Part shown: positions 1-64,000 of the stretch, piece after piece | Position numbering within the stretch: the first letter of the stretch is position 1 | Layout: every line of letters starts with the position of its first letter | Origin: Entamoeba invadens IP1 | Lineage: Eukaryota; Evosea; Mastigamoebida; Endamoebidae | NCBI RefSeq assembly: GCF_000330505.1 | Contig: NW_004443648.1 | Span: 866,141 to 930,140, forward strand | Length of the DNA: 64,000 nucleotides | Direction: 5' to 3' | The notes under the pieces: generated by a model | Told to the model about the DNA's origin: nothing | The model's input: the letters and a program-made list of their open reading frames with translations, nothing else | Databases searched by the model: none | Made by a program: the position numbers and the translations under genes

Positions 1-2
1 AT

Positions 3-1022
3 TCTAAGGATGGACACTGTTTTGTTCCAATGAATTATGAAATGAAATTTGTGTATTGTCGACAAGAGAGGGATGAACGACATTGCACTTTAATTGCCAC
101 AGTTGTTACTGATGGTTCAACTCTGAAACCAACTGTTATTTTGCCCGTTTGTTCTATTCCAAATGAATATAGGTGTAATGGACTAACGGAAAATAATGTT
201 TTATTCCGATACAGTGTGTCTGGATTCATTACGCGTGAAATTTGTGAAGACTGGATTAGAACTGTTCTGCTTGATTATATTAATAGAAAACGTGTTGAAA
301 TTAAAAATGAAATGAATGCGCTTGGAATTGAAATAAAAATGTCCGATCTTAGAGCTTGTCTAGTGTGGGATAATGCAAAAAGCCACAGTTCCTCGATTAT
401 TGAATTGTTACTCGCTGAAAATAACATAACTCTTGTTAGATTAACTCCACATGCTTCTCATTTCCTTCAAGTTCTTGATTTGGGGATATTTGGTAGGCTT
501 AAAAGAAGAATGTCTTCTTTAAAAGCGAACGACAGTTTTGTAAATTTGCTTTTTCAAGAAGAAGTCGAAAATAAAGATGTGGATGGTAATTTATTTTGGG
601 AAGATAAAAAACCAGATTTTTACAATATTGAACTCGGAAACAGACTAAGAGAGTTGATGATATTGGTGGATTCTTTCTTTGCGGTTACAACACCTCCTTT
701 TAATATTATTGCTTTTAAACAAGCTGGAATAGTCAACTGGATTGACAAAACGCTTCCAAAGTGTCGTGTATCCATCGAACATTGTAAATTTATAAAAACG
801 CCCCAATACAGAGAATTGTTCAAACAGTTTATTCCAAAACCAATTCCGTTGCTTCAAAAGAAAAGAAAGACAGTATTACTCCCTTTCCAAATTGAAGTTA
901 AAAGAAAAGAAAGGGAAGTAAAAAAAGCATTAAAAACCCAAAATAAGATAAGGAAAAAAGAAACCACAATTTTAAGATTGCCGTTGTCTTCTAAACCATT
1001 CAAAAAACTTGACAAAAAATGA
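3..1022 (+). CDS. DDE-superfamily transposase (pogo/Tigger-like), 5' end outside window
   Basis: This is the C-terminal part of a DNA-transposon transposase. The frame is open from base 3, so the first internal ATG at 30 is unlikely to be the real start. The second catalytic Asp lies in VWDNAKSH and the third in LQVLDLGIFG, with 35 residues between them, as in the pogo branch of Tc1/mariner DDE enzymes. The first catalytic Asp and the DNA-binding domain would lie before the window. The tail is very basic (runs of KR and KE), as often seen after this catalytic core. The frame has no internal stop, so the copy may be recent or domesticated; I cannot see its 5' inverted repeat. The family assignment is strong; activity is unknown. 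Confidence 0.85.
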   Translation, partial: SKDGHCFVPMNYEMKFVYCRQERDERHCTLIATVVTDGSTLKPTVILPVCSIPNEYRCNGLTENNVLFRYSVSGFITREICEDWIRTVLLDYINRKRVEIKNEMNALGIEIKMSDLRACLVWDNAKSHSSSIIELLLAENNITLVRLTPHASHFLQVLDLGIFGRLKRRMSSLKANDSFVNLLFQEEVENKDVDGNLFWEDKKPDFYNIELGNRLRELMILVDSFFAVTTPPFNIIAFKQAGIVNWIDKTLPKCRVSIEHCKFIKTPQYRELFKQFIPKPIPLLQKKRKTVLLPFQIEVKRKEREVKKALKTQNKIRKKETTILRLPLSSKPFKKLDKK

Positions 1023-1467
1023 TTAATTTTTTCTTATTTTTTTGACTTTTTCATGTTATTTATGTTATTCTTAATGTTTTTTATAATTATAGTATAAAAT
1101 AATAAATTATAGTTTCTTTACACCATTTGTCGTGTTTTCATTGCTTTTAGCGGGTGACTATAATATATATAATAGTATATAATATATATACTATATATTA
1201 TACTATATATAAGTGAAACATAAATATGTATTTAAATATATTTGAATTTTATAATTTGAATAATACAATAAATTAATAGAATATATATTTATATTTATAT
1301 AATAATTTATATAATAAATAAATTATTAATTTAAATAATAGATAATGCTATTAATTGAACTATAAGAATTAATAACACATTCACTTAGAAACAACACCCA
1401 ACCCATCTAAAGATATCAGAGCATTAAAAAACTCCAATTAAAAAAGAAAGAACTAACAAAAGAATTG
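1023..1467. other. AT-rich spacer after the transposase gene
   Basis: No gene seen. Around 1158-1212 there is a long near-palindrome built only of A and T, which is hard to distinguish from composition. The 3' inverted repeat of the transposon could lie here but cannot be called without its 5' partner. The last part (from about 1411) is open in the frame of the next gene, without an ATG. Confidence 0.5.
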
Positions 1468-3531
1468 ATGAACTTTCTTATTGAAGAAATCCATAACATC
1501 CAACGTGTATTAGGGAATGAGGAGACTCTACAACTTACTCCCCCAACAGTTATGCTTTTGAATGGTCTTTCACACCCCGAATTTACTTGTTTATTTGATA
1601 TCAAGCGTAGTCTTGACAATATGAAGAAATTAATTATTGATCAAGGTATTGACCAAAACTCTGGTGATAACGTTCAGAATAGTGATGTTCTCTTATTGGA
1701 GTTCTGTCAATACTGTGAATTGAATTCCTTAGTTGTCAAGAGTTTAGGTGGTAACATAGACTTGACACAACCATACCTTTCAGACTATTTGACCGACTTG
1801 GAAGTCAATAACACTGTCGTCCAAAGCATTTCATTAATGATGAACATCCCTACCAATTCATGGAAACGATTAGAAGTTCTGAAAATAACTGGCTGTGGTA
1901 TTTCAGAGTTGGAAAACATCTTTAATAGTGTTGTCTTCCCTAACCTTCAACGGGTCGATGTTTCTCGAAATCGCATCTCTAAACTCTCTGGACTCGATGA
2001 ACGACCACTCGACGCTTTTACTGCCGATTTCAATAGAATTGAATCAGTGTATTTCAACCCAGATAACATTCCCTTCTTGTCTTATTTGTCCCTTAATAAC
2101 AACAAATTGAGTGATATCAATTCTTTAGCTCCTTGTAAGAACCTTAGTGTATTAGTTTGTTTTTAATAATATAATTATAATATAATTATTATAATAATAT
2201 TATTATTATACTATTAATAGATAATTATCATTACCATTTATTAATAATAATTAATAATATAGGGATTGATGAATAATAATATCTCAAGTACTGCGAGTTT
2301 AAGTTCAATGTTAGGAAGCTTAATTGTATTAAATTCACTCTTCTTAACAGGGAATCCGATTTGTTCGATTCAAAATTACCGATTTAATGTTATTAAATAC
2401 CTCAACAAATCGTTGTTTGAACCAGTCACTGGGATAGATGAGAACGGTGTGACAAGAACGTACGACGCAGATGTCGATTTCGCTTTGGACGGTATTCCAC
2501 TGACACAAAAAGACATTGTATTAATCCGCGATTCAAAGTCATTCCCAGAGTCTTCATATCGACGGATGAAAAAAGACGACGACGATTTACTGACACAAAA
2601 CACGTCGCTCTCGATGGTCGATGAAAGACTTGGACTCTATTATCAAAACACATCTATCGCTCAAACAGCTTCATTCGACGAATCAACAGGTCTCAATCTC
2701 CTTGACAAGTTGATTGCTCTTGACGTCAAAAGGGCCGAAAATGATGACAGCCCATTCCTTTCTGTCTCTTTTGACGGAAAGCTTAAGGCGTTTGACACGT
2801 CAGACGAGACTTTTGAGATGTCAAAAAGCGGAGATGTGAGAAGTGAGATGGAAAAGCAAACGGAGAGAATGGAAACCATCGAGTATGGAAAAAGTATAGT
2901 AAATATAGTTTCTCATCGGACGAATCACGATTCGCGAGATGTCAATAATGCGGAACGGGTGTTGAGAAAAATCAAAGGGATTTTGAGGCTTGATGATGCT
3001 GCGAGTGCTGAGGTTCGAAAGGCCGTTAATCAGATTGAGATGCAACCGAATGGAGCATTGCCTGGCGATAGGCAAGATTTGGACTCATATTCTCAGATAA
3101 TCAGTAACGAACAAGCACTTAAAGGAACTCTTTTTGAGGAATTTGAGAAGTTGATTACCAAGTTTAACAACAACAATAGAACAGTCGAGGTAGTTATCCC
3201 GAAACATCGAAGTGACGAGAATTTCACATTAGAAATCATCTTACCGTTCGAGGTGCCTTACATCTTCGATTTAATACAATCGCTTGTGTTGGACAAAGAC
3301 GAGTATGCCAAAGGTATTGTCCTCGACTTCGACAAGATCAAGAGCTTTGGCAATAAGTACTTCGAACAGGTTGAACGAAATAAAAGCACGTTTGGAGAGT
3401 CGGAACTGGGAGAGATCACTTCTAAAATCAACAAAAGGATATTCAACTGTATCATCCAAGGTGAGAATGATGTTATTGAGAACAACGACCCGGTTCTCAC
3501 AGACTGTGAGGACTTAGAGAAGAGGTTCTAA
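1468..3531 (+). CDS. Leucine-rich-repeat protein, two exons
   Basis: Exon 1 is 1468-2154 and exon 2 is 2263-3531; the 108-base intron begins GTTTGT and ends TAG, and the junction is in phase 0. Splicing restores a broken repeat: exon 1 ends in NLSVL and exon 2 resumes GLMNNNIS, exactly the LxxLxLxxNxIS pattern. LRRs occupy about residues 60-285 and end in a cap-like LFLTGNPIC...NYR segment. The rest, about 370 residues, is charged and probably partly coiled, with no domain I recognise. The frame is open upstream of 1468 to about 1411 without an ATG, so a short 5' exon is possible. The protein is probably an intracellular LRR scaffold: no signal peptide or membrane segment is seen. Confidence 0.75.
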
Positions 3532-3558
3532 TTGAATTCATTGTGTTCTTTAATTCAG

Positions 3559-3589
3559 AGAGTACCCGTCACTCAATGACGGGTACTCT
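3559..3589. repeat. Perfect 13-bp inverted repeat with 5-base loop
   Basis: Bases 3559-3571 (AGAGTACCCGTCA) are the exact reverse complement of 3577-3589, with loop CTCAA. It lies 27 bases after the LRR stop and ends 40 bases before the next ATG. It is GC-richer than its surroundings. It could be a 3' UTR hairpin of the LRR gene or a palindromic promoter element of the next gene; 5' UTRs in Entamoeba are usually short, so it is probably upstream of that gene's transcription start. Confidence 0.8.
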
Positions 3590-3628
3590 ATTTATATTCA
3601 CAAAACCTCACAACTCAAAAACATCATT

Positions 3629-4141
3629 ATGGAAGCCGAAAAAGAAGACGTCCAACAGAAGGCGTGGTTCACTATACTGTCTCCATTTGAAAAGAGAATG
3701 GTCATCCAAAATGGGTACACAAGAGAAGAGGAACTCGAGTTTATCGAAAGGTATCGAAAACATCAGTTTGAACTCCACCCACAACCTCCACAAAACAATG
3801 TTATACCCTTAAATGGTGCACCACATGTTAATGTTAATAATGTGGGTCCAGGAAACAATATCGCTGTTCCACAAAATGGCCAGCCCGGATTCTTCCCAGT
3901 TCCACTCCCTAATATACCAAATCCCCCAAATCAAGATGATGATAATAACAGTGATTCAGATAATGAAAATGATGAATTTGAACGACAAAATGAAGTCACT
4001 CAACTTAACCCGGAACAATTGGAAAAAAGAAGAATTACCGCGTTGAAAAGAATGAGACAGTCGGAGGAAATTACAAGTGCACCAATCAACGCAAGTCAAC
4101 AAGACTTGTATACAAATCCACACATCTACATCGTCCCATAA
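3629..4141 (+). CDS. Small protein with Pro/Asn-rich, acidic tail, function unknown
   Basis: 170 residues from a clear ATG; a TATA-like stretch (TATTTATATTC) lies about 30 bases upstream. The first 50 residues are predicted mostly helical and charged (FEKRMVIQNGYTREEELEF). Residues about 51-105 are rich in Pro and Asn, followed by an acidic Asp/Asn/Ser run (DDDNNSDSDNENDEF). No known domain is recognised and no signal peptide is seen. The tail suggests a disordered protein, possibly nuclear or an adaptor, but that is a guess. Confidence 0.6.
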   Translation: MEAEKEDVQQKAWFTILSPFEKRMVIQNGYTREEELEFIERYRKHQFELHPQPPQNNVIPLNGAPHVNVNNVGPGNNIAVPQNGQPGFFPVPLPNIPNPPNQDDDNNSDSDNENDEFERQNEVTQLNPEQLEKRRITALKRMRQSEEITSAPINASQQDLYTNPHIYIVP

Positions 4142-4284
4142 GTTTATTTGATATTCATTTATAGTTATATATTGTATACATTATATATTAATTAATTAAT
4201 GAAATATAGTTTTATTCACTCCATTGTATGATATATAAGATATAGTATAATGTTAATAAAAATATAATATCAAAGGACTCTGAA

Positions 4285-5713
4285 TTATAATTTGAAGTCT
4301 TGGATGTTAAGAACTTTGGCTTTAATGTCGGACTGTAACTTGAGTGTCTTAACTGATTTAGGAAGAGTGAATTTGTTAAGGTTCTTGCAACAGAACATGG
4401 TGATACTTTCCAATTGAATTTCTTCTTCAAAGTGAAGTGTAATGAGCTTATCCGACTGATTGCAAATTAAAGTTTTGACGGATTTGGGAATAACAAGTTG
4501 CTCGACATTGATACAAGCAACATCCAAATATTCTACGTTGTTTGATAATATGATAGTCTTCCCAAAGAAATTTCTGATGTGAACAGTCGTTGCTTTCAAG
4601 TCTTTCAGATCAAGCACCTCTTCTCTGAAATACTCGACAGAGAACTCTTTGACATTTCCAATATCATTGATTTCTTTTGCACTGACTTTTTTTGGTCTGA
4701 ACAATTGAAGATTAGTCAACTGGTTCAACGGACATTGAGGAATTTGATCTCGAATTAATATCTGGAGATCCTGAAGTTGACTTAAATTCACAATGTTTTC
4801 ATCTAACACGGAGAGTCGAGTTAAGTTGGTTGGTAATACCCAATGACACTTGACGTCCATAATAGACAAGCTGAAGTCATACAACGCATTGTACTTACTC
4901 AAGTCGAATGTTCTTTCTTTACCTTCAGGTTTGTCTTCCATCCAACTGAGTTCCACGACTGGAATACCATACTTCTGAATGACATTATTATCAATAACAT
5001 CATTCACGTTGCCAGTAATATCGTAAGTCACTATATTAAATCTGTCGTTCTTAATTTCTTGAGCAAATTCGCTAATGTCACGAACATTCTGTCTTACTCG
5101 GATGTTGTATCCAATGTCTAAAATTTGTTTTGTATACTGCGGATCACAGTTTACAACAACTACAAAGGGTTTTGGTCCTATACTAGTAATTGCACTAATG
5201 AAGTTTTCATAGATCTCGGGTTTTTCGTCGTCTTCTAACGGTGTTGCCGGAGCATCTTCTATCACAATCTTTACTGTCTTGAGGTTCTCAAGAAGACTCA
5301 ATTGTTTAAAATCATCCGCATCAACGTATTGCCACCCAACATTATCTCCTTGAATGAAAATCTCCAAATTCCTCAAACTTGTCATTTTTTCACAATGTTC
5401 TGGGAGAAGTGACGTACTCAAAGAGCGGATTTTTTCAAGAGGAATTCCTTCGACGTCGCCTTCAATATCATAAAATTCGAATTGTCTATGTGGAATTGAT
5501 GCGATCGAATTGTCTCCCTTGTAATTTTGAATTCCATTGAAAAATTTGAGTTCACGTTTCAACGTGGATTTTATCAAAATAAAAGTTCTGTTGGAATGCA
5601 TTCAAAGTTTCTTGACACTTCTTTGACACTCTACAAAACTCGTAAAGGTCGTCAACACTAGATAAATACTTTGCGACGTTCATCATAAAGACTAACTCAA
5701 GGTGGGATGGCAT
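4285..5713 (-). CDS. Entamoeba leucine-rich-repeat protein, frame broken near 5554
   Basis: The frame from the ATG at 5713 gives the conserved start of the Entamoeba LRR family (LELVFMMNVAKYL..., then RVSKKCQETL) but stops at TGA 5552-5554 after 53 codons. The remainder, from the ATG at 5601 down to 4285, is open for 438 codons in another frame and carries the rest of the protein (RELKFFNGIQ onwards, then LRR-like units such as VIPKSVKTL). The two frames overlap, and one extra base between about 5553 and 5600 would explain it. So this is either a pseudogene or an assembly error. No signal peptide is seen. Related to the partial gene at the end of the window. The family's role is not settled. 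Confidence 0.7.
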
Positions 5714-6391
5714 TCAATTATTTTTAAGGTTAAATTTGAACTTTTAAATCATTTTTTAATAATAGAAGACAAATGTAGATTATATTAATTCGTTAAATTA
5801 ACAAAAATATCATTCACTTGGTTATATATAACGTGTATTTGCTTGATAAATTGTTGCTCTACATTTGTTAAATAAGAATTGAATCTATTATTTTAATTTA
5901 TTTATTATCAAGTAACTATATATGATTGAAGTATTGTGTTATTATTTCTTTAATTAAATAATAGTTTGTAATTTCCTTTTTTTAAATTATAATAAAAAAC
6001 TATTAATTTACTACTAAATAAAACATAATAAAATAACCAAATTTTTATTATTGTAATAACTAAAAATAAAAAACAAAAATAAATAACATTTATTTGGTTA
6101 AAATAAAATCGGATTGGAAAATTTATTAAACATATAATATTAATATACTATTATTATAATTTAATTATTTTTCTCAGTATTTTTTAATCAAAACTAAAAT
6201 GTTATTGAATTTGTTATTTTCATTACATTGTTATTTTTGTTCTAAAACCCCGAAATCACAGATTGAAAAAGCCTTTGACGAGTCTTCTAGTTTCCATCCC
6301 TAAGTTTTACAAAAATTTATACTTTAGTTTTTTTAACTACTCAAAACTAACAATGAACTATATTTTTCTGAACTATAAAACAGAAAACCAG
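5714..6391. other. AT-rich intergenic stretch between divergent genes
   Basis: Nothing coding is supported. It holds the promoters of the divergent LRR and calcineurin genes, including the GAAC-type element listed separately. Confidence 0.5.
6352..6359 (+). promoter_or_regulatory. GAAC-type core promoter element AATGAACT
   Basis: An exact AATGAACT, the GAAC core element known from Entamoeba promoters, lies 33 bases upstream of the calcineurin ATG. A TATA-like CTATAAAAC follows at about 6374. The spacing fits the compact Entamoeba core promoter. Confidence 0.55.
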
Positions 6392-8290
6392 ATGGAAAAA
6401 GCAAAGTCCTCATTACCACCCCGCCCCGCAAGTATATGTGTTGAGACGCCATCTTCTAATATCACTCAAATGTTTGTGTCTTATTTTTAAGAGTTATTTT
6501 AGTATAGTAATAAAAACCATTAATTACTATTTTTGTCAAGACTGAACCCCAGCCGTCAATTATTGAAAGAAGGGAAGTCAAACATCGCCCCACACCTCCC
6601 GTACGAACATCGAATAGATAAAGTCCCAGAACCCGAGGATAGACTTTTAACAGCGAATATGCTCTTTTCCGGGAAGAACCATTTACCGAACATCCCATTA
6701 CTCCGTCAACATTTACTCCGACAAGGAAGACTCACACAAGAGGCAGCTACGATGTTAATTAAACAAGCAAGAGATATCTTTAGGAAAGAACCCAATTTGT
6801 TGACTGTGTTTGCGCCTGTAGTTATACTAGGGGATATCCATGGGCAATTTTTCGATATGTTGAATGTCTTGGATATGCTTGGCTCCCCAACCAAGACACA
6901 ATACCTCTTCTTGGGAGATTACGTCGACAGAGGGGATTACTCCACAGAGGTCCTCTTCTACCTTTTGGCTCACAAAATCTGTTATCCGACAAAGGTGTAT
7001 ATGCTTCGAGGCAATCACGAGACGCGACTCATGTGTGAATACATGACCTTTTTACTTGAGTGTAATGCAAAATACAACATTAAAGTCTATAATGAATGTT
7101 TAACATTATTTGACTCATTGCCTTTATGCGCTGTAATAGAAGGAAATGTCAATGGAAGAGTCCTTTGTATGCATGGAGGGATCTCCCCAGACATTCGGTA
7201 CTTGTCTGATATCAAAGCTATTAATCGGTTCTGTGAACCACCTGGGACTGGTCCATTAACTGATTTATTATGGAGTGATCCGATTAATGAATGGAGTCCT
7301 GACGATCCCGAGTGGGAAGGGATTTCAAGACAAGAGTGGAACAAAATCACTTATGTTGAAAATACTATGAGACATACGTCTTACTTCTTCGGGAGAGCCG
7401 CACTCGAACCTTTTCTGTTAGAAAACAACTTGGCTTCTATAGTAAGAGGACATCAAGTCCAAGACGAAGGGTATATGGAACATACCTTTTTGGTCACCGA
7501 CCGCCCTTTACCTTTGTGCTTTACTATCTTTTCTGCTCCAAATTACTGTGACCAATATAACAACCAAGGCGCGTTGTTATCGATCTCAGCATCACCTTTT
7601 GATATTAAAACATTCTTATGGAAAGACCACCCTTTCCAATTACCCGAATTTGGAGATGGGATCTCTTACTCTTTACCATATTTACTCGAACACTGCGTCA
7701 GAATATTACAAGACTTGGTCATCGCTATTAAAGACGACAAACAACAAACTATTGAGGAGGTGGCTGCTGATGCTAAATTGAAAAGAAAGACAGAACTCCT
7801 CTTTGCTAAGTCCGCGAAAATTAGAGAACAACAAGAGAAGTATAGAGCAGTCCTCAATGAGAATTATCACAGTTTGTTGCTAGTATTCTCTTAATAGTTT
7901 TGATATTATTAAAAATAGTATATGAATTAAAACTAGTAAGAATGGTATTGTTATTAGTAATACTGATGTCTAGAAAATATGTCGAAGTTTGAAAAAGCCG
8001 TGAAGTCCGACAGACAAAACGAACAATTCCCGACACTCGAAATGATTGCATCAAAACAAGCGAATCACACTGGGTTGTTAAGAAGAGGAGCGTCATCCCC
8101 AGCACTGTTACAACGATTACAAAGAGATAAGACGTTCTTGGCAGATAAATCGACAGGGAAGTTGCCCCAAGTCGCTCAACCAAAACCGCAAGAACAACAA
8201 CAAACAAAAGAACAGACGGAAGAACAAAAAAGCCAACCACAAGTGAAACGGCAGGCGTCGAAGAACTTCAAGCCAAGGCCAAAAAAATAA
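6392..8290 (+). CDS. Calcineurin A (protein phosphatase 2B catalytic subunit), three exons
   Basis: Exons 6392-6471, 6541-7871 and 7974-8290; introns of 69 and 102 bases both start GTTTGT (ends AAG and TAG) and both junctions keep phase, giving 575 residues. It is the Ca2+/calmodulin-dependent Ser/Thr phosphatase. Metal-binding motifs are all present: GDIHG (about 124-128), GDYVDRG (152-158), GNHE (184-187). After the catalytic core come a helix fitting the calcineurin B site (about 405-425) and a basic segment fitting the calmodulin-binding region (about 441-470). Exon 3 begins with FEKAVKSDRQNEQ, which matches the autoinhibitory FEEAKGLDRINER of animal calcineurin, followed by a basic Gln-rich tail. 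Without splicing, the phosphatase seems to lack autoinhibition and exon 3 looks like a separate 103-residue gene. Confidence 0.88.
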
Positions 8291-8417
8291 ATGGATGATT
8301 TTGTTACAGTTGTTTTATAGAGTTATTTTATATAGTATATTAAACTATTTAGTTTCTATAACTATACATAGTTTTTTTATTAGAGATATATAGTTACCCA
8401 AGTTAAGAGCAATCAAA

Positions 8418-9995
8418 TCAATTAGAGTCTTTAGATCCTGAATTAGAATCAGTATCTTCTGTTTTTAACATTTTAGAACGATCGTAATCCCCTGTGTTTG
8501 GGTTCTTGCGCTTTTGAGGATTTTTAGGAGATGTTTCTGCAGTCTCTTTTTTGGGATAGAGTTCACTGATTCGTGTTGTAATTTCGTCAGCGTATTTCAA
8601 TTGAAGCTTCTTGACCTCTTTAATAAAAGGGAGTTTAATAAGACACATTCCATGAGCTAAATCAGTCAACGACAACTTCTTGAGAGCGAAAATAAATTTA
8701 CACTGATGTTCGCCATAGCCTTTCACATAGGACACAAAAGCTGCTTGTGAACGAACAAACAACTTTTTGCTTTTGAGTGTTGCTTCTCGAACAAGAGTAA
8801 AGAGGCGAAGACTTTCCTCATCGGAGATTACTAGTGTTGTCCCAGTGATTTTCACCCCGCGGCGATCCATTAAGAGAATAAAGGCCTTTTCACACTCGGC
8901 TAAAAAGAGAATTGAATGACCGATTGTACCCATGCGAGCTGTTCGTCCCCCACGATGGACATAAGTCTTTGGGTCTTGCGGGGGGTCATATTGTAATATA
9001 CAGTCGACATCTACAAAATCAATACCTCTTGCAACGACGTCAGTACAGATCAAAACAGCGCTTTCTAGTGATTCAAATCTCTCCAAAGCTTTGTCTCGAT
9101 ATATTTGCTTTGCTTTGCCATGAATTGAAAGCACCCGCTTTTCCTCTGGAATTTCGCCTTGAGGTAATGAGTGTAACACGGCACTGATATACTCGACTTG
9201 ATCACACGTCAACACAAACACCACAATTTTCTTGTCTTTCGTTGTTTTTAAATAATGGATTAGGGTTTGTAGTCTTCTTTCATAAGGTACAATAACATAT
9301 TCATTCACCAACGACACGGGTGTTATATTGTCTGTAGACAAAAGAATTTTATATGGATTTCTACAACCCGCTATGACTAATTTATTTAATTCGTCGGGAA
9401 TTGTCGCACTGAAAACTCCAGTCCGGCGTTGTTTTGGTAAGAACTTAATAATCCGCCCCATTGCTTGGGCTAACCCCATTTCCATCATTCGATCGCCCTC
9501 ATCCAAAATTAGAACTTCAACTGTTTTCCAGTCTAAATCGTGAAGGTTGTCTGATAAAGTTTCTTCTATTCGACCTGCAGTGCCTATAATAATATTCGCT
9601 CCTTCAGCTAAATCTTCATTAACTTTCGAATTTTCAACTCCTCCTATTAATAGTTTTACTTTTAAATTGAAATGATTTCCAAAGACTAGAGCTATACTAT
9701 GTGTTTGTTGTGCTAATTCACGGGTGGGGGAAATCACTACACCATAGACTTCTCGTGGGTTATAACTCTCTTTGGCAGTTTTGATCATCTCAAACATCGG
9801 AATTAAAAATGATAACGTTTTCCCACTCCCCGTTTGCGACTGAACTATCACATCTTTATGCGACAAAAAGGGAGGTATCACTTGCGCTTGAACATCAGTC
9901 GGTTTTGTGAACCCAAAGTCTTTAATCGTTTGAAGGGTCTCTGGTGATAACTTTGGTGTGATCGCCTCGAAGCTTTGAGGAAGTGGTTCAGACAT
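8418..9995 (-). CDS. SPB4: DEAD-box-type RNA helicase, Spb4/DDX55 type
   Basis: 525 residues, one exon. Family role: ATP-dependent RNA remodelling in nucleolar maturation of the 60S subunit. Motifs in order: Q-motif region GFTKPTDVQAQ (about 29-37), Walker A SQTGSGKT (53-60), PTRELA (90-95), motif II DEGD (165-168), SAT (196-198), and HRGGRTAR in the second RecA domain. The C-terminal block AFVSYVKGYGEHQCKFIF then LIKLPFIKEVKKL matches the DUF4217 tail that marks Spb4/DDX55. Motif II reads DEGD and not DEAD; Asp and Glu needed for Mg-ATP are kept. The tail is charged and disordered. The ATG at 9995 is clear and no intron is needed. Confidence 0.88.
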   Translation of the reverse strand: MSEPLPQSFEAITPKLSPETLQTIKDFGFTKPTDVQAQVIPPFLSHKDVIVQSQTGSGKTLSFLIPMFEMIKTAKESYNPREVYGVVISPTRELAQQTHSIALVFGNHFNLKVKLLIGGVENSKVNEDLAEGANIIIGTAGRIEETLSDNLHDLDWKTVEVLILDEGDRMMEMGLAQAMGRIIKFLPKQRRTGVFSATIPDELNKLVIAGCRNPYKILLSTDNITPVSLVNEYVIVPYERRLQTLIHYLKTTKDKKIVVFVLTCDQVEYISAVLHSLPQGEIPEEKRVLSIHGKAKQIYRDKALERFESLESAVLICTDVVARGIDFVDVDCILQYDPPQDPKTYVHRGGRTARMGTIGHSILFLAECEKAFILLMDRRGVKITGTTLVISDEESLRLFTLVREATLKSKKLFVRSQAAFVSYVKGYGEHQCKFIFALKKLSLTDLAHGMCLIKLPFIKEVKKLQLKYADEITTRISELYPKKETAETSPKNPQKRKNPNTGDYDRSKMLKTEDTDSNSGSKDSN

Positions 9996-10398
9996 GTGAT
10001 TATCTGTTTTGGGGGTTTATTGGTTCCTATATCGTTCATTCAGGCATAAATTAACGAATCTATTTTATTATTTTTTAATTTATTTAACGTATTTTTTGTT
10101 GTGTTATTTGTATTTAAATATTTTTTTTTTTATTGTATTCTATTCATGTTAATTAAAATATACGTTAATTTAAAATGTAATGTTAATTAAAACACCCAAT
10201 ACAAAGGAATAACAAATTCACCCAAACAATCAACCCTCGAATGTTATATATAACACAAATAAAAAAGAGAAAATGAAAAACACAAAATTGTATCAAATTT
10301 CAAAAAAAAGGTGAAACCAAAGTATATTAGTAAAAAAGTTAATAAAAGAACCATATTCAGAGAAAAGAGAGAAAAGAGAAACTGAGAATTGATAAAGG
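9996..10398. other. AT-rich divergent promoter region
   Basis: About 400 bases between the divergent helicase and TPR genes. No gene supported; low-complexity A/T runs only. Confidence 0.5.
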
Positions 10399-11724
10399 AT
10401 GGAGATTGAAGGGGAGAACGACAATATTGCAGGACAATTGAAAACATCGAACGGGAAACTTTGGTACACGATTGGGATCTTAAATGAGAACGAGGAGTTG
10501 TATGACCAAGCAATTGAGTGTTATATGACTGCTTTGAACCATAACCCGATGAACCTTGACGCTCTTTCTCATTTAGCAAACATATACAAAATCAAAAAAC
10601 AGTTCATTCAAGCTGTATTTAACTACGACAAGTACTTGAAGATCAATTCGACTGATGGAACGGCTTGGATGAATTTGGGAGAGTGTTTCTTGGCACTTCA
10701 AGAAATTAATAAGGCACACAACTGCTTGAAAAACGCGAATAGGTTCATTAAGAATGACCCCAAACTGTTGTTCCAATTGGGGAGTATGTACGAAAAGGCT
10801 GGGATGTTCGAGCAAGCGGAAACGTATTATAAGAAAGTTTTGGAGGGAAGCTATCCGGAGAATGTTGCGGAAATACACTTTAAAATGGCGATGCTCAATA
10901 AACAACACTCGCAATATGAAGAGTGTTATGAAATACTCACGAACGAATGCTGGAATAATCCACCAGAGGGGATGACACAAGAAGATATCTTGTGCCAGTT
11001 AGTACAATTGTTCCAATTGACGCACTCGATTGTGATTGGAAGAGACGCGCACGACAAGGCAATTGGATTGATTAACGAACACGACCAACCATTTATGTAC
11101 ATATTGTATGGATGGTTAATCCATTTGTTTGTGATGAATCCATCAGTCAACGAGACGTTTCATGTTGAGGAGAATTCACCATACCAAGTGATATGTGGTG
11201 TCGTTCAGAAAGACCCAACAAATGTATTAGGGTTGTACGTGTATGGGAGAATCCTCGCAGACTCAAAACACCCACAAAATGCATTTGACGCGTTCCATCA
11301 AGCGTTACAAGTTGATCACACCAATCCTTTGTATTGGTGCTCAATTGGAAATTTGTACTACCAGACTGAACAATACAACGAAGCGATTAAAGCGTATTTT
11401 AAAGCGGTTGGGTTGACGCCACAATTACCGGAAGTGTGGTACAATATGGGTTCCTTGTATGTATATCACGGACAAAAAGAAGACGCGATTAGTTCATTCA
11501 AACGAGCGCACGAGCTCGAACCAAACAACCCGACGTATGCAACGACAAACCTTGAAAAAAATACAAATGAGCGACCCCAAATCATCGATCCATCACCATT
11601 TGCGACGCTGCCGAACTTTACTATTGAGACGTACACGAAACCGGCACTGCCAACGAATTTAAGTCTTGCGGAACTGAACGAACTGCAGAAGATTCGAGTG
11701 CCCGACTTGAGTGCGACAAACTAA
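10399..11724 (+). CDS. TPR protein resembling the Ssn6/Cyc8 transcription corepressor
   Basis: 441 residues, one exon, made of about eight tetratricopeptide repeats from residue 20 to about 385, then a short Pro-containing tail. Units are canonical, for example YDQAIECYMTALNHNPMN and YNEAIKAYFKAVGLTP. The stretch NPLYWCSIGNLYYQTEQY closely follows the WCSIG-LYYQ signature of yeast Cyc8/Ssn6 and animal UTX/UTY TPR domains. In yeast, Ssn6 joins Tup1 to form a global corepressor. It lacks the long Gln/Ala-rich tails of fungal Ssn6 and has no JmjC domain, so it is a TPR-only form. Function by homology; other TPR scaffolds remain possible. Confidence 0.75.
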   Translation: MEIEGENDNIAGQLKTSNGKLWYTIGILNENEELYDQAIECYMTALNHNPMNLDALSHLANIYKIKKQFIQAVFNYDKYLKINSTDGTAWMNLGECFLALQEINKAHNCLKNANRFIKNDPKLLFQLGSMYEKAGMFEQAETYYKKVLEGSYPENVAEIHFKMAMLNKQHSQYEECYEILTNECWNNPPEGMTQEDILCQLVQLFQLTHSIVIGRDAHDKAIGLINEHDQPFMYILYGWLIHLFVMNPSVNETFHVEENSPYQVICGVVQKDPTNVLGLYVYGRILADSKHPQNAFDAFHQALQVDHTNPLYWCSIGNLYYQTEQYNEAIKAYFKAVGLTPQLPEVWYNMGSLYVYHGQKEDAISSFKRAHELEPNNPTYATTNLEKNTNERPQIIDPSPFATLPNFTIETYTKPALPTNLSLAELNELQKIRVPDLSATN

Positions 11725-11776
11725 ATGAATTTTCGGAGTGGCTGTTGGACCAATTTGGATATCACAGAAGAGTGAA

Positions 11777-12916
11777 TTAATTACATAGTTTTTCTAAATT
11801 ACTATAGGTGTACGCCTGGATGATGAGTTTGTGGATGTCGTCAAGGGACAAGTTACTGGTAGGTAAGTTCTGGAGAAAGGATATTAAGTCGGAGTATTCT
11901 AAAGAAATGAGTTGCGAGGAGAAGAAGTCGAGAAGGGAGAGAGAGACGAAGAGCGTGAGGGAGAGAAAGCCAAAGCCATTTGGCTCGGAGATGAAAGAGT
12001 CCCATATGACTTGGATTGCATCGATTGAGAATTCTCTGACTAAACAACAGTTAAACCAGCGAAAAGAGAATTGGAAGAATGTGAGGTTTTGGTCTGAGAA
12101 GTGCTTGAAAAGCTTTGGGTTGTATCTTTTGGTCAGAGTCGATAAGTCGTCGATTTGTTTTTGAATGCCGGGCTGGTCGAAAGTGTATTGATTTTGAATT
12201 GCTTGTAACATCCAAGAAAAACTCCAATAGACATCAGCTTCGATCTCGGAGAGTTCATCGACAGTCATTGAATCGATTTGTGAGACAGAAGAGGAGGTGC
12301 CAGTGTAATCTGTTAAATACACAACTAAGAACACAGAAGCCATACTATCAAAGCCTTGGACATATCCACTCGCTGGATGTTTAATGGAATAGACTAATAA
12401 CAGGCGTAACATTAACTTTTGAATACGATCATTGTGAAGTAATGGGACTTCACGAGTCATCCGTTTAATGTCTTTCATGATTTGAATCTCCGACTTCTCT
12501 TCATTCACCGTCAGCCCCGTCGCCATAAGACGGGTGGCCATCGAAATGTAATCCTGACGCTTTGATCGCTGCGTCTCAAATTGTTTCTGTCGTTCACACG
12601 GAATGTAGCCAATGAGCAGCTTCCACACCTGCCCTCGGACTATCTTATCGACGCCATCTTTCGCCAATTTAGCAAGTTGCACTCAATGTTACTTTAATAG
12701 TATAAATATAGTTTTAATATAAAATGGTTATAGTTAAAAGAACAAACGTTTATCAACAAAAGGCTTAGATAAAGCATCGATGTATTTTTGTAACTTCTGA
12801 AGATCTTTGTCAACAGAGTCTTCCTCTTTTGATGAAGTCGACTTCGATAAACAGGGAATGTCCTGCTTCGTCGGGTTCAGTGTTTTTGCTTTTGAAAATC
12901 GCAACAATTTTGTCAT
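11777..12916 (-). CDS. TBC-domain Rab GTPase-activating protein (TBC1D22/Gyp1 type), two exons
   Basis: Exon 1 is 12916-12748, exon 2 is 12681-11777; the 66-base intron starts GTTTGT and ends GAG, phase 1, giving 357 residues. Exon 2 alone has no ATG. Splicing joins the N-terminal helix (LQKLQKYIDALSKPFVDK) to LAKDGVDKIVRGQVWKLLIGY, the expected start of a TBC domain. Further hallmarks are HPASGYVQG (glutamine finger context), IEADVYWSFSWML, TFDQPGIQ and FRWFNCCLVREF, all close to TBC1D22/Gyp1. The dual-finger Arg should be in the IKRMTREVP region. It would stimulate GTP hydrolysis by a Rab at the Golgi or endosomes; the substrate Rab is unknown. Confidence 0.85.
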
Positions 12917-13429
12917 CTATGCCCGTCTTGATTTCTTAGTTTCAAATGAAAATGAATCCATTTCTGTAAGATAGAATAAGTCTTCTTCTTTCTTTTGTTC
13001 GTTTAAAACTAGAGTAGTATTATAAAAGTATTATAAGCATACTATATAACTATAATTTAAAGACCATCATATTACCTCTGCAGGGCATTTTTTTTAAATA
13101 ACAAATAGTTTAATATATAGATTATCAACTATTCAAAACAACAATATAAAAATACGAAGAGTCTGAATGGGAGGTAGTTTTGTTTATTATTCTTTTTTTA
13201 AAAAGAGAATGAACTATTAACGAAGGTAAAAAAAATTAGAAAATGTGTTGATTTTAGTACACAAAGTAAAAAAAGAACATAAATTTTTATAAAAAGTTTT
13301 TTCGATTCAATTGGATTCCATAAATCCCGATTTAAGAAAGATTATTTATTGGAATAAATTCCAAAATTGGAAGAAACTGTCCTCACAAAAAGAATTCATA
13401 AAACAAGCGAACTGAACTTGGATTACCAA
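12917..13429. other. AT-rich spacer with a GAAC-like element at 13208-13215
   Basis: AATGAACT occurs at 13208-13215, upstream of the next gene on the same strand but over 200 bases before its first ATG. The frame of that gene is open from 13358 without an ATG, so an undetected 5' exon may lie here. Confidence 0.4.
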
Positions 13430-13798
13430 ATGAGCCTCGAGGCTATGTTAGCATCAGTCGATAAGTATAACACTAAAACAATCCATAAAGCAACAAAACC
13501 TAAGCACTCTCTATCGCACTTAGCCTCGACTGTACCAAGGTCACCAATCTATTCTGTCCCAGACTATATGTCCACTCCTTATAACTACAACGGAAATACC
13601 GTGTACATCGTATTAGTCGACGGTCATGGCAAATTTCACTGCCCCCTCAAACCATTCCATTTCTACGCACTTAAAACAACAAGCGGTAAACGCCCATGGA
13701 TGATCTCATCATTCACTGAAGGCAAAAAAGTCTTCTTTGCGGTCGCTATGAACTCCCTCGGGACTATCCTCGATGGCGTCAGACTCGACTCTAGTTAA
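13430..13798 (+). CDS. Small conserved-looking protein, function unknown
   Basis: 122 residues from the first ATG (13430). The frame is open back to 13358 and that upstream part reads as coding (TSELNLDYQ just before the Met), so the true start may be in an upstream exon that I cannot place. The C-terminal half is beta-rich (NTVYIVLVDGHGKFHCP, then GKKVFFAVAMNSLG) and probably a small folded domain. Codon use (many C-ending codons) is that of real genes here. No membrane segment, signal peptide or known motif is recognised. Confidence 0.55.
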   Translation: MSLEAMLASVDKYNTKTIHKATKPKHSLSHLASTVPRSPIYSVPDYMSTPYNYNGNTVYIVLVDGHGKFHCPLKPFHFYALKTTSGKRPWMISSFTEGKKVFFAVAMNSLGTILDGVRLDSS

Positions 13799-14314
13799 GC
13801 TCTTAAACGTCCTTTGTATTAAAATAATAAAGAATTGATTGGTAGTTTGGTTTGTATAGTGCTTGATGTCACTTTTCGTCAGTTGAGTTATTTAACCGTG
13901 TTGGTGTTGTTTTGCTTATTTGTGTAGGAATTTTTGCTTATAAATGTGTTCCTATTGGAGCAAATATCGCTTTCATTCCAAAAGCAAATTTCTTGTTTTC
14001 TTTTTTAATAAAAAATCAGTGACTGGGCCTATTAATATCCATTTTTTGTTGAATTATTTTACTTCGATATTCAAAAGAAAAAAGAAACAAAAAAGTACTA
14101 ATAATAGTAATTGTTCTATTCGATAAAAATTATAATAATAATTATTATTGTAGTTTAATTATAAATATAAAATATAGTATTTCTTCTTAAATTAATTAAT
14201 TATTTATTTAGTTATATTATTATTAGTTAATTATCCTTTATATAATTCTTTATTATTACAAGAACAATAAATGCCTTATAAAGGAAACAAAGTGTAAAAT
14301 AAAAGTTGAGAAAA
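13799..14314. other. AT-rich intergenic stretch
   Basis: No gene supported. A 60-codon frame at 13944-14126 has a composition typical of random AT-rich DNA. It contains the 3' regions of two convergent genes. Confidence 0.5.
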
Positions 14315-17300
14315 TTAGTTGAGTTGTTCGAGAATATCGTCACGTTGACATTTCTTTGCGTATTCAATGATGTCACCTTTCACGTCTCGGATCACCTTTG
14401 ATGTGGCCAAAAACCCTCTGTCAAAAATAGATTGCATACCGGCTTGTTCTTGTTTCATATTACTCTTATGCAGCGTCAAACCAGTCTTGCACAAAAACAT
14501 CATTCGTTGCAAAATTGTATTCAAGTTGTTCACGTGCTCAATGTCGTACTTCTCGATGTTCGGGTATTTCAAGAACGTCGAGCATATAACCTCAAACCCA
14601 CCGTTGACATCAGCCACCAAAATACCCTTCAACGCGGGCTGGAAACTGACTATACTAATTGTCTTGTTTTTGAACTCTTCAATTGACTTGTTAAGTGCCT
14701 CGAGCCGGTTTTCAACATCATCAATGACACACTCAATCGGTGTTTTTGTCTTTCTTTGAACGTCAATGATTTTCTCTCGTTCAAGCACGGATGGCATGAA
14801 GTGTTCCGTCTTGTAGATTGTAATCAACTTACTCATCCCTTCGTACCCCTTTGTCTTCTGGTCAAATACGGGCTTTTCAAAGACAAATGTGTTCGACCCT
14901 TGAAAATTAACTCCCAACTTCTGCTGGCCTCTTCCATTCGAGAATGTGTTGACACTTTCAATGGCCACATACGGAGACGTAGGATCGTCGTTTTCCATTT
15001 CTTGTTTGTAATCCGGGGCAACATCGATTCCATTAATCTTCTTTTTGTGCATCTGACAAATCTGGGATGAAAACTCCTTCACTCTGAACGGCGACAAGTA
15101 AATGTACTTCTGTTGGTGGTCCTTTCCGAAAAAGTCTCTGCCATAAAACCCGACCTGATAGAAGAAGAACACAGGAACATCGGAAATAACAGAATATAAT
15201 TGATTGACCCTTTCATGTGCAGACGACAACGCGGAGTAATTTTTGTTGCTGATAAAATACGGGATGATGAAGTTGTAGAGTGAAATCGAAAAAGTGTTCA
15301 TGTGAGCTGACCCAAACAAATCTGCACCACTCTTGATGGTCTCAACTAAAGTCTCTGGGTTAAGTGATGTCGCACCGCTTTGGAACGAAGGTTGGTCGTA
15401 TTCCACGTTATCTCTTGTTATCGTTTTTAGTAAATCGATGTTGAGCGGGTGGATACTGTCTTTGATTGCATTATAAATAAACATTGCAATGTACACCTTG
15501 CCAACTGCTGCCTCTGCAAAAAAGTTTCTCGAGTTTTGTTGATCTGCAATCATCTGGTACCACGGAATGAAAATCTGTGGACAGTCTACGTATTTGTTGG
15601 CAATTTGCAATTTCCTTTCCAAAATCAAGTCAAGGGCGGAGCCGTTTGATTCCTTCAACTGAGTCAAGTCAGACAAGTCCTTCAAGAACTCTTCGATGTG
15701 GTTTTTGAGGAGCCCCAAATACTTCATGAACGACTCTCTCTTCGACACGCTGTCTTCATTATTGTTGTCAGCCGCTGGTTTCTCCTTTTCGATTTTATTC
15801 TCACTTGGAAGAATGATATTGAACTTCATGTTCGTTTCGACAAATTTCTTGAGCTTCTCAATGTCTTCTTTTTTGACGTATTTATCAAAGTTCGGTATTT
15901 TGAGCGATTCAATTGATTTGATTTGTTTCGAAAGGTCAACAAATTGTTGTCCCGGCTCATCTGTCTGAAACTCCAATAACTGAACAGCGATCGAGAAACA
16001 TTGAGCATATTCTTTTCTTTGCTCTTCATTCGCTTTTTCTTTCTGACTGTCTTTATTAAGTGTTCTGAAATGGGCCATCAAGTCGTTCTTGAGTTGTATT
16101 GGTGGCGTCAAGCTCCCAACAAATTTGGTGAACATTTTGAACGACTTCCCTTGGTTGGTATCCTTTTTGTATAATTTTTGGACAATATCATAACTCGCTT
16201 GAACACTTTTAAATCGTTGACTCAATTTTCCAGCAGCGAGCAAAATCGGTTCGGTGTTGCTTGAACCAGAAACAAATTCGACAACGTCTTTCACTCCAAT
16301 TTCCCATGCATAGTATTTCACCAACTCTTCACTCGCCGAAAGTTCATTGTCCATCTGCTCAGACTCGCTCAGCATATTCTTTTCATAGTCATTCAACTGA
16401 TTTTGTAACATCGTCACGCTTTCTAATATCTTCACTCCCATTGGCAAGACGTTGTTCCAATTTTTAAATACAACACTCCACGGAGAAACTGCCATAACCT
16501 CTGCTTCTTTCTTGATAAAGCGTTCGTGAGCCTTTTTGGCTTCTTCAGTCAGTATATTTAGTTTGGTAATTGTTTGGGACAACTGCATTTGTGGTCCAGC
16601 AAGGGATTGTAAATCATTACCGTCTTTCAATTTCATCGACTGACAGGTGTCGTTAAATGTTTTCACCAATGCGTCCGATGTTTTCTTCAATTCATCGTCA
16701 AACTCTTTCTTCATATTTTCTCGTTTCTGTTTCTCGTTTTTCTCGGCGTCTTCGATGATTGAACGGAGTCCCAAAAGTTCTTTTGTGAGATTCACTGTTT
16801 CCTCCAATTCCTCAACCGGAATTATAATATCCGCCTCAACCTTTTTGAATTCTTCGATCATCTTTCTATACTCTTCCAATTTGGCATCAACTTCTTTTGT
16901 CTTTCCAAGCGCTAAAGTCTTGTATTTTTCATTAGGAATCGAGTGCTCTCCACTGAACCCAACACAATTTCTCACTTTCTCCAAAACATCACCCAAAAAG
17001 TGCAACGTGTTAATTTTCAAAGTTTCAATACTTTGCTCTGTTTTCACTTTCGGTTCAAACGTTTTCAACAAGTCTTCTCCAAATTTAGTGATTGCAGCCA
17101 CCTCATCAGATTTCCACAAATTCAAAAGTTGCTTGATAACACGGTCTTTGGTAATCCACTTTCTGTCACCACCACTTTCATCGCTTTCAACGTTTTTCAT
17201 CAAGTCCATTCGTCTGTTAAAAACATTGGCTCTGTATGTCTCATAAGCGTTCGCATCAACAATGTCATTACTGCTGTCTTTCCCTCGTGTCAGTTCTTCC

Positions 17301-20300
17301 TGCTTTCCAAAGAACCTCTCTTGCGAAAAGTCAAGTTTCGCCCACTGTTCTAAAGTGTTTAAAGCACGTTTAAATTTGTCCATCTTCTCCACTCGGTCAC
17401 CGTTTAGTGCGGCGTCTTTTACACTATCCATAGAAGCAAGCGCGGCAACAACTTGAATCTTCATACATTCTGTGTTTTTCAAAATCTCGTGATTTGTCTT
17501 GACGAAGAGATACAACACGGATGTGGCGTCAGTTCTAATATCGATGTCGTTCACATTACAGTAAGAAATTATTCCCCTCAACAAATTGTATGTAAAATCC
17601 AAGTTTGTTTTGAACAGATATTCTCCTTTCGTTCTCACCGTCTTTCTGATGAACTGGAAGAATCGTTTGATGTACTGGGCTGGTGGATTTGCTACAAACA
17701 ACTTGTTGCTAATGAAGTCGCAAATTTCTTTCATTTCATCAACATCTTTATTCACAAAGAGACAATCAAACAAACAGTCTACAACATCCAAAATAACAAG
17801 CAGCACATCGTCGTATATTACGTTGTCCTGAATTGGATTTCTTTGAATATACTCCGCAACCGTTTTACTAAATCCAAGCATCTTCTCCAGTTTAGCGGTT
17901 CGTTTAACAAACATCGTTCCATTACCAAGTCCTGGCGATGGTCCGAACATCAAAGTTTCTTGAATGCCTTTCTCATACTTCACTGGTTGTCGTGGCATCT
18001 TTTCGCCCGTTTTTTCCTCGTTCTTCACCAAGGGTTCAACAACCATCATCTGCAGACGTGCCTTCTCATTGTCACTCACTTTGAATTTATCCATATACTC
18101 AACTGTCAACACATTTCGTGTTGTCAAACACTTCTTCCCGACTCGTCTGTAATTGGCACGATCATCTTCAGATATTTTCGTTGGCAATTTACTTAAAATA
18201 TCTTTGGCGCTTGAGAGAAGACGAATAAAGTTCAACACCTTTGAAGTGACTTCGCAAGAAACATATTTTTGCAACAATTGCATATTCACATTCTTTAATA
18301 CCCAGATTGCGCACAAATAGAAATCCTGTGTCTCAAACTGTTTTGAGTCAACACCCCACACAGAGCTGAGTCTGTCAAAATTGTCAATGAAATCAAGTAA
18401 GAACGGCAAGAAAAATTGAGCGATTTGTTCCTTCTTTTTGGCAAAACGTTTGTCAACATCACACATTATTACTCGTTTCAAAAATACAAACAATGCGTAC
18501 TTCGAAACATTATCATTTCGGGACATCATGTCCATCAACGAATTTTCGATTGCATTCGCAAAAAAGTGGCGTTCATTTAGTATTGACCTCAATTCTCCAA
18601 CACTCTGTATTGTATCACTTTTGATAAGCAGAGGAATGTTCAATTCATAAAAGTATTGGTACGAAGACAGCACATTCAAAAAGTCAATACGAAGCAACTG
18701 AATGGCTTGCCAACACATGTTCACCATATCCTTTCCTGGTTTGAACAACGTGGAGTCATTAAGTGGTGGTTGCATTGGTGGGGATACAAACGGGATAAAG
18801 TACGTCTTAGTTTGCAAATCCAATAATCTTGACAAAATCGTGACATAAGTCGACATAACAGAAAACCCGATTGATGGGGTGTACACTCTCACAAGATCGT
18901 TTACAAACAATGCAAAGTCTGCGTTCAAGTAGAAGAGTCCATCAGTTTCTGGTACATTTTTACTCAGTCTAATTCTGACAACACGTGCTAATACAGAAGA
19001 CAGTTTAATGACGTTGTTGTTGAATTTTGAAAATATGGCATCTTCTCCAAGTTGTCTCAACTTTTCGATTCTGTTTGACGAATCGAAGATGGACATTTTG
19101 TCAAGGTACAATGTTAACGATTTTATGATGATATCCAAGAAGAACCAACAGTATTCAATGGCAACAGGTGCAAGCGCGATTCTTTGGTCATCTTGTTCCG
19201 ACGCTACTGCAACTGTGTTTGAAGGAATAACTTGAGAAAGTCCCATCAGTTTTTCGAAATAGAACAACATCGAAGAAACCAATTTTTGGAACACTGGGAT
19301 ATTATCCGATTTTTCTTCGTTGTCCTCACCATTTGTGTAGTAATAATCAACGTATGATGCCAAAATGTGGTTTCTTTGTCTGACTTGTGACCCATCAACC
19401 TTTACCTTCTCCTCTCTTGTCATGGCTGACAACACCTTCAAAATCGAGATGAAGACAATGTCGGTGTTGTGAACCTCGCTTTTGCTCATTCTCGTTTTCT
19501 TGGTGGGAGACTCGAAATTTCTTGGGGTATTCAACACTTCTGGTTTATCATCAAGTCTACCGCTTGAAGTTGCTTCTTTTTTTGGTTCTTCTTTCTTCTC
19601 CAATGGTGGTGTTTGTGTGGTTTCAATTTTCTTCTTTTCTGAAAACAAACAGAACAGATTTTGCATGATCACTGGGAAAAAGTGAACGATTTGAACAACT
19701 GTGACTGTTTTCAAGTTATTAAGAAGCGGTTCGATGTCTTCGACTGAGTAGTCAGTTGACACTTTTTCCAAAAGTTCGAATAAAGTTTTGTTTTGAGCAA
19801 ATATTGAGCTTTGAATGTCGATGTTCACCTTTAGTGTTGACTTCTTTTCTCCAACACAATCCTCTTGTTTGTCAGTGGAAGTCATGTAGCCGGTGATACC
19901 ATTCTCGGTGTACACTTTGAGTGGATGTTCCATGTTGTCAATAAGCTTTCCTCCTTCAAAAATGGGTCTGTAAGCAAAATACTTTGCCGTGTCTCTCTTT
20001 TGTTCGTCTGGAAACGTGACGTCCTCGATTAAAAAGAAGAAGTGGTGCTGATCATTCAAGTTGACTGGCAACTTCACTTTGAATTCGTCGAGATAGTAAT
20101 CAACCTTGTTTCCAATGGAAACTGTTGTGGTAACACTTGACACAAATTTATCTTCATGAGTCTTCGAGTAAAACACTTCCATGCAACTTGATGGGTTCAG
20201 CTCTCTGTCTGAACATCTGAAGTAACACGTTATTAAGAACTTTGTCTTCTTGCGATCTTTTGGTGATAACGAAACGAGATTCAGCTCTCTTGGCGATATA

Positions 20301-21559
20301 TACACGTTGTTGGTGAAGTCCAGGAAAAAGTTTTTGTAATTTTCAATCGACATGAAAGACTCCATCATACGGATCACCTTTGCGTTCGGTGGAGAATTTC
20401 TTACAACGTAACCGGATGGATCTTTCAGTGTATAATCACTTTGAATGAACTGCTTCTTGGAATTATCACCGTTGATGAAACTTTCTCTATCCTCCTTTTT
20501 GATGATTTTCTTCAATGAGAATCCCCAAGTTAAATTCATAATTTTCGATTTTGGCTCGCTCTTTAGAAAAGCATCCAAATCGCTTTTCTTGTCTATATCT
20601 TCTCGGTATATCGGAAGATCTTTTGTTGAGTACGTCGTTTCAGTTCCGGTCATGATCTCTCCAACGTCACAAACACCGATTCCCAAAAATTGTTTGTAGT
20701 TTGTGGTCTTCTTCGAATTATCTTTGTCTCCTTGAGACTTCTTCTTTTTGTCGTCTTTCAGGTACGCGTCTCTTGCAGAATATACGTCAATCTCAGCAGA
20801 TTTATAAAGCATCAAAACGGCCTTTATCTTGTGTTCCCCACGCTTGAACACTCGATCCATCCAATTGACGCACATGCAAACAGAATCCTTTGTTGAATTT
20901 CTTTTGTCTATTGGAAAGTCAACATAAAAGTTTTCGATCAACTTTCTGTCCATTGTGATATCGTAGAGCGAGAACACCCCATGGATTTTATCATTTGGGC
21001 AATCTTTTCCAGACTTTAATTGTGGTATTTCAAACATCCAAACATCGCATTGGAATTCATGAGGATTAATCAATGATATTTCTCGTTTACCGCAGAGAAC
21101 TTCTCTATCATCGATTGGGTCAAACGTCTGATCATACTGGTCGAAAAGGTTTCTGTATATCTGTCTCGTGCTTGTTTGTTTAGCAGCGTCGTCTCTCAAA
21201 ATGTTGATATTTGGGGTATCTTCTGTTGTGTTATCTTCGCCACATTGTAACAGCGGGTCTGCATACTCTTCTGGAACCACCTTTTCAAACGCGATTTTTC
21301 TTTTTTGAATCTCAGTGGTCTTTCCGAAAATCATGTTAAGTACACTTTTCTGGAAAGGTGGTAGGTCTTTGAATGAAATTCCTTTCAACGCGTCATCAAT
21401 AGTTTCGTTTGAGAGGTGAGGTTTCTCTTGGTGGATGATATTAACATCCTTCACAATTAGATCTTTCCCGTCGACCTTATCTTTCGTTGTCAAATTCACG
21501 CATTCGTTGATCACGTCTTGTTCGCTTTGAGTTTCGTGAGCAAAGTTTCTGTCACCCAT
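14315..21559 (-). CDS. DOCK-family guanine nucleotide exchange factor
   Basis: A 2414-residue protein in one uninterrupted exon, the largest gene here. DOCK proteins activate Rac/Cdc42-type GTPases and drive actin rearrangement and phagocytosis. A C2-like DHR-1 domain lies at about 415-560 (NNVYISPRELNLVSL; CMEVFYS; KVKLPVNLNDQHHFFFLIED) and would bind phosphoinositides. The DHR-2 catalytic region covers about 1990-2410, with the lobe A start VGKVYIAMFIYNAIK and the VFFFYQVGFYGRDFF segment typical of DHR-2 lobe B (RVxFYG). A helical scaffold joins them. No SH3 or PH domain is visible, so it is closest to the DOCK-C/D side, but subclass is unsure. The ATG at 21559 lies 21 bases after the stop of the upstream EF-hand gene. 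Confidence 0.87.
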   Translation of the reverse strand: MGDRNFAHETQSEQDVINECVNLTTKDKVDGKDLIVKDVNIIHQEKPHLSNETIDDALKGISFKDLPPFQKSVLNMIFGKTTEIQKRKIAFEKVVPEEYADPLLQCGEDNTTEDTPNINILRDDAAKQTSTRQIYRNLFDQYDQTFDPIDDREVLCGKREISLINPHEFQCDVWMFEIPQLKSGKDCPNDKIHGVFSLYDITMDRKLIENFYVDFPIDKRNSTKDSVCMCVNWMDRVFKRGEHKIKAVLMLYKSAEIDVYSARDAYLKDDKKKKSQGDKDNSKKTTNYKQFLGIGVCDVGEIMTGTETTYSTKDLPIYREDIDKKSDLDAFLKSEPKSKIMNLTWGFSLKKIIKKEDRESFINGDNSKKQFIQSDYTLKDPSGYVVRNSPPNAKVIRMMESFMSIENYKNFFLDFTNNVYISPRELNLVSLSPKDRKKTKFLITCYFRCSDRELNPSSCMEVFYSKTHEDKFVSSVTTTVSIGNKVDYYLDEFKVKLPVNLNDQHHFFFLIEDVTFPDEQKRDTAKYFAYRPIFEGGKLIDNMEHPLKVYTENGITGYMTSTDKQEDCVGEKKSTLKVNIDIQSSIFAQNKTLFELLEKVSTDYSVEDIEPLLNNLKTVTVVQIVHFFPVIMQNLFCLFSEKKKIETTQTPPLEKKEEPKKEATSSGRLDDKPEVLNTPRNFESPTKKTRMSKSEVHNTDIVFISILKVLSAMTREEKVKVDGSQVRQRNHILASYVDYYYTNGEDNEEKSDNIPVFQKLVSSMLFYFEKLMGLSQVIPSNTVAVASEQDDQRIALAPVAIEYCWFFLDIIIKSLTLYLDKMSIFDSSNRIEKLRQLGEDAIFSKFNNNVIKLSSVLARVVRIRLSKNVPETDGLFYLNADFALFVNDLVRVYTPSIGFSVMSTYVTILSRLLDLQTKTYFIPFVSPPMQPPLNDSTLFKPGKDMVNMCWQAIQLLRIDFLNVLSSYQYFYELNIPLLIKSDTIQSVGELRSILNERHFFANAIENSLMDMMSRNDNVSKYALFVFLKRVIMCDVDKRFAKKKEQIAQFFLPFLLDFIDNFDRLSSVWGVDSKQFETQDFYLCAIWVLKNVNMQLLQKYVSCEVTSKVLNFIRLLSSAKDILSKLPTKISEDDRANYRRVGKKCLTTRNVLTVEYMDKFKVSDNEKARLQMMVVEPLVKNEEKTGEKMPRQPVKYEKGIQETLMFGPSPGLGNGTMFVKRTAKLEKMLGFSKTVAEYIQRNPIQDNVIYDDVLLVILDVVDCLFDCLFVNKDVDEMKEICDFISNKLFVANPPAQYIKRFFQFIRKTVRTKGEYLFKTNLDFTYNLLRGIISYCNVNDIDIRTDATSVLYLFVKTNHEILKNTECMKIQVVAALASMDSVKDAALNGDRVEKMDKFKRALNTLEQWAKLDFSQERFFGKQEELTRGKDSSNDIVDANAYETYRANVFNRRMDLMKNVESDESGGDRKWITKDRVIKQLLNLWKSDEVAAITKFGEDLLKTFEPKVKTEQSIETLKINTLHFLGDVLEKVRNCVGFSGEHSIPNEKYKTLALGKTKEVDAKLEEYRKMIEEFKKVEADIIIPVEELEETVNLTKELLGLRSIIEDAEKNEKQKRENMKKEFDDELKKTSDALVKTFNDTCQSMKLKDGNDLQSLAGPQMQLSQTITKLNILTEEAKKAHERFIKKEAEVMAVSPWSVVFKNWNNVLPMGVKILESVTMLQNQLNDYEKNMLSESEQMDNELSASEELVKYYAWEIGVKDVVEFVSGSSNTEPILLAAGKLSQRFKSVQASYDIVQKLYKKDTNQGKSFKMFTKFVGSLTPPIQLKNDLMAHFRTLNKDSQKEKANEEQRKEYAQCFSIAVQLLEFQTDEPGQQFVDLSKQIKSIESLKIPNFDKYVKKEDIEKLKKFVETNMKFNIILPSENKIEKEKPAADNNNEDSVSKRESFMKYLGLLKNHIEEFLKDLSDLTQLKESNGSALDLILERKLQIANKYVDCPQIFIPWYQMIADQQNSRNFFAEAAVGKVYIAMFIYNAIKDSIHPLNIDLLKTITRDNVEYDQPSFQSGATSLNPETLVETIKSGADLFGSAHMNTFSISLYNFIIPYFISNKNYSALSSAHERVNQLYSVISDVPVFFFYQVGFYGRDFFGKDHQQKYIYLSPFRVKEFSSQICQMHKKKINGIDVAPDYKQEMENDDPTSPYVAIESVNTFSNGRGQQKLGVNFQGSNTFVFEKPVFDQKTKGYEGMSKLITIYKTEHFMPSVLEREKIIDVQRKTKTPIECVIDDVENRLEALNKSIEEFKNKTISIVSFQPALKGILVADVNGGFEVICSTFLKYPNIEKYDIEHVNNLNTILQRMMFLCKTGLTLHKSNMKQEQAGMQSIFDRGFLATSKVIRDVKGDIIEYAKKCQRDDILEQLN

Positions 21560-21580
21560 CTATTTATTAGCAAACTAAGA

Positions 21581-22169
21581 TCACATGATAACACTCTTCG
21601 TTGCTACAACAAAACAAACTGTTTTGGCCATTCGATCAAAGTCGTGTTGTTGTGGGTACAACGACAAATCATGTCTATTTTCCGGTGTATTAAATAGTGA
21701 GGACTGTTCTGCCAGAGTCTTTGCGTTTTCATTAATGAAGCTATTCAATTTTTCGAAATCAGTGACTTTGATCTTATCCGTCTGCATCAGGACGTTTGAT
21801 ATCATTGACTGTATGTAGTCGTCTGTGAGGTATAACCCCTTTTCTTCTTGTAAGAAGAGTCTGATTTGTTGTACTGTCAATTCGTCGAATCCGTCTGTGT
21901 CGTATTGCTGATTGTTATTGTTTAGTCACAATTGAACTATAAATAACTCTAACTGTTTTATCGCGTTAATAATAGCAAACATAAAAAAGTGTGGTTGGTG
22001 GGTAACTTGATTGCGGCAATGACGAAGACGTCTCTGTGTTTGACGAGGCCATTTCTGGGACCGGTGAAATTTTTCCAAGTGAACTTCGAGATCCCATCGA
22101 GTGGTCCAGCGTTGTTTTCGCTTTTTTCACAATTGGGTTTACCACTTTCACTTTGCTCTTCGGTATCAT
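21581..22169 (-). CDS. EF-hand-like protein, two exons
   Basis: Exon 1 is 22169-21981, exon 2 is 21907-21581; the 73-base intron starts GTTTGC (the only departure from GTTTGT here) and ends CAG, phase 0, giving 171 residues. Joining restores an EF-hand: exon 1 ends TTLFY and exon 2 starts QYDTDGFDELTVQQIRLFL. The loop is degenerate (Phe at position 5, Asp at 6, Gln at 12), so Ca2+ binding may be weak or lost. A second helical pair follows (DDYIQSMISNVLMQTDKIKV). The N-terminal 60 residues are basic, then Ser/Pro-rich. The exon 1 frame has no ATG upstream of 22169, but it stays open to about 22252, so an additional 5' exon is possible. Confidence 0.6.
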
Positions 22170-22438
22170 TTTGGGTTTCAAGTTTTTCTTCCATTTTTTT
22201 GTCTTTTTTAATATTTCTTGTTTCTCGATCTCATTTAGATTGATTTTTTGTTAGATTTACTATCAGTTATAATTTTATTGTTAAAATAGTATAGTTTAAA
22301 ATATGAGAATGTAGCGGTGAGATTGTCTCAAAAATGATGAACAAAAAAATCTGATAATGTCTTTTTTTAGACTGGAGGAAAGAACTGGTGGTAAAAGGCG
22401 AAAAAGTCTTCAGAAGAAATTAAAATGGGGCGTAATCA

Positions 22439-23447
22439 TTATTTAGTGAGCTCTATCTTGGGAGCTCCCTTCCTAAGCTCGGCTAGCATTTTGCAAGCCT
22501 GACAAACGTCGCTACTCGTCTTCATGCCACACAACTTACACACTTTAAGCTTTACCTGTTGTTTGTCTTTGATTTTAACAGAAGCTTGTTCGTTGGAGAT
22601 GACACAAGACCTGACGATCCATGGGAATTTGATTTGAGTCTCTTGCAAAAAGGTTCGTGCGTTGCCTCGGAAGGCTGTCCCTGCATATGAACACTCAACA
22701 CTGAAGTACTTCAGTTTCATGTAATGAGCGTACAACACAACCTCTTTTTGCGTCAAGAGACTGAAGGGTTTGATTCGCACAATGTCGCCAACTTCCTCGC
22801 GCAAAAGAGACTTGCAACGCTCAAGACGGACCGCATCACCTCGCAAAAAGTTCATTAAAACCGTCTCAGCCACATCGTCGCCGTTGTGCCCAGTGGCTAT
22901 CACATTTCCACCAACTTCGCTTGTGGCCTTCTCCAAACACTGCCTCCGCAAAACACCACAATAGCTACACGCATTACGACCACCCTTTGAAACAATCTCG
23001 TCCATGGTCATTCCATATTCGGTTTTGTAGGAAATGATCTTCAACGGAAGTTGCAAATATTCTTCCAACCAATGGACACACTCCAGTGAACGATCTCGGT
23101 AACCAACAATCCCTTCATCAACAGCAACTAATGTGTACTTTGCACCTGTTGGGTGCTGTTTTTCAATTCTTGTCAACATAGTTGCCAAAGCTGTGCTGTC
23201 TTTGCCCCCACTGACACCAATCGTGATGTGGTCGGTTGGTCGGATGAGATTGAACGACTTGATGCAGTCATACACAATTGTTTCCACTCTCTTTTGTGTT
23301 ACTTTGTGTTCTTTCGTATTTCGAAATGCAGAAAAACAATGATCAAAATTGAAAACAAACTTCAATAAAACACGTTTTACAGACCAACTCGCCCTCTGGG
23401 GTTTTTGTGCACACAGGGTTCACTTGGCACTTTGAACACTTCACCAT
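22439..23447 (-). CDS. CTU1: Cytoplasmic tRNA 2-thiolation protein 1 (Ctu1/Ncs6), two exons
   Basis: Exon 1 is 23447-23361, exon 2 is 23290-22439; the 70-base intron starts GTTTGT and ends AAG, phase 0, giving 312 residues. With Ctu2 it adds sulfur to the wobble uridine of tRNA-Lys, Glu and Gln, using sulfur from Urm1. Exon 1 supplies the N-terminal zinc site (CSKC and CKTC). The PP-loop ATPase motif SGGKDS is at about 56-61, the catalytic Cys region NACSYCGVLRR follows, then TGHNGDD, and a C-terminal zinc ribbon (CKLC...CQAC). The spacing from CKTCF to SGGKDS after splicing equals that of yeast and human proteins within a residue or two. No TAG acceptor is available, so the AAG choice is by phase and homology. 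Confidence 0.87.
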
Positions 23448-24264
23448 CTGTTTTCATTGTTCTGGTCGTTCAAAAATCACTAAAACTCTTTTATGAGTCT
23501 TTGTCCTTGTTGCTTGAATTGAGTATTAATATTAATAGTAACAAGTATCAAATTACTAGTTTGAACAGTTTAACTATTATTCAATGGTTAACATATTAAT
23601 ATTTAATAATTAAGATGAGAACCATACATTATCATTTGGTTATTATTAAAACTCAATTATATTAAAAAACCTAAATACAATTTTTGGTTTATTAAAAAAA
23701 ATGGTTAAATACAATGAACTAAAAAATAACCATAGAAAAACCAGTTAAATTTTGATTATTTAAAAAAGAGTGAAGGATAACAAACTAATATATAATGATA
23801 TATTTGTTATATATATAACGATATAAATATGTTAAAAAATAATACAACCCATGATGAAAGATCGAATCATCTCCACGTTGTGACCAACAAACCGAGTACC
23901 ATCACCGTTATTATCCCGATTTTTTATGACAATTTCAACAATTTAATCAATAAATGCCCAGTCATATCTTTCATAGTGACGTGTTACCAAACATCATTTT
24001 CATCAAAGAACCAATGAATAACAAGGAAACAATCTTGCCAAATATTTTGCAATAAGGAATACAGGCCCTTTTTGCGCCTTCACAAGAAATAAAACGATTC
24101 TTAGTTGTTAAATTAGTTGATAAGTAAAAGTTCATATTAATAAAGAATTTAGTGTATCCACGTCTTTATAGACTGGAAATGTCCCCCCTTGGACTAATTT
24201 AGTGAAACCCCACTCTTCATTATAAAAAGGAACTTCAAACTCTATTTGAACAAGACTCAACACA
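23448..24264. other. Intergenic stretch, mostly AT-rich
   Basis: No gene is confidently supported. An AATGAACT element occurs at 23713-23720 (+). A 62-codon frame at 23829-24017 (+) has a more gene-like composition than the flanks but resembles nothing I know. The last 130 bases are the DnaJ promoter. Confidence 0.45.
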
Positions 24265-25482
24265 ATGCCAAAGGAAATGGGATTATATGACACGCTCGGT
24301 CTTCCAGCTGAATGTACATTGGAACAGATTAAGAAGGCGTACAAGAAATTGGCTATGAAGTATCACCCCGACAAGAATCCGGGCAACAAACAGGCCGAAG
24401 AGAAATTCAAAGAAGTTGCTGAGGCGTATTCCGTCTTAAGTGATTCTAAAAAGAGAGAAGTCTATGACAGATATGGTAAGAAAGGGTTAGAGGAAGGCGG
24501 TATGTCTGGTTTCGACATGAACGACATCTTCTCACAATTCTTTGGTGGTGGAGGATTTGGGTTTGGTGGACGTCAGCGTTCTGGTCCGCGCAAGGGCCGT
24601 ACTGTTCAAGTGCCACTGAAGTGCAATTTAGAGGATTTGTACAATGGAAAGACCTTCAAGCGTAAAATCACGCACGACGTCTTATGTCCCAAATGTAAAG
24701 GAAAAGGGACGAAGAGTGGGAAGGAGTTAAAGAAGTGTCAACGGTGTGGAGGCCAAGGAGCTGTCATGATGACTGAGCGCCGAGGAAATTGTATCATGCA
24801 AAGTCAACAGATCTGTCCCGATTGTAAAGGGAAAGGGGAGCAAGTCGATGACAAAGATAAGTGTCCGAGTTGCCGAGGGTTAAGAGTTGTACAAGAAGAA
24901 AAGATTTTAGAAATAGTTGTCCAACCGGGGACACGAGAAAGAGAAGCTATTGCATTTGCTGGGGAATCGGATCAAGCCCCTGATATGGTCCCTGGAGATG
25001 TCGTCTTTGTTATCTTAACAAATCCAAATAGTAAATTCACGAGAATTGGAAACAATTTGTTAGTAGAAAAGACTATTGGACTGAATGAGGCATTGACTGG
25101 ATTACATTTTGTTATGAAACATTTGGACGGAAGAGAATTATATGTCGAATCAAAGGACGTCATTCAACCAAATTCATATATGAAAATAGAGGGGGAAGGG
25201 TTCCCTATTAAACATCAATCTACTCATGGAGATCTCTACATCCACTTCACTGTCGTATTGCCTACTAAAGAAAGTCTCGCACAAAATGTCGAGAAATTGA
25301 AGGAACTGTTGCCTAAAGGAGAAACTGCTCCGGCTGAGAAAGACACTTACACTAAATGCACTTTAATGAAATCAACAGCACCACCTAGCGATAACGGATC
25401 ATCTTCTACTCGTGGAGGATATGACAATGATGACGACGATGATGACGGTCAACAAGGAGGCGCTCAGTGCCAGCAACAATAA
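24265..25482 (+). CDS. Type I DnaJ/Hsp40 co-chaperone (DNAJA/Ydj1 type)
   Basis: 405 residues with the full type I layout: J domain with HPD at 34-36, a Gly/Phe-rich linker ([11 protein letters not shown]), a zinc-finger domain with four CxxCxGxG-like motifs ([30 protein letters not shown]), and two C-terminal substrate-binding domains. The HPD loop stimulates ATP hydrolysis by Hsp70. The tail is acidic (a run of Asp) and ends CQQQ, a CaaX box like that of Ydj1 and DNAJA1 (GGVQCQTS in human), so it is probably prenylated and found on membranes. A 108-base part of the J domain is almost identical to the second DnaJ gene at 41676. Confidence 0.93.
24336..24443 (+). repeat. 108-base tract shared with the second DnaJ gene (copy 1)
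   Basis: Identical to 41744-41851 except one synonymous third-position change (CAG here, CAA there). Identity drops at once on both sides. It encodes the second half of the J domain, including HPD. Confidence 0.9.
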
Positions 25483-25905
25483 ATTAGTGCTGTTTATTAT
25501 ATTCTTATATTATTATTATATAATTATTATTATCTATTCGGAATAGTTTTCCTTTTTAAATAAATTAATTGTTGTTATCTCATTATAAAAAACTCACCCC
25601 ATTCAAAAAGTATTAAATAACAATTAATGTACCTCTTTGAAACGAAATTCAGAGTCATTGTAATATATTGAGGAATAATACATGTTCTATCGTAATTAAT
25701 GGTTTTTATTACTTTGGATTTTTGATCGCCATTCCCAATTTGGTTGGAATCCTGATCACACCCGAACTAATAAAAAAATTTAGAGGTATTTGTATTAATT
25801 AATTCGGGTTATATTTAATACTATGGAGATATAAGAAAACCTGTGAAATGATTTTAAATATACCCATGAGGTAATCATTAATTAAAAAATAATTGGGATT
25901 AATGA
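25483..25905. other. AT-rich spacer with an imperfect hairpin
   Basis: No gene supported. Bases 25723-25735 and 25746-25758 form an imperfect hairpin (two 5-bp arms around a 3-base mismatch region, 10-base loop) that is GC-richer than the surroundings; it may be a 3' or promoter element. Confidence 0.45.
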
Positions 25906-27944
25906 ATGGACATATTTAAATTAAAATTATTCGATTTAAATAGTACTCCTTGCAAAGACAGGAGTAGTAAAACATTGAAAGGGAAACTCCTGCGAACTGT
26001 GAATGACAAAAACCGAATGCTGTTGAGTACGTCATTAATTATAGTGGTGGTATTGATAATGTTTATTCTCATTGCTGTTGTCAGTTTTGGTGTGACTAAA
26101 AATAAACAAAGATACAACAAACAACACAAAAAAACAGAGAACTTTTGTTATACACTCACACAAAAATTAATAAGTCTTTTGTGTTGTATTAAAGAAATAC
26201 CATTCCTTTGCAGATGTTCAAAAGAAGCTGTTTTGGACATATTCCACAACATACAAAATACTTGTAACAATGTAAACAAAGAAGAGAAAAACGCACCATG
26301 TCCCCATAAATCAACTCAACAACAAAGAACTTCTAAAAAAGAGAAGAGATGTACCTCACAACTGAAACACAAAATTCCAAAAGAAAAAAACAAGAAAAAA
26401 GAGATATCGACCACCGACGAAAAAACCGACTCGGATACGTCTAAAGGTAACGAAAGTGAAAATGCAAAGCCAACACAACAAAATACCGACACAACAAATA
26501 AAGCACAAACTGCTGACGTTTTCGATTCGATACGAAACGGTTTCACACCAGACGATATCATTGGTATCGAGTGGGGAGAGTACTCAATTCGAGTCGCAAC
26601 AAAAACAAACTATTACTACACAGCTCACTTTTTTCCCAATTTTGGAGATAAGGGACTTCAAAACCGGATCACTCTTGAAAAGTCGAAGGTATATCCTTTC
26701 ATGAGTCCATCGGTTTGTTTGTGTTTTGTGTCAAATAAAGTAACATGTAGGCAAAGCGAGATTTGGGGTATTCCACAATCAATGGAGATATCAAGTCATA
26801 CGACTTTAAAGAATATGGCGTTATCTCTTCGCAGTGTGTTATCGCAATCATGTTACAAAAAATAAAGAATGAAACAAATGCGAAGGTCGCGATCATATCT
26901 TTGAAGCCACGTTTACTCGAACAGTTGAGTGGCACGTTAATACGCGCTGGAAAAGATATTGGGTTGGTGGTGTTTTGTGTGTATAACTTCGTTGGGCCGA
27001 TGGAAGAATTGTTGTTCGAGTATGACTGCCCCGTTGCAGTGAATTATGCATTATTAGATGTGGGCTTTTATACCACAACACTCACTTTTGTATCTCAAAA
27101 CAAAAATCAATCACGCGCATCTCATTCTTTCATTTTGCAATATGGAATGAGAAACGTCGACCAAAATGTCTCAGATCTCATCAGAAAGAAGGTTGGGCAG
27201 AACGAGAGCGAAAAAGAGGTTGAAAGATTGACGAAGCGTGTGAACAGTTCGTTTTGTTCCGAGGCGAATGAATGCGAATTGGAAGCCCAAAATTTCGGAA
27301 TTTTGAAAATCACAAAAGACGAATACTTTTTGTGCCTTCAGGATGAAAGCGGGAGAATGCATTCGTTCATCGACTTTTGTCTGAAAACAGCCAATATGAA
27401 AAAAGAAAACTTCGAGTCTTGTGTTGTGACGGGATTTGGGTTCAGACCAAAACCAATTTTGGAGCAGATCGAAAGGGTTTTCAAGATTGATTACAAATTT
27501 TCAGATAACATTGGCGCTGTTGGTAGCGCGTTGTATATTTCTTTGGCGATAGATCCGTTGTGGAGAAAGAGAGCAATCGAGAACAATAAAATTAAAAATA
27601 TAAAAAGCGGAGATGATTTTAAGATTGAGAATGACGGAACAAAGGTGATTGAAGAAGACGGAAAAATGGTGAAGATTATCAATGAATTAGTGGTAAAGGA
27701 GGAAAGTTGCAATAAAGAAGAGGGAATGAACTACGCCGAGTTTATGAAGATCTACAATGAGAATTCAGACCGCTATATGAAATTCTCGTTTGAGACATCA
27801 AACATTAACATGTTACTGTTAAAGAAATACAAAAAGGACAAGGTGACCTTAAAAATACGGACTGAGGAGCTTGACAACATTCCACTGGGAGACTTGGAGA
27901 AGCAGGTGCAATTTATAACAAAATACGAATTGAAATCTAATTAA
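25906..27944 (+). CDS. Membrane-anchored divergent Hsp70-like protein, frame interrupted at about 26713-26766
   Basis: Two overlapping frames form one gene. The first (from ATG 25906) has a membrane helix at about 40-64 (LLSTSLIIVVVLIMFILIAVV), a Cys-rich stretch, a long Lys/Thr/Gln-rich linker, then the start of an Hsp70-type ATPase fold (IGIEWGEYSIRVAT in place of GIDLGTTYS). The second, to 27944, continues with SYDFKEYGVISSQ (as YSPEEISA), LLDVGFYTTTLTF (as DLGGGTFDVS), VVTGFGFRP and DNIGAVGSALY (as AVAYGAA). They are joined either by a 38-base GTTTGT...TAG intron (26713-26750, phase 0, unusually short) or by one missing base in the GGGG run at 26765-26768; the latter keeps PSVCLCFVSNKV, which looks coding. 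Nucleotide-binding residues are replaced, and the substrate-binding domain is nearly absent. Confidence 0.65.
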
Positions 27945-27958
27945 TTGATTATGTTTGT

Positions 27959-28873
27959 TTATGGAAGAGGTTTACCTGTCGAGAGGTAGAGTTCATACCA
28001 TTCCTTTCTTGTTAACTCGAAGCTGAACGCACTCACCTCATTAACCAAGTGCTCTGGATTTGTTGTTCCCGTGACAACTTGGATGTGAGACGGGTGGCGT
28101 AAAATCCAAGAAAGTGCTATTTCATGGGGAGTCACATCATATTTCTGGGACAATTCACACAACTTTTCGTTGAGTTTTTTGTATTCTGGATTGTTGATAA
28201 AAGTGCCTTTGACAAAATCGACTTGAAGTGGCGACCAAGCTTGGACTTGTATATCATGTAAAGCGCAATAGTCCAATACATTTCCATCGCGAACAAGTGA
28301 CGTTTCATGTGTTGTATTGAAGTGGACCGACTCGTCGATGGACTGACAATGCACAACTGAGAATTGGATTTGGTTGAACCACAACTTGAACGGAAGTTCT
28401 TTTTGGAGTAAATCAATTTGAATTGGTGAAAAGTTTGACACACCAAAGTAGTGAACTTTCCCATTAAAAAAGAGCGTCTTCAAAGCGTCTGCCACCTCTT
28501 TGTAATCCATTAAAGCGTCTGGACGGTGTAACAAAAGGATATCGATATACATGATATTCATTCGCCCAAGCGAAGTGTCCACACTTCTCAAAATGTGTTC
28601 TTTCGACAAGTCGTAAAACCCCCGACAAATTCCACACTTCGTTTGTACCACCAATTTTTCGCGCAGTGATGGTCTTTTTTCGAAAACTCGACCAAGAAGC
28701 TTTTCACACTCCCCGCCTCCATAGATATCAGCATTGTCAATACAGTTAATACCACACTCCAATGCCTTTTGTATAAAATCTTCTGCTTGTTCAACTGTTT
28801 TGTTTTTAAATCTCATGAACCCTATTACGTACTGTGATACTTTGAGACCTCCACATACGCTTATTGCTTTCAT
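27959..28873 (-). CDS. Aldo/keto reductase, YdhF-like
   Basis: 304 residues, one exon. NAD(P)H-dependent carbonyl reductase with a TIM-barrel fold. The catalytic tetrad is visible: Asp46 and Tyr51 in CIDNADIYGGG, Lys near 79 in VVQTKCGI, and His near 116 in LLLHRPD. The phrases GVSNFSPIQIDLL, QIQFSVVH and PHEIALSWILRHP are typical of AKR family members, and length and order fit bacterial YdhF (about 298 residues). Substrate is unknown. Close resemblance to a bacterial subfamily suggests lateral transfer, which needs a tree. It is convergent with the Hsp70-like gene, with stops only 14 bases apart. Confidence 0.88.
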   Translation of the reverse strand: MKAISVCGGLKVSQYVIGFMRFKNKTVEQAEDFIQKALECGINCIDNADIYGGGECEKLLGRVFEKRPSLREKLVVQTKCGICRGFYDLSKEHILRSVDTSLGRMNIMYIDILLLHRPDALMDYKEVADALKTLFFNGKVHYFGVSNFSPIQIDLLQKELPFKLWFNQIQFSVVHCQSIDESVHFNTTHETSLVRDGNVLDYCALHDIQVQAWSPLQVDFVKGTFINNPEYKKLNEKLCELSQKYDVTPHEIALSWILRHPSHIQVVTGTTNPEHLVNEVSAFSFELTRKEWYELYLSTGKPLP

Positions 28874-29106
28874 CTCTTATATGTATTATAGAGATTGAGG
28901 TTTATAACAAAAATAAGAAGAGTTATCTGATGTCTTTATTTCAATATAGTGATATTATAGACAATATATATTTACAACAGTAAACAGAGCAAATAACAAA
29001 TTATATATCTTCAAAGTTGAATTAAAAGAATACAGAAGGTTAAAAGTTGTGATTCAAAATGGGTCAGATTAAACAACATTGAATAAAATACATGCAACAA
29101 ATCCAA

Positions 29107-30373
29107 TCACAATACATTGTATTCATTGTACTGCGCCTCTTTGATCTTTTCTCTCAGTCGTTTGTTAATCTTCTCCATCCTCTGAACTTCAGTCTTAAGA
29201 CTCTCATTGTATTGTACTGCAATATCCATTCTCTCAGTAAAAAACTCGGAGACTTCTCCACACTTCTCCGAAGTCTTTTGGTAGTCGAGATGATTTCCAG
29301 AGTCGCCAATTTTGCTAGTGATGGTGTCCAAAGCTATCACACTGACATTTGCTTTCACAAGTTCCTTGAAATTTTGTTTGATGACTTTGACCATATTTTC
29401 TCGCGTTTTAGTGATTTGGCATGGGGGACTGATTTTAGTGGATGTAATAACAGGGGAATGAACAAAAGTCGATAGCAAGAAGTATGACACATTCAACAAA
29501 CTTCTAGCGGATCTCTCTGTTTTGTTATTCATAGACGACGTCGCCAATTTAATCAACGCAGTTTTGAATGGTGCGAATTTGATGAAAGGAATTGCGACGT
29601 AATGTTTGAAGAATAAAACTACAAAGAAATGGACTGCAAGGTTATTCCCATAACTCTCTTGGACTTTAAGAAACACTATTTTGAGTAATATAGCCAAGTG
29701 CTCAGGTATTTGAAATACTGTTGTATAGAGTACATTACACAGCGAGTGTATGATCTCTTGAAAAGATAGGGTTTGTGTTTCTTCATTAAGTTCTTCGATC
29801 CTCTTAACCACTTTTTGTGTGATATCATATATAGACTTAGCACAATAATGTTGCAAGTAAATGTTGTACATCTGGACAAAGTGCGAATGTGTCAAAAAAG
29901 TCAAAATGTTTTCGGGGGGGTTTTCAAACTCAAAGTCGACGACGTTTTCAAACAACAAACACAGCTTCCCACGTGTTGAAAAGTAGTTCAACAGAGTAAA
30001 TTGCTCGAAGTGGGTATTATTGCCAAGCTACACGTAATTTCATTAATTATCACTGTATAGTTTTATTTATTATAATTTAATTACTTAATACTGTTCTATA
30101 ACAAACGGTCCAATAATAAGCTTTGAGTAGTTCTGAGTTAGTTTCGAAGAATAGGGAAGCAAGGAATTCTTCTTGTGAGTATTTATTGTCGTACGAATAC
30201 GCATAAATTGTCGGTTTCGATGCGATTTTGTTTTCATTCTTTGTAAAAAGTGGGGAGGAGTGCTCGTAGTTGAGTGATCGGGTGCGTTTTTTCTGTTGGG
30301 CTGGATGAAGTGGGCTTAGCATTGGACTATTCATCATAAGAAAATTGGAATGGAAATGAATTCCTATTAACAT
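29107..30373 (-). CDS. RasGAP-like protein, two exons
   Basis: Exon 1 is 30373-30107, exon 2 is 30027-29107; the 79-base intron starts GTTTGT and ends TAG, phase 0, giving 395 residues. The junction restores ELLKAYYWT then LGNNTHFEQFTLLNYF. The central helical region has the order of a RasGAP domain: STRGKLCLLFENVVDFE resembles the arginine-finger segment (LFRxNSLxxKxxxxY), and AVHFFVVLFFKHYVAIPFI resembles the FLRFxxPAI motif. These signatures are degenerate, so GAP activity is uncertain. The N-terminal 80 residues are Ser/Pro-rich; the last 60 form a coiled coil (KTEVQRMEKINKRLREKI). Moderate confidence in the domain, good confidence in the gene structure. Confidence 0.65.
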
Positions 30374-31271
30374 TCCAAAAAACTGTTTATATTTAATTTC
30401 AACTTGGTTTTCATTTTCAATGTACCATTTAATTGATATATTTTACTATAATCAATAATACACGTTTAATTATCAAAATAATTAAATACACAATTTACTT
30501 TTTCTGATTTGAAAATAGTATTTCTTAATATTATAATAATATTTATTAATATTTAATAATTATTAATGAACCAAAAATAAGTAGTGGTTTATATTTCCCC
30601 AAAGATTTGTTGATGTTTTTGAAAATCAATAAAAGATCTTTATAAATAAAAAGTAATTGTTCTTATAACAAAAAAACTATAAAGTATAATAATTTTTTTA
30701 ATTAAGTCGAGAACAAATGTTTATTACCTCTTGACTTTCTAATTATTACATTTTAATCGAATGAGATGTAATGAAATTTCAAAACTGTTATTTTTTATAA
30801 CAATAATAATAGATATAGTTTTATATAATATATGATATATATAATATATTGATGATTAACCAAATTAAAGAAACTATCTATACTTTAAAAATATTTTTAT
30901 TATTTTTTTACTTTACAATTGATTACAGTGAATTTATTACAGTGTAATGTAATAAATAAATAATTGATTTAAACTATAATATATTTATGATTCTAAAGAT
31001 TAGTATTATTATTACATATAAACACTTTAAATAACATTGAACAAAATTCAAGTGGTCTAAAAATCGGGAAATCTCGAGTTTATTAAATAAATTTCCGTTT
31101 TTTTAGAGTTTATATAATGTGCATAAACAATACACAAGCCAAAAAAAGAAAATCATCAAAAATTGTATTAATATCCCTGTAAAAACAGGCCAAAACAAAA
31201 TAAGGGCGTTATTTTAAGTGTTAACAAGTTGTTTATTGGTAAGCAATCAACAAAACACACGAATAAAACAC
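30374..31271. other. AT-rich gene-free stretch
   Basis: About 900 bases over 80 percent A/T. No open frame, RNA gene or repeat that I can support. Confidence 0.55.
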
Positions 31272-32432
31272 TCAAATGAAGTCGATATATCTCCTGACTT
31301 CCTTTGGAGATGTCACACTGAGTTCATAAGCTTTGTTTAGAATCAATCTAACGTTTTTCGGCGCGTTTTTAATGACCTCGAATGGTTCCAGCGCTTCCAG
31401 GCATGCTTCAGCGTTTAAAAGTAATTCAGCAGCTGTGACATAAATGATGTACGAAGGGCGTGTTGACATATAAAAGTCGAGCAGTGCTGTTTCGTCCTTT
31501 CCTCTGAATGTGTCCAATCCATACGACCACATATGTGGCTTAAAAGTGAGTACTTTTCTGAACACTTTGAGCATCAATTCGTAGTGAGGGTTACATAGTA
31601 CTTTCAAGAAAACTTGTGGCCAAGTGTTATCCTCCCTCATGTGATCAGTGGTACGTGCACAGAAGCGGTATGTACACTTATAAGCAATTTCCTCTTCTAT
31701 GTTTCGCAAAAAAGCTGCCGCAACATATACAACACCATGCAAATCTCTCCCTTCGGCTCTCCAGAAATGGTTGCACACCGCATTCGCTATTTTACAATAA
31801 ATATTTTTGAATTTTTCGTTGTCATTTCTCGTGTTTGCGCGCTGGGCGTAATAATAAATCTCTGAAGCATACTCACCCGGTTTACTGACTTCGTCATAAT
31901 CCTTCTTCGATTCCAACTTCAATCGACTCTGAGCATCCCATGCTACTTTTCTGCAGTACTTTTCATTTTCGATCCCAACTATTCCATATTTTAATACCGA
32001 ATTTCTTATATCGAGCAGTTGGACATATGTTTGCTTTAACAGAACTGACAACGTTGGCACATTACGAAGATCAGGTATTGGGTCGTCGTATTCGTCTCGA
32101 GTTGGAGTGTCAGTTGATTGTATAATGGGTTGTGTTTCTGTTGTTTCTGGTTGTGGAAGGAGTTCAGGGGTTGTTGATCGTTGGATAGTTGCACCCGTAG
32201 TTTCCTTCTGTGTAACATTATTTGTGGCATCTTCTTTTGGTGTTTCTTTTATAATGGGTTTCGATGGAAGGGGTTCCGTCTTCGGCACTGTTTCAGTAAC
32301 AAGTTGTGTTTGTTTTTGAACGCTTTGAGCAGAAACGTTATCAACCTTTGGAATCGTGTTATTAGCTTCTGTTGGTTTTGAAAAACCCTTAAAAAGGTCT
32401 TCAGAGTTAGATCTACCGACTTGCGTTGTCAT
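31272..32432 (-). CDS. Protein with Thr/Pro-rich N-terminus and helical C-terminal domain, function unknown
   Basis: 386 residues from a clear ATG. The first 125 residues are disordered, rich in Thr, Pro, Glu, Gln and Lys (for example KPIIKETPKEDATN). The rest is a helical domain (LSVLLKQTYVQLLDIRNSVL; VYVAAAFLRNIEEEIAYKC; YELMLKVFRKVLTFKPH) with the look of an alpha-solenoid such as VHS-, GLE1- or HEAT-like folds, but I cannot assign a family. No signal peptide or membrane segment. Codon use is that of normal genes here. Confidence 0.65.
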   Translation of the reverse strand: MTTQVGRSNSEDLFKGFSKPTEANNTIPKVDNVSAQSVQKQTQLVTETVPKTEPLPSKPIIKETPKEDATNNVTQKETTGATIQRSTTPELLPQPETTETQPIIQSTDTPTRDEYDDPIPDLRNVPTLSVLLKQTYVQLLDIRNSVLKYGIVGIENEKYCRKVAWDAQSRLKLESKKDYDEVSKPGEYASEIYYYAQRANTRNDNEKFKNIYCKIANAVCNHFWRAEGRDLHGVVYVAAAFLRNIEEEIAYKCTYRFCARTTDHMREDNTWPQVFLKVLCNPHYELMLKVFRKVLTFKPHMWSYGLDTFRGKDETALLDFYMSTRPSYIIYVTAAELLLNAEACLEALEPFEVIKNAPKNVRLILNKAYELSVTSPKEVRRYIDFI

Positions 32433-33888
32433 TTGTGATTTAAAGTTAATCTTTTTTCTTTTTTCTCTTTTTATCTCAAAAATAAAGAAAACAAAATCAC
32501 AAATTGTGTGATTAGAGAAAAATTAAAGTTTGAAACAGTTGGTGAAAGTTTATTATACTATAATTCTAATAATTGTTATTATTATAATTAAAAAATTAAT
32601 TCAATTATGTCATCTGCATTTATAATATTGTAGGTTATAATAAAAAACAAATTGTATAATAATCTATAATTTAATTATTCAATTGTTATGTTTTTAATTG
32701 TTTTGAGTTTAATAAAAAATTAATATTATTATATATTGTCTATTGTAAAATAAATTAAAATAAAACATTTTTATTTTAAATAAAACATTTTTTTATTCAA
32801 CTTATGGCTACTTCCAATTTAATTTATAAATAATAATTATTATTACTCATACTTGAAACAATTTAAAATGTTTTTTTTTATATTTTAAAAATATAATATA
32901 AATAAAATATACACTAATACTAATAATAAATAATTGTTAAAATAAGTAATTAATGAATTATATGTTTTTATAAATATATCTTGAAAAAAATAAAACAAAA
33001 AGTAATCTTTTTCTTTTTTAAATTTAGCAAAATCAAAATTAAAAAGTTATACTTAATGATAAAATATAACAATAATTATAAAATTTTAATTATTAGTTTT
33101 GTTTTGTCACTAATGTTGCCTAAATTGTATTGTTAAAACATTATTTATTTTTTAATAATAAAATCCTTGATTTTTGTGTAAAAAACGGGATTTTTTTTGT
33201 TTTTCAATACATTTTACAAGATAAGATAGCACGAGAAAAATCGGCCAGTTTCGCTTAGTTCGGTGTATTTTTTCTGGTAAAATACAGTAAAAACAGATGT
33301 TAAATATCAGGAAATCCGCCTAATAGGCAAGCCAAAATAATTTCATTCGAATCATATAAATTGGTACTTTATAGTTTCGTTTTAGTTTTTAAATGAACCA
33401 AAAGAATAAAAAAGCTTGAAAACCCAACACTTTTTTTTTTGCAAAAGAAAAAGAAATACCAAAAACTGCATTTCACCATTTTCCACTAAAAAAAGTACTT
33501 TTGTCTCACACGAACAGTATTATTATTTCATCAAAAAAATATTATAATATATAGCAATTGTAATTAATAAATATAGTTAAATAATTCTGTCTGGTTGAAA
33601 AAGTGGAGACATAGGAACATGGACTGGGGTTCAAATAATTGAGCAGAATGAATCAAAGCGAGCGAAAAAGAAGCTAATGCGACAAGAATGATGAAGAAGA
33701 AACGAAAAAAAAAATCAAAGAAATCAAAAGCGTTCAGATCAAAAAAAAGCACCCAAATTTGGGTCAAGAAGTATTGCGAATTGTAGACTCTTCGATCAGA
33801 AGATTCTTTCCAATGCTTTCTCGTCGTCCTACACTGTCGGAGGCCTCTACTTATATTTAAACCATATTCACACTATAATATTCACAAT
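32433..33888. other. Long AT-rich spacer with a coding-like patch near its 3' end
   Basis: 32433-33590 is over 80 percent A/T with nothing supported. From about 33600 GC rises. The + frame 33678-33860 is open for 60 codons to TAA and reads like coding sequence (LGQEVLRIVDSSIRRFFP, then a Ser/Arg-rich end), but it has no ATG at its start and no clear acceptor; it may be a terminal exon or a gene remnant. See findings. Confidence 0.4.
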
Positions 33889-34203
33889 ATGACTCTATCC
33901 TCTTTTAAGCCAGTCGCGAGAAGGCTATATGAAGTCATCGACACAAATACCATCTTAGTCTCGTCTTCATCAATTAACGAGAAAAAGCCGCGTCTTGTTA
34001 AGGAACGCAAATACAAGAAAAAAAGATGGGACCCCGCCTTAAAAGCTCAAGCAGTCAAACTTGCGGAAGAACTTGGATTAACCCATGCAACAAATCATCT
34101 CCAAAAGAAACTCCCCGACTTGTACTCAGACTTGTGCCCAAGCACACTACAATATTGGGTTCAACAGGCTAACTCCATGAAAAAGACTTCTGTACATGCG
34201 TAA
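33889..34203 (+). CDS. Small helix-turn-helix protein
   Basis: 104 residues. A basic stretch (RKYKKKRWD) leads into a predicted three-helix unit: ALKAQAVKLAEELGLTHATN, then LQKKLPD, then CPSTLQYWVQQANSM. This has the shape of homeodomain-like/Psq-type helix-turn-helix domains, as found in transposase N-termini and small transcription factors. It could be a DNA-binding regulator or a domesticated transposase fragment. A TATA-like run (ATATTTAAAC) lies about 35 bases before the ATG. The family is not certain. Confidence 0.65.
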   Translation: MTLSSFKPVARRLYEVIDTNTILVSSSSINEKKPRLVKERKYKKKRWDPALKAQAVKLAEELGLTHATNHLQKKLPDLYSDLCPSTLQYWVQQANSMKKTSVHA

Positions 34204-34361
34204 TATAGTTGTATACTTCTATTTTGTGTTATATATCAATTACATAGTACAACATATTGGCAAACGTGCCGGTTTATGTTGCGTATTTTGGTAGACTCAC
34301 GCTGTTGTACCCATCAGAGTATAACTATTTTGGATAATAAAGCACCTTAAGCAACAACAAA

Positions 34362-36374
34362 TTAATTCATTTTCAACGGATATTCCTCTTCGGGTACATT
34401 TGGGTTGTCAGAGCATAGCTCGGGCATCTTCTTGCCCATATAGAGTCCACCGCCATAATACCACCTGTCCGGTTCTTTGATCTTCAGCATCTGAGAAATG
34501 GTCCAGGCAGTCTCTTTAATGTCTTGCATGAGTTGGATGTACCTTCCATAAATCTTGATTGCGCTGACAAAGGCGTACAAATTGTCTCTACTTATCGTTG
34601 ACATTAAAATGTCCATACTCTCCAACGTGTCGGCAAAGTCGGTGTAGTCATCAAATAACGCTTTCAGCAATTTCCACAAATAGTTTTTGTAGTTCGTCGA
34701 GTCGCTATCAGAAATCATTGGCTTGAACATCTGAGCGCTCAACACTTTCTTGAAATTGTGTGTGAAATCATTCAAGTACGTGTGGTCTGGGAAATTGGGG
34801 TTGTCCTTCAGTGATATAGAAACCGTGTCGACAGAACACAATCGGGACATTTGAATCAATATGCGGTTTTCGGCTCTAACCAATCTGTAGTAGTCTTCTT
34901 TCTCTTTGCCTGCTGCAATGTCTTCTTGCATCAAACAATAGGCTTGCATAGCTTTTGTCAACTCCCACACCAAATCGACTGGAAATGGCATTTTATGGCT
35001 CCGGTCTGCTTCTTCGAGCCATTTCACAAAATTGTAAACACCCCTCAGTCTTGGTATCGTTCGTTTAAACCCAACAGACTGATTTGGATATTCGGTTGAT
35101 ACAAACATTCTCAACTGATCGACAAATGGCTTGATAAATGAAACGTAACGCAACTCCGGGGAATGTGCCAGGTATGGAGATATAAACGTGAAAGACTTTT
35201 CAATTGGTGACCAATACGTTAAACCAACCACCCGCTTTTCATTTCCATTCTCACTCACAATAACAACTTTGGGAAAGTCCGGATGGGGGAATATCCTCAC
35301 TATTGTACCACCACACTCCTTCTTTTCTAAATGGCTGTACCTGTAATCCCACGTAAAGAATTTTGCTTTGCCATCAGCAAGCCCAACAACTACAAACAAG
35401 TTAAATCTGCATATTGCAGTCACTCGCTTTTTCAATTCTTTCTTCTCTATCTTTCCGCCTTCTTCTTCGGGCGGAATTTGGGTCAAAAACGTGCCCGTAG
35501 CGGTATACACAGACGCTCCTCCCAACACATCGCCGACAATCAAGAACGCGTTATCAAGATAAATGCACGAAATGGGTGCTTCTTTATATTTAAACGAATT
35601 AATTGGGTGGCACGTTGTTGTGTTTGTTCTCAGCTCACCGGCAAGAGAGTATATATACACCGCGTTATCGTATGCGACAGCAACATCCTTCTCGTTATGC
35701 GCAACACAGTTATATCTGCGTTCTTTATATTCCTGTGGAATATTTGCTTGTTGAATTAACACACCAGCTGTCACGGAATACTGTTGGAACAAAATGTTAG
35801 TGTCCGAGTCATTAAATATGACAACGTAATCCTGGAACCCAAAGGACGCCTCGCTGTTGCATTCTGAAATGACGCTGCACACCAACGGGAAACTTGTGAA
35901 CTGTTTCGACGTGTTAAATCTATCAATGACCATCATTTTTGCTAATGTAAACACGGCGATATATTCATTCCACCCAATCATGAATCTTGCAGCCAAAAAA
36001 TCGGAAGACGGGAAGAAGTTGAGTGGCGCATTGTACACATAGTCCTTACTCGAACCTTGTTTCATGAATTGAATGACTGAAACCTTTCTGTCTGGATGTA
36101 ACAAAAAAATGGTGTTTTCAAAAAAATGTGTGCAGACGGGTGGAGCCAAGTTAATGATAATTCTTCGTTGGAGTTCCGGACTTTTCAAGCGCTGTTTGTA
36201 CTCGATAGTTGCTTTGTTGTCGAACTGAAAAACAAAAAGAGCTTCGTCATTCACAAACATTTTACGGCGTTTGAATTTTGCCTCGCCAATGTACTCGGGC
36301 TTCTGAAAGGTTTCTCCCGACTCTTGAATGTTTTCTGGGATGTCCTTGTATATTGTTTTGTCCACTCGTTGCAT
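34362..36374 (-). CDS. Beta-propeller-like protein, function unknown
   Basis: 670 residues from the ATG at 36374. An upstream start at 36425 would need a GTG codon; the initiator-like AAAATTCA at 36404-36397 and short Entamoeba 5' UTRs support 36374. The first 420 residues are beta-rich with WD-like blades (CVAHNEKDVAVAYDNAVYIYSL; SCIYLDNAFLIVGDVLGGASVY; AICRFNLFVVVGLADGKAKFF), though without strict WD dipeptides. The C-terminal 250 residues are helical. The layout recalls vesicle-coat or tethering subunits, but I do not recognise a specific orthologue. Confidence 0.65.
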   Translation of the reverse strand: MQRVDKTIYKDIPENIQESGETFQKPEYIGEAKFKRRKMFVNDEALFVFQFDNKATIEYKQRLKSPELQRRIIINLAPPVCTHFFENTIFLLHPDRKVSVIQFMKQGSSKDYVYNAPLNFFPSSDFLAARFMIGWNEYIAVFTLAKMMVIDRFNTSKQFTSFPLVCSVISECNSEASFGFQDYVVIFNDSDTNILFQQYSVTAGVLIQQANIPQEYKERRYNCVAHNEKDVAVAYDNAVYIYSLAGELRTNTTTCHPINSFKYKEAPISCIYLDNAFLIVGDVLGGASVYTATGTFLTQIPPEEEGGKIEKKELKKRVTAICRFNLFVVVGLADGKAKFFTWDYRYSHLEKKECGGTIVRIFPHPDFPKVVIVSENGNEKRVVGLTYWSPIEKSFTFISPYLAHSPELRYVSFIKPFVDQLRMFVSTEYPNQSVGFKRTIPRLRGVYNFVKWLEEADRSHKMPFPVDLVWELTKAMQAYCLMQEDIAAGKEKEDYYRLVRAENRILIQMSRLCSVDTVSISLKDNPNFPDHTYLNDFTHNFKKVLSAQMFKPMISDSDSTNYKNYLWKLLKALFDDYTDFADTLESMDILMSTISRDNLYAFVSAIKIYGRYIQLMQDIKETAWTISQMLKIKEPDRWYYGGGLYMGKKMPELCSDNPNVPEEEYPLKMN

Positions 36375-36396
36375 GGCAGTCTGTTTTTTGCAGTTT

Positions 36397-36404
36397 TGAA
36401 TTTT
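36397..36404 (-). promoter_or_regulatory. Initiator-like AAAATTCA
   Basis: On the minus strand AAAATTCA matches the Entamoeba initiator (AAAAATTCA) over eight bases and lies 23 bases before the ATG at 36374, so it helps decide that start. Confidence 0.4.
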
Positions 36405-36838
36405 GATTTCAAGTTGGCCAATCACATTTTCTCATTTTTTTGGTTGCCAAATATCCCACGTATTTTGACGTTTTTGGCCTAACATAAAAATGTTTTCATT
36501 TTATTTCTAATCAAATGAAAATTATTAATTAAAATACGACCTGATTTGATGAGATTGTAAAAATGGAATGAAAGGTTTGAAAGGAGAGAAAAAAAGAGGA
36601 AATACCCAAGACAAAAGATGGTGATCGTTAACAAACAACAGTTTTTGAAATGTGTTAGGTAACACAAATCAGATGTATTTTTATGATCGAGAGTTTGAGA
36701 ACCAATGAGGGACATTTTCGTATTCATAAAATGTTGTTGAATAAAATGTGGTTGTCAATTGTTTGTCGTGGTTATACTATATATTGATAAACTGTAGCGC
36801 AAAAGTAAACAACAAATGGCACAACGACCGTCACTTAC
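36405..36838. other. Intergenic stretch
   Basis: No gene supported. An 83-codon minus frame at 36479-36727 is hydrophobic and unlike the neighbouring genes. Confidence 0.45.
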
Positions 36839-37651
36839 TCATTGGCTGTCGTTCACAGCAGACAAAAGTTTTAAGATCCTGTCCTTGCTAAGCTCGTTCT
36901 TCCAGAATCCGTCGACTTTGAAATACGATCCAACAATGATACCATCTGCCGACAACTGATATTCATTAATATTCTCTGGGGTGACACCAGACCCTACCAA
37001 GACAGGGATGGTGACAGCTTTCTTGACGTCTCTCACTTCTTGTGGGTCTGTTTTTACACCGGTGGATGTTCCTGTTACAATGAGGCCATCAGATAAGAAG
37101 TATTGTGCTGTTTTGGCAGTATCAGTAAGTGAAACATCGGCGGTGATCGCGTGGGCCGAGTGTTTCTTTTTTATATCAGTGAATACGAGGACGTCGTCTG
37201 CGCCAATCATCTTTCTGTATCTCAAAATCTCCCCAGCATTAGAGTCGATGTATCCTTCGTCGGCAACGTGTCCAAAGACAAAACCCTCGGCTCTAATGAA
37301 GTCACATCCTGAGCAAAAAGCGCTTGCGATGGCTTGTTTGTTCGCAGCAGCAAGAATTTGCACGCCAACTCTCAAGTTGCTCATCTGTCGTTTAATTTCG
37401 TATCCGACAATGCTCATTGCGGACGTGATTTCTGGTCCGGCGGTTGCGTTCAAGTAAGGGACGTCGTGCATGTTTTCAATAATGATCGTGTCCAACCCAC
37501 ATTGTTTGTAGAGTGATGCTTCTTCAACCGCTTTGTCGATGATTCCTCTAATTCTACGAGCGGTTGGTTGGTAGCTTGGGGTTCCCGGAAGTGCGTGGAC
37601 GTGGACCATACCGATGATCTTGTTGTGCCCAGCGAAAAATGAAGACGACAT
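36839..37651 (-). CDS. BtpA/SgcQ-family TIM-barrel protein
   Basis: 270 residues, one exon. The start IIGMVHVHALPGTPSY is the BtpA signature (GxxHxxALPGxP), followed by GLDTIIIENMHDVPY and later FVFGHVADEGYIDSNAGEILRYR, GLIVTGTSTG and ADGIIVGSYFK, giving a full-length family member. BtpA is needed for photosystem I stability in cyanobacteria, and SgcQ is a putative nucleoside-phosphate-type enzyme in bacteria; homologues occur scattered in archaea and animals. Its role in an amoeba is unknown. Patchy distribution suggests transfer or loss; codon use matches the host. Confidence 0.88.
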   Translation of the reverse strand: MSSSFFAGHNKIIGMVHVHALPGTPSYQPTARRIRGIIDKAVEEASLYKQCGLDTIIIENMHDVPYLNATAGPEITSAMSIVGYEIKRQMSNLRVGVQILAAANKQAIASAFCSGCDFIRAEGFVFGHVADEGYIDSNAGEILRYRKMIGADDVLVFTDIKKKHSAHAITADVSLTDTAKTAQYFLSDGLIVTGTSTGVKTDPQEVRDVKKAVTIPVLVGSGVTPENINEYQLSADGIIVGSYFKVDGFWKNELSKDRILKLLSAVNDSQ

Positions 37652-37837
37652 TTCTTTTCCAGTTCTTCTTTTTTTCTTTAATCAGAAAAGAAGCAAGTCT
37701 AAAAGAAAAAACTATTGTCGAACTTTCTAAAAGGATTATATGAAAGTAGTTTCCCAAAAAATGGCTCAGCAACAATCGTGTTTTGTTCACCTTTACAACA
37801 AAAAGTGTTGTCCCGACTGGAAATACTAAAAACTCGC

Positions 37838-38245
37838 TTAAGCACAGTCTCGCCAAGTCCCCAAGTCGAATCTGTGTCTGAGATTCATGTTACGGATGAG
37901 TCTGAACTGTTCTTTCTTTGGTAGTGTTTCGATGATTTGTTTCATTTTCAAATGAAGTTGTGGCAACAGTGCTCTGATCTTTTGGAGTTGTTCCAACTCA
38001 CTTTTCATTTTTGTTAACGATTTTGCTCTGTCGACTCTGGACGACCCCAACTTCGCAGCGTCTTCGTTCATGTCGTTGTCCGCATTCATCAATAGTTTCC
38101 TCTCCAACGCCTCAACCTCCTTCATCTTGTCTTCAATCGTTTGTACTTTAGTTTTCACCTCTTCTATTCCGGCCTGACCCATTCCGCTGATTTGATCCTG
38201 CGCGTAAATGGTTGCAAATAACATGAGAAAAACGATCGCTCTCAT
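37838..38245 (-). CDS. Secreted coiled-coil protein
   Basis: 135 residues from ATG 38245 (a longer frame starts at 38281 but would bury the signal peptide). MRAIVFLMLFATIYA is a clear signal peptide with cleavage after Ala-15. The mature part is helical with heptads (EEVKTKVQTIEDKMKEVEAL; KMKSELEQLQKIRALLPQL), ending in a basic segment. There is no retention signal or second membrane helix, so secretion or granule delivery is expected. No family is recognised. Confidence 0.65.
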   Translation of the reverse strand: MRAIVFLMLFATIYAQDQISGMGQAGIEEVKTKVQTIEDKMKEVEALERKLLMNADNDMNEDAAKLGSSRVDRAKSLTKMKSELEQLQKIRALLPQLHLKMKQIIETLPKKEQFRLIRNMNLRHRFDLGTWRDCA

Positions 38246-38474
38246 TTTTTGAAAATTATACTTTATAAGTTCCTTTTTCAAGTTTTTTTTGATTTTGGTT
38301 TTTTTTCAGAAATGTTCTTTTGATTTTTACTTTACTTAACAATAGTTTATTTTACCATAATTGTACTTTTATAACATTTGTTTTAGTATTAATAAGTATA
38401 AGTAGAACTAAAAGTTATATCAATAGTTTTTTAAATAGTAATAAATACTATTGATACTAACAAAACCGAAAGAA

Positions 38475-40463
38475 TCACCTAACGAAGTTGTTCATCATGC
38501 TTTCAAGCTGGTTTTGTCTAATAGTAAGCCGCTTAGCTCTGAATGTGAGGGAGTCTTGAGCTGATCTTTCAGCGTTGATCACTACAATGTAAGTTTGATC
38601 AGATAAAACAATAAAATTATATACACACCAATTCCATATGAACGAAAACAAACTTTTTGCGACTAAGAACTGTCCGAACTCCGGAGAGTGGACATAAAAG
38701 TCAGTGGTAATGAAAGGGGGTACGGGGGCGACTTCCTTTTTACACCAGATATTAACGGAGTACATGACTTGGTCTGGTGGATTGTGTTGATTCAGATCAC
38801 AACCGACGACGATGATAGCGTGGTTAAATTGTGTTTTGAAGCTTGTGATATCGATTGGTTCTGGTGTTCCGGTATACTCTTTAAATACGAGGACAACGAC
38901 GTCATTTCCGATGTGTTTCTTCTTATCGAGTTGTTGTTCATTGTTTTCCATATACGGGAGGTACGTCGAGACGTGGAAAGTGATTTCTATCTTTCCTTGT
39001 GAGAATCTATTAGCGACAAAGTACTCCCCCGTCAGTTTATTTTTTGTATCCAACCCACCTACAAAGCCATTGTATCCATACAATTTAGTCTTTTGTCCAA
39101 TTAATGTCAAAAAGTGTTCAAAATGCACCGACCCCGTCCTGTTATTATAAAACTCCATTTCTTTCGTTTGACCCGGTGCCGCGTACAACACGCCAAATTT
39201 GTATCTGTTATATGTGAAGAAATTCTCAAATCTGATAAGAGCGTTATACATAGCGTCCCCTCGAATCGGAAAAGTCGCCTTTTCTTTATAATCGACAAAC
39301 AACTCCTTCAATATTTGGTGGTCCGTTTTGTTCTCAAACACTTTTCGAGTGTCAAATCGTTTCGTTCTGATGATGACTTTTTTAATCTTTTTTTCGGTGT
39401 TCGGGGTATCATCTGAGATCGACACAATCGACGACTCGTTATCCGAATGAATGATGTAATTGTTATGTTCGTTTAATTTGAAATAGTTTTTATAATAATA
39501 TGAACAAGCTTGTGGGTCATGAATATTATTAAATAGTAAACTATCATATTTATGTGTTGTGCAAGTAAAATAATTTTCCACGTGACTTTGTGGCGGTAAG
39601 TTATCCAGTTCCACTAACACTGATTTTTGCATCATAATATTGTCCGTCCATGATTCGACTGGGAAAGTGATTGTTTCAAAAGTATCTGCAAGAGTCGTGA
39701 TGTCCACATCACTCATCGTTTTGTTCATATAATTCTCTTTAATAAATTTCTTTAATTTCTCAATTTGGCCCTTTTCCTCTGCAATTTGGAAGAGTGGTTT
39801 CCCGTTATAAATTTGGCCGATATTTGCTCCATATTTCAGTAATACTTCTAATGCAGCCGTATTTTTCTTAAGAACAGCAGAATATAACGGAAAAATGCCA
39901 GAATTGGTTTGATGATTCGCGTCCGACCCCGACTCACATAATAAACGGATAGCATTAACATCCATCGATCGGGTACACACATTCGTTAAAGCTGTTTCCC
40001 CAGCCAAATTCGCTTCATTGACATATCTCTTCCGACTCACTGAACCATCCATCGTCTTATCTTCCACGTCTAATATGACTTTCAGCGTTTCCGTGTTTTG
40101 ACCCAAGTTAGACACACGACACAAATAATGTAATGGCGTACTCAAACTTTCATTCTTCGCAGCTCGGTCAGCCCCTTTCTCTAATAACATCTCGACTATT
40201 CGCTTCTCGATCTTTTCCGCTGAAAGTGCTTTATGGAGGGGCGAGTATTGATTCTCATCTGAAATATTGGGGTCCGCCGATTTATTCAAAAGAAACTCGA
40301 CTAGTCCGACAAACGACTTCTCACACGCATAATACAAAAAAGTCCTCCCATTCCCATCGATATCATTCACACTCCCTTTCTTCATATATTTCACTATTTG
40401 AAGCTCTACTTCTTTTTCGGTATATGTCTTGACGCCCTTTAAAAGGTCGACTATTTCTCCCAT
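38475..40463 (-). CDS. Ankyrin-repeat RapGAP protein (downstream part of a probable fusion)
   Basis: 662 residues from the ATG at 40463. Residues 1-250 carry about six ankyrin repeats (YSPLHKALSAEKIEKRIVEMLLEKGAD as one unit, split here in sense only). Residues about 410-590 form a Rap/Ran-GAP domain: KFGVLYAAPGQTKEMEFYNN, GFVGGLDTKNKLTGEY, ITFHVSTYLPY and KKHIGNDVVVLVF. The catalytic asparagine-thumb Asn of HIGND is present, so it should stimulate GTP hydrolysis by a Rap-type GTPase. The frame stays open upstream of 40463 to a TAG acceptor at 40575 and encodes the end of an H-type lectin domain, so exon 2 of the full gene is 40574-38475. A separate start at 40463 is still possible. Confidence 0.85.
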   Translation of the reverse strand: MGEIVDLLKGVKTYTEKEVELQIVKYMKKGSVNDIDGNGRTFLYYACEKSFVGLVEFLLNKSADPNISDENQYSPLHKALSAEKIEKRIVEMLLEKGADRAAKNESLSTPLHYLCRVSNLGQNTETLKVILDVEDKTMDGSVSRKRYVNEANLAGETALTNVCTRSMDVNAIRLLCESGSDANHQTNSGIFPLYSAVLKKNTAALEVLLKYGANIGQIYNGKPLFQIAEEKGQIEKLKKFIKENYMNKTMSDVDITTLADTFETITFPVESWTDNIMMQKSVLVELDNLPPQSHVENYFTCTTHKYDSLLFNNIHDPQACSYYYKNYFKLNEHNNYIIHSDNESSIVSISDDTPNTEKKIKKVIIRTKRFDTRKVFENKTDHQILKELFVDYKEKATFPIRGDAMYNALIRFENFFTYNRYKFGVLYAAPGQTKEMEFYNNRTGSVHFEHFLTLIGQKTKLYGYNGFVGGLDTKNKLTGEYFVANRFSQGKIEITFHVSTYLPYMENNEQQLDKKKHIGNDVVVLVFKEYTGTPEPIDITSFKTQFNHAIIVVGCDLNQHNPPDQVMYSVNIWCKKEVAPVPPFITTDFYVHSPEFGQFLVAKSLFSFIWNWCVYNFIVLSDQTYIVVINAERSAQDSLTFRAKRLTIRQNQLESMMNNFVR

Positions 40464-41094
40464 TTTCTCCGATTTGGGTTTAATAGGACAGTAAGCGATC
40501 CAGAAATAGAATGATCCTTCACTTTGTATTGGCGAAAATTGGTTTGTCTTTAATATAAATCCGTTTTGTGAAGGCTATGTGTTATTGGATTCAATTAGAA
40601 TTGATCGTGTTACTACTGCTATAGTAATTAAATAATTTAATTATAAATGAAATAATAAATTTAATTATAAAGTTAGTATAGAGTTACTATAAAATTATAA
40701 AGAAATACATACAAACAATTATACACGAGTTGTCCAGTTTGAAGATCGTTGGGTTCAAAAAGCAGACGACTTTTGGGATCTCAGGAAATTGTGTTCCATA
40801 AGTCACCGCATATGTGTCGTTTGGTTTCAACACTTTATCGATTTTACCACAACAAAAGCGTTCGCCTCGTTTAGGAAAGTAGTTAATGAACGTTCGATAT
40901 TCTTTCACCAAATTCTGACTTTGAAGAAAGCCGGCCTCGTACGTCTTAATCTTTTGTTTCAGCTCGATGTTCTCTTCTTCAAGTTGAACACGTGCCACAT
41001 CATACTTGTCTTCATCAATCGACTTGTTTAAAGTAGTCGATGAAACATCGCTTGTACATCCGGGAGATGTAACAACTCCAGACTCTAATGACAT
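40464..41094 (-). CDS. Coiled-coil plus H-type lectin domain, N-terminal part of the probable fusion
   Basis: Exon 1 is 41094-40717 (126 codons): a Ser/Thr-rich start, a coiled coil (VQLEEENIELKQKIKTYEAG), then the first half of an H-type lectin-like domain (YAVTYGTQFPEIPKVVCFL). A GTTTGT donor follows at 40716. A TAG acceptor at 40577-40575 (142-base intron, phase 0) leads to NGFILKTNQFS and SFYFWIAYCP, the expected second half and C-terminal WIA motif of the fold. There is no stop after it: the frame continues through PIKPKSEK into the ankyrin-RapGAP at 40463. Without splicing, the lectin half ends at 40687 in non-homologous residues. The whole spliced product would be 825 residues. Confidence 0.68.
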
Positions 41095-41675
41095 CTTAAT
41101 TATAGAGTTCTTTCTATTTAAATTTTATTTACATATCAAGTTATCGAGTTTTTAGCTTTCTAACTGATCACTTCCATTTGTAGTGTTTTGGGTATCTATT
41201 GGTCGAAAACTAAATAATTTCTTCTATATTAAATAACATTTTATATAACATTCTTTGGCTTCATAATCTTGTCTTCTCTTTTTTTTGAATTGTAATTTAA
41301 CTATTAATATAGTACTATTTGTTTATATCATTGTTTGTAAAAATAAAACTATTTGGGTTGTTTGTATAGCTTTTTATACTATTGTTTCTTTTTGATGGCA
41401 ACACAAAAGACCACTTCACCAGTTTTGTATTGTGCTTTTGAAATCTTCGTTCCGCAATCCTTTTAGCATTTAAAACGACAGTTAATCATTTCTATTGTTA
41501 TTGTATTATAAAAAATATATTTGAATACCATTAAAAATTTATTAAATTTATATATCTGTTTATAACAGCAAAAAACACCAAAAAAACAAACAAAATGTAT
41601 TCAAACGACGTGTTACCACGTGTCGTACAAAAGGGAGTGTTGCTTTAAAGGGAAGAACCTTAAAGTCATTTTACA
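41095..41675. other. AT-rich spacer before the second DnaJ gene
   Basis: Holds a stop-interrupted mini-frame at 41379-41489 (minus, listed separately) and, at 41608-41619, a 12-base GACGTGTTACCA also present 287 bases upstream of the first DnaJ ATG. Confidence 0.45.
41379..41489 (-). pseudogene. Mini reading frame broken by one in-frame TAA (Cys-containing)
   Basis: From ATG 41489 the minus strand reads MINCRFKC, a TAA at 41465-41463, then KDCGTKISKAQYKTGEVVFC and a short basic end to TAG 41379. The Cys spacing on both sides of the stop suggests one small zinc-binding sequence. It may instead be a terminal exon with acceptor AAAAG right after the TAA. The segment is GC-richer than its flanks. 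Low confidence. Confidence 0.3.
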
Positions 41676-42991
41676 ATGTCAGACAGTGATTACTACGACA
41701 CACTTGGAGTTTCTAAGAATGCCAATGATGAAGACATCAAGCGGGCGTACAAGAAATTGGCTATGAAGTATCACCCCGACAAGAATCCGGGCAACAAACA
41801 AGCCGAAGAGAAATTCAAAGAAGTTGCTGAGGCGTATTCCGTCTTAAGTGACCACGAGAAAAGACGGACGTACGATTTGTATGGGAAAGATGGGTTGGGA
41901 GGAGTAACGAGGGAATACGACGCGAATGATGTGTTCCAACAATTCTTTGGTGGTGGGGCGGATGATTTTGGGTTTGGTTTTGGGTTTGGGCACTTTGGAA
42001 GCTTTGGCCGCTTCACGAGTTTTGGACCGACTTCGTATATGTCTGAAGAGTCGAAGGAGACCCGTACCAGTCGCGTCAAAAATATCGAAGTTGAAGTCCC
42101 CGTCACATTGGAGCAGATGTATTGTGGTGCGACAATGAAAAGGNNNNNNNNNNNNNNNNNNNNNNNNNNNNNNNNNNNNNNNNNNNNNNNNNNNNNNNNN
42201 NNNNNNNNNNNNNNNNNNNNNNNNNNNNNNNNNNNNNNNNNNNAAATTGCTTGTCATGTAATGGAAAAGGATACATCTATACGTCGGGACGAACAAGACC
42301 GGGGTCGTATTATCAATGCAACAAAACGTGTAGCAAGTGTAAAGGAAAAGGAAAGTATCTTCCCGAACGAGAGAAGTGTATGTTCTGTGACGGCAAATTG
42401 GTTCAAAACATCGATAAGAACTTTGTTGTGAAACTGCAAGTCGGAGAACACAACGGTGGGTATCAAGTGTTAAAAGGACAGGGAAATCAATACCCCGGAC
42501 AAGAGGCGGGGGACATCAAATTCAAATTTGTGGAGCAGAGACATCCCGTTTTCAGAAGAAGCGGAAACGATTTGTATATGGAAAAGACAATTGGACTTGG
42601 ACAGGCACTCACTGGTTTATCTTTTGTGGTGAAACAACTAGACGGAAGAGAGTTACTTCTCGGTTATAATGATGTGATCCAACCAGAGACAACACTTGAG
42701 GTAAAGGGGGAGGGATTCATTCAACCATTATCGTCAACACGGGGAGATCTGTTCATCAAATTCACGGTAATCTTCCCAAAGATAGAGGAAATTCAGAAAA
42801 ACTTAGAAGAGCTTAAAAAGGTGTTGCCATTTACTGAAGGAATGGTAACGCGAACGGGAAATCAAACACCATTATTAATGACTCGTTCGACGAACAAAGG
42901 ATTCCCAGAACAGAAAAAGAACGAAAAGCGCAAACAAAAGAAGAAACACTACGACTTCTTTGATTTGGATGGGGACAGTATTTTCTATTGA
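41676..42991 (+). CDS. Second type I DnaJ/Hsp40, interrupted by an assembly gap
   Basis: The J domain (HPD kept), a Gly/Phe linker ([14 protein letters not shown]) and the start of the first C-terminal domain are read before the gap; the frame after it begins in the zinc-finger region ([23 protein letters not shown]) and continues to the end. By comparison with the first DnaJ, about 23 residues (some 70 bases), including the first CxxCxGxG motif, are missing, so 100 N is a placeholder. Unlike its paralogue it has no CaaX box; the tail is basic and ends DGDSIFY, so it is probably soluble. Outside the shared 108-base tract the two genes are clearly diverged. Confidence 0.9.
41744..41851 (+). 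repeat. 108-base tract shared with the first DnaJ gene (copy 2)
   Basis: Same tract as 24336-24443, one synonymous difference. It covers the second half of the J domain. Confidence 0.9.
42144..42243. other. Assembly gap (100 N)
   Basis: Exactly 100 N, the usual placeholder for a gap of unknown size. It falls in the zinc-finger region of the second DnaJ. The frames on its two sides differ under the 100-base length. Confidence 0.98.
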
Positions 42992-43128
42992 TTGATTATT
43001 TGTTATTTTGTGATGCCGTCAACGTGCTTTCTGTTACTGGTCGATTTAATAAAAATACTTTTTGGTGTAAATTTGATTATTGACGAGTAACTTACGCGTT
43101 TACACAATGAAAATCACGTAACTATAAT

Positions 43129-44973
43129 TCAAACCAATTTCTTCAAATATGGTTTCCCTTCCAGAGGCGTTCCCGTAAGATCATAAACGTTCCACGGATA
43201 TCCCACAGCTTCTTTCACTACATCCCTCAACCGATTTTCTCTGAGTTCTGGAAGTCCAAATTCGTAAAATTCAACTCTTATCTGTCCTTTGTTTCTTTCA
43301 ATCAAACTGATTGTTTGCGAAACCTCTTGGTCGTTTTGCTTTTTCAAAACATCTTTAAGAATGTTGATCAACAAATCGTCCGTTAAATGAGGACAGACGT
43401 CGAGACGAGCTTCAGTTGACAACAAAATTTTCTGGGAGAGCATCAACACTCTTCCTATTTCTTTAAGAACAACCAAATTGTCTTTCTCTGGTAGGTCATT
43501 TTTCCACTTCACCTCCAATTCACCAACCATCCCAACTAAAACCTGGATTTGCACACCAGTTATCATTGTGCAATGGCCGTTCACAACTTCCTCCCCCATA
43601 CAGCTGTTGAACAACACAAAAGAGTCGTTCAACAATATTGATTTGAATGGTGTTGATAGTCTACAATCTCTTGCCATCATGAGTATTGACATCAGTTCTT
43701 TTATGATCGGACGTTCATTACAATTGAGCCTGAAACACTCCTCAACTGCTTTCACCATTCTTGCGCGAATAAGTTCCATCAATCTTCCGTGGCATGCCAT
43801 CAATGACCTCTGCAGCTCATTGACAAACAAGAAGAGAAAGTCGTTGCGTTGTTTCTTCGCGAGTGAATCGTATAACACAATGAGTCTGCTGAGTGTCGAG
43901 TATAAATAAAAACACGACTTAATTGGAACAATGTCTGCAACAACAAATCCGTACAGCTCATTTGAAACAATCGGAGGCAGTCCATTTGACATTGTGAAGA
44001 CATCAAGTGGTAGGGATGAGTAAACCATTTGCGCCAAAATTGTGTTTTCTGACGTTTTTGCTTTTTCCTCCATTTCTAAAAACGAAGTGTATTTCTTCAT
44101 GTCGGCGATCAGTTGTTCTTCTTCGGGTTTCAGCACATCGCCGCTCTGCTTTATGCTTTTTCTTTTTGATGTTTCCAGATTAGACTTAATTTGTGAGCAG
44201 TCTGCCGTCGACCTTCTCATTCTCATCATTGACATTTGTTTTCTTGTCAACGCACTTTCGTTGAAAGGTTGCGGAGATGACACGGGTGCAGCAGTTGATG
44301 GTGACACCGTCGACATCGATAGTTTATTCAATTGCGGTGGTTGAACCAATTGTGGTAAATCGGACGTGTCAAGGGAAGTATTAGCTCCTCTCCTGTGCTT
44401 GACCTCGATTGCCTTTCTGTTAGTGATGACTGAGGAACTTTTTGTAGTTTTCAACTCCTTTTTCCCGTCCTTTCTGATAGTTTGTTCTGCCAGTGGTGGA
44501 GATTGTAGAGATTGAGCAGATGACGAAGAGACAAAAGCAATTTTGAGATGAATCAAATAGTTACTTTTAGTATTATTTTGTGATACTGCCTTTGTGGTTT
44601 CAATGATTTTTTGTGAGTCGCCTGCCTGTTCGAAAAAGTCTGAGAGATTAATAGTAGTTGATCCCACATTCGTATTTCTCGCCGAAAGTGTGATTTTCAT
44701 GACTTTTTCTTTCAATCCGTTTTTTGTGTGTTGGAACGTCGACAAAAACGAAAACGTTTCTTGAATCTCAGAATTCAAACTAATCACTTTCGTTGATCCA
44801 TTATTATCTCCACGTTCCCAAATCACTTTCACAGACCCCCCACTTTCTATTTTATTTTCCACTCGCGTCACAGTGACTTGAACAGTAGCTTTAATGTTGT
44901 GTGTTTTCATCTCAACTTTAGTGGTCTTGTTTGTATTTCCCGATGACGAAAAAAAAAAAATGTTTTTCAACAT
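43129..44973 (-). CDS. NT-C2 domain protein
   Basis: 614 residues from ATG 44973 (an apparent start at 44988 is a TTG). Residues about 20-165 form an N-terminal C2-like (NT-C2, EEIG1/EHBP1 type) domain: ATVQVTVTRVENKIESGGSV, VKVIWERG, then GSTTINLSDFFEQAG, typical of peripheral membrane adaptors. A Ser/Thr/Pro-rich linker runs from about 165 to 290. The C-terminal 320 residues are helical (LFLFVNELQRSLMACHGRLM; ARMVKAVEECFRLN) and resemble a helical cargo or motor-binding module. A run of 12 A on the plus strand at about 44950-44961 encodes Phe/Lys codons just after the start and could shift frame if miscounted. Confidence 0.72.
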   Translation of the reverse strand: MLKNIFFFSSSGNTNKTTKVEMKTHNIKATVQVTVTRVENKIESGGSVKVIWERGDNNGSTKVISLNSEIQETFSFLSTFQHTKNGLKEKVMKITLSARNTNVGSTTINLSDFFEQAGDSQKIIETTKAVSQNNTKSNYLIHLKIAFVSSSSAQSLQSPPLAEQTIRKDGKKELKTTKSSSVITNRKAIEVKHRRGANTSLDTSDLPQLVQPPQLNKLSMSTVSPSTAAPVSSPQPFNESALTRKQMSMMRMRRSTADCSQIKSNLETSKRKSIKQSGDVLKPEEEQLIADMKKYTSFLEMEEKAKTSENTILAQMVYSSLPLDVFTMSNGLPPIVSNELYGFVVADIVPIKSCFYLYSTLSRLIVLYDSLAKKQRNDFLFLFVNELQRSLMACHGRLMELIRARMVKAVEECFRLNCNERPIIKELMSILMMARDCRLSTPFKSILLNDSFVLFNSCMGEEVVNGHCTMITGVQIQVLVGMVGELEVKWKNDLPEKDNLVVLKEIGRVLMLSQKILLSTEARLDVCPHLTDDLLINILKDVLKKQNDQEVSQTISLIERNKGQIRVEFYEFGLPELRENRLRDVVKEAVGYPWNVYDLTGTPLEGKPYLKKLV

Positions 44974-45023
44974 TTTGAAAAAACTCAAAATCGAACTAAA
45001 AAGATCTCAAAATTTCAAATGAT

Positions 45024-46498
45024 TTAGTACAGAATGTTCTTAAACGTCTGGTTGATATAACTTTTAACGTCTCCGTATGCATTGGAGATGTTCGAATTGT
45101 TGTTCAGTTGTCTGACCATCTTCACAACCTTCCCTCCGATATTCAAGTAGACAACCCACTTCCCGTTTTCTCCTTTGATATAGAATTCGCTGACTCCGTT
45201 CTTTGTTAAATCGACAAACGATACCATTTTCATGATATCGTTTCTATCAAAGAATGACAAAGCTCCATGTTTCACATATGTTGTCACATTGAAGTAGAAC
45301 AAATTGGTGTTCGGCATCACACTCTTCTTCTCTTTCACAAAGTCGTCCGACCAAATGCGTTCTACCACGTCCGGCATTTCGCTATTTAAAAACGTTAAAA
45401 ACTTGAGGACTTCCGTGTTCTCCGGAGACAAGAAGAAATGAAAGAAGAATCTCTTGTGCTCATACACTATCCACTTCTTCTCTTCATCTTTAATATACAC
45501 AGAACTATTCAAAATATCTTGCGTCGCACTTAAATAACTTTTACTCTTCGAGCGCTCGTCGGGTACCCCAAAGACAATTCGTCGCTCGTCATTCGCCGTT
45601 CGTAACGAACTAAATCGTTTCCCAATATCCATCGAACCTTCTCGGATGACTGTGAACACGTTGTACAAAGTACTTTGAAGTTCGTATGAAAGGGTTGTAC
45701 TTAAGAAGCTCATGCTATTGATTACTTGAGGATTCCATACTATTAATTATAGTAACAATTATAGTTCTAGTCAGAATCAGAGTCATATAACTAGAACTGT
45801 CTAATTATAGTATTATTTGTTATAGCAGTCATAATATTAATATGACTGTATAAATAATAATAAATTATTATTTATATTATAGTTATTTATAAAACAAACT
45901 TATCGAAGAGTGTAAAGTCGGTAATACACGGGAACCTTGCTTTAATATCTTCCATGACATTAATAAGTCGCGTCATTGGTAATTTCCCAATAGAATTGTA
46001 TTGAACGCCCGCAAATTTACCTGGAGAAGTTAATACATCTTTAGGGTTCTCAGGAAGGACATTGTCAAAGAACTTTTTGAGTCGTAAAGCAAAGAGATCG
46101 GGGGTTAAAGTATTGTGTTGTGTTGTAAAAGACCCGTTGAGGAAGATGAACGTGTCGCATAGAAATTTGAGAAATTCAACACCCGTCTCATCGATTGCTG
46201 GAACGTTTGCGGAAATCGTGTAACTCACCCAAAAAGAAGGTTCGGGGGAATACAAAAACGTCTTTGTCTTTTTCATATTAACTGTGGTTAATGGCTTTGA
46301 GAATTGTGAGAAGAAGCCAATTAGTGTTTGAAAAAGCCCCAAATTGGCTATGTCTGAGTAATGCGTTTGGTTGCTATTACAGTATAACATCTTCTTCTCA
46401 TCTTCTCCTTCTTTTGTTGGAATATCAGGGTTGAAGATAAGAAGAGTCCTCACATTTTCGTCCTTTGGCTGGTGTGAAATTAAATCCAACGCTGACAT
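45024..46498 (-). CDS. CCZ1: CCZ1, subunit of the Mon1-Ccz1 Rab7 exchange factor, two exons
   Basis: Exon 1 is 46498-45900, exon 2 is 45714-45024; the 185-base intron starts GTTTGT and ends TAG, phase 2, giving 429 residues. Mon1-Ccz1 activates Rab7 on late endosomes and phagosomes. Exon 1 has the first longin domain with the Ccz1 signature (IFNPDIPTKEGEDEKKMLYC; human FIYNSRFGPREGEEEKKIL) and SPEPSFWVSYTI. Exon 2 ends NGKWVVYLNIGG...NQTFKNILY, which lines up with the human C-terminus DYWVVGKK...TQFNNIFF. Unspliced, the halves look like two small unknown genes. The intron is the longest found here. Mon1 is not in the window. Confidence 0.8.
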
Positions 46499-46567
46499 CA
46501 ACTTGTGTTAATTATAAGATCTTTGTGTTTGAAAGATCTTGGGCATTTATTCAATGAAAATTTCAAA

Positions 46568-46765
46568 TTAAAACTTCTTTTGATTATTTGTTTTGACTTT
46601 GAGATTTTGTATTGTTGTCAAAATACTGCTGATAAAGCACTCGTATTCAACGCTGTCTACAACATCAATGAGTGATCCTCTTTTTTGTGTGTTCAGAAGA
46701 GTCGGTTTTATTGAATTTGTCACCCTACGCTTTTGAAAAAGGTAGACCAACTTGCTTTCACTCAT
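46568..46765 (-). CDS. Possible small protein (65 residues)
   Basis: A complete frame from ATG to stop with mixed composition (VYLFQKRRVTNSIKPTLLN, DSVEYECFISSIL). Upstream on the same strand lie CATATATAAGCC and AAAAAATTGAAG, resembling a TATA-like box and initiator 30 and 20 bases before the ATG. It has no known motif. It lies in an otherwise empty 500-base stretch just upstream of CCZ1. It could also be chance. Confidence 0.4.
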   Translation of the reverse strand: MSESKLVYLFQKRRVTNSIKPTLLNTQKRGSLIDVVDSVEYECFISSILTTIQNLKVKTNNQKKF

Positions 46766-47008
46766 TGTATTTCTTCAATTTTTTCGGCTTATATATGCTC
46801 TCCTTCTTCATTTTTTCAATCTCGTTTACTCATTTCAATTTATTTCGTTTTGTTACACAATAAAATGTTATTCAAAATGTTATTTCATCTCTCGATTTCC
46901 CGAAAATATTGGAATTAAGCATCTCATAAGGGAGGAAAATTTGAAGAAATTCATCACTTCAAAACTATACAAAAAACAAAATTTGGTGCAATCAGTAAAA
47001 TCAAAAAG

Positions 47009-47983
47009 ATGGAAGCGCTTACGAAGCTCTTCAACAAAACTATGTTTTGGCTGAAGGTTTATTGTGGGTACGGCTACGTGATGTCTGTGTTCATTCAGTG
47101 TATCCTTCTCATGATAACGGAGGTTGTTGTAGGGTTTCCCCTGTACGTTATCTCGCGATCGGCGTATCAGTGGACATTCCAACGAGTTACGGAGGTGTAC
47201 ATGATGTATTTTCCAATTATGTTCTATTATTTGATGGGTAATAGAGTGGTGGAGACTGGTGATGAGGTCGTTCCCAATGAGAACGGACTGTTTGTTTTAA
47301 ATCACAGTCATTTCTATGACTTTCTTCCGATTGTACTCACGGCGCCGCGTTGTGGGAGAATTGGCGCGTTGAGATTTTTCATGAAGGATGAAATTAGAAA
47401 GATCCCGATAGTTGGGTTTGGATTTTATTTGATGGATACAATTTACTTGAAAAGGAATTTCGAGGAGGACAAACCCTATATTTTGGAAACCTTTAAAAGA
47501 CTCAGAAATAAGTACTACCCGTTCTGGCTTACAATCTTCCCAGAGGGAACACGAGTGAAGCCAGACAAACTCATTGAGTCTAATAAGTATTGCAAAGAGA
47601 ACGGACTGCCACAGTTCAAAAATTTGTTGCACCCACGACCAACTGGTGTTATTGTTGCTCTCCAGCAATTACGAAAGGTGATTCCCTATTTTTACGATCT
47701 GACGTTGGGATACCCAAGCAAGCCCACGGCGGCGTTGTGCTTCTTCCCTGGCGGTGGGATGAACATTCACATGGATGTCCATCGTATCGACATGAAAGAT
47801 GTTCCCGAAGATGACGAAGGGCTTAAAAAGTGGTTGAATGATTTATGGATCAGAAAGGATGGTCTTGTTGATTATTTTAACGAGCACAAACATTTTCCAG
47901 GAAAGGAACGAACAATTCCTCTGGGTTTTACATGGGCGGACTTTACTGGGTATATGACTCCCGAATGCTTCACAAAGCCATAA
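47009..47983 (+). CDS. 1-acylglycerol-3-phosphate acyltransferase-like (PlsC/LCLAT family)
   Basis: 324 residues, one exon. Transfers acyl groups from acyl-CoA to lysophospholipids at the ER. Two hydrophobic segments near the N-terminus (about 21-45, 62-77) anchor it. Motif I is NHSHFYD with catalytic H99 and D104 (HxxxxD); motif III is FPEGTR at about 179-184; RPTGVIVALQQLRKVIPYFYDLTLGY fits the downstream block of the AGPAT3-5/LCLAT1 branch (split: PTGV...LR...YDLT). Compared with plant and animal AGPAT3-5 it lacks the usual C-terminal membrane segments. Substrate preference cannot be told from sequence. Confidence 0.85.
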   Translation: MEALTKLFNKTMFWLKVYCGYGYVMSVFIQCILLMITEVVVGFPLYVISRSAYQWTFQRVTEVYMMYFPIMFYYLMGNRVVETGDEVVPNENGLFVLNHSHFYDFLPIVLTAPRCGRIGALRFFMKDEIRKIPIVGFGFYLMDTIYLKRNFEEDKPYILETFKRLRNKYYPFWLTIFPEGTRVKPDKLIESNKYCKENGLPQFKNLLHPRPTGVIVALQQLRKVIPYFYDLTLGYPSKPTAALCFFPGGGMNIHMDVHRIDMKDVPEDDEGLKKWLNDLWIRKDGLVDYFNEHKHFPGKERTIPLGFTWADFTGYMTPECFTKP

Positions 47984-48061
47984 ATTCAATGTTTTACTTT
48001 TTTTTGATATTCTTCACTAAATGTTATTGAAAAGTTCTGTTCATGAATAGTTTCAGAATGC

Positions 48062-49198
48062 ATGAAAACTCGAAAAGAAAAAAATGAACTCAAAACACAA
48101 GTCATGGAAGAATTGCTTGCAAAACTCTCTAACGTGGAGTATAAAAGTGCTCAGCAAATTGAGGCCATCTTTGACGACTTGAACAAGATCATTAAATTGT
48201 CTCTTGACGATACCATCGTCAAAATAAAGAAAGACGACCCTCTTGAAATCCTCACCACACTCTATCCGAAGACAGAACTTATGCTTCAAAACAAGAGAAC
48301 GATTCTTAAGAGCCTTCACGACTTCCAATTGAAAGTCGATGACCTTGCCAAATCGGAACAGAATGAAATTGGCTTAATTGAAGACACCCAACAACAGCTC
48401 TTATTTCAAATGGAAAAGCAAGTCCGAGTTGCTAAGGATAGATACAGAGACGTTCGCGATGACCGCCGCGACGACCGTCGCGAACCTTCCGATAAAAAGC
48501 CGCTTCGCCCGTTGCGCGATGACGACGACCGTCGCAGTGTCCATCGCAATTCCCCGGATTACCGGGAACCGCGCTTTGATTTGAATAATGATAGACCGCG
48601 AAGTGAGTCTCGCGACCGAAATGGAGAGCAACGCCAAGACCGAGCGGAGCAGCGCGAGCGTCACAAACCGTCCATGATCGATGTCCGAAAGGAGATTGGG
48701 AAAGAAATTGATAATTTAGTTGATGGGAAGATCCGTGAAGAGTTGTTAGTCTATGATACAAAGAGAGATGGATGGAACATGGAGAAGTTTGTCGAGAAGT
48801 GTAATAAGAAGAAAGGACTTGTGTTTGGAGTGTTTGATACGAACAAACACGTCTTTGGTGTTTCGATGAGTGAAGCCGTTGTGGACGGGACATGGATTAA
48901 TGACTCGAAAATCTTTATGTTCTCGTATCAACCATTTTCAGAGAGAGAATTGTTCTTTGCGTTACTGAAACAATCGATTCACGACGGGACGTCGATCTTT
49001 AAAATGGGAAAGAAAGACGAGGACATGTTCTTCCAAGTAGCTAATGTGGTATATATCCAGAATAAGAGTGGAGAGAAGAAGAGTTCATTGAGTCAAGAAA
49101 TGGAAGAATACTTCCAACGAGCAACCGCGAAATTATTCTGCTCACATATATACCCCGATACTTTTGAGCCACTGAGAGTGTTTGCGATACAAATGTAA
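48062..49198 (+). CDS. TLDc-like protein with coiled-coil and Arg/Asp-rich linker
   Basis: 378 residues. Residues 1-125 are coiled-coil (MEELLAKLSNVEYKSAQQIE; EDTQQQLLFQMEKQVRV). Residues about 126-205 are an Arg/Asp-rich disordered linker (RDVRDDRRDDRREPS; RSESRDRNGEQRQDR) whose DNA is unusually GC-rich (many CGC codons). The C-terminal 170 residues resemble a TLDc domain of the divergent Entamoeba kind: ELLVYDTKRDGWNMEKFVEK, GLVFGVFDTNKHVFGVSMS, KIFMFSY. TLDc proteins elsewhere bind the V-ATPase or protect against oxidative stress; role here unknown. Confidence 0.75.
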   Translation: MKTRKEKNELKTQVMEELLAKLSNVEYKSAQQIEAIFDDLNKIIKLSLDDTIVKIKKDDPLEILTTLYPKTELMLQNKRTILKSLHDFQLKVDDLAKSEQNEIGLIEDTQQQLLFQMEKQVRVAKDRYRDVRDDRRDDRREPSDKKPLRPLRDDDDRRSVHRNSPDYREPRFDLNNDRPRSESRDRNGEQRQDRAEQRERHKPSMIDVRKEIGKEIDNLVDGKIREELLVYDTKRDGWNMEKFVEKCNKKKGLVFGVFDTNKHVFGVSMSEAVVDGTWINDSKIFMFSYQPFSERELFFALLKQSIHDGTSIFKMGKKDEDMFFQVANVVYIQNKSGEKKSSLSQEMEEYFQRATAKLFCSHIYPDTFEPLRVFAIQM

Positions 49199-49265
49199 CT
49201 TGTTGGTGGAATTGGATATATTTATGTTATTGAAGTTCAGAACCAAAGCAGTTTAAATGAATTAA

Positions 49266-50609
49266 TTATAATAAGAAGAGAGAGAAGATTGAGAGAATGA
49301 GTAATGATGAGATTGGATTCTGATTGCCATCAGATTGACTAGGGTCTTGAGGTTGAAGAGTAAAACATCTTTCCAGAGAAGGAGCATTCGGATTTTGTAG
49401 TAAAGAAATAGAATCAAAATAGAATATGGTATCGAGATTGTTGTTTTGGAACGCAAAATTTTTTATATCAGAACATCCCATTGCAGTGAACGGGATCTGA
49501 ACTTGTTGCCACACATTACTCTGCATAATTGAGACTGCCGAATTCTTTGTACCCCCACATGAAACGAGTAAACACTTCTCACATGAAGAAGATTTGACAT
49601 AAAATTGGAGAGAAGAGAATTGATCCTTAGGGACGGAATAGCTTCCCACAATTTGGAGGGCCCCGTACTGTTGAATATTTGCTTCTATGCATTTCCCTTG
49701 ATAGCAATTAGTATTATAAACCATATTAATACTATTAATTGAGTAACTATTTTCATACCACGTCCCAAGAAGACCATCATCGTAGAGAATAGAATACTCA
49801 TCAGGTACCGAGCAGCACTTCATATCCGTCGATTCAGTCTTTTGTGAATGGATTAAGGTCTTTGTATCAAACACAAGATCCGTCGGCACTTTAAAATTTG
49901 CGTCTGCGAGATATTCTTTGTTCTCTGCGATATCACTGATTTTGGCATAAACGACATCACCGGCTATAGAAGTCACTTTAATATAAAGAGGAGCAACCAA
50001 TGGCGTTTGTGGTGTGTAATTCCATGTGTTCCAAGCTTGTCTTTGACAATTAAAAAAAGTTTTGTTATCACTCGAAATCTCAGCTTGAGAGACTCCAATG
50101 GTATGATCCTTCACTACAAATGCATAAAAAGTCGGGGAAATGCCACTTGGTGTCATAATTATCAGATTTGTAGAGATCTCACAGGCTACCATGCGATATG
50201 TGATATTCGCACCACCAACAGCTTTGTCCCCTATAGTACTAAAACCTTCTTCTCCAATATCAAACGCAACATACTGTCCATGACACCCAGGGTTGGCTTC
50301 ATTTGCTGGACATTCATCGACTATTCGCACATACAACACACCCTTTGGCCCTACTATTTCATAACACACACCACACTGCGCAGCATTGTTATACATCTCT
50401 TCATTCAAAGCAGCATATCCTATGGAACCAAAAGAACCTCCACGCACAATTGGACCATACCCACAAGCTCCATTGTCGTTATACTCAAAATATGTCGACC
50501 TCCCACTCCCACACTCGGAAAGGCCAGTCAACTCTGAGTAAGCAAAAACAGACAAAAGAATTAATGTCAACACTTTCATAGTAACTTTCAAGTTTGTATT
50601 GTTCTCCAT
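49266..50609 (-). CDS. Secreted expansin-like protein with C-terminal membrane anchor signal
   Basis: 447 residues. A signal peptide follows the second Met (MKVLTLILLSVFAYS); the ATG at 50609 is kept because an initiator-like ATTCAAAA lies just before it, but 50579 is equally possible. Residues about 30-155 form a double-psi beta-barrel: TYFEYNDNGACGYG, CGVCYEIVGP, RIVDECPANE, then YVAFDIGEEGF; the Asp residues of the barrel cleft are kept. A beta-rich expansin-like second domain and another Cys-rich beta domain follow. The last 17 residues are hydrophobic (NPISSLLILSIFSLFLL), preceded by a Ser/Asn/Gln linker, as in GPI-anchor signals. Dictyostelium has comparable proteins; here it could loosen cyst-wall or host polysaccharide. 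Confidence 0.82.
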   Translation of the reverse strand: MENNTNLKVTMKVLTLILLSVFAYSELTGLSECGSGRSTYFEYNDNGACGYGPIVRGGSFGSIGYAALNEEMYNNAAQCGVCYEIVGPKGVLYVRIVDECPANEANPGCHGQYVAFDIGEEGFSTIGDKAVGGANITYRMVACEISTNLIIMTPSGISPTFYAFVVKDHTIGVSQAEISSDNKTFFNCQRQAWNTWNYTPQTPLVAPLYIKVTSIAGDVVYAKISDIAENKEYLADANFKVPTDLVFDTKTLIHSQKTESTDMKCCSVPDEYSILYDDGLLGTWYENSYSINSINMVYNTNCYQGKCIEANIQQYGALQIVGSYSVPKDQFSSLQFYVKSSSCEKCLLVSCGGTKNSAVSIMQSNVWQQVQIPFTAMGCSDIKNFAFQNNNLDTIFYFDSISLLQNPNAPSLERCFTLQPQDPSQSDGNQNPISSLLILSIFSLFLL

Positions 50610-50906
50610 TTTTGAATAACATTTTTCTTTTTTCCACTAAAAAATGTTATACTTGTTACCGTCATGCCATACCGGGCATTCAACAGATTGTTATGTAAAA
50701 AGTTATTCACTTTTTTACTAACTAATTTTAACTAGTAATAAACCATAATAACCTTGGGACAAAAACAAAGAGAAAAAAGTTCAACCAAATTGACGAAAAA
50801 CAAATTTCAAATGAATGATAAAAATAAATTAAAAGTATAAGAAATGTCCAGGAGAAGATACATGAAAACTTCAACACAAAAGAAGAACTTCAAAAAGAAA
50901 AAAGAG

Positions 50907-51595
50907 ATGGACAGCAGTGTAGGGATTGTTGGGAAGGACTTTGTGTTGTTTGCAACTGACGGAAGCAGTGGGCGTGGGAGCATTATTGTTAAAAACGATT
51001 TAAACAAAATATATCCCCTCCAAGGCAACCGCTTGATGGCGATTGTAGGCGAGGCGAACGACAGACAAGCCCTTGCTGACTTTGTTCAGCGTAATATCGC
51101 TCTCAATTACTATCGCAATGGTTTGTTGTGTCGCTATCTTCGAATAACATTTTAATAACAAAATTACAAATTTGTGATGAGAAAATGAAAAACATTTTGA
51201 ATGACAAAAAAGGATTAAAAAGCACCACGAGTTCGGTGGCGCACTGGGTCAGACAGGAGATGTCCGAGAATTTAAGAAAAGGGAAATACCAATGTTCAGT
51301 GTTAATAGGAGGCGTAGACGAAGCACCCGAATTGTATTTAGTTGATCAGTTGGGAGCTTTGGTTCAAGAAAACTATGCCGCACATGGCGTTGGAAGCCAT
51401 TTTGTTCTGGCGTTGCTCGACAAACACTGGCATCAAGATATGGAATATCAAGAAGCTCTGCAACTGCTTGAGAAATGCATTGATGAAATCAAAAGAAGGG
51501 TACTTGTCTCGTCAAGCGAGTACTGTGTGGAGGCGTGCTTTAAAGATAAGACAGTCACTATAAAGGGTCCAAAGCCTTTCCCCCCTCAAAATTAA
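50907..51595 (+). CDS. PSMB2: Proteasome subunit beta type-2 (beta-4), two exons
   Basis: Exon 1 is 50907-51120, exon 2 is 51213-51595; the 92-base intron starts GTTTGT and ends AAG, phase 1, giving 198 residues (family about 201). It is a non-catalytic beta subunit of the 20S core: MDSSVGIVGKDFVLFATD matches the MEYLIGIQGPDYVLVASD start of human PSMB2, including the missing N-terminal Thr. ELYLVDQLGALVQENYAAHG and LLEKCIDEIKRR match later blocks. The spacing RNG to KYQCS across the junction equals the human one. Two earlier in-frame ATGs (50844, 50862) would add a basic Lys-rich leader; the family start is preferred. Confidence 0.87.
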
Positions 51596-51763
51596 CTCTT
51601 TTGGTGTTGCTGTTCTAACATTTTGAATAAGATTTTTTGAGTTGACAAAATAAAACAACATTTAAATAGTTTTTGAATCATAATGACACGCGGTGATTGA
51701 GTTCTATTCACTCAGTTTTGAAATAGATTGCGTATTGGCAAAACGAGGGAACACTTAAGGAAT

Positions 51764-52312
51764 TCAAACTGACTCACGGAGCAATAGAGCCTCTTCAGTC
51801 GACCGCAAGAAGTTGCACAAATTGTAAGATACACCCTCAAAGAGATAATCATTAAAGAGTACTGATATCTCACTCCGGGCTGTTTCCTTTTCTGCGAGGG
51901 TGTAAGAATACAAAACAGTGACGAGAAAAGGTACAAAACGCAGCGCGAAGTTGTAGACATATCTCTTGCTATTTTCTTGGAGCTCAATAAAATAAAGCAG
52001 AAATTCTAAACACTTCTGGTGACAAGAAGACAGTATTGCGATTGTTGGACAATCAACACTCGTAAGAGACAACTCGTTTACGTTGTTTTTAAAGAAGGTT
52101 GTTTGGATATCGACGTCAAAAATGTTTAAAAGTGTCGTAATGTCGCGTTTGATTTGAGGTGATTGCACGGTGGCAAAGCCAACGATATTAATCAAGTCAG
52201 CACTGAGCTGAACGACCTTCTGATCATCTCTTACATTATTTGCGTCCTTTTTGAGGAGACGATATACACAATCCAACAAGACGTTATTTTTCTCGAGCTG
52301 TGGAAATTCCAT
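51764..52312 (-). CDS. Unknown helical protein, weakly hyccin-like
   Basis: 182 residues from a clear ATG, helical throughout. The order of KCLEFLLYFIELQ, YVYNFALRFVPFLVTVLY and ISVLFNDYLFEG vaguely follows hyccin/FAM126 proteins (EFYR, FTLQFLPELIW, EALLLGVYN), which serve phosphatidylinositol 4-kinase at the plasma membrane, but it is shorter and the match is weak. No signal peptide or clear donor at the end of the frame. I treat function as unknown. Confidence 0.6.
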   Translation of the reverse strand: MEFPQLEKNNVLLDCVYRLLKKDANNVRDDQKVVQLSADLINIVGFATVQSPQIKRDITTLLNIFDVDIQTTFFKNNVNELSLTSVDCPTIAILSSCHQKCLEFLLYFIELQENSKRYVYNFALRFVPFLVTVLYSYTLAEKETARSEISVLFNDYLFEGVSYNLCNFLRSTEEALLLRESV

Positions 52313-52425
52313 TTATTAGTGAAATTAAAATAATGCTATATATATAGTATTTTTACTATTTCGTCAATTCCAAAAATCATTGAAATGATTTAATTTGGAA
52401 GAACAATAAAAGTAATTAACCCTTC

Positions 52426-54030
52426 ATGGAAAATGACAATCTACTCGACAAGTCAAAAACCTTTGCCAACTTCGGTCTCGACGACTTCCTTTCCCACCAG
52501 ATCAACCGTTTAGGGTATAAAAACCCAACCCTAATCCAATCACAATTTATCCCAATCGCGTTGGAAGGAAAAGACATCATCACCGAAGCCCGAACAGGAA
52601 CAGGAAAGACGCTGGCTTATGTGATCCCAATTTTACAAAACTTACTCACGACAAAGAGCGAAGGGAACTACGTCAGAGCGCTTATTTTGAATCCCTCAAG
52701 AGAACTTTGCGTCCAAGTGAAAAACGTCGTTGATCAATTGCTGAAAGGGTTTTATGGTATTTCCATTATTAATGTTGCGTCAGATACTTCTATGATATCA
52801 CAAAAGGGGAAAACCAGAGGACTTCCCGATATTGTGACAGCAACACCGTCTTCATTGCTGACTTACCTGAAAAGAACAGGTACCAACTTGTCAACATTAG
52901 ATATGGTTGTGTACGACGAGGTTGATTTGATGATTGCGTATGGCTATGAGAAAGACATCACACAAATTTCTAAGACGTTACCAGAGACGTGCAAAAAGTG
53001 GCTTTTGAGTGCGACCATCAACGACGATGTTGAAACGATCAAAAAGCTCACCATCAGAAACGCAGTTAAAATAAGATTGGAAGACGAAGGAGAGAAAGGG
53101 AACATCACAGAGTATTCAATTTTCTGTGAGCAAAAAGACAAAATACTCAATTTGTATATCATTTTGAGACTTAACATGATCAGAGGGAAAGTTCTAATCT
53201 TTGTAAATTCCATTCAACAAGCATTTTTCGTCAAAATATTCTTGGACAGATTTTCAATTCCGTCCGTTGTTCTGAACTCCGATTTTCCTCGAGATATCCG
53301 AACTGATATCATCAACCAATTCAACAACAAACAGTTCAAGATTTTGATTGCGACCGATGAAGTGACTATTGAGAAAGTCATCGAGGAGAAAGCAAAAGAT
53401 CTTGATGCTGAAGAAGGTAAAGAGAACTTTTCTGTTGCACGTGGGATCGATTTTGTTGACGTTGCAACAGTTATGAACTTTGACTGCCCTGTGAGCGACG
53501 TTTCGTACACTCATCGTATCGGTCGAACGGCAAGAGGAATAAAGAAAGGTACCGCAATCACATTTGTTGACAAAAGCGAGTTGGAGCAATTTAGTGAGAT
53601 CAAAACAAAACACACGCTGAAGACTTATGTTGTGGATCCCGTCATTCTCAACTCTTTTAAGACAAGAGTTTATGATGCACAAAACACAATTACCAAAAAT
53701 ACTTGCAAACTTGCTCGTATCAGAGATTTCAAGGAGGAAAAGATGAATTTGGAAACACTCAAAAATTCGGTTGGAAGTGGTGTGTCGCACACAACACAAC
53801 TTGCTGCTGCCCAGAACCACTTGAGAGACATCCCCGACTATCTTCTTCCAAAGAACGTCAGAGAAAGACTTGGCAGAATTGTGAAAGACAAGAGTGAATA
53901 TGAATTTTACAAAACAAAGAATGTACCAAAATGGAAAAATGAGCGAAACCCAATAAGAAAGAGAAGAAATGCAACAAAGCCAAGAAAGGACGACAGGAGG
54001 GGTGTGATCGCCAAATTAACTGGAAAGTGA
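52426..54030 (+). CDS. DBP9: DEAD-box-type RNA helicase, Dbp9/DDX56 type
   Basis: 534 residues, one exon. Family role: nucleolar helicase for early 60S assembly. Motifs: GYKNPTLIQSQ (Q-motif region, about 30-40), Walker A ARTGTGKT (55-62), PSRELC (90-95), motif II DEVD (164-167), SAT (about 195-197), ARGIDFVDV, and HRIGRTARG. The Dbp9-specific insert before the ARGIDF motif (an acidic loop, EEGKENF) and VMNFDCPVSDVSYTHR support the subfamily. The C-terminal 60 residues are basic (RKRRNATKPRKDDRR), suited to RNA binding and nucleolar location. Motif II departs from DEAD as in the other helicase here. Confidence 0.87.
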   Translation: MENDNLLDKSKTFANFGLDDFLSHQINRLGYKNPTLIQSQFIPIALEGKDIITEARTGTGKTLAYVIPILQNLLTTKSEGNYVRALILNPSRELCVQVKNVVDQLLKGFYGISIINVASDTSMISQKGKTRGLPDIVTATPSSLLTYLKRTGTNLSTLDMVVYDEVDLMIAYGYEKDITQISKTLPETCKKWLLSATINDDVETIKKLTIRNAVKIRLEDEGEKGNITEYSIFCEQKDKILNLYIILRLNMIRGKVLIFVNSIQQAFFVKIFLDRFSIPSVVLNSDFPRDIRTDIINQFNNKQFKILIATDEVTIEKVIEEKAKDLDAEEGKENFSVARGIDFVDVATVMNFDCPVSDVSYTHRIGRTARGIKKGTAITFVDKSELEQFSEIKTKHTLKTYVVDPVILNSFKTRVYDAQNTITKNTCKLARIRDFKEEKMNLETLKNSVGSGVSHTTQLAAAQNHLRDIPDYLLPKNVRERLGRIVKDKSEYEFYKTKNVPKWKNERNPIRKRRNATKPRKDDRRGVIAKLTGK

Positions 54031-54227
54031 TTGATTGTTACGATTTCAATTAAGAAATACGTTATACTCTAAAGTATTGAAACAATATATAGTCATATAT
54101 AATTAATAAATCTATAATATTTCATAGTATTATTATTAATAAGAACTATATTAGAGTATTTTACATCTCGAATCGAGCAACTTAATTCAACAAAAAAATA
54201 GATAAAAGTACAAAAGTACAAGCATGT

Positions 54228-56977
54228 TCAGTACATTACGTTGTTGAACACGAAGACTGACCCATTTTTCATTCCAGTCACAATATGCCCTCTCGCGCAT
54301 GCCATCGAACTCAATCCACTTTCTTTGTGCTGATTTTGCAATTCAATTACAAGATCGGCATTAAGGTTATATATTCTCACATTGTTGTCTTCACCACCAC
54401 AAAAGATTCTATTTTCCCCAATCCTCAACATTTCAGTCTTGTTGTTAATATCAAAGACAGGGCTTTTCAAGTTCCGTATATCCCACAAGTTGACGATCTT
54501 CTCGTTACCAACCGTACAGAACTTTTCCGAGTCGACGACTTCCATTTGAATAACACCCGATTTGTGTGGCTTCAATCTGTGGACCGTTGGGCAGTGTTGT
54601 CGAGTGTCCCAAATATGAACTGTTCGATCGGACGATCCCGACAAAAAGACGTAATTTGTCAATGGGCGGACGATGGTCACTTTTCTTTGGTGTTCTGCGT
54701 ACTTAAACAAGACGGTTTGTTTCACGTCGTGATACGAAATGATTTCTACACACTCGTTCCAAGCAACAAAGTCCGTGAACCCTACTGGGTAAAACCCTTC
54801 AATTTTTCCAATCACAGCGTCAAAGATAAATGACTGTGGCGGGTCGTTTGGGTGGATGTATTTAATTGTCCCGCATTTATAAGCCGTGCAGATGTGTTCC
54901 CCAATGAAATTGACATCAGTGATTGAACTATTAGGACCAACAAAGACTCGTGAGTTCTCTCGTGGATTATTAAACTCCCACAACCTGATTTTGCGGTCTG
55001 AACTTCCCGAGACAAAGACGTCTTCTTTTGGGTGAATCGCAACACTTCGAACGACATTAAAATGCCCTTCGAGCATAATAGGGTTTTGCTCTGAATTTTC
55101 GTTGTGATCGGTCGGGGTCTCAAACTCCATCGAGGTTTTCTTTTCGGACTTGTCGCTTTTAGAAAAGCAACTCAAGCTACTCAAACTATCAAAGTTGTCG
55201 GGTTTCTCTATACGTGCGTAGCCCTGTGCCTTTGGTAATTTGTCACTCCTTTCGACCTTTTCCGTTCTTTCAAAGTTTTCGTTCAAAGTCTCCTTTTGGA
55301 ACATCATTTGGGTCTGATTTAAACACTCTTGGTCGATAGAAAGAGAAAGTTGGTCTTTATTTCCGCTGTCGGATTGTTTTGGACCGGACGTCGAGTTCGA
55401 GTCGCAAGATATTAACTTGTCCTTAAGTCCTGAATACGTTTCTGAAGAACTTGATTTGTCCTTGTCGATAAACAACTCCGGCGCGTCTCTTTTCTCTGCA
55501 TATCTCACCAACAAGCAAATGTGTTTATTAGTCATCTGAAGGCTTAGAATATCCTTTTTCGAGAGATATGAACAGATCAGTTGAAGGCACTTACTTTTGA
55601 GGCGGGGGAAGAACCCGCACTTCTCGACGGGTTTAGTCTCGAGACTGAACTTTAGAACTGGTGACAAGTCTTCTCTGAAGTCTGGCGATGTAGCAAATGC
55701 GTGTCTCATATTATCGAGGAATGTCAAGAAGATGGTGTAATTGAGTTCGTTTGAATCCTTTTGGATCATGTCGAAGTAGAATTGTAAATTCCACATGTTA
55801 TGTTCGTCCTTAGAAAAGAAGATGAAGCCGGTATTGAAGTGGAATATCTTATATTGTTGATTCTTGTGGGTATGTGCTAATCCGCATTGTGCGCTGTGGA
55901 TGCTGTGAATATTCACTAAAACACACTCACTGGAATATTGAAAGATCGACATTTTGATGTGGTCTTGAGTGACTTGGTAATCTTTGGAGTACCCTTTGTG
56001 TAACACAAAAGACCCCGAATTGTTCTCAATCACTTTGCACCGCTCTTGGAAGAGAATTCTGACTATCTCGTCCTTATTTAAGTTTTGTGTCGATCGCGCT
56101 TCATACTTCCCTTGCACCAAAAAATTGATTTCGTCTTTGAACCTCTCGTGTTCGACTATTTTGATGTTCTCGTCGGAGTAGACATATTTCCCAGATAAGT
56201 TGTATCCCGGCAACACCTTATCAAACCCCGTTCTTTCCACGGAGATATAACTTGGGATTTCTTTCGTTGTAGGACAATCGAGTAATACAGAGAAATAGCG
56301 ATTCAACGCGAGTTGTTGTCTATATAATGCAATTTGTGGATTCGATGAATGGTACCAAGGAACGGGTTGCGTCTGTGTCATATACGAGATTTTGACCTGC
56401 GACGAGCTGATTTGTTGGAAGACGTAACACGTGTAGAGCATGTGGGAGTCTCTGAAAGGCAGCACACGCGACATCGGGTGGATGACATTGAGGAATAAGT
56501 GGTAGTGATTGCCGTTCATCTCTTTAAAGATCTGTTTATAGCATATCGCCGTCTTGTTAAAGCCAAAGAGGTTCATCTCGTCCTCAAACACAGTAAAGTC
56601 TGGATTGGTTTCGACCATTTGGTATTTATATATAAATGGGTTATATCGATGAAATTCATTTGTGATGAAGATCCGGTCCAGTCTCTCCATGTCGGTATTA
56701 ACAACGGCACAGCACTTATTCACATACATCCTATTAGGTTACTATCGTTTGAAAGTACTAGAAAGTATAAGATAAAGTTAATAGTAAAATTATAATAGAA
56801 AGAACTAAAGAGAACAAACTGGTTATCGACTTGACCGTACGTGTTGTCGAGAAGGATATGTTGATTGTCAAAGTCAATGTGTGAGGTCCACGATTTGGTC
56901 CAAAAAGGGTTGTTGAATGAAAAGTTTGCATATTCTGTGATTTTGGTAATAAGTTTGTATATTTCGACGTTGTTCAT
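54228..56977 (-). CDS. F-box/WD40 protein with START-like N-terminus, two exons
   Basis: Exon 1 is 56977-56820, exon 2 is 56730-54228; the 89-base intron starts GTTTGT and ends TAG, phase 2, giving 886 residues. An apparent N-terminal ATG at 56729 is really codon 54. An F-box lies at about 435-475 (FPRLKSKCLQLICSYLSKKD, then ILSLQMTNK), and WD40 repeats fill about 605-886 (VRSVAIHPKEDVFVSGSSDR, VFLSGSSDRTVHIWDT). Such proteins are substrate receptors of SCF ubiquitin ligases. The first 170 residues (FKEMNGNHYHLFLN; QVKISYMTQTQPVPW) resemble a START-like lipid-binding fold; that part is tentative. A Ser/Asp/Glu-rich linker separates F-box and WD40. Confidence 0.8.
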
Positions 56978-58059
56978 GCGAAACAATCCTTTGGGTTTTG
57001 TCAGTTTCTCAAGTATTTTCCCCCATTTCTTTAGAATTAACAACTACCCACTGATTGGTTACTTTCTTGCTTTTTGTGCGGAATTATTTTCATCAATTCA
57101 AAACTTTCGGCTGGGCATTTTCTGTTCTAAGGGAACTGAACTTAATGAAATAGTTAATTTAATGGTTTTCATATTATTGTGTATAGTTTATGTCAAGTTT
57201 TTGATAATTAGAAAAATAATAAATTAAAATGTATTTTTATGAATTATTAAAAGATTTTTCCCGTTGTTTTTAACGCTTTGAATGAATTTGGTTTTATGAT
57301 GCCTTGAGTTGGGTATTACAATTCCTTGTAATTCATTTTATTAAAAAATATAGTTAAAAAGCCTTTTCAATGCAAAAAGTGATTTGAAATTGTATTTTTG
57401 TGGCTCAAAACAAGAACTTAAAAATAAAAACATGGTTTTTAAAGTTAAAAAAAATTAAAATGATTTTGAGGCCAATAATTCAGGTGATTTGGGTGAATGT
57501 TAGTTTTTTGGAAATAAATTCCCGTTATTTTGCGTTTTTTATAACACACCAATTCTCTTAATGATCCAAAAACTTTTTGATTAAAATAGTCTTTACAATC
57601 TCCCGTTTTAATAATCAAAAAAGACGGAATGTAAACCATTTCTTGTATATTTTTACATAACGTTTTTTTTATGCTCATGATTTGAGTTTTTTTTACCAGA
57701 AAAAAACGTCTTTTCTTCTTTTTTTATAGTTCATCTTAGTATTATAAATTAAGAAATGGTCTTGCTTTTCGAGTTTATAGATTATTATTAATTAATTTAC
57801 TAATATTTTCTAACAAAAACAATATAAAAAGGAACTATAAAAAATAATTTAAAACAATCTTTAGATTTATTATTTGCCAAAAATTCAAAACCCGTTCTAT
57901 AACATGAAATAATAGTATTTCAATTCAAAATAAATGTAATCACTTATTGAATGCTTTGTAATTTTTTTGATTGCATTTTCGTTGTTTTTTTGTTATTTTT
58001 GGATTTTTTTTCTTTTCAAAATTTGTTTTTAAAAATGTTATTAAAATGTTATTAAAATG

Positions 58060-58281
58060 TTATTTAAGTTGTTTAAGAAAAACAAAAATATCTTCTTGTT
58101 TTTCTTTTATTGTATGGAGTTGATTATTCAAATATTCTATATTTGCTTTACAAGAGCTCATATCACAATCTCTCATTTATTTCTTGATATCTTCGAGTTG
58201 TTGTTCAAGCTCAGATACGACTTGTTTGATTGATAAGCAAATTGCTTGGATATTGATGAGCTGTTCTCTGTCACTTTCCAT
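58060..58281 (-). pseudogene. Coiled-coil mini reading frame broken by one in-frame TAA
   Basis: From ATG 58281 the minus strand reads 34 codons (MESDREQLINIQ..., SELEQQLEDIKK), a TAA at 58179-58177, then an immediate ATG and 38 more codons in the same frame (SSCKANIEYLNNQLHTIKE, FVFLKQLK) to TAA 58060. Both halves have heptad patterns and lower A/T than the flanks. It looks like one 73-codon coiled-coil sequence with a nonsense change, or two tiny adjacent frames. No relative recognised. Confidence 0.35.
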
Positions 58282-58839
58282 TTGTAATTCATTATTAATA
58301 ACTTATTAATAACTATTTTATTATTTTATCAAAACCAATAATTTATTTATTGTAAAACGTAATTTTTTGTAGTAATATTATAAGATACAAACCATTTGAT
58401 ATTATTTAATTGGTTAATGTTTTGTATAATAGTTGTTATTTTTATATAATAAAATCTATCATTATATTTTATTGAAATAAATTATAATTTATTTTAATAA
58501 ACAGTTTTCCCCTCATCTTTCAATTCCAAGTTTGAACAGTTTTTTTTTGAATTTTTCTCTAATTTATTTAATGATAAGTATAATACACCAATTTATAACG
58601 ATGTATTATACCAAAACTAGATAAATAATTAGACATGGATTACCAACCAGAAATATTTTTTGTATTGACATTTCACGCTTTTTCGGACCGGGAGTTAACA
58701 AAGTATTAAACAGAATACAATTCTTTTAGTAACCAACTTAATAACAAAGAAATAGTACACCGAATAACAACAAATGCCAAAAGAATTAAGAAAATCATAA
58801 CCACAAAAAAATCCTATTGGACGGGAACCATAGCCTTTC

Positions 58840-58856
58840 AATTCGACTACCGAATT
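58840..58856. repeat. Short palindrome upstream of the MAP kinase gene
   Basis: AATTCG, five bases (ACTAC), then CGAATT. It ends 40 bases before the ATG, the same distance as the hairpin at 3559-3589 from its downstream gene. Six base pairs is short enough to be chance. Confidence 0.4.
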
Positions 58857-58895
58857 AGAGGCAGTAAAAATAAACAGTAACTTAAATAATAGTTC

Positions 58896-59948
58896 ATGTC
58901 CTACGCAGATTCATCCCATGACGATGATATTGAGCCGAAGATCTTGACCAAATACGACATTATCCAAAAAATAGGGAAAGGGGCGTATGGTGTAGTCTGG
59001 AAAGCCGTTGACCGTAAAACCCAAGAGGTCGTAGCTCTCAAGAAGATATTTGACGCATTTCAAAATGCGACGGACGCACAACGGACGTTCCGTGAGATCA
59101 TGTATTTGCAACGAATGGATCACGAAAACATCATTCGCTTGGATTATGTGATGAAAGCAGACAACAACAAAGACATCTACTTAATGTTTGAGTATATGGA
59201 GACTGATCTTCATGCTGTCATCCGTGCCAATATCTTAGAAGATGTTCAAGTCCGTTACATCGTCTATCAACTCTTAAAAGCTTTAAAATATCTTCACAGT
59301 GCTGGTATAGTCCATCGCGACATCAAACCATCAAATCTTCTTTTAAACTCCGACTGTCTTTTAAAAGTCGCTGACTTCGGTTTAGCTCGTTCTTTAGATA
59401 AAGAATCATTACAAACCGATTACGTCGAAACTCGTTGGTATCGTGCTCCTGAGATCTTATTAGGTTCTCAACGTTATTCCTTCGGTATCGATTTATGGAG
59501 TGTCGGCTGTATCCTTGGCGAAATCGTTAATTGCAAACCACTCTTCCCTGGTACTTCCACTCTTAATCAACTCGACAAAATTATCGAATTCACTGGCCAG
59601 CCTACCGTCGAAGATTTGCAAGTCATCGACTCCCCACTTTCTATGAATCTCTTCGCTAGTTTACCTCCTCGTGACCCAAAAAATCTCCAAGAAATCTGTC
59701 CAAAGGCTTCCGACGACTGTCTCGACTTAATGAAAAAACTCCTGACCTTCAATCCTGACAAAAGAATCACTGCTGAAGCCGCTCTTGAGTCTCCTTTCGT
59801 GGAAGAATTCCATGACCCTTCCGACGAACCAAGTGCTCCTGGAAAGATTACTATCCCAATCACTGATAATCATAAGTACTCGATCAACAACTATAGAGGC
59901 TCCCTTTATATCGAAATCACGAGGAAATACCCAGAGGCTGATAAATGA
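58896..59948 (+). CDS. MAP kinase with TDY activation motif (ERK7/8, MAPK15-like)
   Basis: 350 residues, nearly all kinase domain. Gly loop GKGAYG 27-32, catalytic Lys49 in VALKK, HRDIKPSN with HRD at 140-142, DFG at 160-162, and activation loop LQTDYVETRWYRAPE with TDY at 174-176, where most MAP kinases have TEY. The short C-terminal segment lacks a long regulatory tail. The sequence FDAFQNATDAQRTFREI and DIYLMFEYMETDLHAVIR place it near ERK7/8 (MAPK15), in line with the MAPK known from E. histolytica. It would phosphorylate Ser/Thr-Pro sites in growth or stress signalling. Codon use is strongly biased to T- and C-ending codons, suggesting good expression. Confidence 0.92.
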   Translation: MSYADSSHDDDIEPKILTKYDIIQKIGKGAYGVVWKAVDRKTQEVVALKKIFDAFQNATDAQRTFREIMYLQRMDHENIIRLDYVMKADNNKDIYLMFEYMETDLHAVIRANILEDVQVRYIVYQLLKALKYLHSAGIVHRDIKPSNLLLNSDCLLKVADFGLARSLDKESLQTDYVETRWYRAPEILLGSQRYSFGIDLWSVGCILGEIVNCKPLFPGTSTLNQLDKIIEFTGQPTVEDLQVIDSPLSMNLFASLPPRDPKNLQEICPKASDDCLDLMKKLLTFNPDKRITAEAALESPFVEEFHDPSDEPSAPGKITIPITDNHKYSINNYRGSLYIEITRKYPEADK

Positions 59949-60086
59949 TTTTTGAACCGTTCTTTAGTTTTTTTATAGTATAATTACTATTCCTTAAGTT
60001 CAAGAATAAAATTACAGACAGACAATTTTGAGGTATTCAACTGAACTAGAAATAAAAAGCCGAGTTAAATGGAATGAGAAAGATGT

Positions 60087-61283
60087 TCAAAAAGAGGGGA
60101 GGACTGAGTCGCCAAGGCACGCCGTCGAGCTCAAATTCTCAGAACGACCCTTAACGCATATGATAGTGTCGAAAACAAGCGATTCGACCTCTTCGAAGTG
60201 GAGTGAATTCCAGACATCGTCCACATTCAGAGAAGTTGTTGGGAGATCCCACTCTTCGACTTTGTCTTCGCAGGTGCTGTCTTCTGACGACTTCAGTGAC
60301 GGTACTGCAAAACTTTTTTTATCAATTTTCTTTGATAATTGTGTGTTGAATTTTGTGATAGTTCTGACGTAATTGATCTCCTCTTGTTTTTGTTCTTTTT
60401 GTGCTTGCGATGTTCTCGTCATCACAATTGTCCTTGGAGTGGTAGCTTCTGCTCCACCGACTATATTTGTTTGATGTGATATATTTGATTGTGGTGGTAA
60501 ACTAGCGAGTTGAATAGTTGATGAAGGTGGAAGTGTAGCAAGGGAAATACGTCCCATTGGATTTTTAGAAAAACTTGTGTTATGGCTATTATCAGTCGAT
60601 GGGGAATTCGTTGATGGTGACGACGGTGAAGCTTCTTTGATATTGACCTTTGCAAAGCCAATAGGAGGTAAACTAGCCAACTGAATTCCCGATTCTGTAG
60701 CAAGTGGTGATTTTAGTGGTGACGTGTCGTTTGTATTGAACGTGTCGTGTTTGTGCATTTGTGGAGAGAATGATTGAGGGGAATGTTGGTTAGGTAAATG
60801 TCTTTTAACGGGTTTTGGAGCAGCGCGTTGAGGTGGGGGGATCATATCGTCTTTAGTGTGAGCAATCATATTTGGGGAATACGAGTTATGTCGTTCCATT
60901 GATCCTCTGCTCGATTGACTCATTAAAATATTTGTTGCACGTGGAGAACCACCTTGTCGACTCTGTGAATTTCTCTCCGATGTTGTTATACTGTCACGTT
61001 GTGAAGTACTTTGTGAAGCTTGTGTTGAAAAGGAATTTTGAGCGGAGTTCTGTAATGAGTTTTGTTGTGATGTGTGTGTAGTTTTTGAGAGTCTTTCTTC
61101 GATGACTACAGTCACTGCATTGTCAAACACGTCTTCTGTTTTTAACTCTGGGAGTGTTGGGTGTCGTTGTGGCTTTTTCTTTTGTGGTATTGGAGCTGCT
61201 TTATTTGGACGAGTAAATGGTGTGTTGTGAGGAATAGGAGCTGTGTGCCCTGGTTTTGGTGGGAGTTGTGTTGTGACGGACAT
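60087..61283 (-). CDS. Proline/serine-rich disordered protein, possible SH3 ligand
   Basis: 398 residues from a clear ATG. The first 310 residues are disordered and rich in Pro, Ser, Gln, Asn and Thr. PxxP motifs recur (QLPPKPGH, IPPPQRAAPKP), and a short phrase IQLASLPP occurs twice with a third related copy ISLATLPP (around 60500-60700). The last 80 residues are more ordered with an acidic patch (VEEWDLPTTSLNVDDVWNSL). It has no signal peptide. It may act as an adaptor for SH3 proteins in actin or signalling, which is inference from composition. Confidence 0.65.
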   Translation of the reverse strand: MSVTTQLPPKPGHTAPIPHNTPFTRPNKAAPIPQKKKPQRHPTLPELKTEDVFDNAVTVVIEERLSKTTHTSQQNSLQNSAQNSFSTQASQSTSQRDSITTSERNSQSRQGGSPRATNILMSQSSRGSMERHNSYSPNMIAHTKDDMIPPPQRAAPKPVKRHLPNQHSPQSFSPQMHKHDTFNTNDTSPLKSPLATESGIQLASLPPIGFAKVNIKEASPSSPSTNSPSTDNSHNTSFSKNPMGRISLATLPPSSTIQLASLPPQSNISHQTNIVGGAEATTPRTIVMTRTSQAQKEQKQEEINYVRTITKFNTQLSKKIDKKSFAVPSLKSSEDSTCEDKVEEWDLPTTSLNVDDVWNSLHFEEVESLVFDTIICVKGRSENLSSTACLGDSVLPSF

Positions 61284-61960
61284 GTGTTCTATAACAGTGA
61301 ATTGAAAGATGAGAAGATTGGATTATAGAAAGTTCCTTTCTTTGAAGAACAAAAAAGTTTGACAATTCACACCAAAAAATGTGGAAATGGAGAAAAATAG
61401 ACGACCCAAAAACGGGTACCATAATAATGACTATGCCGATAGCATGTTATTTTTTTTTCAATCAATCGTTTATTAACTTTATTTTTAATCACTGTTGTTT
61501 TTTTTAAACATATGAAAATTTGTATATAATGATACAATAGTTATGTAAAAGTAAATATATTCGAAATATTTTGTGAAAAACTAACTCTTGATTTTACGGA
61601 CAAAAATACACCGAAATGACATACAAAAAACGACAAAAAAAGCGAAAAGAAGAGGTTCCTGTTTTTCACGTGATAAAGATAAGATTATGAAGTCTTTTGT
61701 CTTTTTAGCTCTGACGAATAATAATTTGTCGGCAAGTTGATATTAACATGACCAAATTCGATATGTATTTCAAACAAATTTATTTGATACTAAATATTAT
61801 ATTTAATCAAAATAATAAAACTATTTTTATTATACCACAAGAAAAAAAATGAATCCCATTTATATATTTATAACAATATAACAACAAAATATTTTGTTTG
61901 ATTTTTACTTATATTTGGTGTTCATTGTAATAATTGTGTGGAAACAATCGGGAGTCCACT

Positions 61961-62009
61961 TTGTTGTTCCCAAATCATAATCAAACGTCCGCAGATTTGG
62001 GAATGACAA
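61961..62009 (+). ncRNA. Candidate structured RNA hairpin
   Basis: 61961-61976 pairs with 61994-62009: ten perfect pairs (TTCCCAAATC with GATTTGGGAA) extended by two G-U pairs and four more Watson-Crick pairs, 16 pairs in all, with a 17-base loop. The G-U pairs hold only for plus-strand RNA. It is a GC-rich island in a gene-free region. Whether it is transcribed is unknown; a transposon remnant is an alternative. Confidence 0.4.
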
Positions 62010-62727
62010 GAAATATAAACAAATTAATTGCCAATATTATAAATAACTTTTAACATAAGATATAGTTTATTAAGTTTTACACTTATTGTTATTCCCTGAT
62101 GTGTATTCTTTTTTTGTGATAATTAACTATTAAAACAAAATATAGTTTATTCATAATTTTAATTCTAAATTTAGTAAAAAAACAAAATGATAAACCTTAG
62201 GGAATTATTTGGGGTTGTTAGTAATATTTCTAACCACAAAAACGGGAATATTTTTCTAATAATTTGTAATTGTTCTAATTATTATCATGATTTTTGTGGA
62301 TAACATTAGAAAAATTACTTATTTATTTATTATTTTCATTAATTTTTATTATATTTTCGTGTTTTTAACAAATTATAAAATGTCAAAAAATGAATGGTTC
62401 AACTTAATTCAAAAACGAAATCTTTTCTGTTATTTTGCCCTAATTGTAACTTTAATTATTGTTTTTTTGTATAATGTATATTAGTAAAATAAACATTTTT
62501 CTTAATAAATTTTAACTTCTATTTTTAGGTTTGACAAATAATGTAAAAATAATAAAAACCCCAATAATTAATAATTAATCAATTAAAAATTTAATTATAA
62601 TATTTAGTTATTAAAATTTTATTAATACAAATAAAGAAAATAATAGTTTCAATCTTTGTGGATAAACATTTGATTTTGATGATATCTATAAAGTGAAAAC
62701 AACATATAACAAAATTCAATCACAATA

Positions 62728-62832
62728 ATGAAGACTTGGACTACAGACTGGTCATTTTATTGTGGAGTTTAAGAATTAGCAATGAAATTGACTCAAAACA
62801 ATGAAAAAAGTGAACAACATTGCTTTCATTAA
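62728..62832 (+). pseudogene. Mini reading frame broken by one in-frame TAA (Trp-rich start)
   Basis: ATG 62728 opens MKTWTTDWSFYCGV, TAA at 62770-62772, then 19 more codons in the same frame (ELAMKLTQNNEKSEQHCFH) to TAA 62832. Residue use (two Trp, two Cys, two His) is unlike chance AT-rich translation. No relative recognised. Low confidence. Confidence 0.25.
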
Positions 62833-63242
62833 TAACTTTAAGATAGCATATGTTTGATGGTCTTATTATCATTAAGTACTATGTTTGGTCATACTATCTT
62901 ATCCACTGTATTAATACTTTTTTATAATTATTATTTTTTTGTTATTAATATCATTTATTAAAAATATAGTTTTAGATAAGTTAAACTATATTTAAATTAT
63001 ACATTAACTATACTAAAAATGTGTGATAAAATAATTTTTTTTTATTTATTTATTAATTTTTACCAAATTTAAAAAGTGTCAACGGCAAATGAATAGAAAG
63101 TAACTATATATATAGTTAAAAAAACTATGTTTTATAATTCATTGGCATAAAAGGGCTAACAATTGAATAAAATGGTATTGCCAAACCAAATAAAAAGAAA
63201 ATTAAAAAACGAACCAGAAAAATAAAAAACTCAGTTGAGCGG

Positions 63243-63467
63243 ATGGAGTCCAACAACCAAAGTGGTGAGAAGAAAAAACACCAAAACCGCAAGCCGGTGA
63301 TTTCTCGTCAGCCCTGTTATGCAATTTACTTCAAGCCGAGTGTTCCGCAGCAGATCAAAACTGACCAGTTGCAACCTCTCGCAGACAACTCACAGAACAA
63401 GACTTCTTCCCGGCCGACGCGAAAACCCACCGCCCCACTTCCTCCTCACTATTTTACGTTGAATTGA
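63243..63467 (+). CDS. Small basic protein (74 residues), function unknown
   Basis: A clear ATG and stop, GC-rich codons compared with the flanks, and even residue use argue for a real gene. The N-terminus is basic (SGEKKKHQNRKPVISRQP), the middle has CYAIYFKPSVPQQI, and the end is Pro/Thr/Arg-rich (RPTRKPTAPLPPHY). No signal peptide or known domain. It is convergent with the LRR gene, with only 24 bases between their stops. Confidence 0.55.
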   Translation: MESNNQSGEKKKHQNRKPVISRQPCYAIYFKPSVPQQIKTDQLQPLADNSQNKTSSRPTRKPTAPLPPHYFTLN

Positions 63468-63491
63468 TTTCCATTTTCAAATTGAAGTTGC

Positions 63492-63998
63492 TCAATTCCT
63501 TTCCTCGAATATTTCCTTCGGCACCAATGGCAAGTGTTCCGCATTAAACAACTTGAGTATTTTTTTCTTCGCTTTAAGTCGAGTAATCCCGCTCGGGTAA
63601 CTCACTGATTGTAATGGCATTCCTCCAATCCTCAATTCAGTGCATTTCTCGGGTATTTCAAGAGCAGTCAACTTCAAATTTTTAAGTGATAAAAATCCGA
63701 CATTGTGTGGCACTACCAACTTGCTCATCTCAACCCCTTTCAACATGAGTCGTTGAGTAGCTTCCGGTATCGCAATCTGTGTCAAATTCGAGACTTTGAC
63801 AAGTGTGAGTGCCGTCACTGTAGTAGGAAGAGTAAATTCAGTTCCAACATGTACATTCTGCAGCGACAACGCCAACACATCGACGTCCATCTTGTCAATA
63901 GTGTTGTTCTCGATATCGACGACATTGTACAAGTGCTTCTCAAACACAGGAAGTTTACTACATTGCACTGATGTCAGCCAGAAGTTGTAACGACACTC
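63492..63998 (-). CDS. Entamoeba leucine-rich-repeat protein, 5' end outside window
   Basis: The frame is open to the window edge with no convincing ATG, so the N-terminus lies beyond 64000. The visible 168 residues carry irregular LRR units (FTLPTTVTALTLVKVSNLTQ; IPEATQRLMLKGVEMS; VGFLSLKNLKLTALEIPEKC), of the same kind as the gene at 4285-5713 (VIPKSVKTLICNQ). The short basic end (KKILKLFNAEHLPLVPKEI) closes the protein. No frame break is visible in this part. Confidence 0.75.
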   Translation of the reverse strand, partial: ECRYNFWLTSVQCSKLPVFEKHLYNVVDIENNTIDKMDVDVLALSLQNVHVGTEFTLPTTVTALTLVKVSNLTQIAIPEATQRLMLKGVEMSKLVVPHNVGFLSLKNLKLTALEIPEKCTELRIGGMPLQSVSYPSGITRLKAKKKILKLFNAEHLPLVPKEIFEERN

Positions 63999-64000
63999 AA

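What the first reader, a model, noticed from the sequence alone, without database searches (positions are those of the whole stretch)
38475..41094. Probable lectin-ankyrin-RapGAP fusion protein
The frame of the ankyrin-RapGAP gene is open upstream of its ATG and encodes NGFILKTNQFS...SFYFWIAYCP, the second half of an H-type lectin-like domain. The first half sits in the exon 41094-40717, with a GTTTGT donor and TAG acceptor in matching phase (142-base intron). The whole would be 825 residues: coiled coil, lectin-like domain, ankyrin repeats, RapGAP. I know of no described protein with this order. A glycan-binding fold on a cytosolic Rap regulator would be unusual; alternatively a small lectin gene lost its stop and reads into its neighbour.
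Basis: partly seen in the sequence, partly recalled or inferred. Interest (0 to 1): 0.78.

Follow-up and report, generated by a model that had tools for sequence, protein, structure and literature searches.

The report
Amoeba RapGAP with lectin-like front domain
An Entamoeba protein that probably switches off Rap, a signalling switch inside the cell, carries at its front end a small domain that resembles a snail-type sugar-binding lectin; the gene is genuine, belongs to a small conserved family and is already in databases as a RapGAP, but the lectin-like part seems to have gone unnoticed and may not bind sugar.

Summary
The gene has three exons: 41094-40717, 40574-38654, 38581-38475 (minus strand). 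My spliced product equals a deposited Entamoeba invadens IP1 protein, 'rap GTPase-activating protein, putative'. Four more loci in the genome encode the same order; in L018 lectin-like domain, ankyrin repeats and most of the RapGAP lie in one open frame, so no splice need be assumed. Full-length relatives exist in E. nuttalli (two) and E. marina (one). Two genes, or a lost stop, is very unlikely.

Best reading: a cytosolic RapGAP whose N-terminal helix plus lectin-like fold serves oligomerisation or targeting; sugar binding unproven. New variant of a known kind.

The parts
40717..41094 (-). Exon 1 (126 codons): N-terminal tail, predicted long helix and first part of the lectin-like domain
   Evidence: identical to residues 1-126 of deposited P0006
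40575..40716 (-). Intron 1, 142 nt, GTTTGT...TAG, phase 0, inside the lectin-like domain; same place in 4 of the 5 family loci (the conserved Phe is the sixth residue after it), absent in L018
38654..40574 (-). Exon 2: rest of the lectin-like domain, ankyrin repeats, dimerisation-like segment and most of the RapGAP domain
38582..38653 (-).
   Evidence: deposited P0006 lacks these residues
38475..38581 (-). Exon 3: C-terminal end of the RapGAP region (INAERSAQDSLTFRAKR...) and stop
40885..41013 (-). Predicted long helix, residues 28-70; coiled coil is inferred, no coiled-coil program was run
   Evidence: helix 28-70, block pLDDT 34-61
40717..40869 (-). H-type-lectin-like domain, first part (residues 76-126)
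   Evidence: structure of the L018 counterpart
40473..40574 (-). H-type-lectin-like domain, second part (residues 127-160, with FYFWIAYCP)
   Evidence: structure of the L018 counterpart
39732..40403 (-). Ankyrin repeats, about residues 184-407
   Evidence: PF12796 E 7.1e-31 and others; helices, block pLDDT 70-92, 58 in the last block
38654..39149 (-). RapGAP domain in exon 2 from residue 602; continues into exon 3
   Evidence: PF02145 E 3.7e-43; Rap1GAP 1srq, E 8.1e-33
38904..38906 (-). Codon of Asn683, equivalent of the catalytic asparagine thumb N290 of Rap1GAP
   Evidence: alignment (HIGND); role from passages of PMC7804450

Best explanation
The gene makes one cytosolic 801-residue Rap GTPase-activating protein. 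Shown by sequence: its order is N-terminal helix, lectin-like domain, ankyrin repeats and a Rap1GAP-like region with an intact catalytic asparagine. Probable: the lectin-like domain has an H-type fold. Inferred: the helix (coiled coil) plus that domain forms an N-terminal oligomerisation or targeting module (H-type folds assemble as trimers or hexamers), the ankyrin repeats bind a partner, and together they place clustered GAP domains where Rap must be switched off. Sugar binding is possible but not needed by this reading.
For: Gene: spliced product identical to deposited P0006; uninterrupted open frame in paralogue L018; same order in E. nuttalli P0003 and P0005, E. marina P0007 and P0004 of unnamed source; parts diverge in step. 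Fold: H_lectin hit in 7 of 9 excised domains, best E 2.7e-5 and 24.7 bits against a cut-off of 24, in 0 of 8 reversed sequences; profile match to lectin SLL-2 with aligned F..P, gF and WiA positions (E 0.33 and 0.32, not significant); domain model of the L018 counterpart with block pLDDT 80-89 over residues 21-90; VIA ranks 1-3 are discoidin II (twice) and I, and 8 of the first 16 rows are H-type lectins. GAP: PF02145 E 3.7e-43; Rap1GAP alignment with HIGND intact. Cytosolic: highest 19-residue hydropathy 1.1, no strongly hydrophobic N-terminus.
Confidence: 0.6

Rival explanations
1. The N-terminal domain is a working intracellular lectin: it binds a cytosolic glycan or glycoprotein and so couples glycan state to Rap inactivation.
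For: H-type resemblance. A basic residue sits at the Helix agglutinin Arg63 position in 8 of 9 sequences: K in 7, R in 1; S in 1 (alignments). Acanthamoeba joins H-type lectin copies to an inhibitor-of-apoptosis domain (one passage of PMC4053784), a precedent for H-lectin domains on cytosolic-type proteins.
Against: The Helix agglutinin Trp83 position is G in 6, F in 1 (window), S in 1 and a gap in 1 of 9; the Tyr89 position is D in 5, E in 2, H in 1 and K in 1 of 9. These contact residues are recalled, not from a call, and the alignment in this loop is uncertain. No cytosolic glycan ligand was looked for.
Confidence: 0.17
2. Two neighbouring genes, or a small lectin gene that lost its stop and reads into an ankyrin-RapGAP gene.
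For: An internal ATG exists at 40463 and an in-frame TAG precedes exon 2.
Against: The deposited model is single; L018 has one open frame of 773 codons; nine of nine family members examined have the same order; no free-standing copy of the domain was found, although one search also missed the known L019 and L020, so its reach is limited.
Confidence: 0.02
3. The domain is an unrelated beta domain, or one from the wider phage-fibre-like fold class, that only resembles H-type lectins.
Against: H_lectin hits 7 of 9 against 2 of 9 and has the best score (2.7e-5); discoidins rank first; invariant F103, P107, F132, W151 and A153 align with conserved places of SLL-2.
Confidence: 0.2

Closest known systems
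Rap1GAP (PDB 1srq, 3brw)
   Same: Alignment over nearly the whole solved chain (16-315 of 341); HIGND helix with the catalytic Asn.
   Different: The solved chain has no ankyrin repeats or lectin-like domain; Arg286 is replaced by Lys in the window protein.
H-type lectins: discoidin I/II, Helix pomatia agglutinin, SLL-2
   Same: Predicted all-beta domain; matching F..P, GF and W-I-A positions; H-type lectins among the top structural matches.
   Different: Loop five residues shorter before the Lys119/Arg63 position, recalled contact aromatics missing, no evident secretion signal, joined to signalling domains.
Deposited Entamoeba RapGAP family (P0002, P0003, P0005, P0006, P0007, P0008)
   Same: This is the family; P0006 is the window protein itself.
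   Different: Only ankyrin-type and Rap_GAP domains appear in the precomputed Pfam list; the front domain is not named there.
Acanthamoeba castellanii H-type lectin joined to an inhibitor-of-apoptosis domain
   Same: An amoebozoan H-type lectin domain on a cytosolic-type protein (PMC4053784, one passage seen).
   Different: Other partner domain, multiple lectin copies; no RapGAP mentioned in the passage.

Membership tests
RapGAP (PF02145) | Profile match above the curated cut-off | tested here: met
   147.7 bits against 27 (retained-intron form)
RapGAP (PF02145) | Catalytic asparagine thumb (N290 of Rap1GAP) | tested here: met
   Asn683, present in 9 of 9 family sequences; alignment; role from PMC7804450 passages
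RapGAP (PF02145) | Supporting catalytic-helix residues K285, R286, H287 | tested here: inconclusive
   K678 and H680 kept; R286 is K679 in the window protein
RapGAP (PF02145) | GAP activity on a Rap GTPase | not testable with these tools
   Needs biochemistry
Ankyrin-repeat protein | Repeat profiles above cut-off | tested here: met
   PF12796 107.1 bits against 27.3
H-type lectin (PF09458) | Profile match above the curated cut-off | tested here: inconclusive
   Excised P0003 domain 24.7 bits against 24, the only one of nine over it; whole P0003 19.4 bits; window domain 14.4 bits; window protein in retained-intron form none at E<=1
H-type lectin (PF09458) | HPA/discoidin-type beta-sandwich fold | tested here: inconclusive
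H-type lectin (PF09458) | GalNAc-contact residues R63, W83, Y89 of Helix agglutinin (recalled list) | tested here: not met
   K, F and E in the window protein. It is therefore called H-type-lectin-like, not an H-type lectin
H-type lectin (PF09458) | Trimeric or hexameric assembly | not testable with these tools
   No multimer prediction available; not measured
H-type lectin (PF09458) | Sugar binding | not testable with these tools
   Needs glycan array or calorimetry

The most novel reading that the evidence does not exclude
A cytosolic H-type lectin domain built into a Rap regulator reads an intracellular glycan or glycosylated partner, with an altered binding site (Lys in place of Arg63, no stacking Trp or Tyr), and so makes Rap inactivation depend on that ligand, which would be a new kind of glycan-controlled small-GTPase switch in amoebae.
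Probability: 0.13. Interest if true: 0.75.

Novelty: new variant of a known kind. Interest (0 to 1): 0.42.

Why it matters
Rap signalling governs adhesion and motility in amoebae (general knowledge). A conserved RapGAP subfamily with an unannotated lectin-like front domain gives a defined, testable way to ask how Entamoeba positions Rap inactivation, and whether lectin folds have been reused inside the cell. It also shows a domain that slips below whole-protein Pfam cut-offs and that an exon-wise genome scan did not find at all, even in the paralogue without the splitting intron.

Tried and rejected
Six-frame search of the genome with PF09458 found nothing at E<=1: intron 1 splits the domain in four of five loci, and the intact domain of L018 is weak as well (its excised domain scores E 0.0077). 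Search for short relatives of residues 1-175 in the large protein collection: 1292 candidates, none with E<=1. My first placing of the 3' intron (GTGTGT donor, 47 nt) shifted the frame and was rejected; the 72-nt GTTTGT intron matches the deposited protein. In one search the L019 intron-2 acceptor was one base off and was corrected. The L017 intron-1 acceptor was moved by one codon, after P0008 had been seen, and then matches it. L019 and L020 models are mine and were not checked against deposited proteins. The full-length structure (mean pLDDT 57.7) is poor outside the ankyrin region and was used only for secondary structure; its Foldseek search listed Rap1GAP and ankyrin-type entries among the 50 shown. 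One of eight reversed domains hit an unrelated family, DUF6017, at E 0.062. NCBIfam hits were all far below cut-off; most were ankyrin-region matches to effector models, one a NifX-associated model. PHROGs hits were weak, best 0.0037 to a tail-fibre family. The family tree has two long rows, L019 and L020, that meet; their place is unsure. No paper describing the architecture was found (listings; open-access PubMed Central only); for Helix agglutinin contact residues listed no usable paper. InterPro, SUPERFAMILY and Gene3D could not be checked, so such a library may already flag the fold.

Full report
Observation. On the minus strand an exon at 41094-40717 encodes 126 residues, followed by a 142-base GTTTGT...TAG intron (40716-40575) in phase 0 and by the long frame that begins PSQNGFILK. 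One thing was missed: near the 3' end there is a second GTTTGT...TAG intron (38653-38582, 72 nt, phase 1) without an in-frame stop. With both removed the product has 801 residues, not 825, and is letter-for-letter a deposited protein, 'rap GTPase-activating protein, putative [Entamoeba invadens IP1]' (P0006).

Is it one gene? Yes, on several grounds. The genome holds four further loci with the same order (L017, L018, L019, L020). In L018 intron 1 is absent and a single open frame of 773 codons runs from the N-terminal tail through lectin-like domain, ankyrin repeats and most of the RapGAP domain, so no splice has to be assumed there. In the other four loci intron 1 lies at the same place, in phase 0, with the conserved Phe (F132 here) as the sixth residue after it. 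Splicing L017 and L018 gives exactly deposited P0008 and P0002; L019 and L020 are my own models. Full-length relatives with the domain occur in E. nuttalli (P0003, P0005), E. marina (P0007) and an unnamed source (P0004). In the tree of nine sequences the window gene pairs with L017 (support 100/100) beside E. nuttalli P0005, and L018 groups with P0003 and P0004 (100/99), so at least two fused lineages appear to predate the split of these species, although the fork joining P0005 has lower support (85/97) and L019 and L020 are long branches of unsure place. Pairwise identities of the N-terminal region (residues 28-160) follow those of the ankyrin and GAP regions (correlations 0.95 and 0.96 over the 36 pairs of nine sequences). 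In exon 1, differences from L017 are commonest at third codon positions (46, 40, 76 over 124 codons) and so are those from L018 (56, 51, 78 over 126). A lost-stop accident or two separate genes is therefore very unlikely.

Does it bind sugar? Unknown. In the alignments the Helix agglutinin Arg63 position is Lys119 here: Lys in 7 of 9 sequences, Arg in L020 and Ser in L019. The Trp83 position is F in the window protein, G in six, S in one and a gap in one; the Tyr89 position is E in the window protein and in L019, D in five, H in one and K in one. The role of these three residues is recalled; my search for a source found none, and the alignment in this loop is uncertain. The canonical site is thus not kept, and I do not file the domain as a lectin. 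The protein shows no membrane-like stretch (highest 19-residue hydropathy 1.1) and no strongly hydrophobic N-terminus; no signal-peptide program was run.

The enzyme end. The RapGAP region aligns with Rap1GAP (ORF residues 361-661 to chain residues 16-315; E 8.1e-33). The catalytic helix reads KKKHIGND, keeping the asparagine thumb (N290 in Rap1GAP, essential for activity according to passages of PMC7804450), Lys285 and His287; Arg286 is Lys, as in L017, L019 and L020. A weak Rap-GAP dimerisation hit lies at residues 485-540 (E 0.0052, 17.6 bits against a cut-off of 27).

How it probably works. Shown: the parts, their order and the intact catalytic residue. Inferred: cytosolic protein; N-terminal helix (coiled coil; predicted at low confidence) plus H-type-like domain as an oligomerisation or targeting head; ankyrin repeats as partner-binding arm; GAP lowering Rap-GTP locally. 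H-type folds are oligomeric (general knowledge; the HPA hexamer is mentioned in PMC11377244, section 14 read). The bolder reading is intracellular glycan sensing. A precedent for an H-type lectin domain on a cytosolic-type protein is the Acanthamoeba protein joined to an inhibitor-of-apoptosis domain (one passage of PMC4053784).

Novelty. The gene is deposited and named RapGAP. I found no paper on the lectin-like domain or on this order (listings from an open-access library only). It is a new variant of a known kind: a RapGAP subfamily, so far seen by me only in Entamoeba, with a repurposed H-type-like domain. The widest protein search (E<=1e-40, only the 7996 candidates sharing most words scored) returned 44 proteins: seven with the Rap_GAP domain (six named Entamoeba, one unnamed) and 37 other ankyrin-repeat proteins without it; relatives outside Entamoeba could have been missed by that cap.

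Noticed in passing
window 36839-37681, minus strand: An uninterrupted frame for a BtpA-family protein (PF03437, E 1.4e-64), a family I recall mainly from bacteria and archaea; possibly acquired by lateral transfer.
   Followed up: partly
window 37838-38305, minus strand: Directly downstream, a small protein with a signal-peptide-like start (MRAIVFLMLFATIYAQ, by eye) and a charged body; no Pfam hit at E<=0.01.
   Followed up: partly
window 43129-45006, minus strand: A 625-residue frame with NT-C2 (E 1.2e-9) and a sub-threshold DIL match (E 0.0022), another candidate membrane or cytoskeleton adaptor.
   Followed up: partly
window 41664-42991, plus strand: A DnaJ-like gene (by eye, no profile run) diverging from the RapGAP gene, with a stretch of unreadable residues inside it in the held sequence.
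   Followed up: no
G000, 36 matches to PF02145: The genome has a large RapGAP set: 36 matches, some apparently separate exons of one gene; only five loci were found with the lectin-like front (E<=10).
   Followed up: partly
L020 (G000:C189:225866-228132): The most divergent paralogue has Leu in place of the conserved catalytic-helix His (Rap1GAP H287) although the Asn is kept; its GAP activity may be altered.
   Followed up: no
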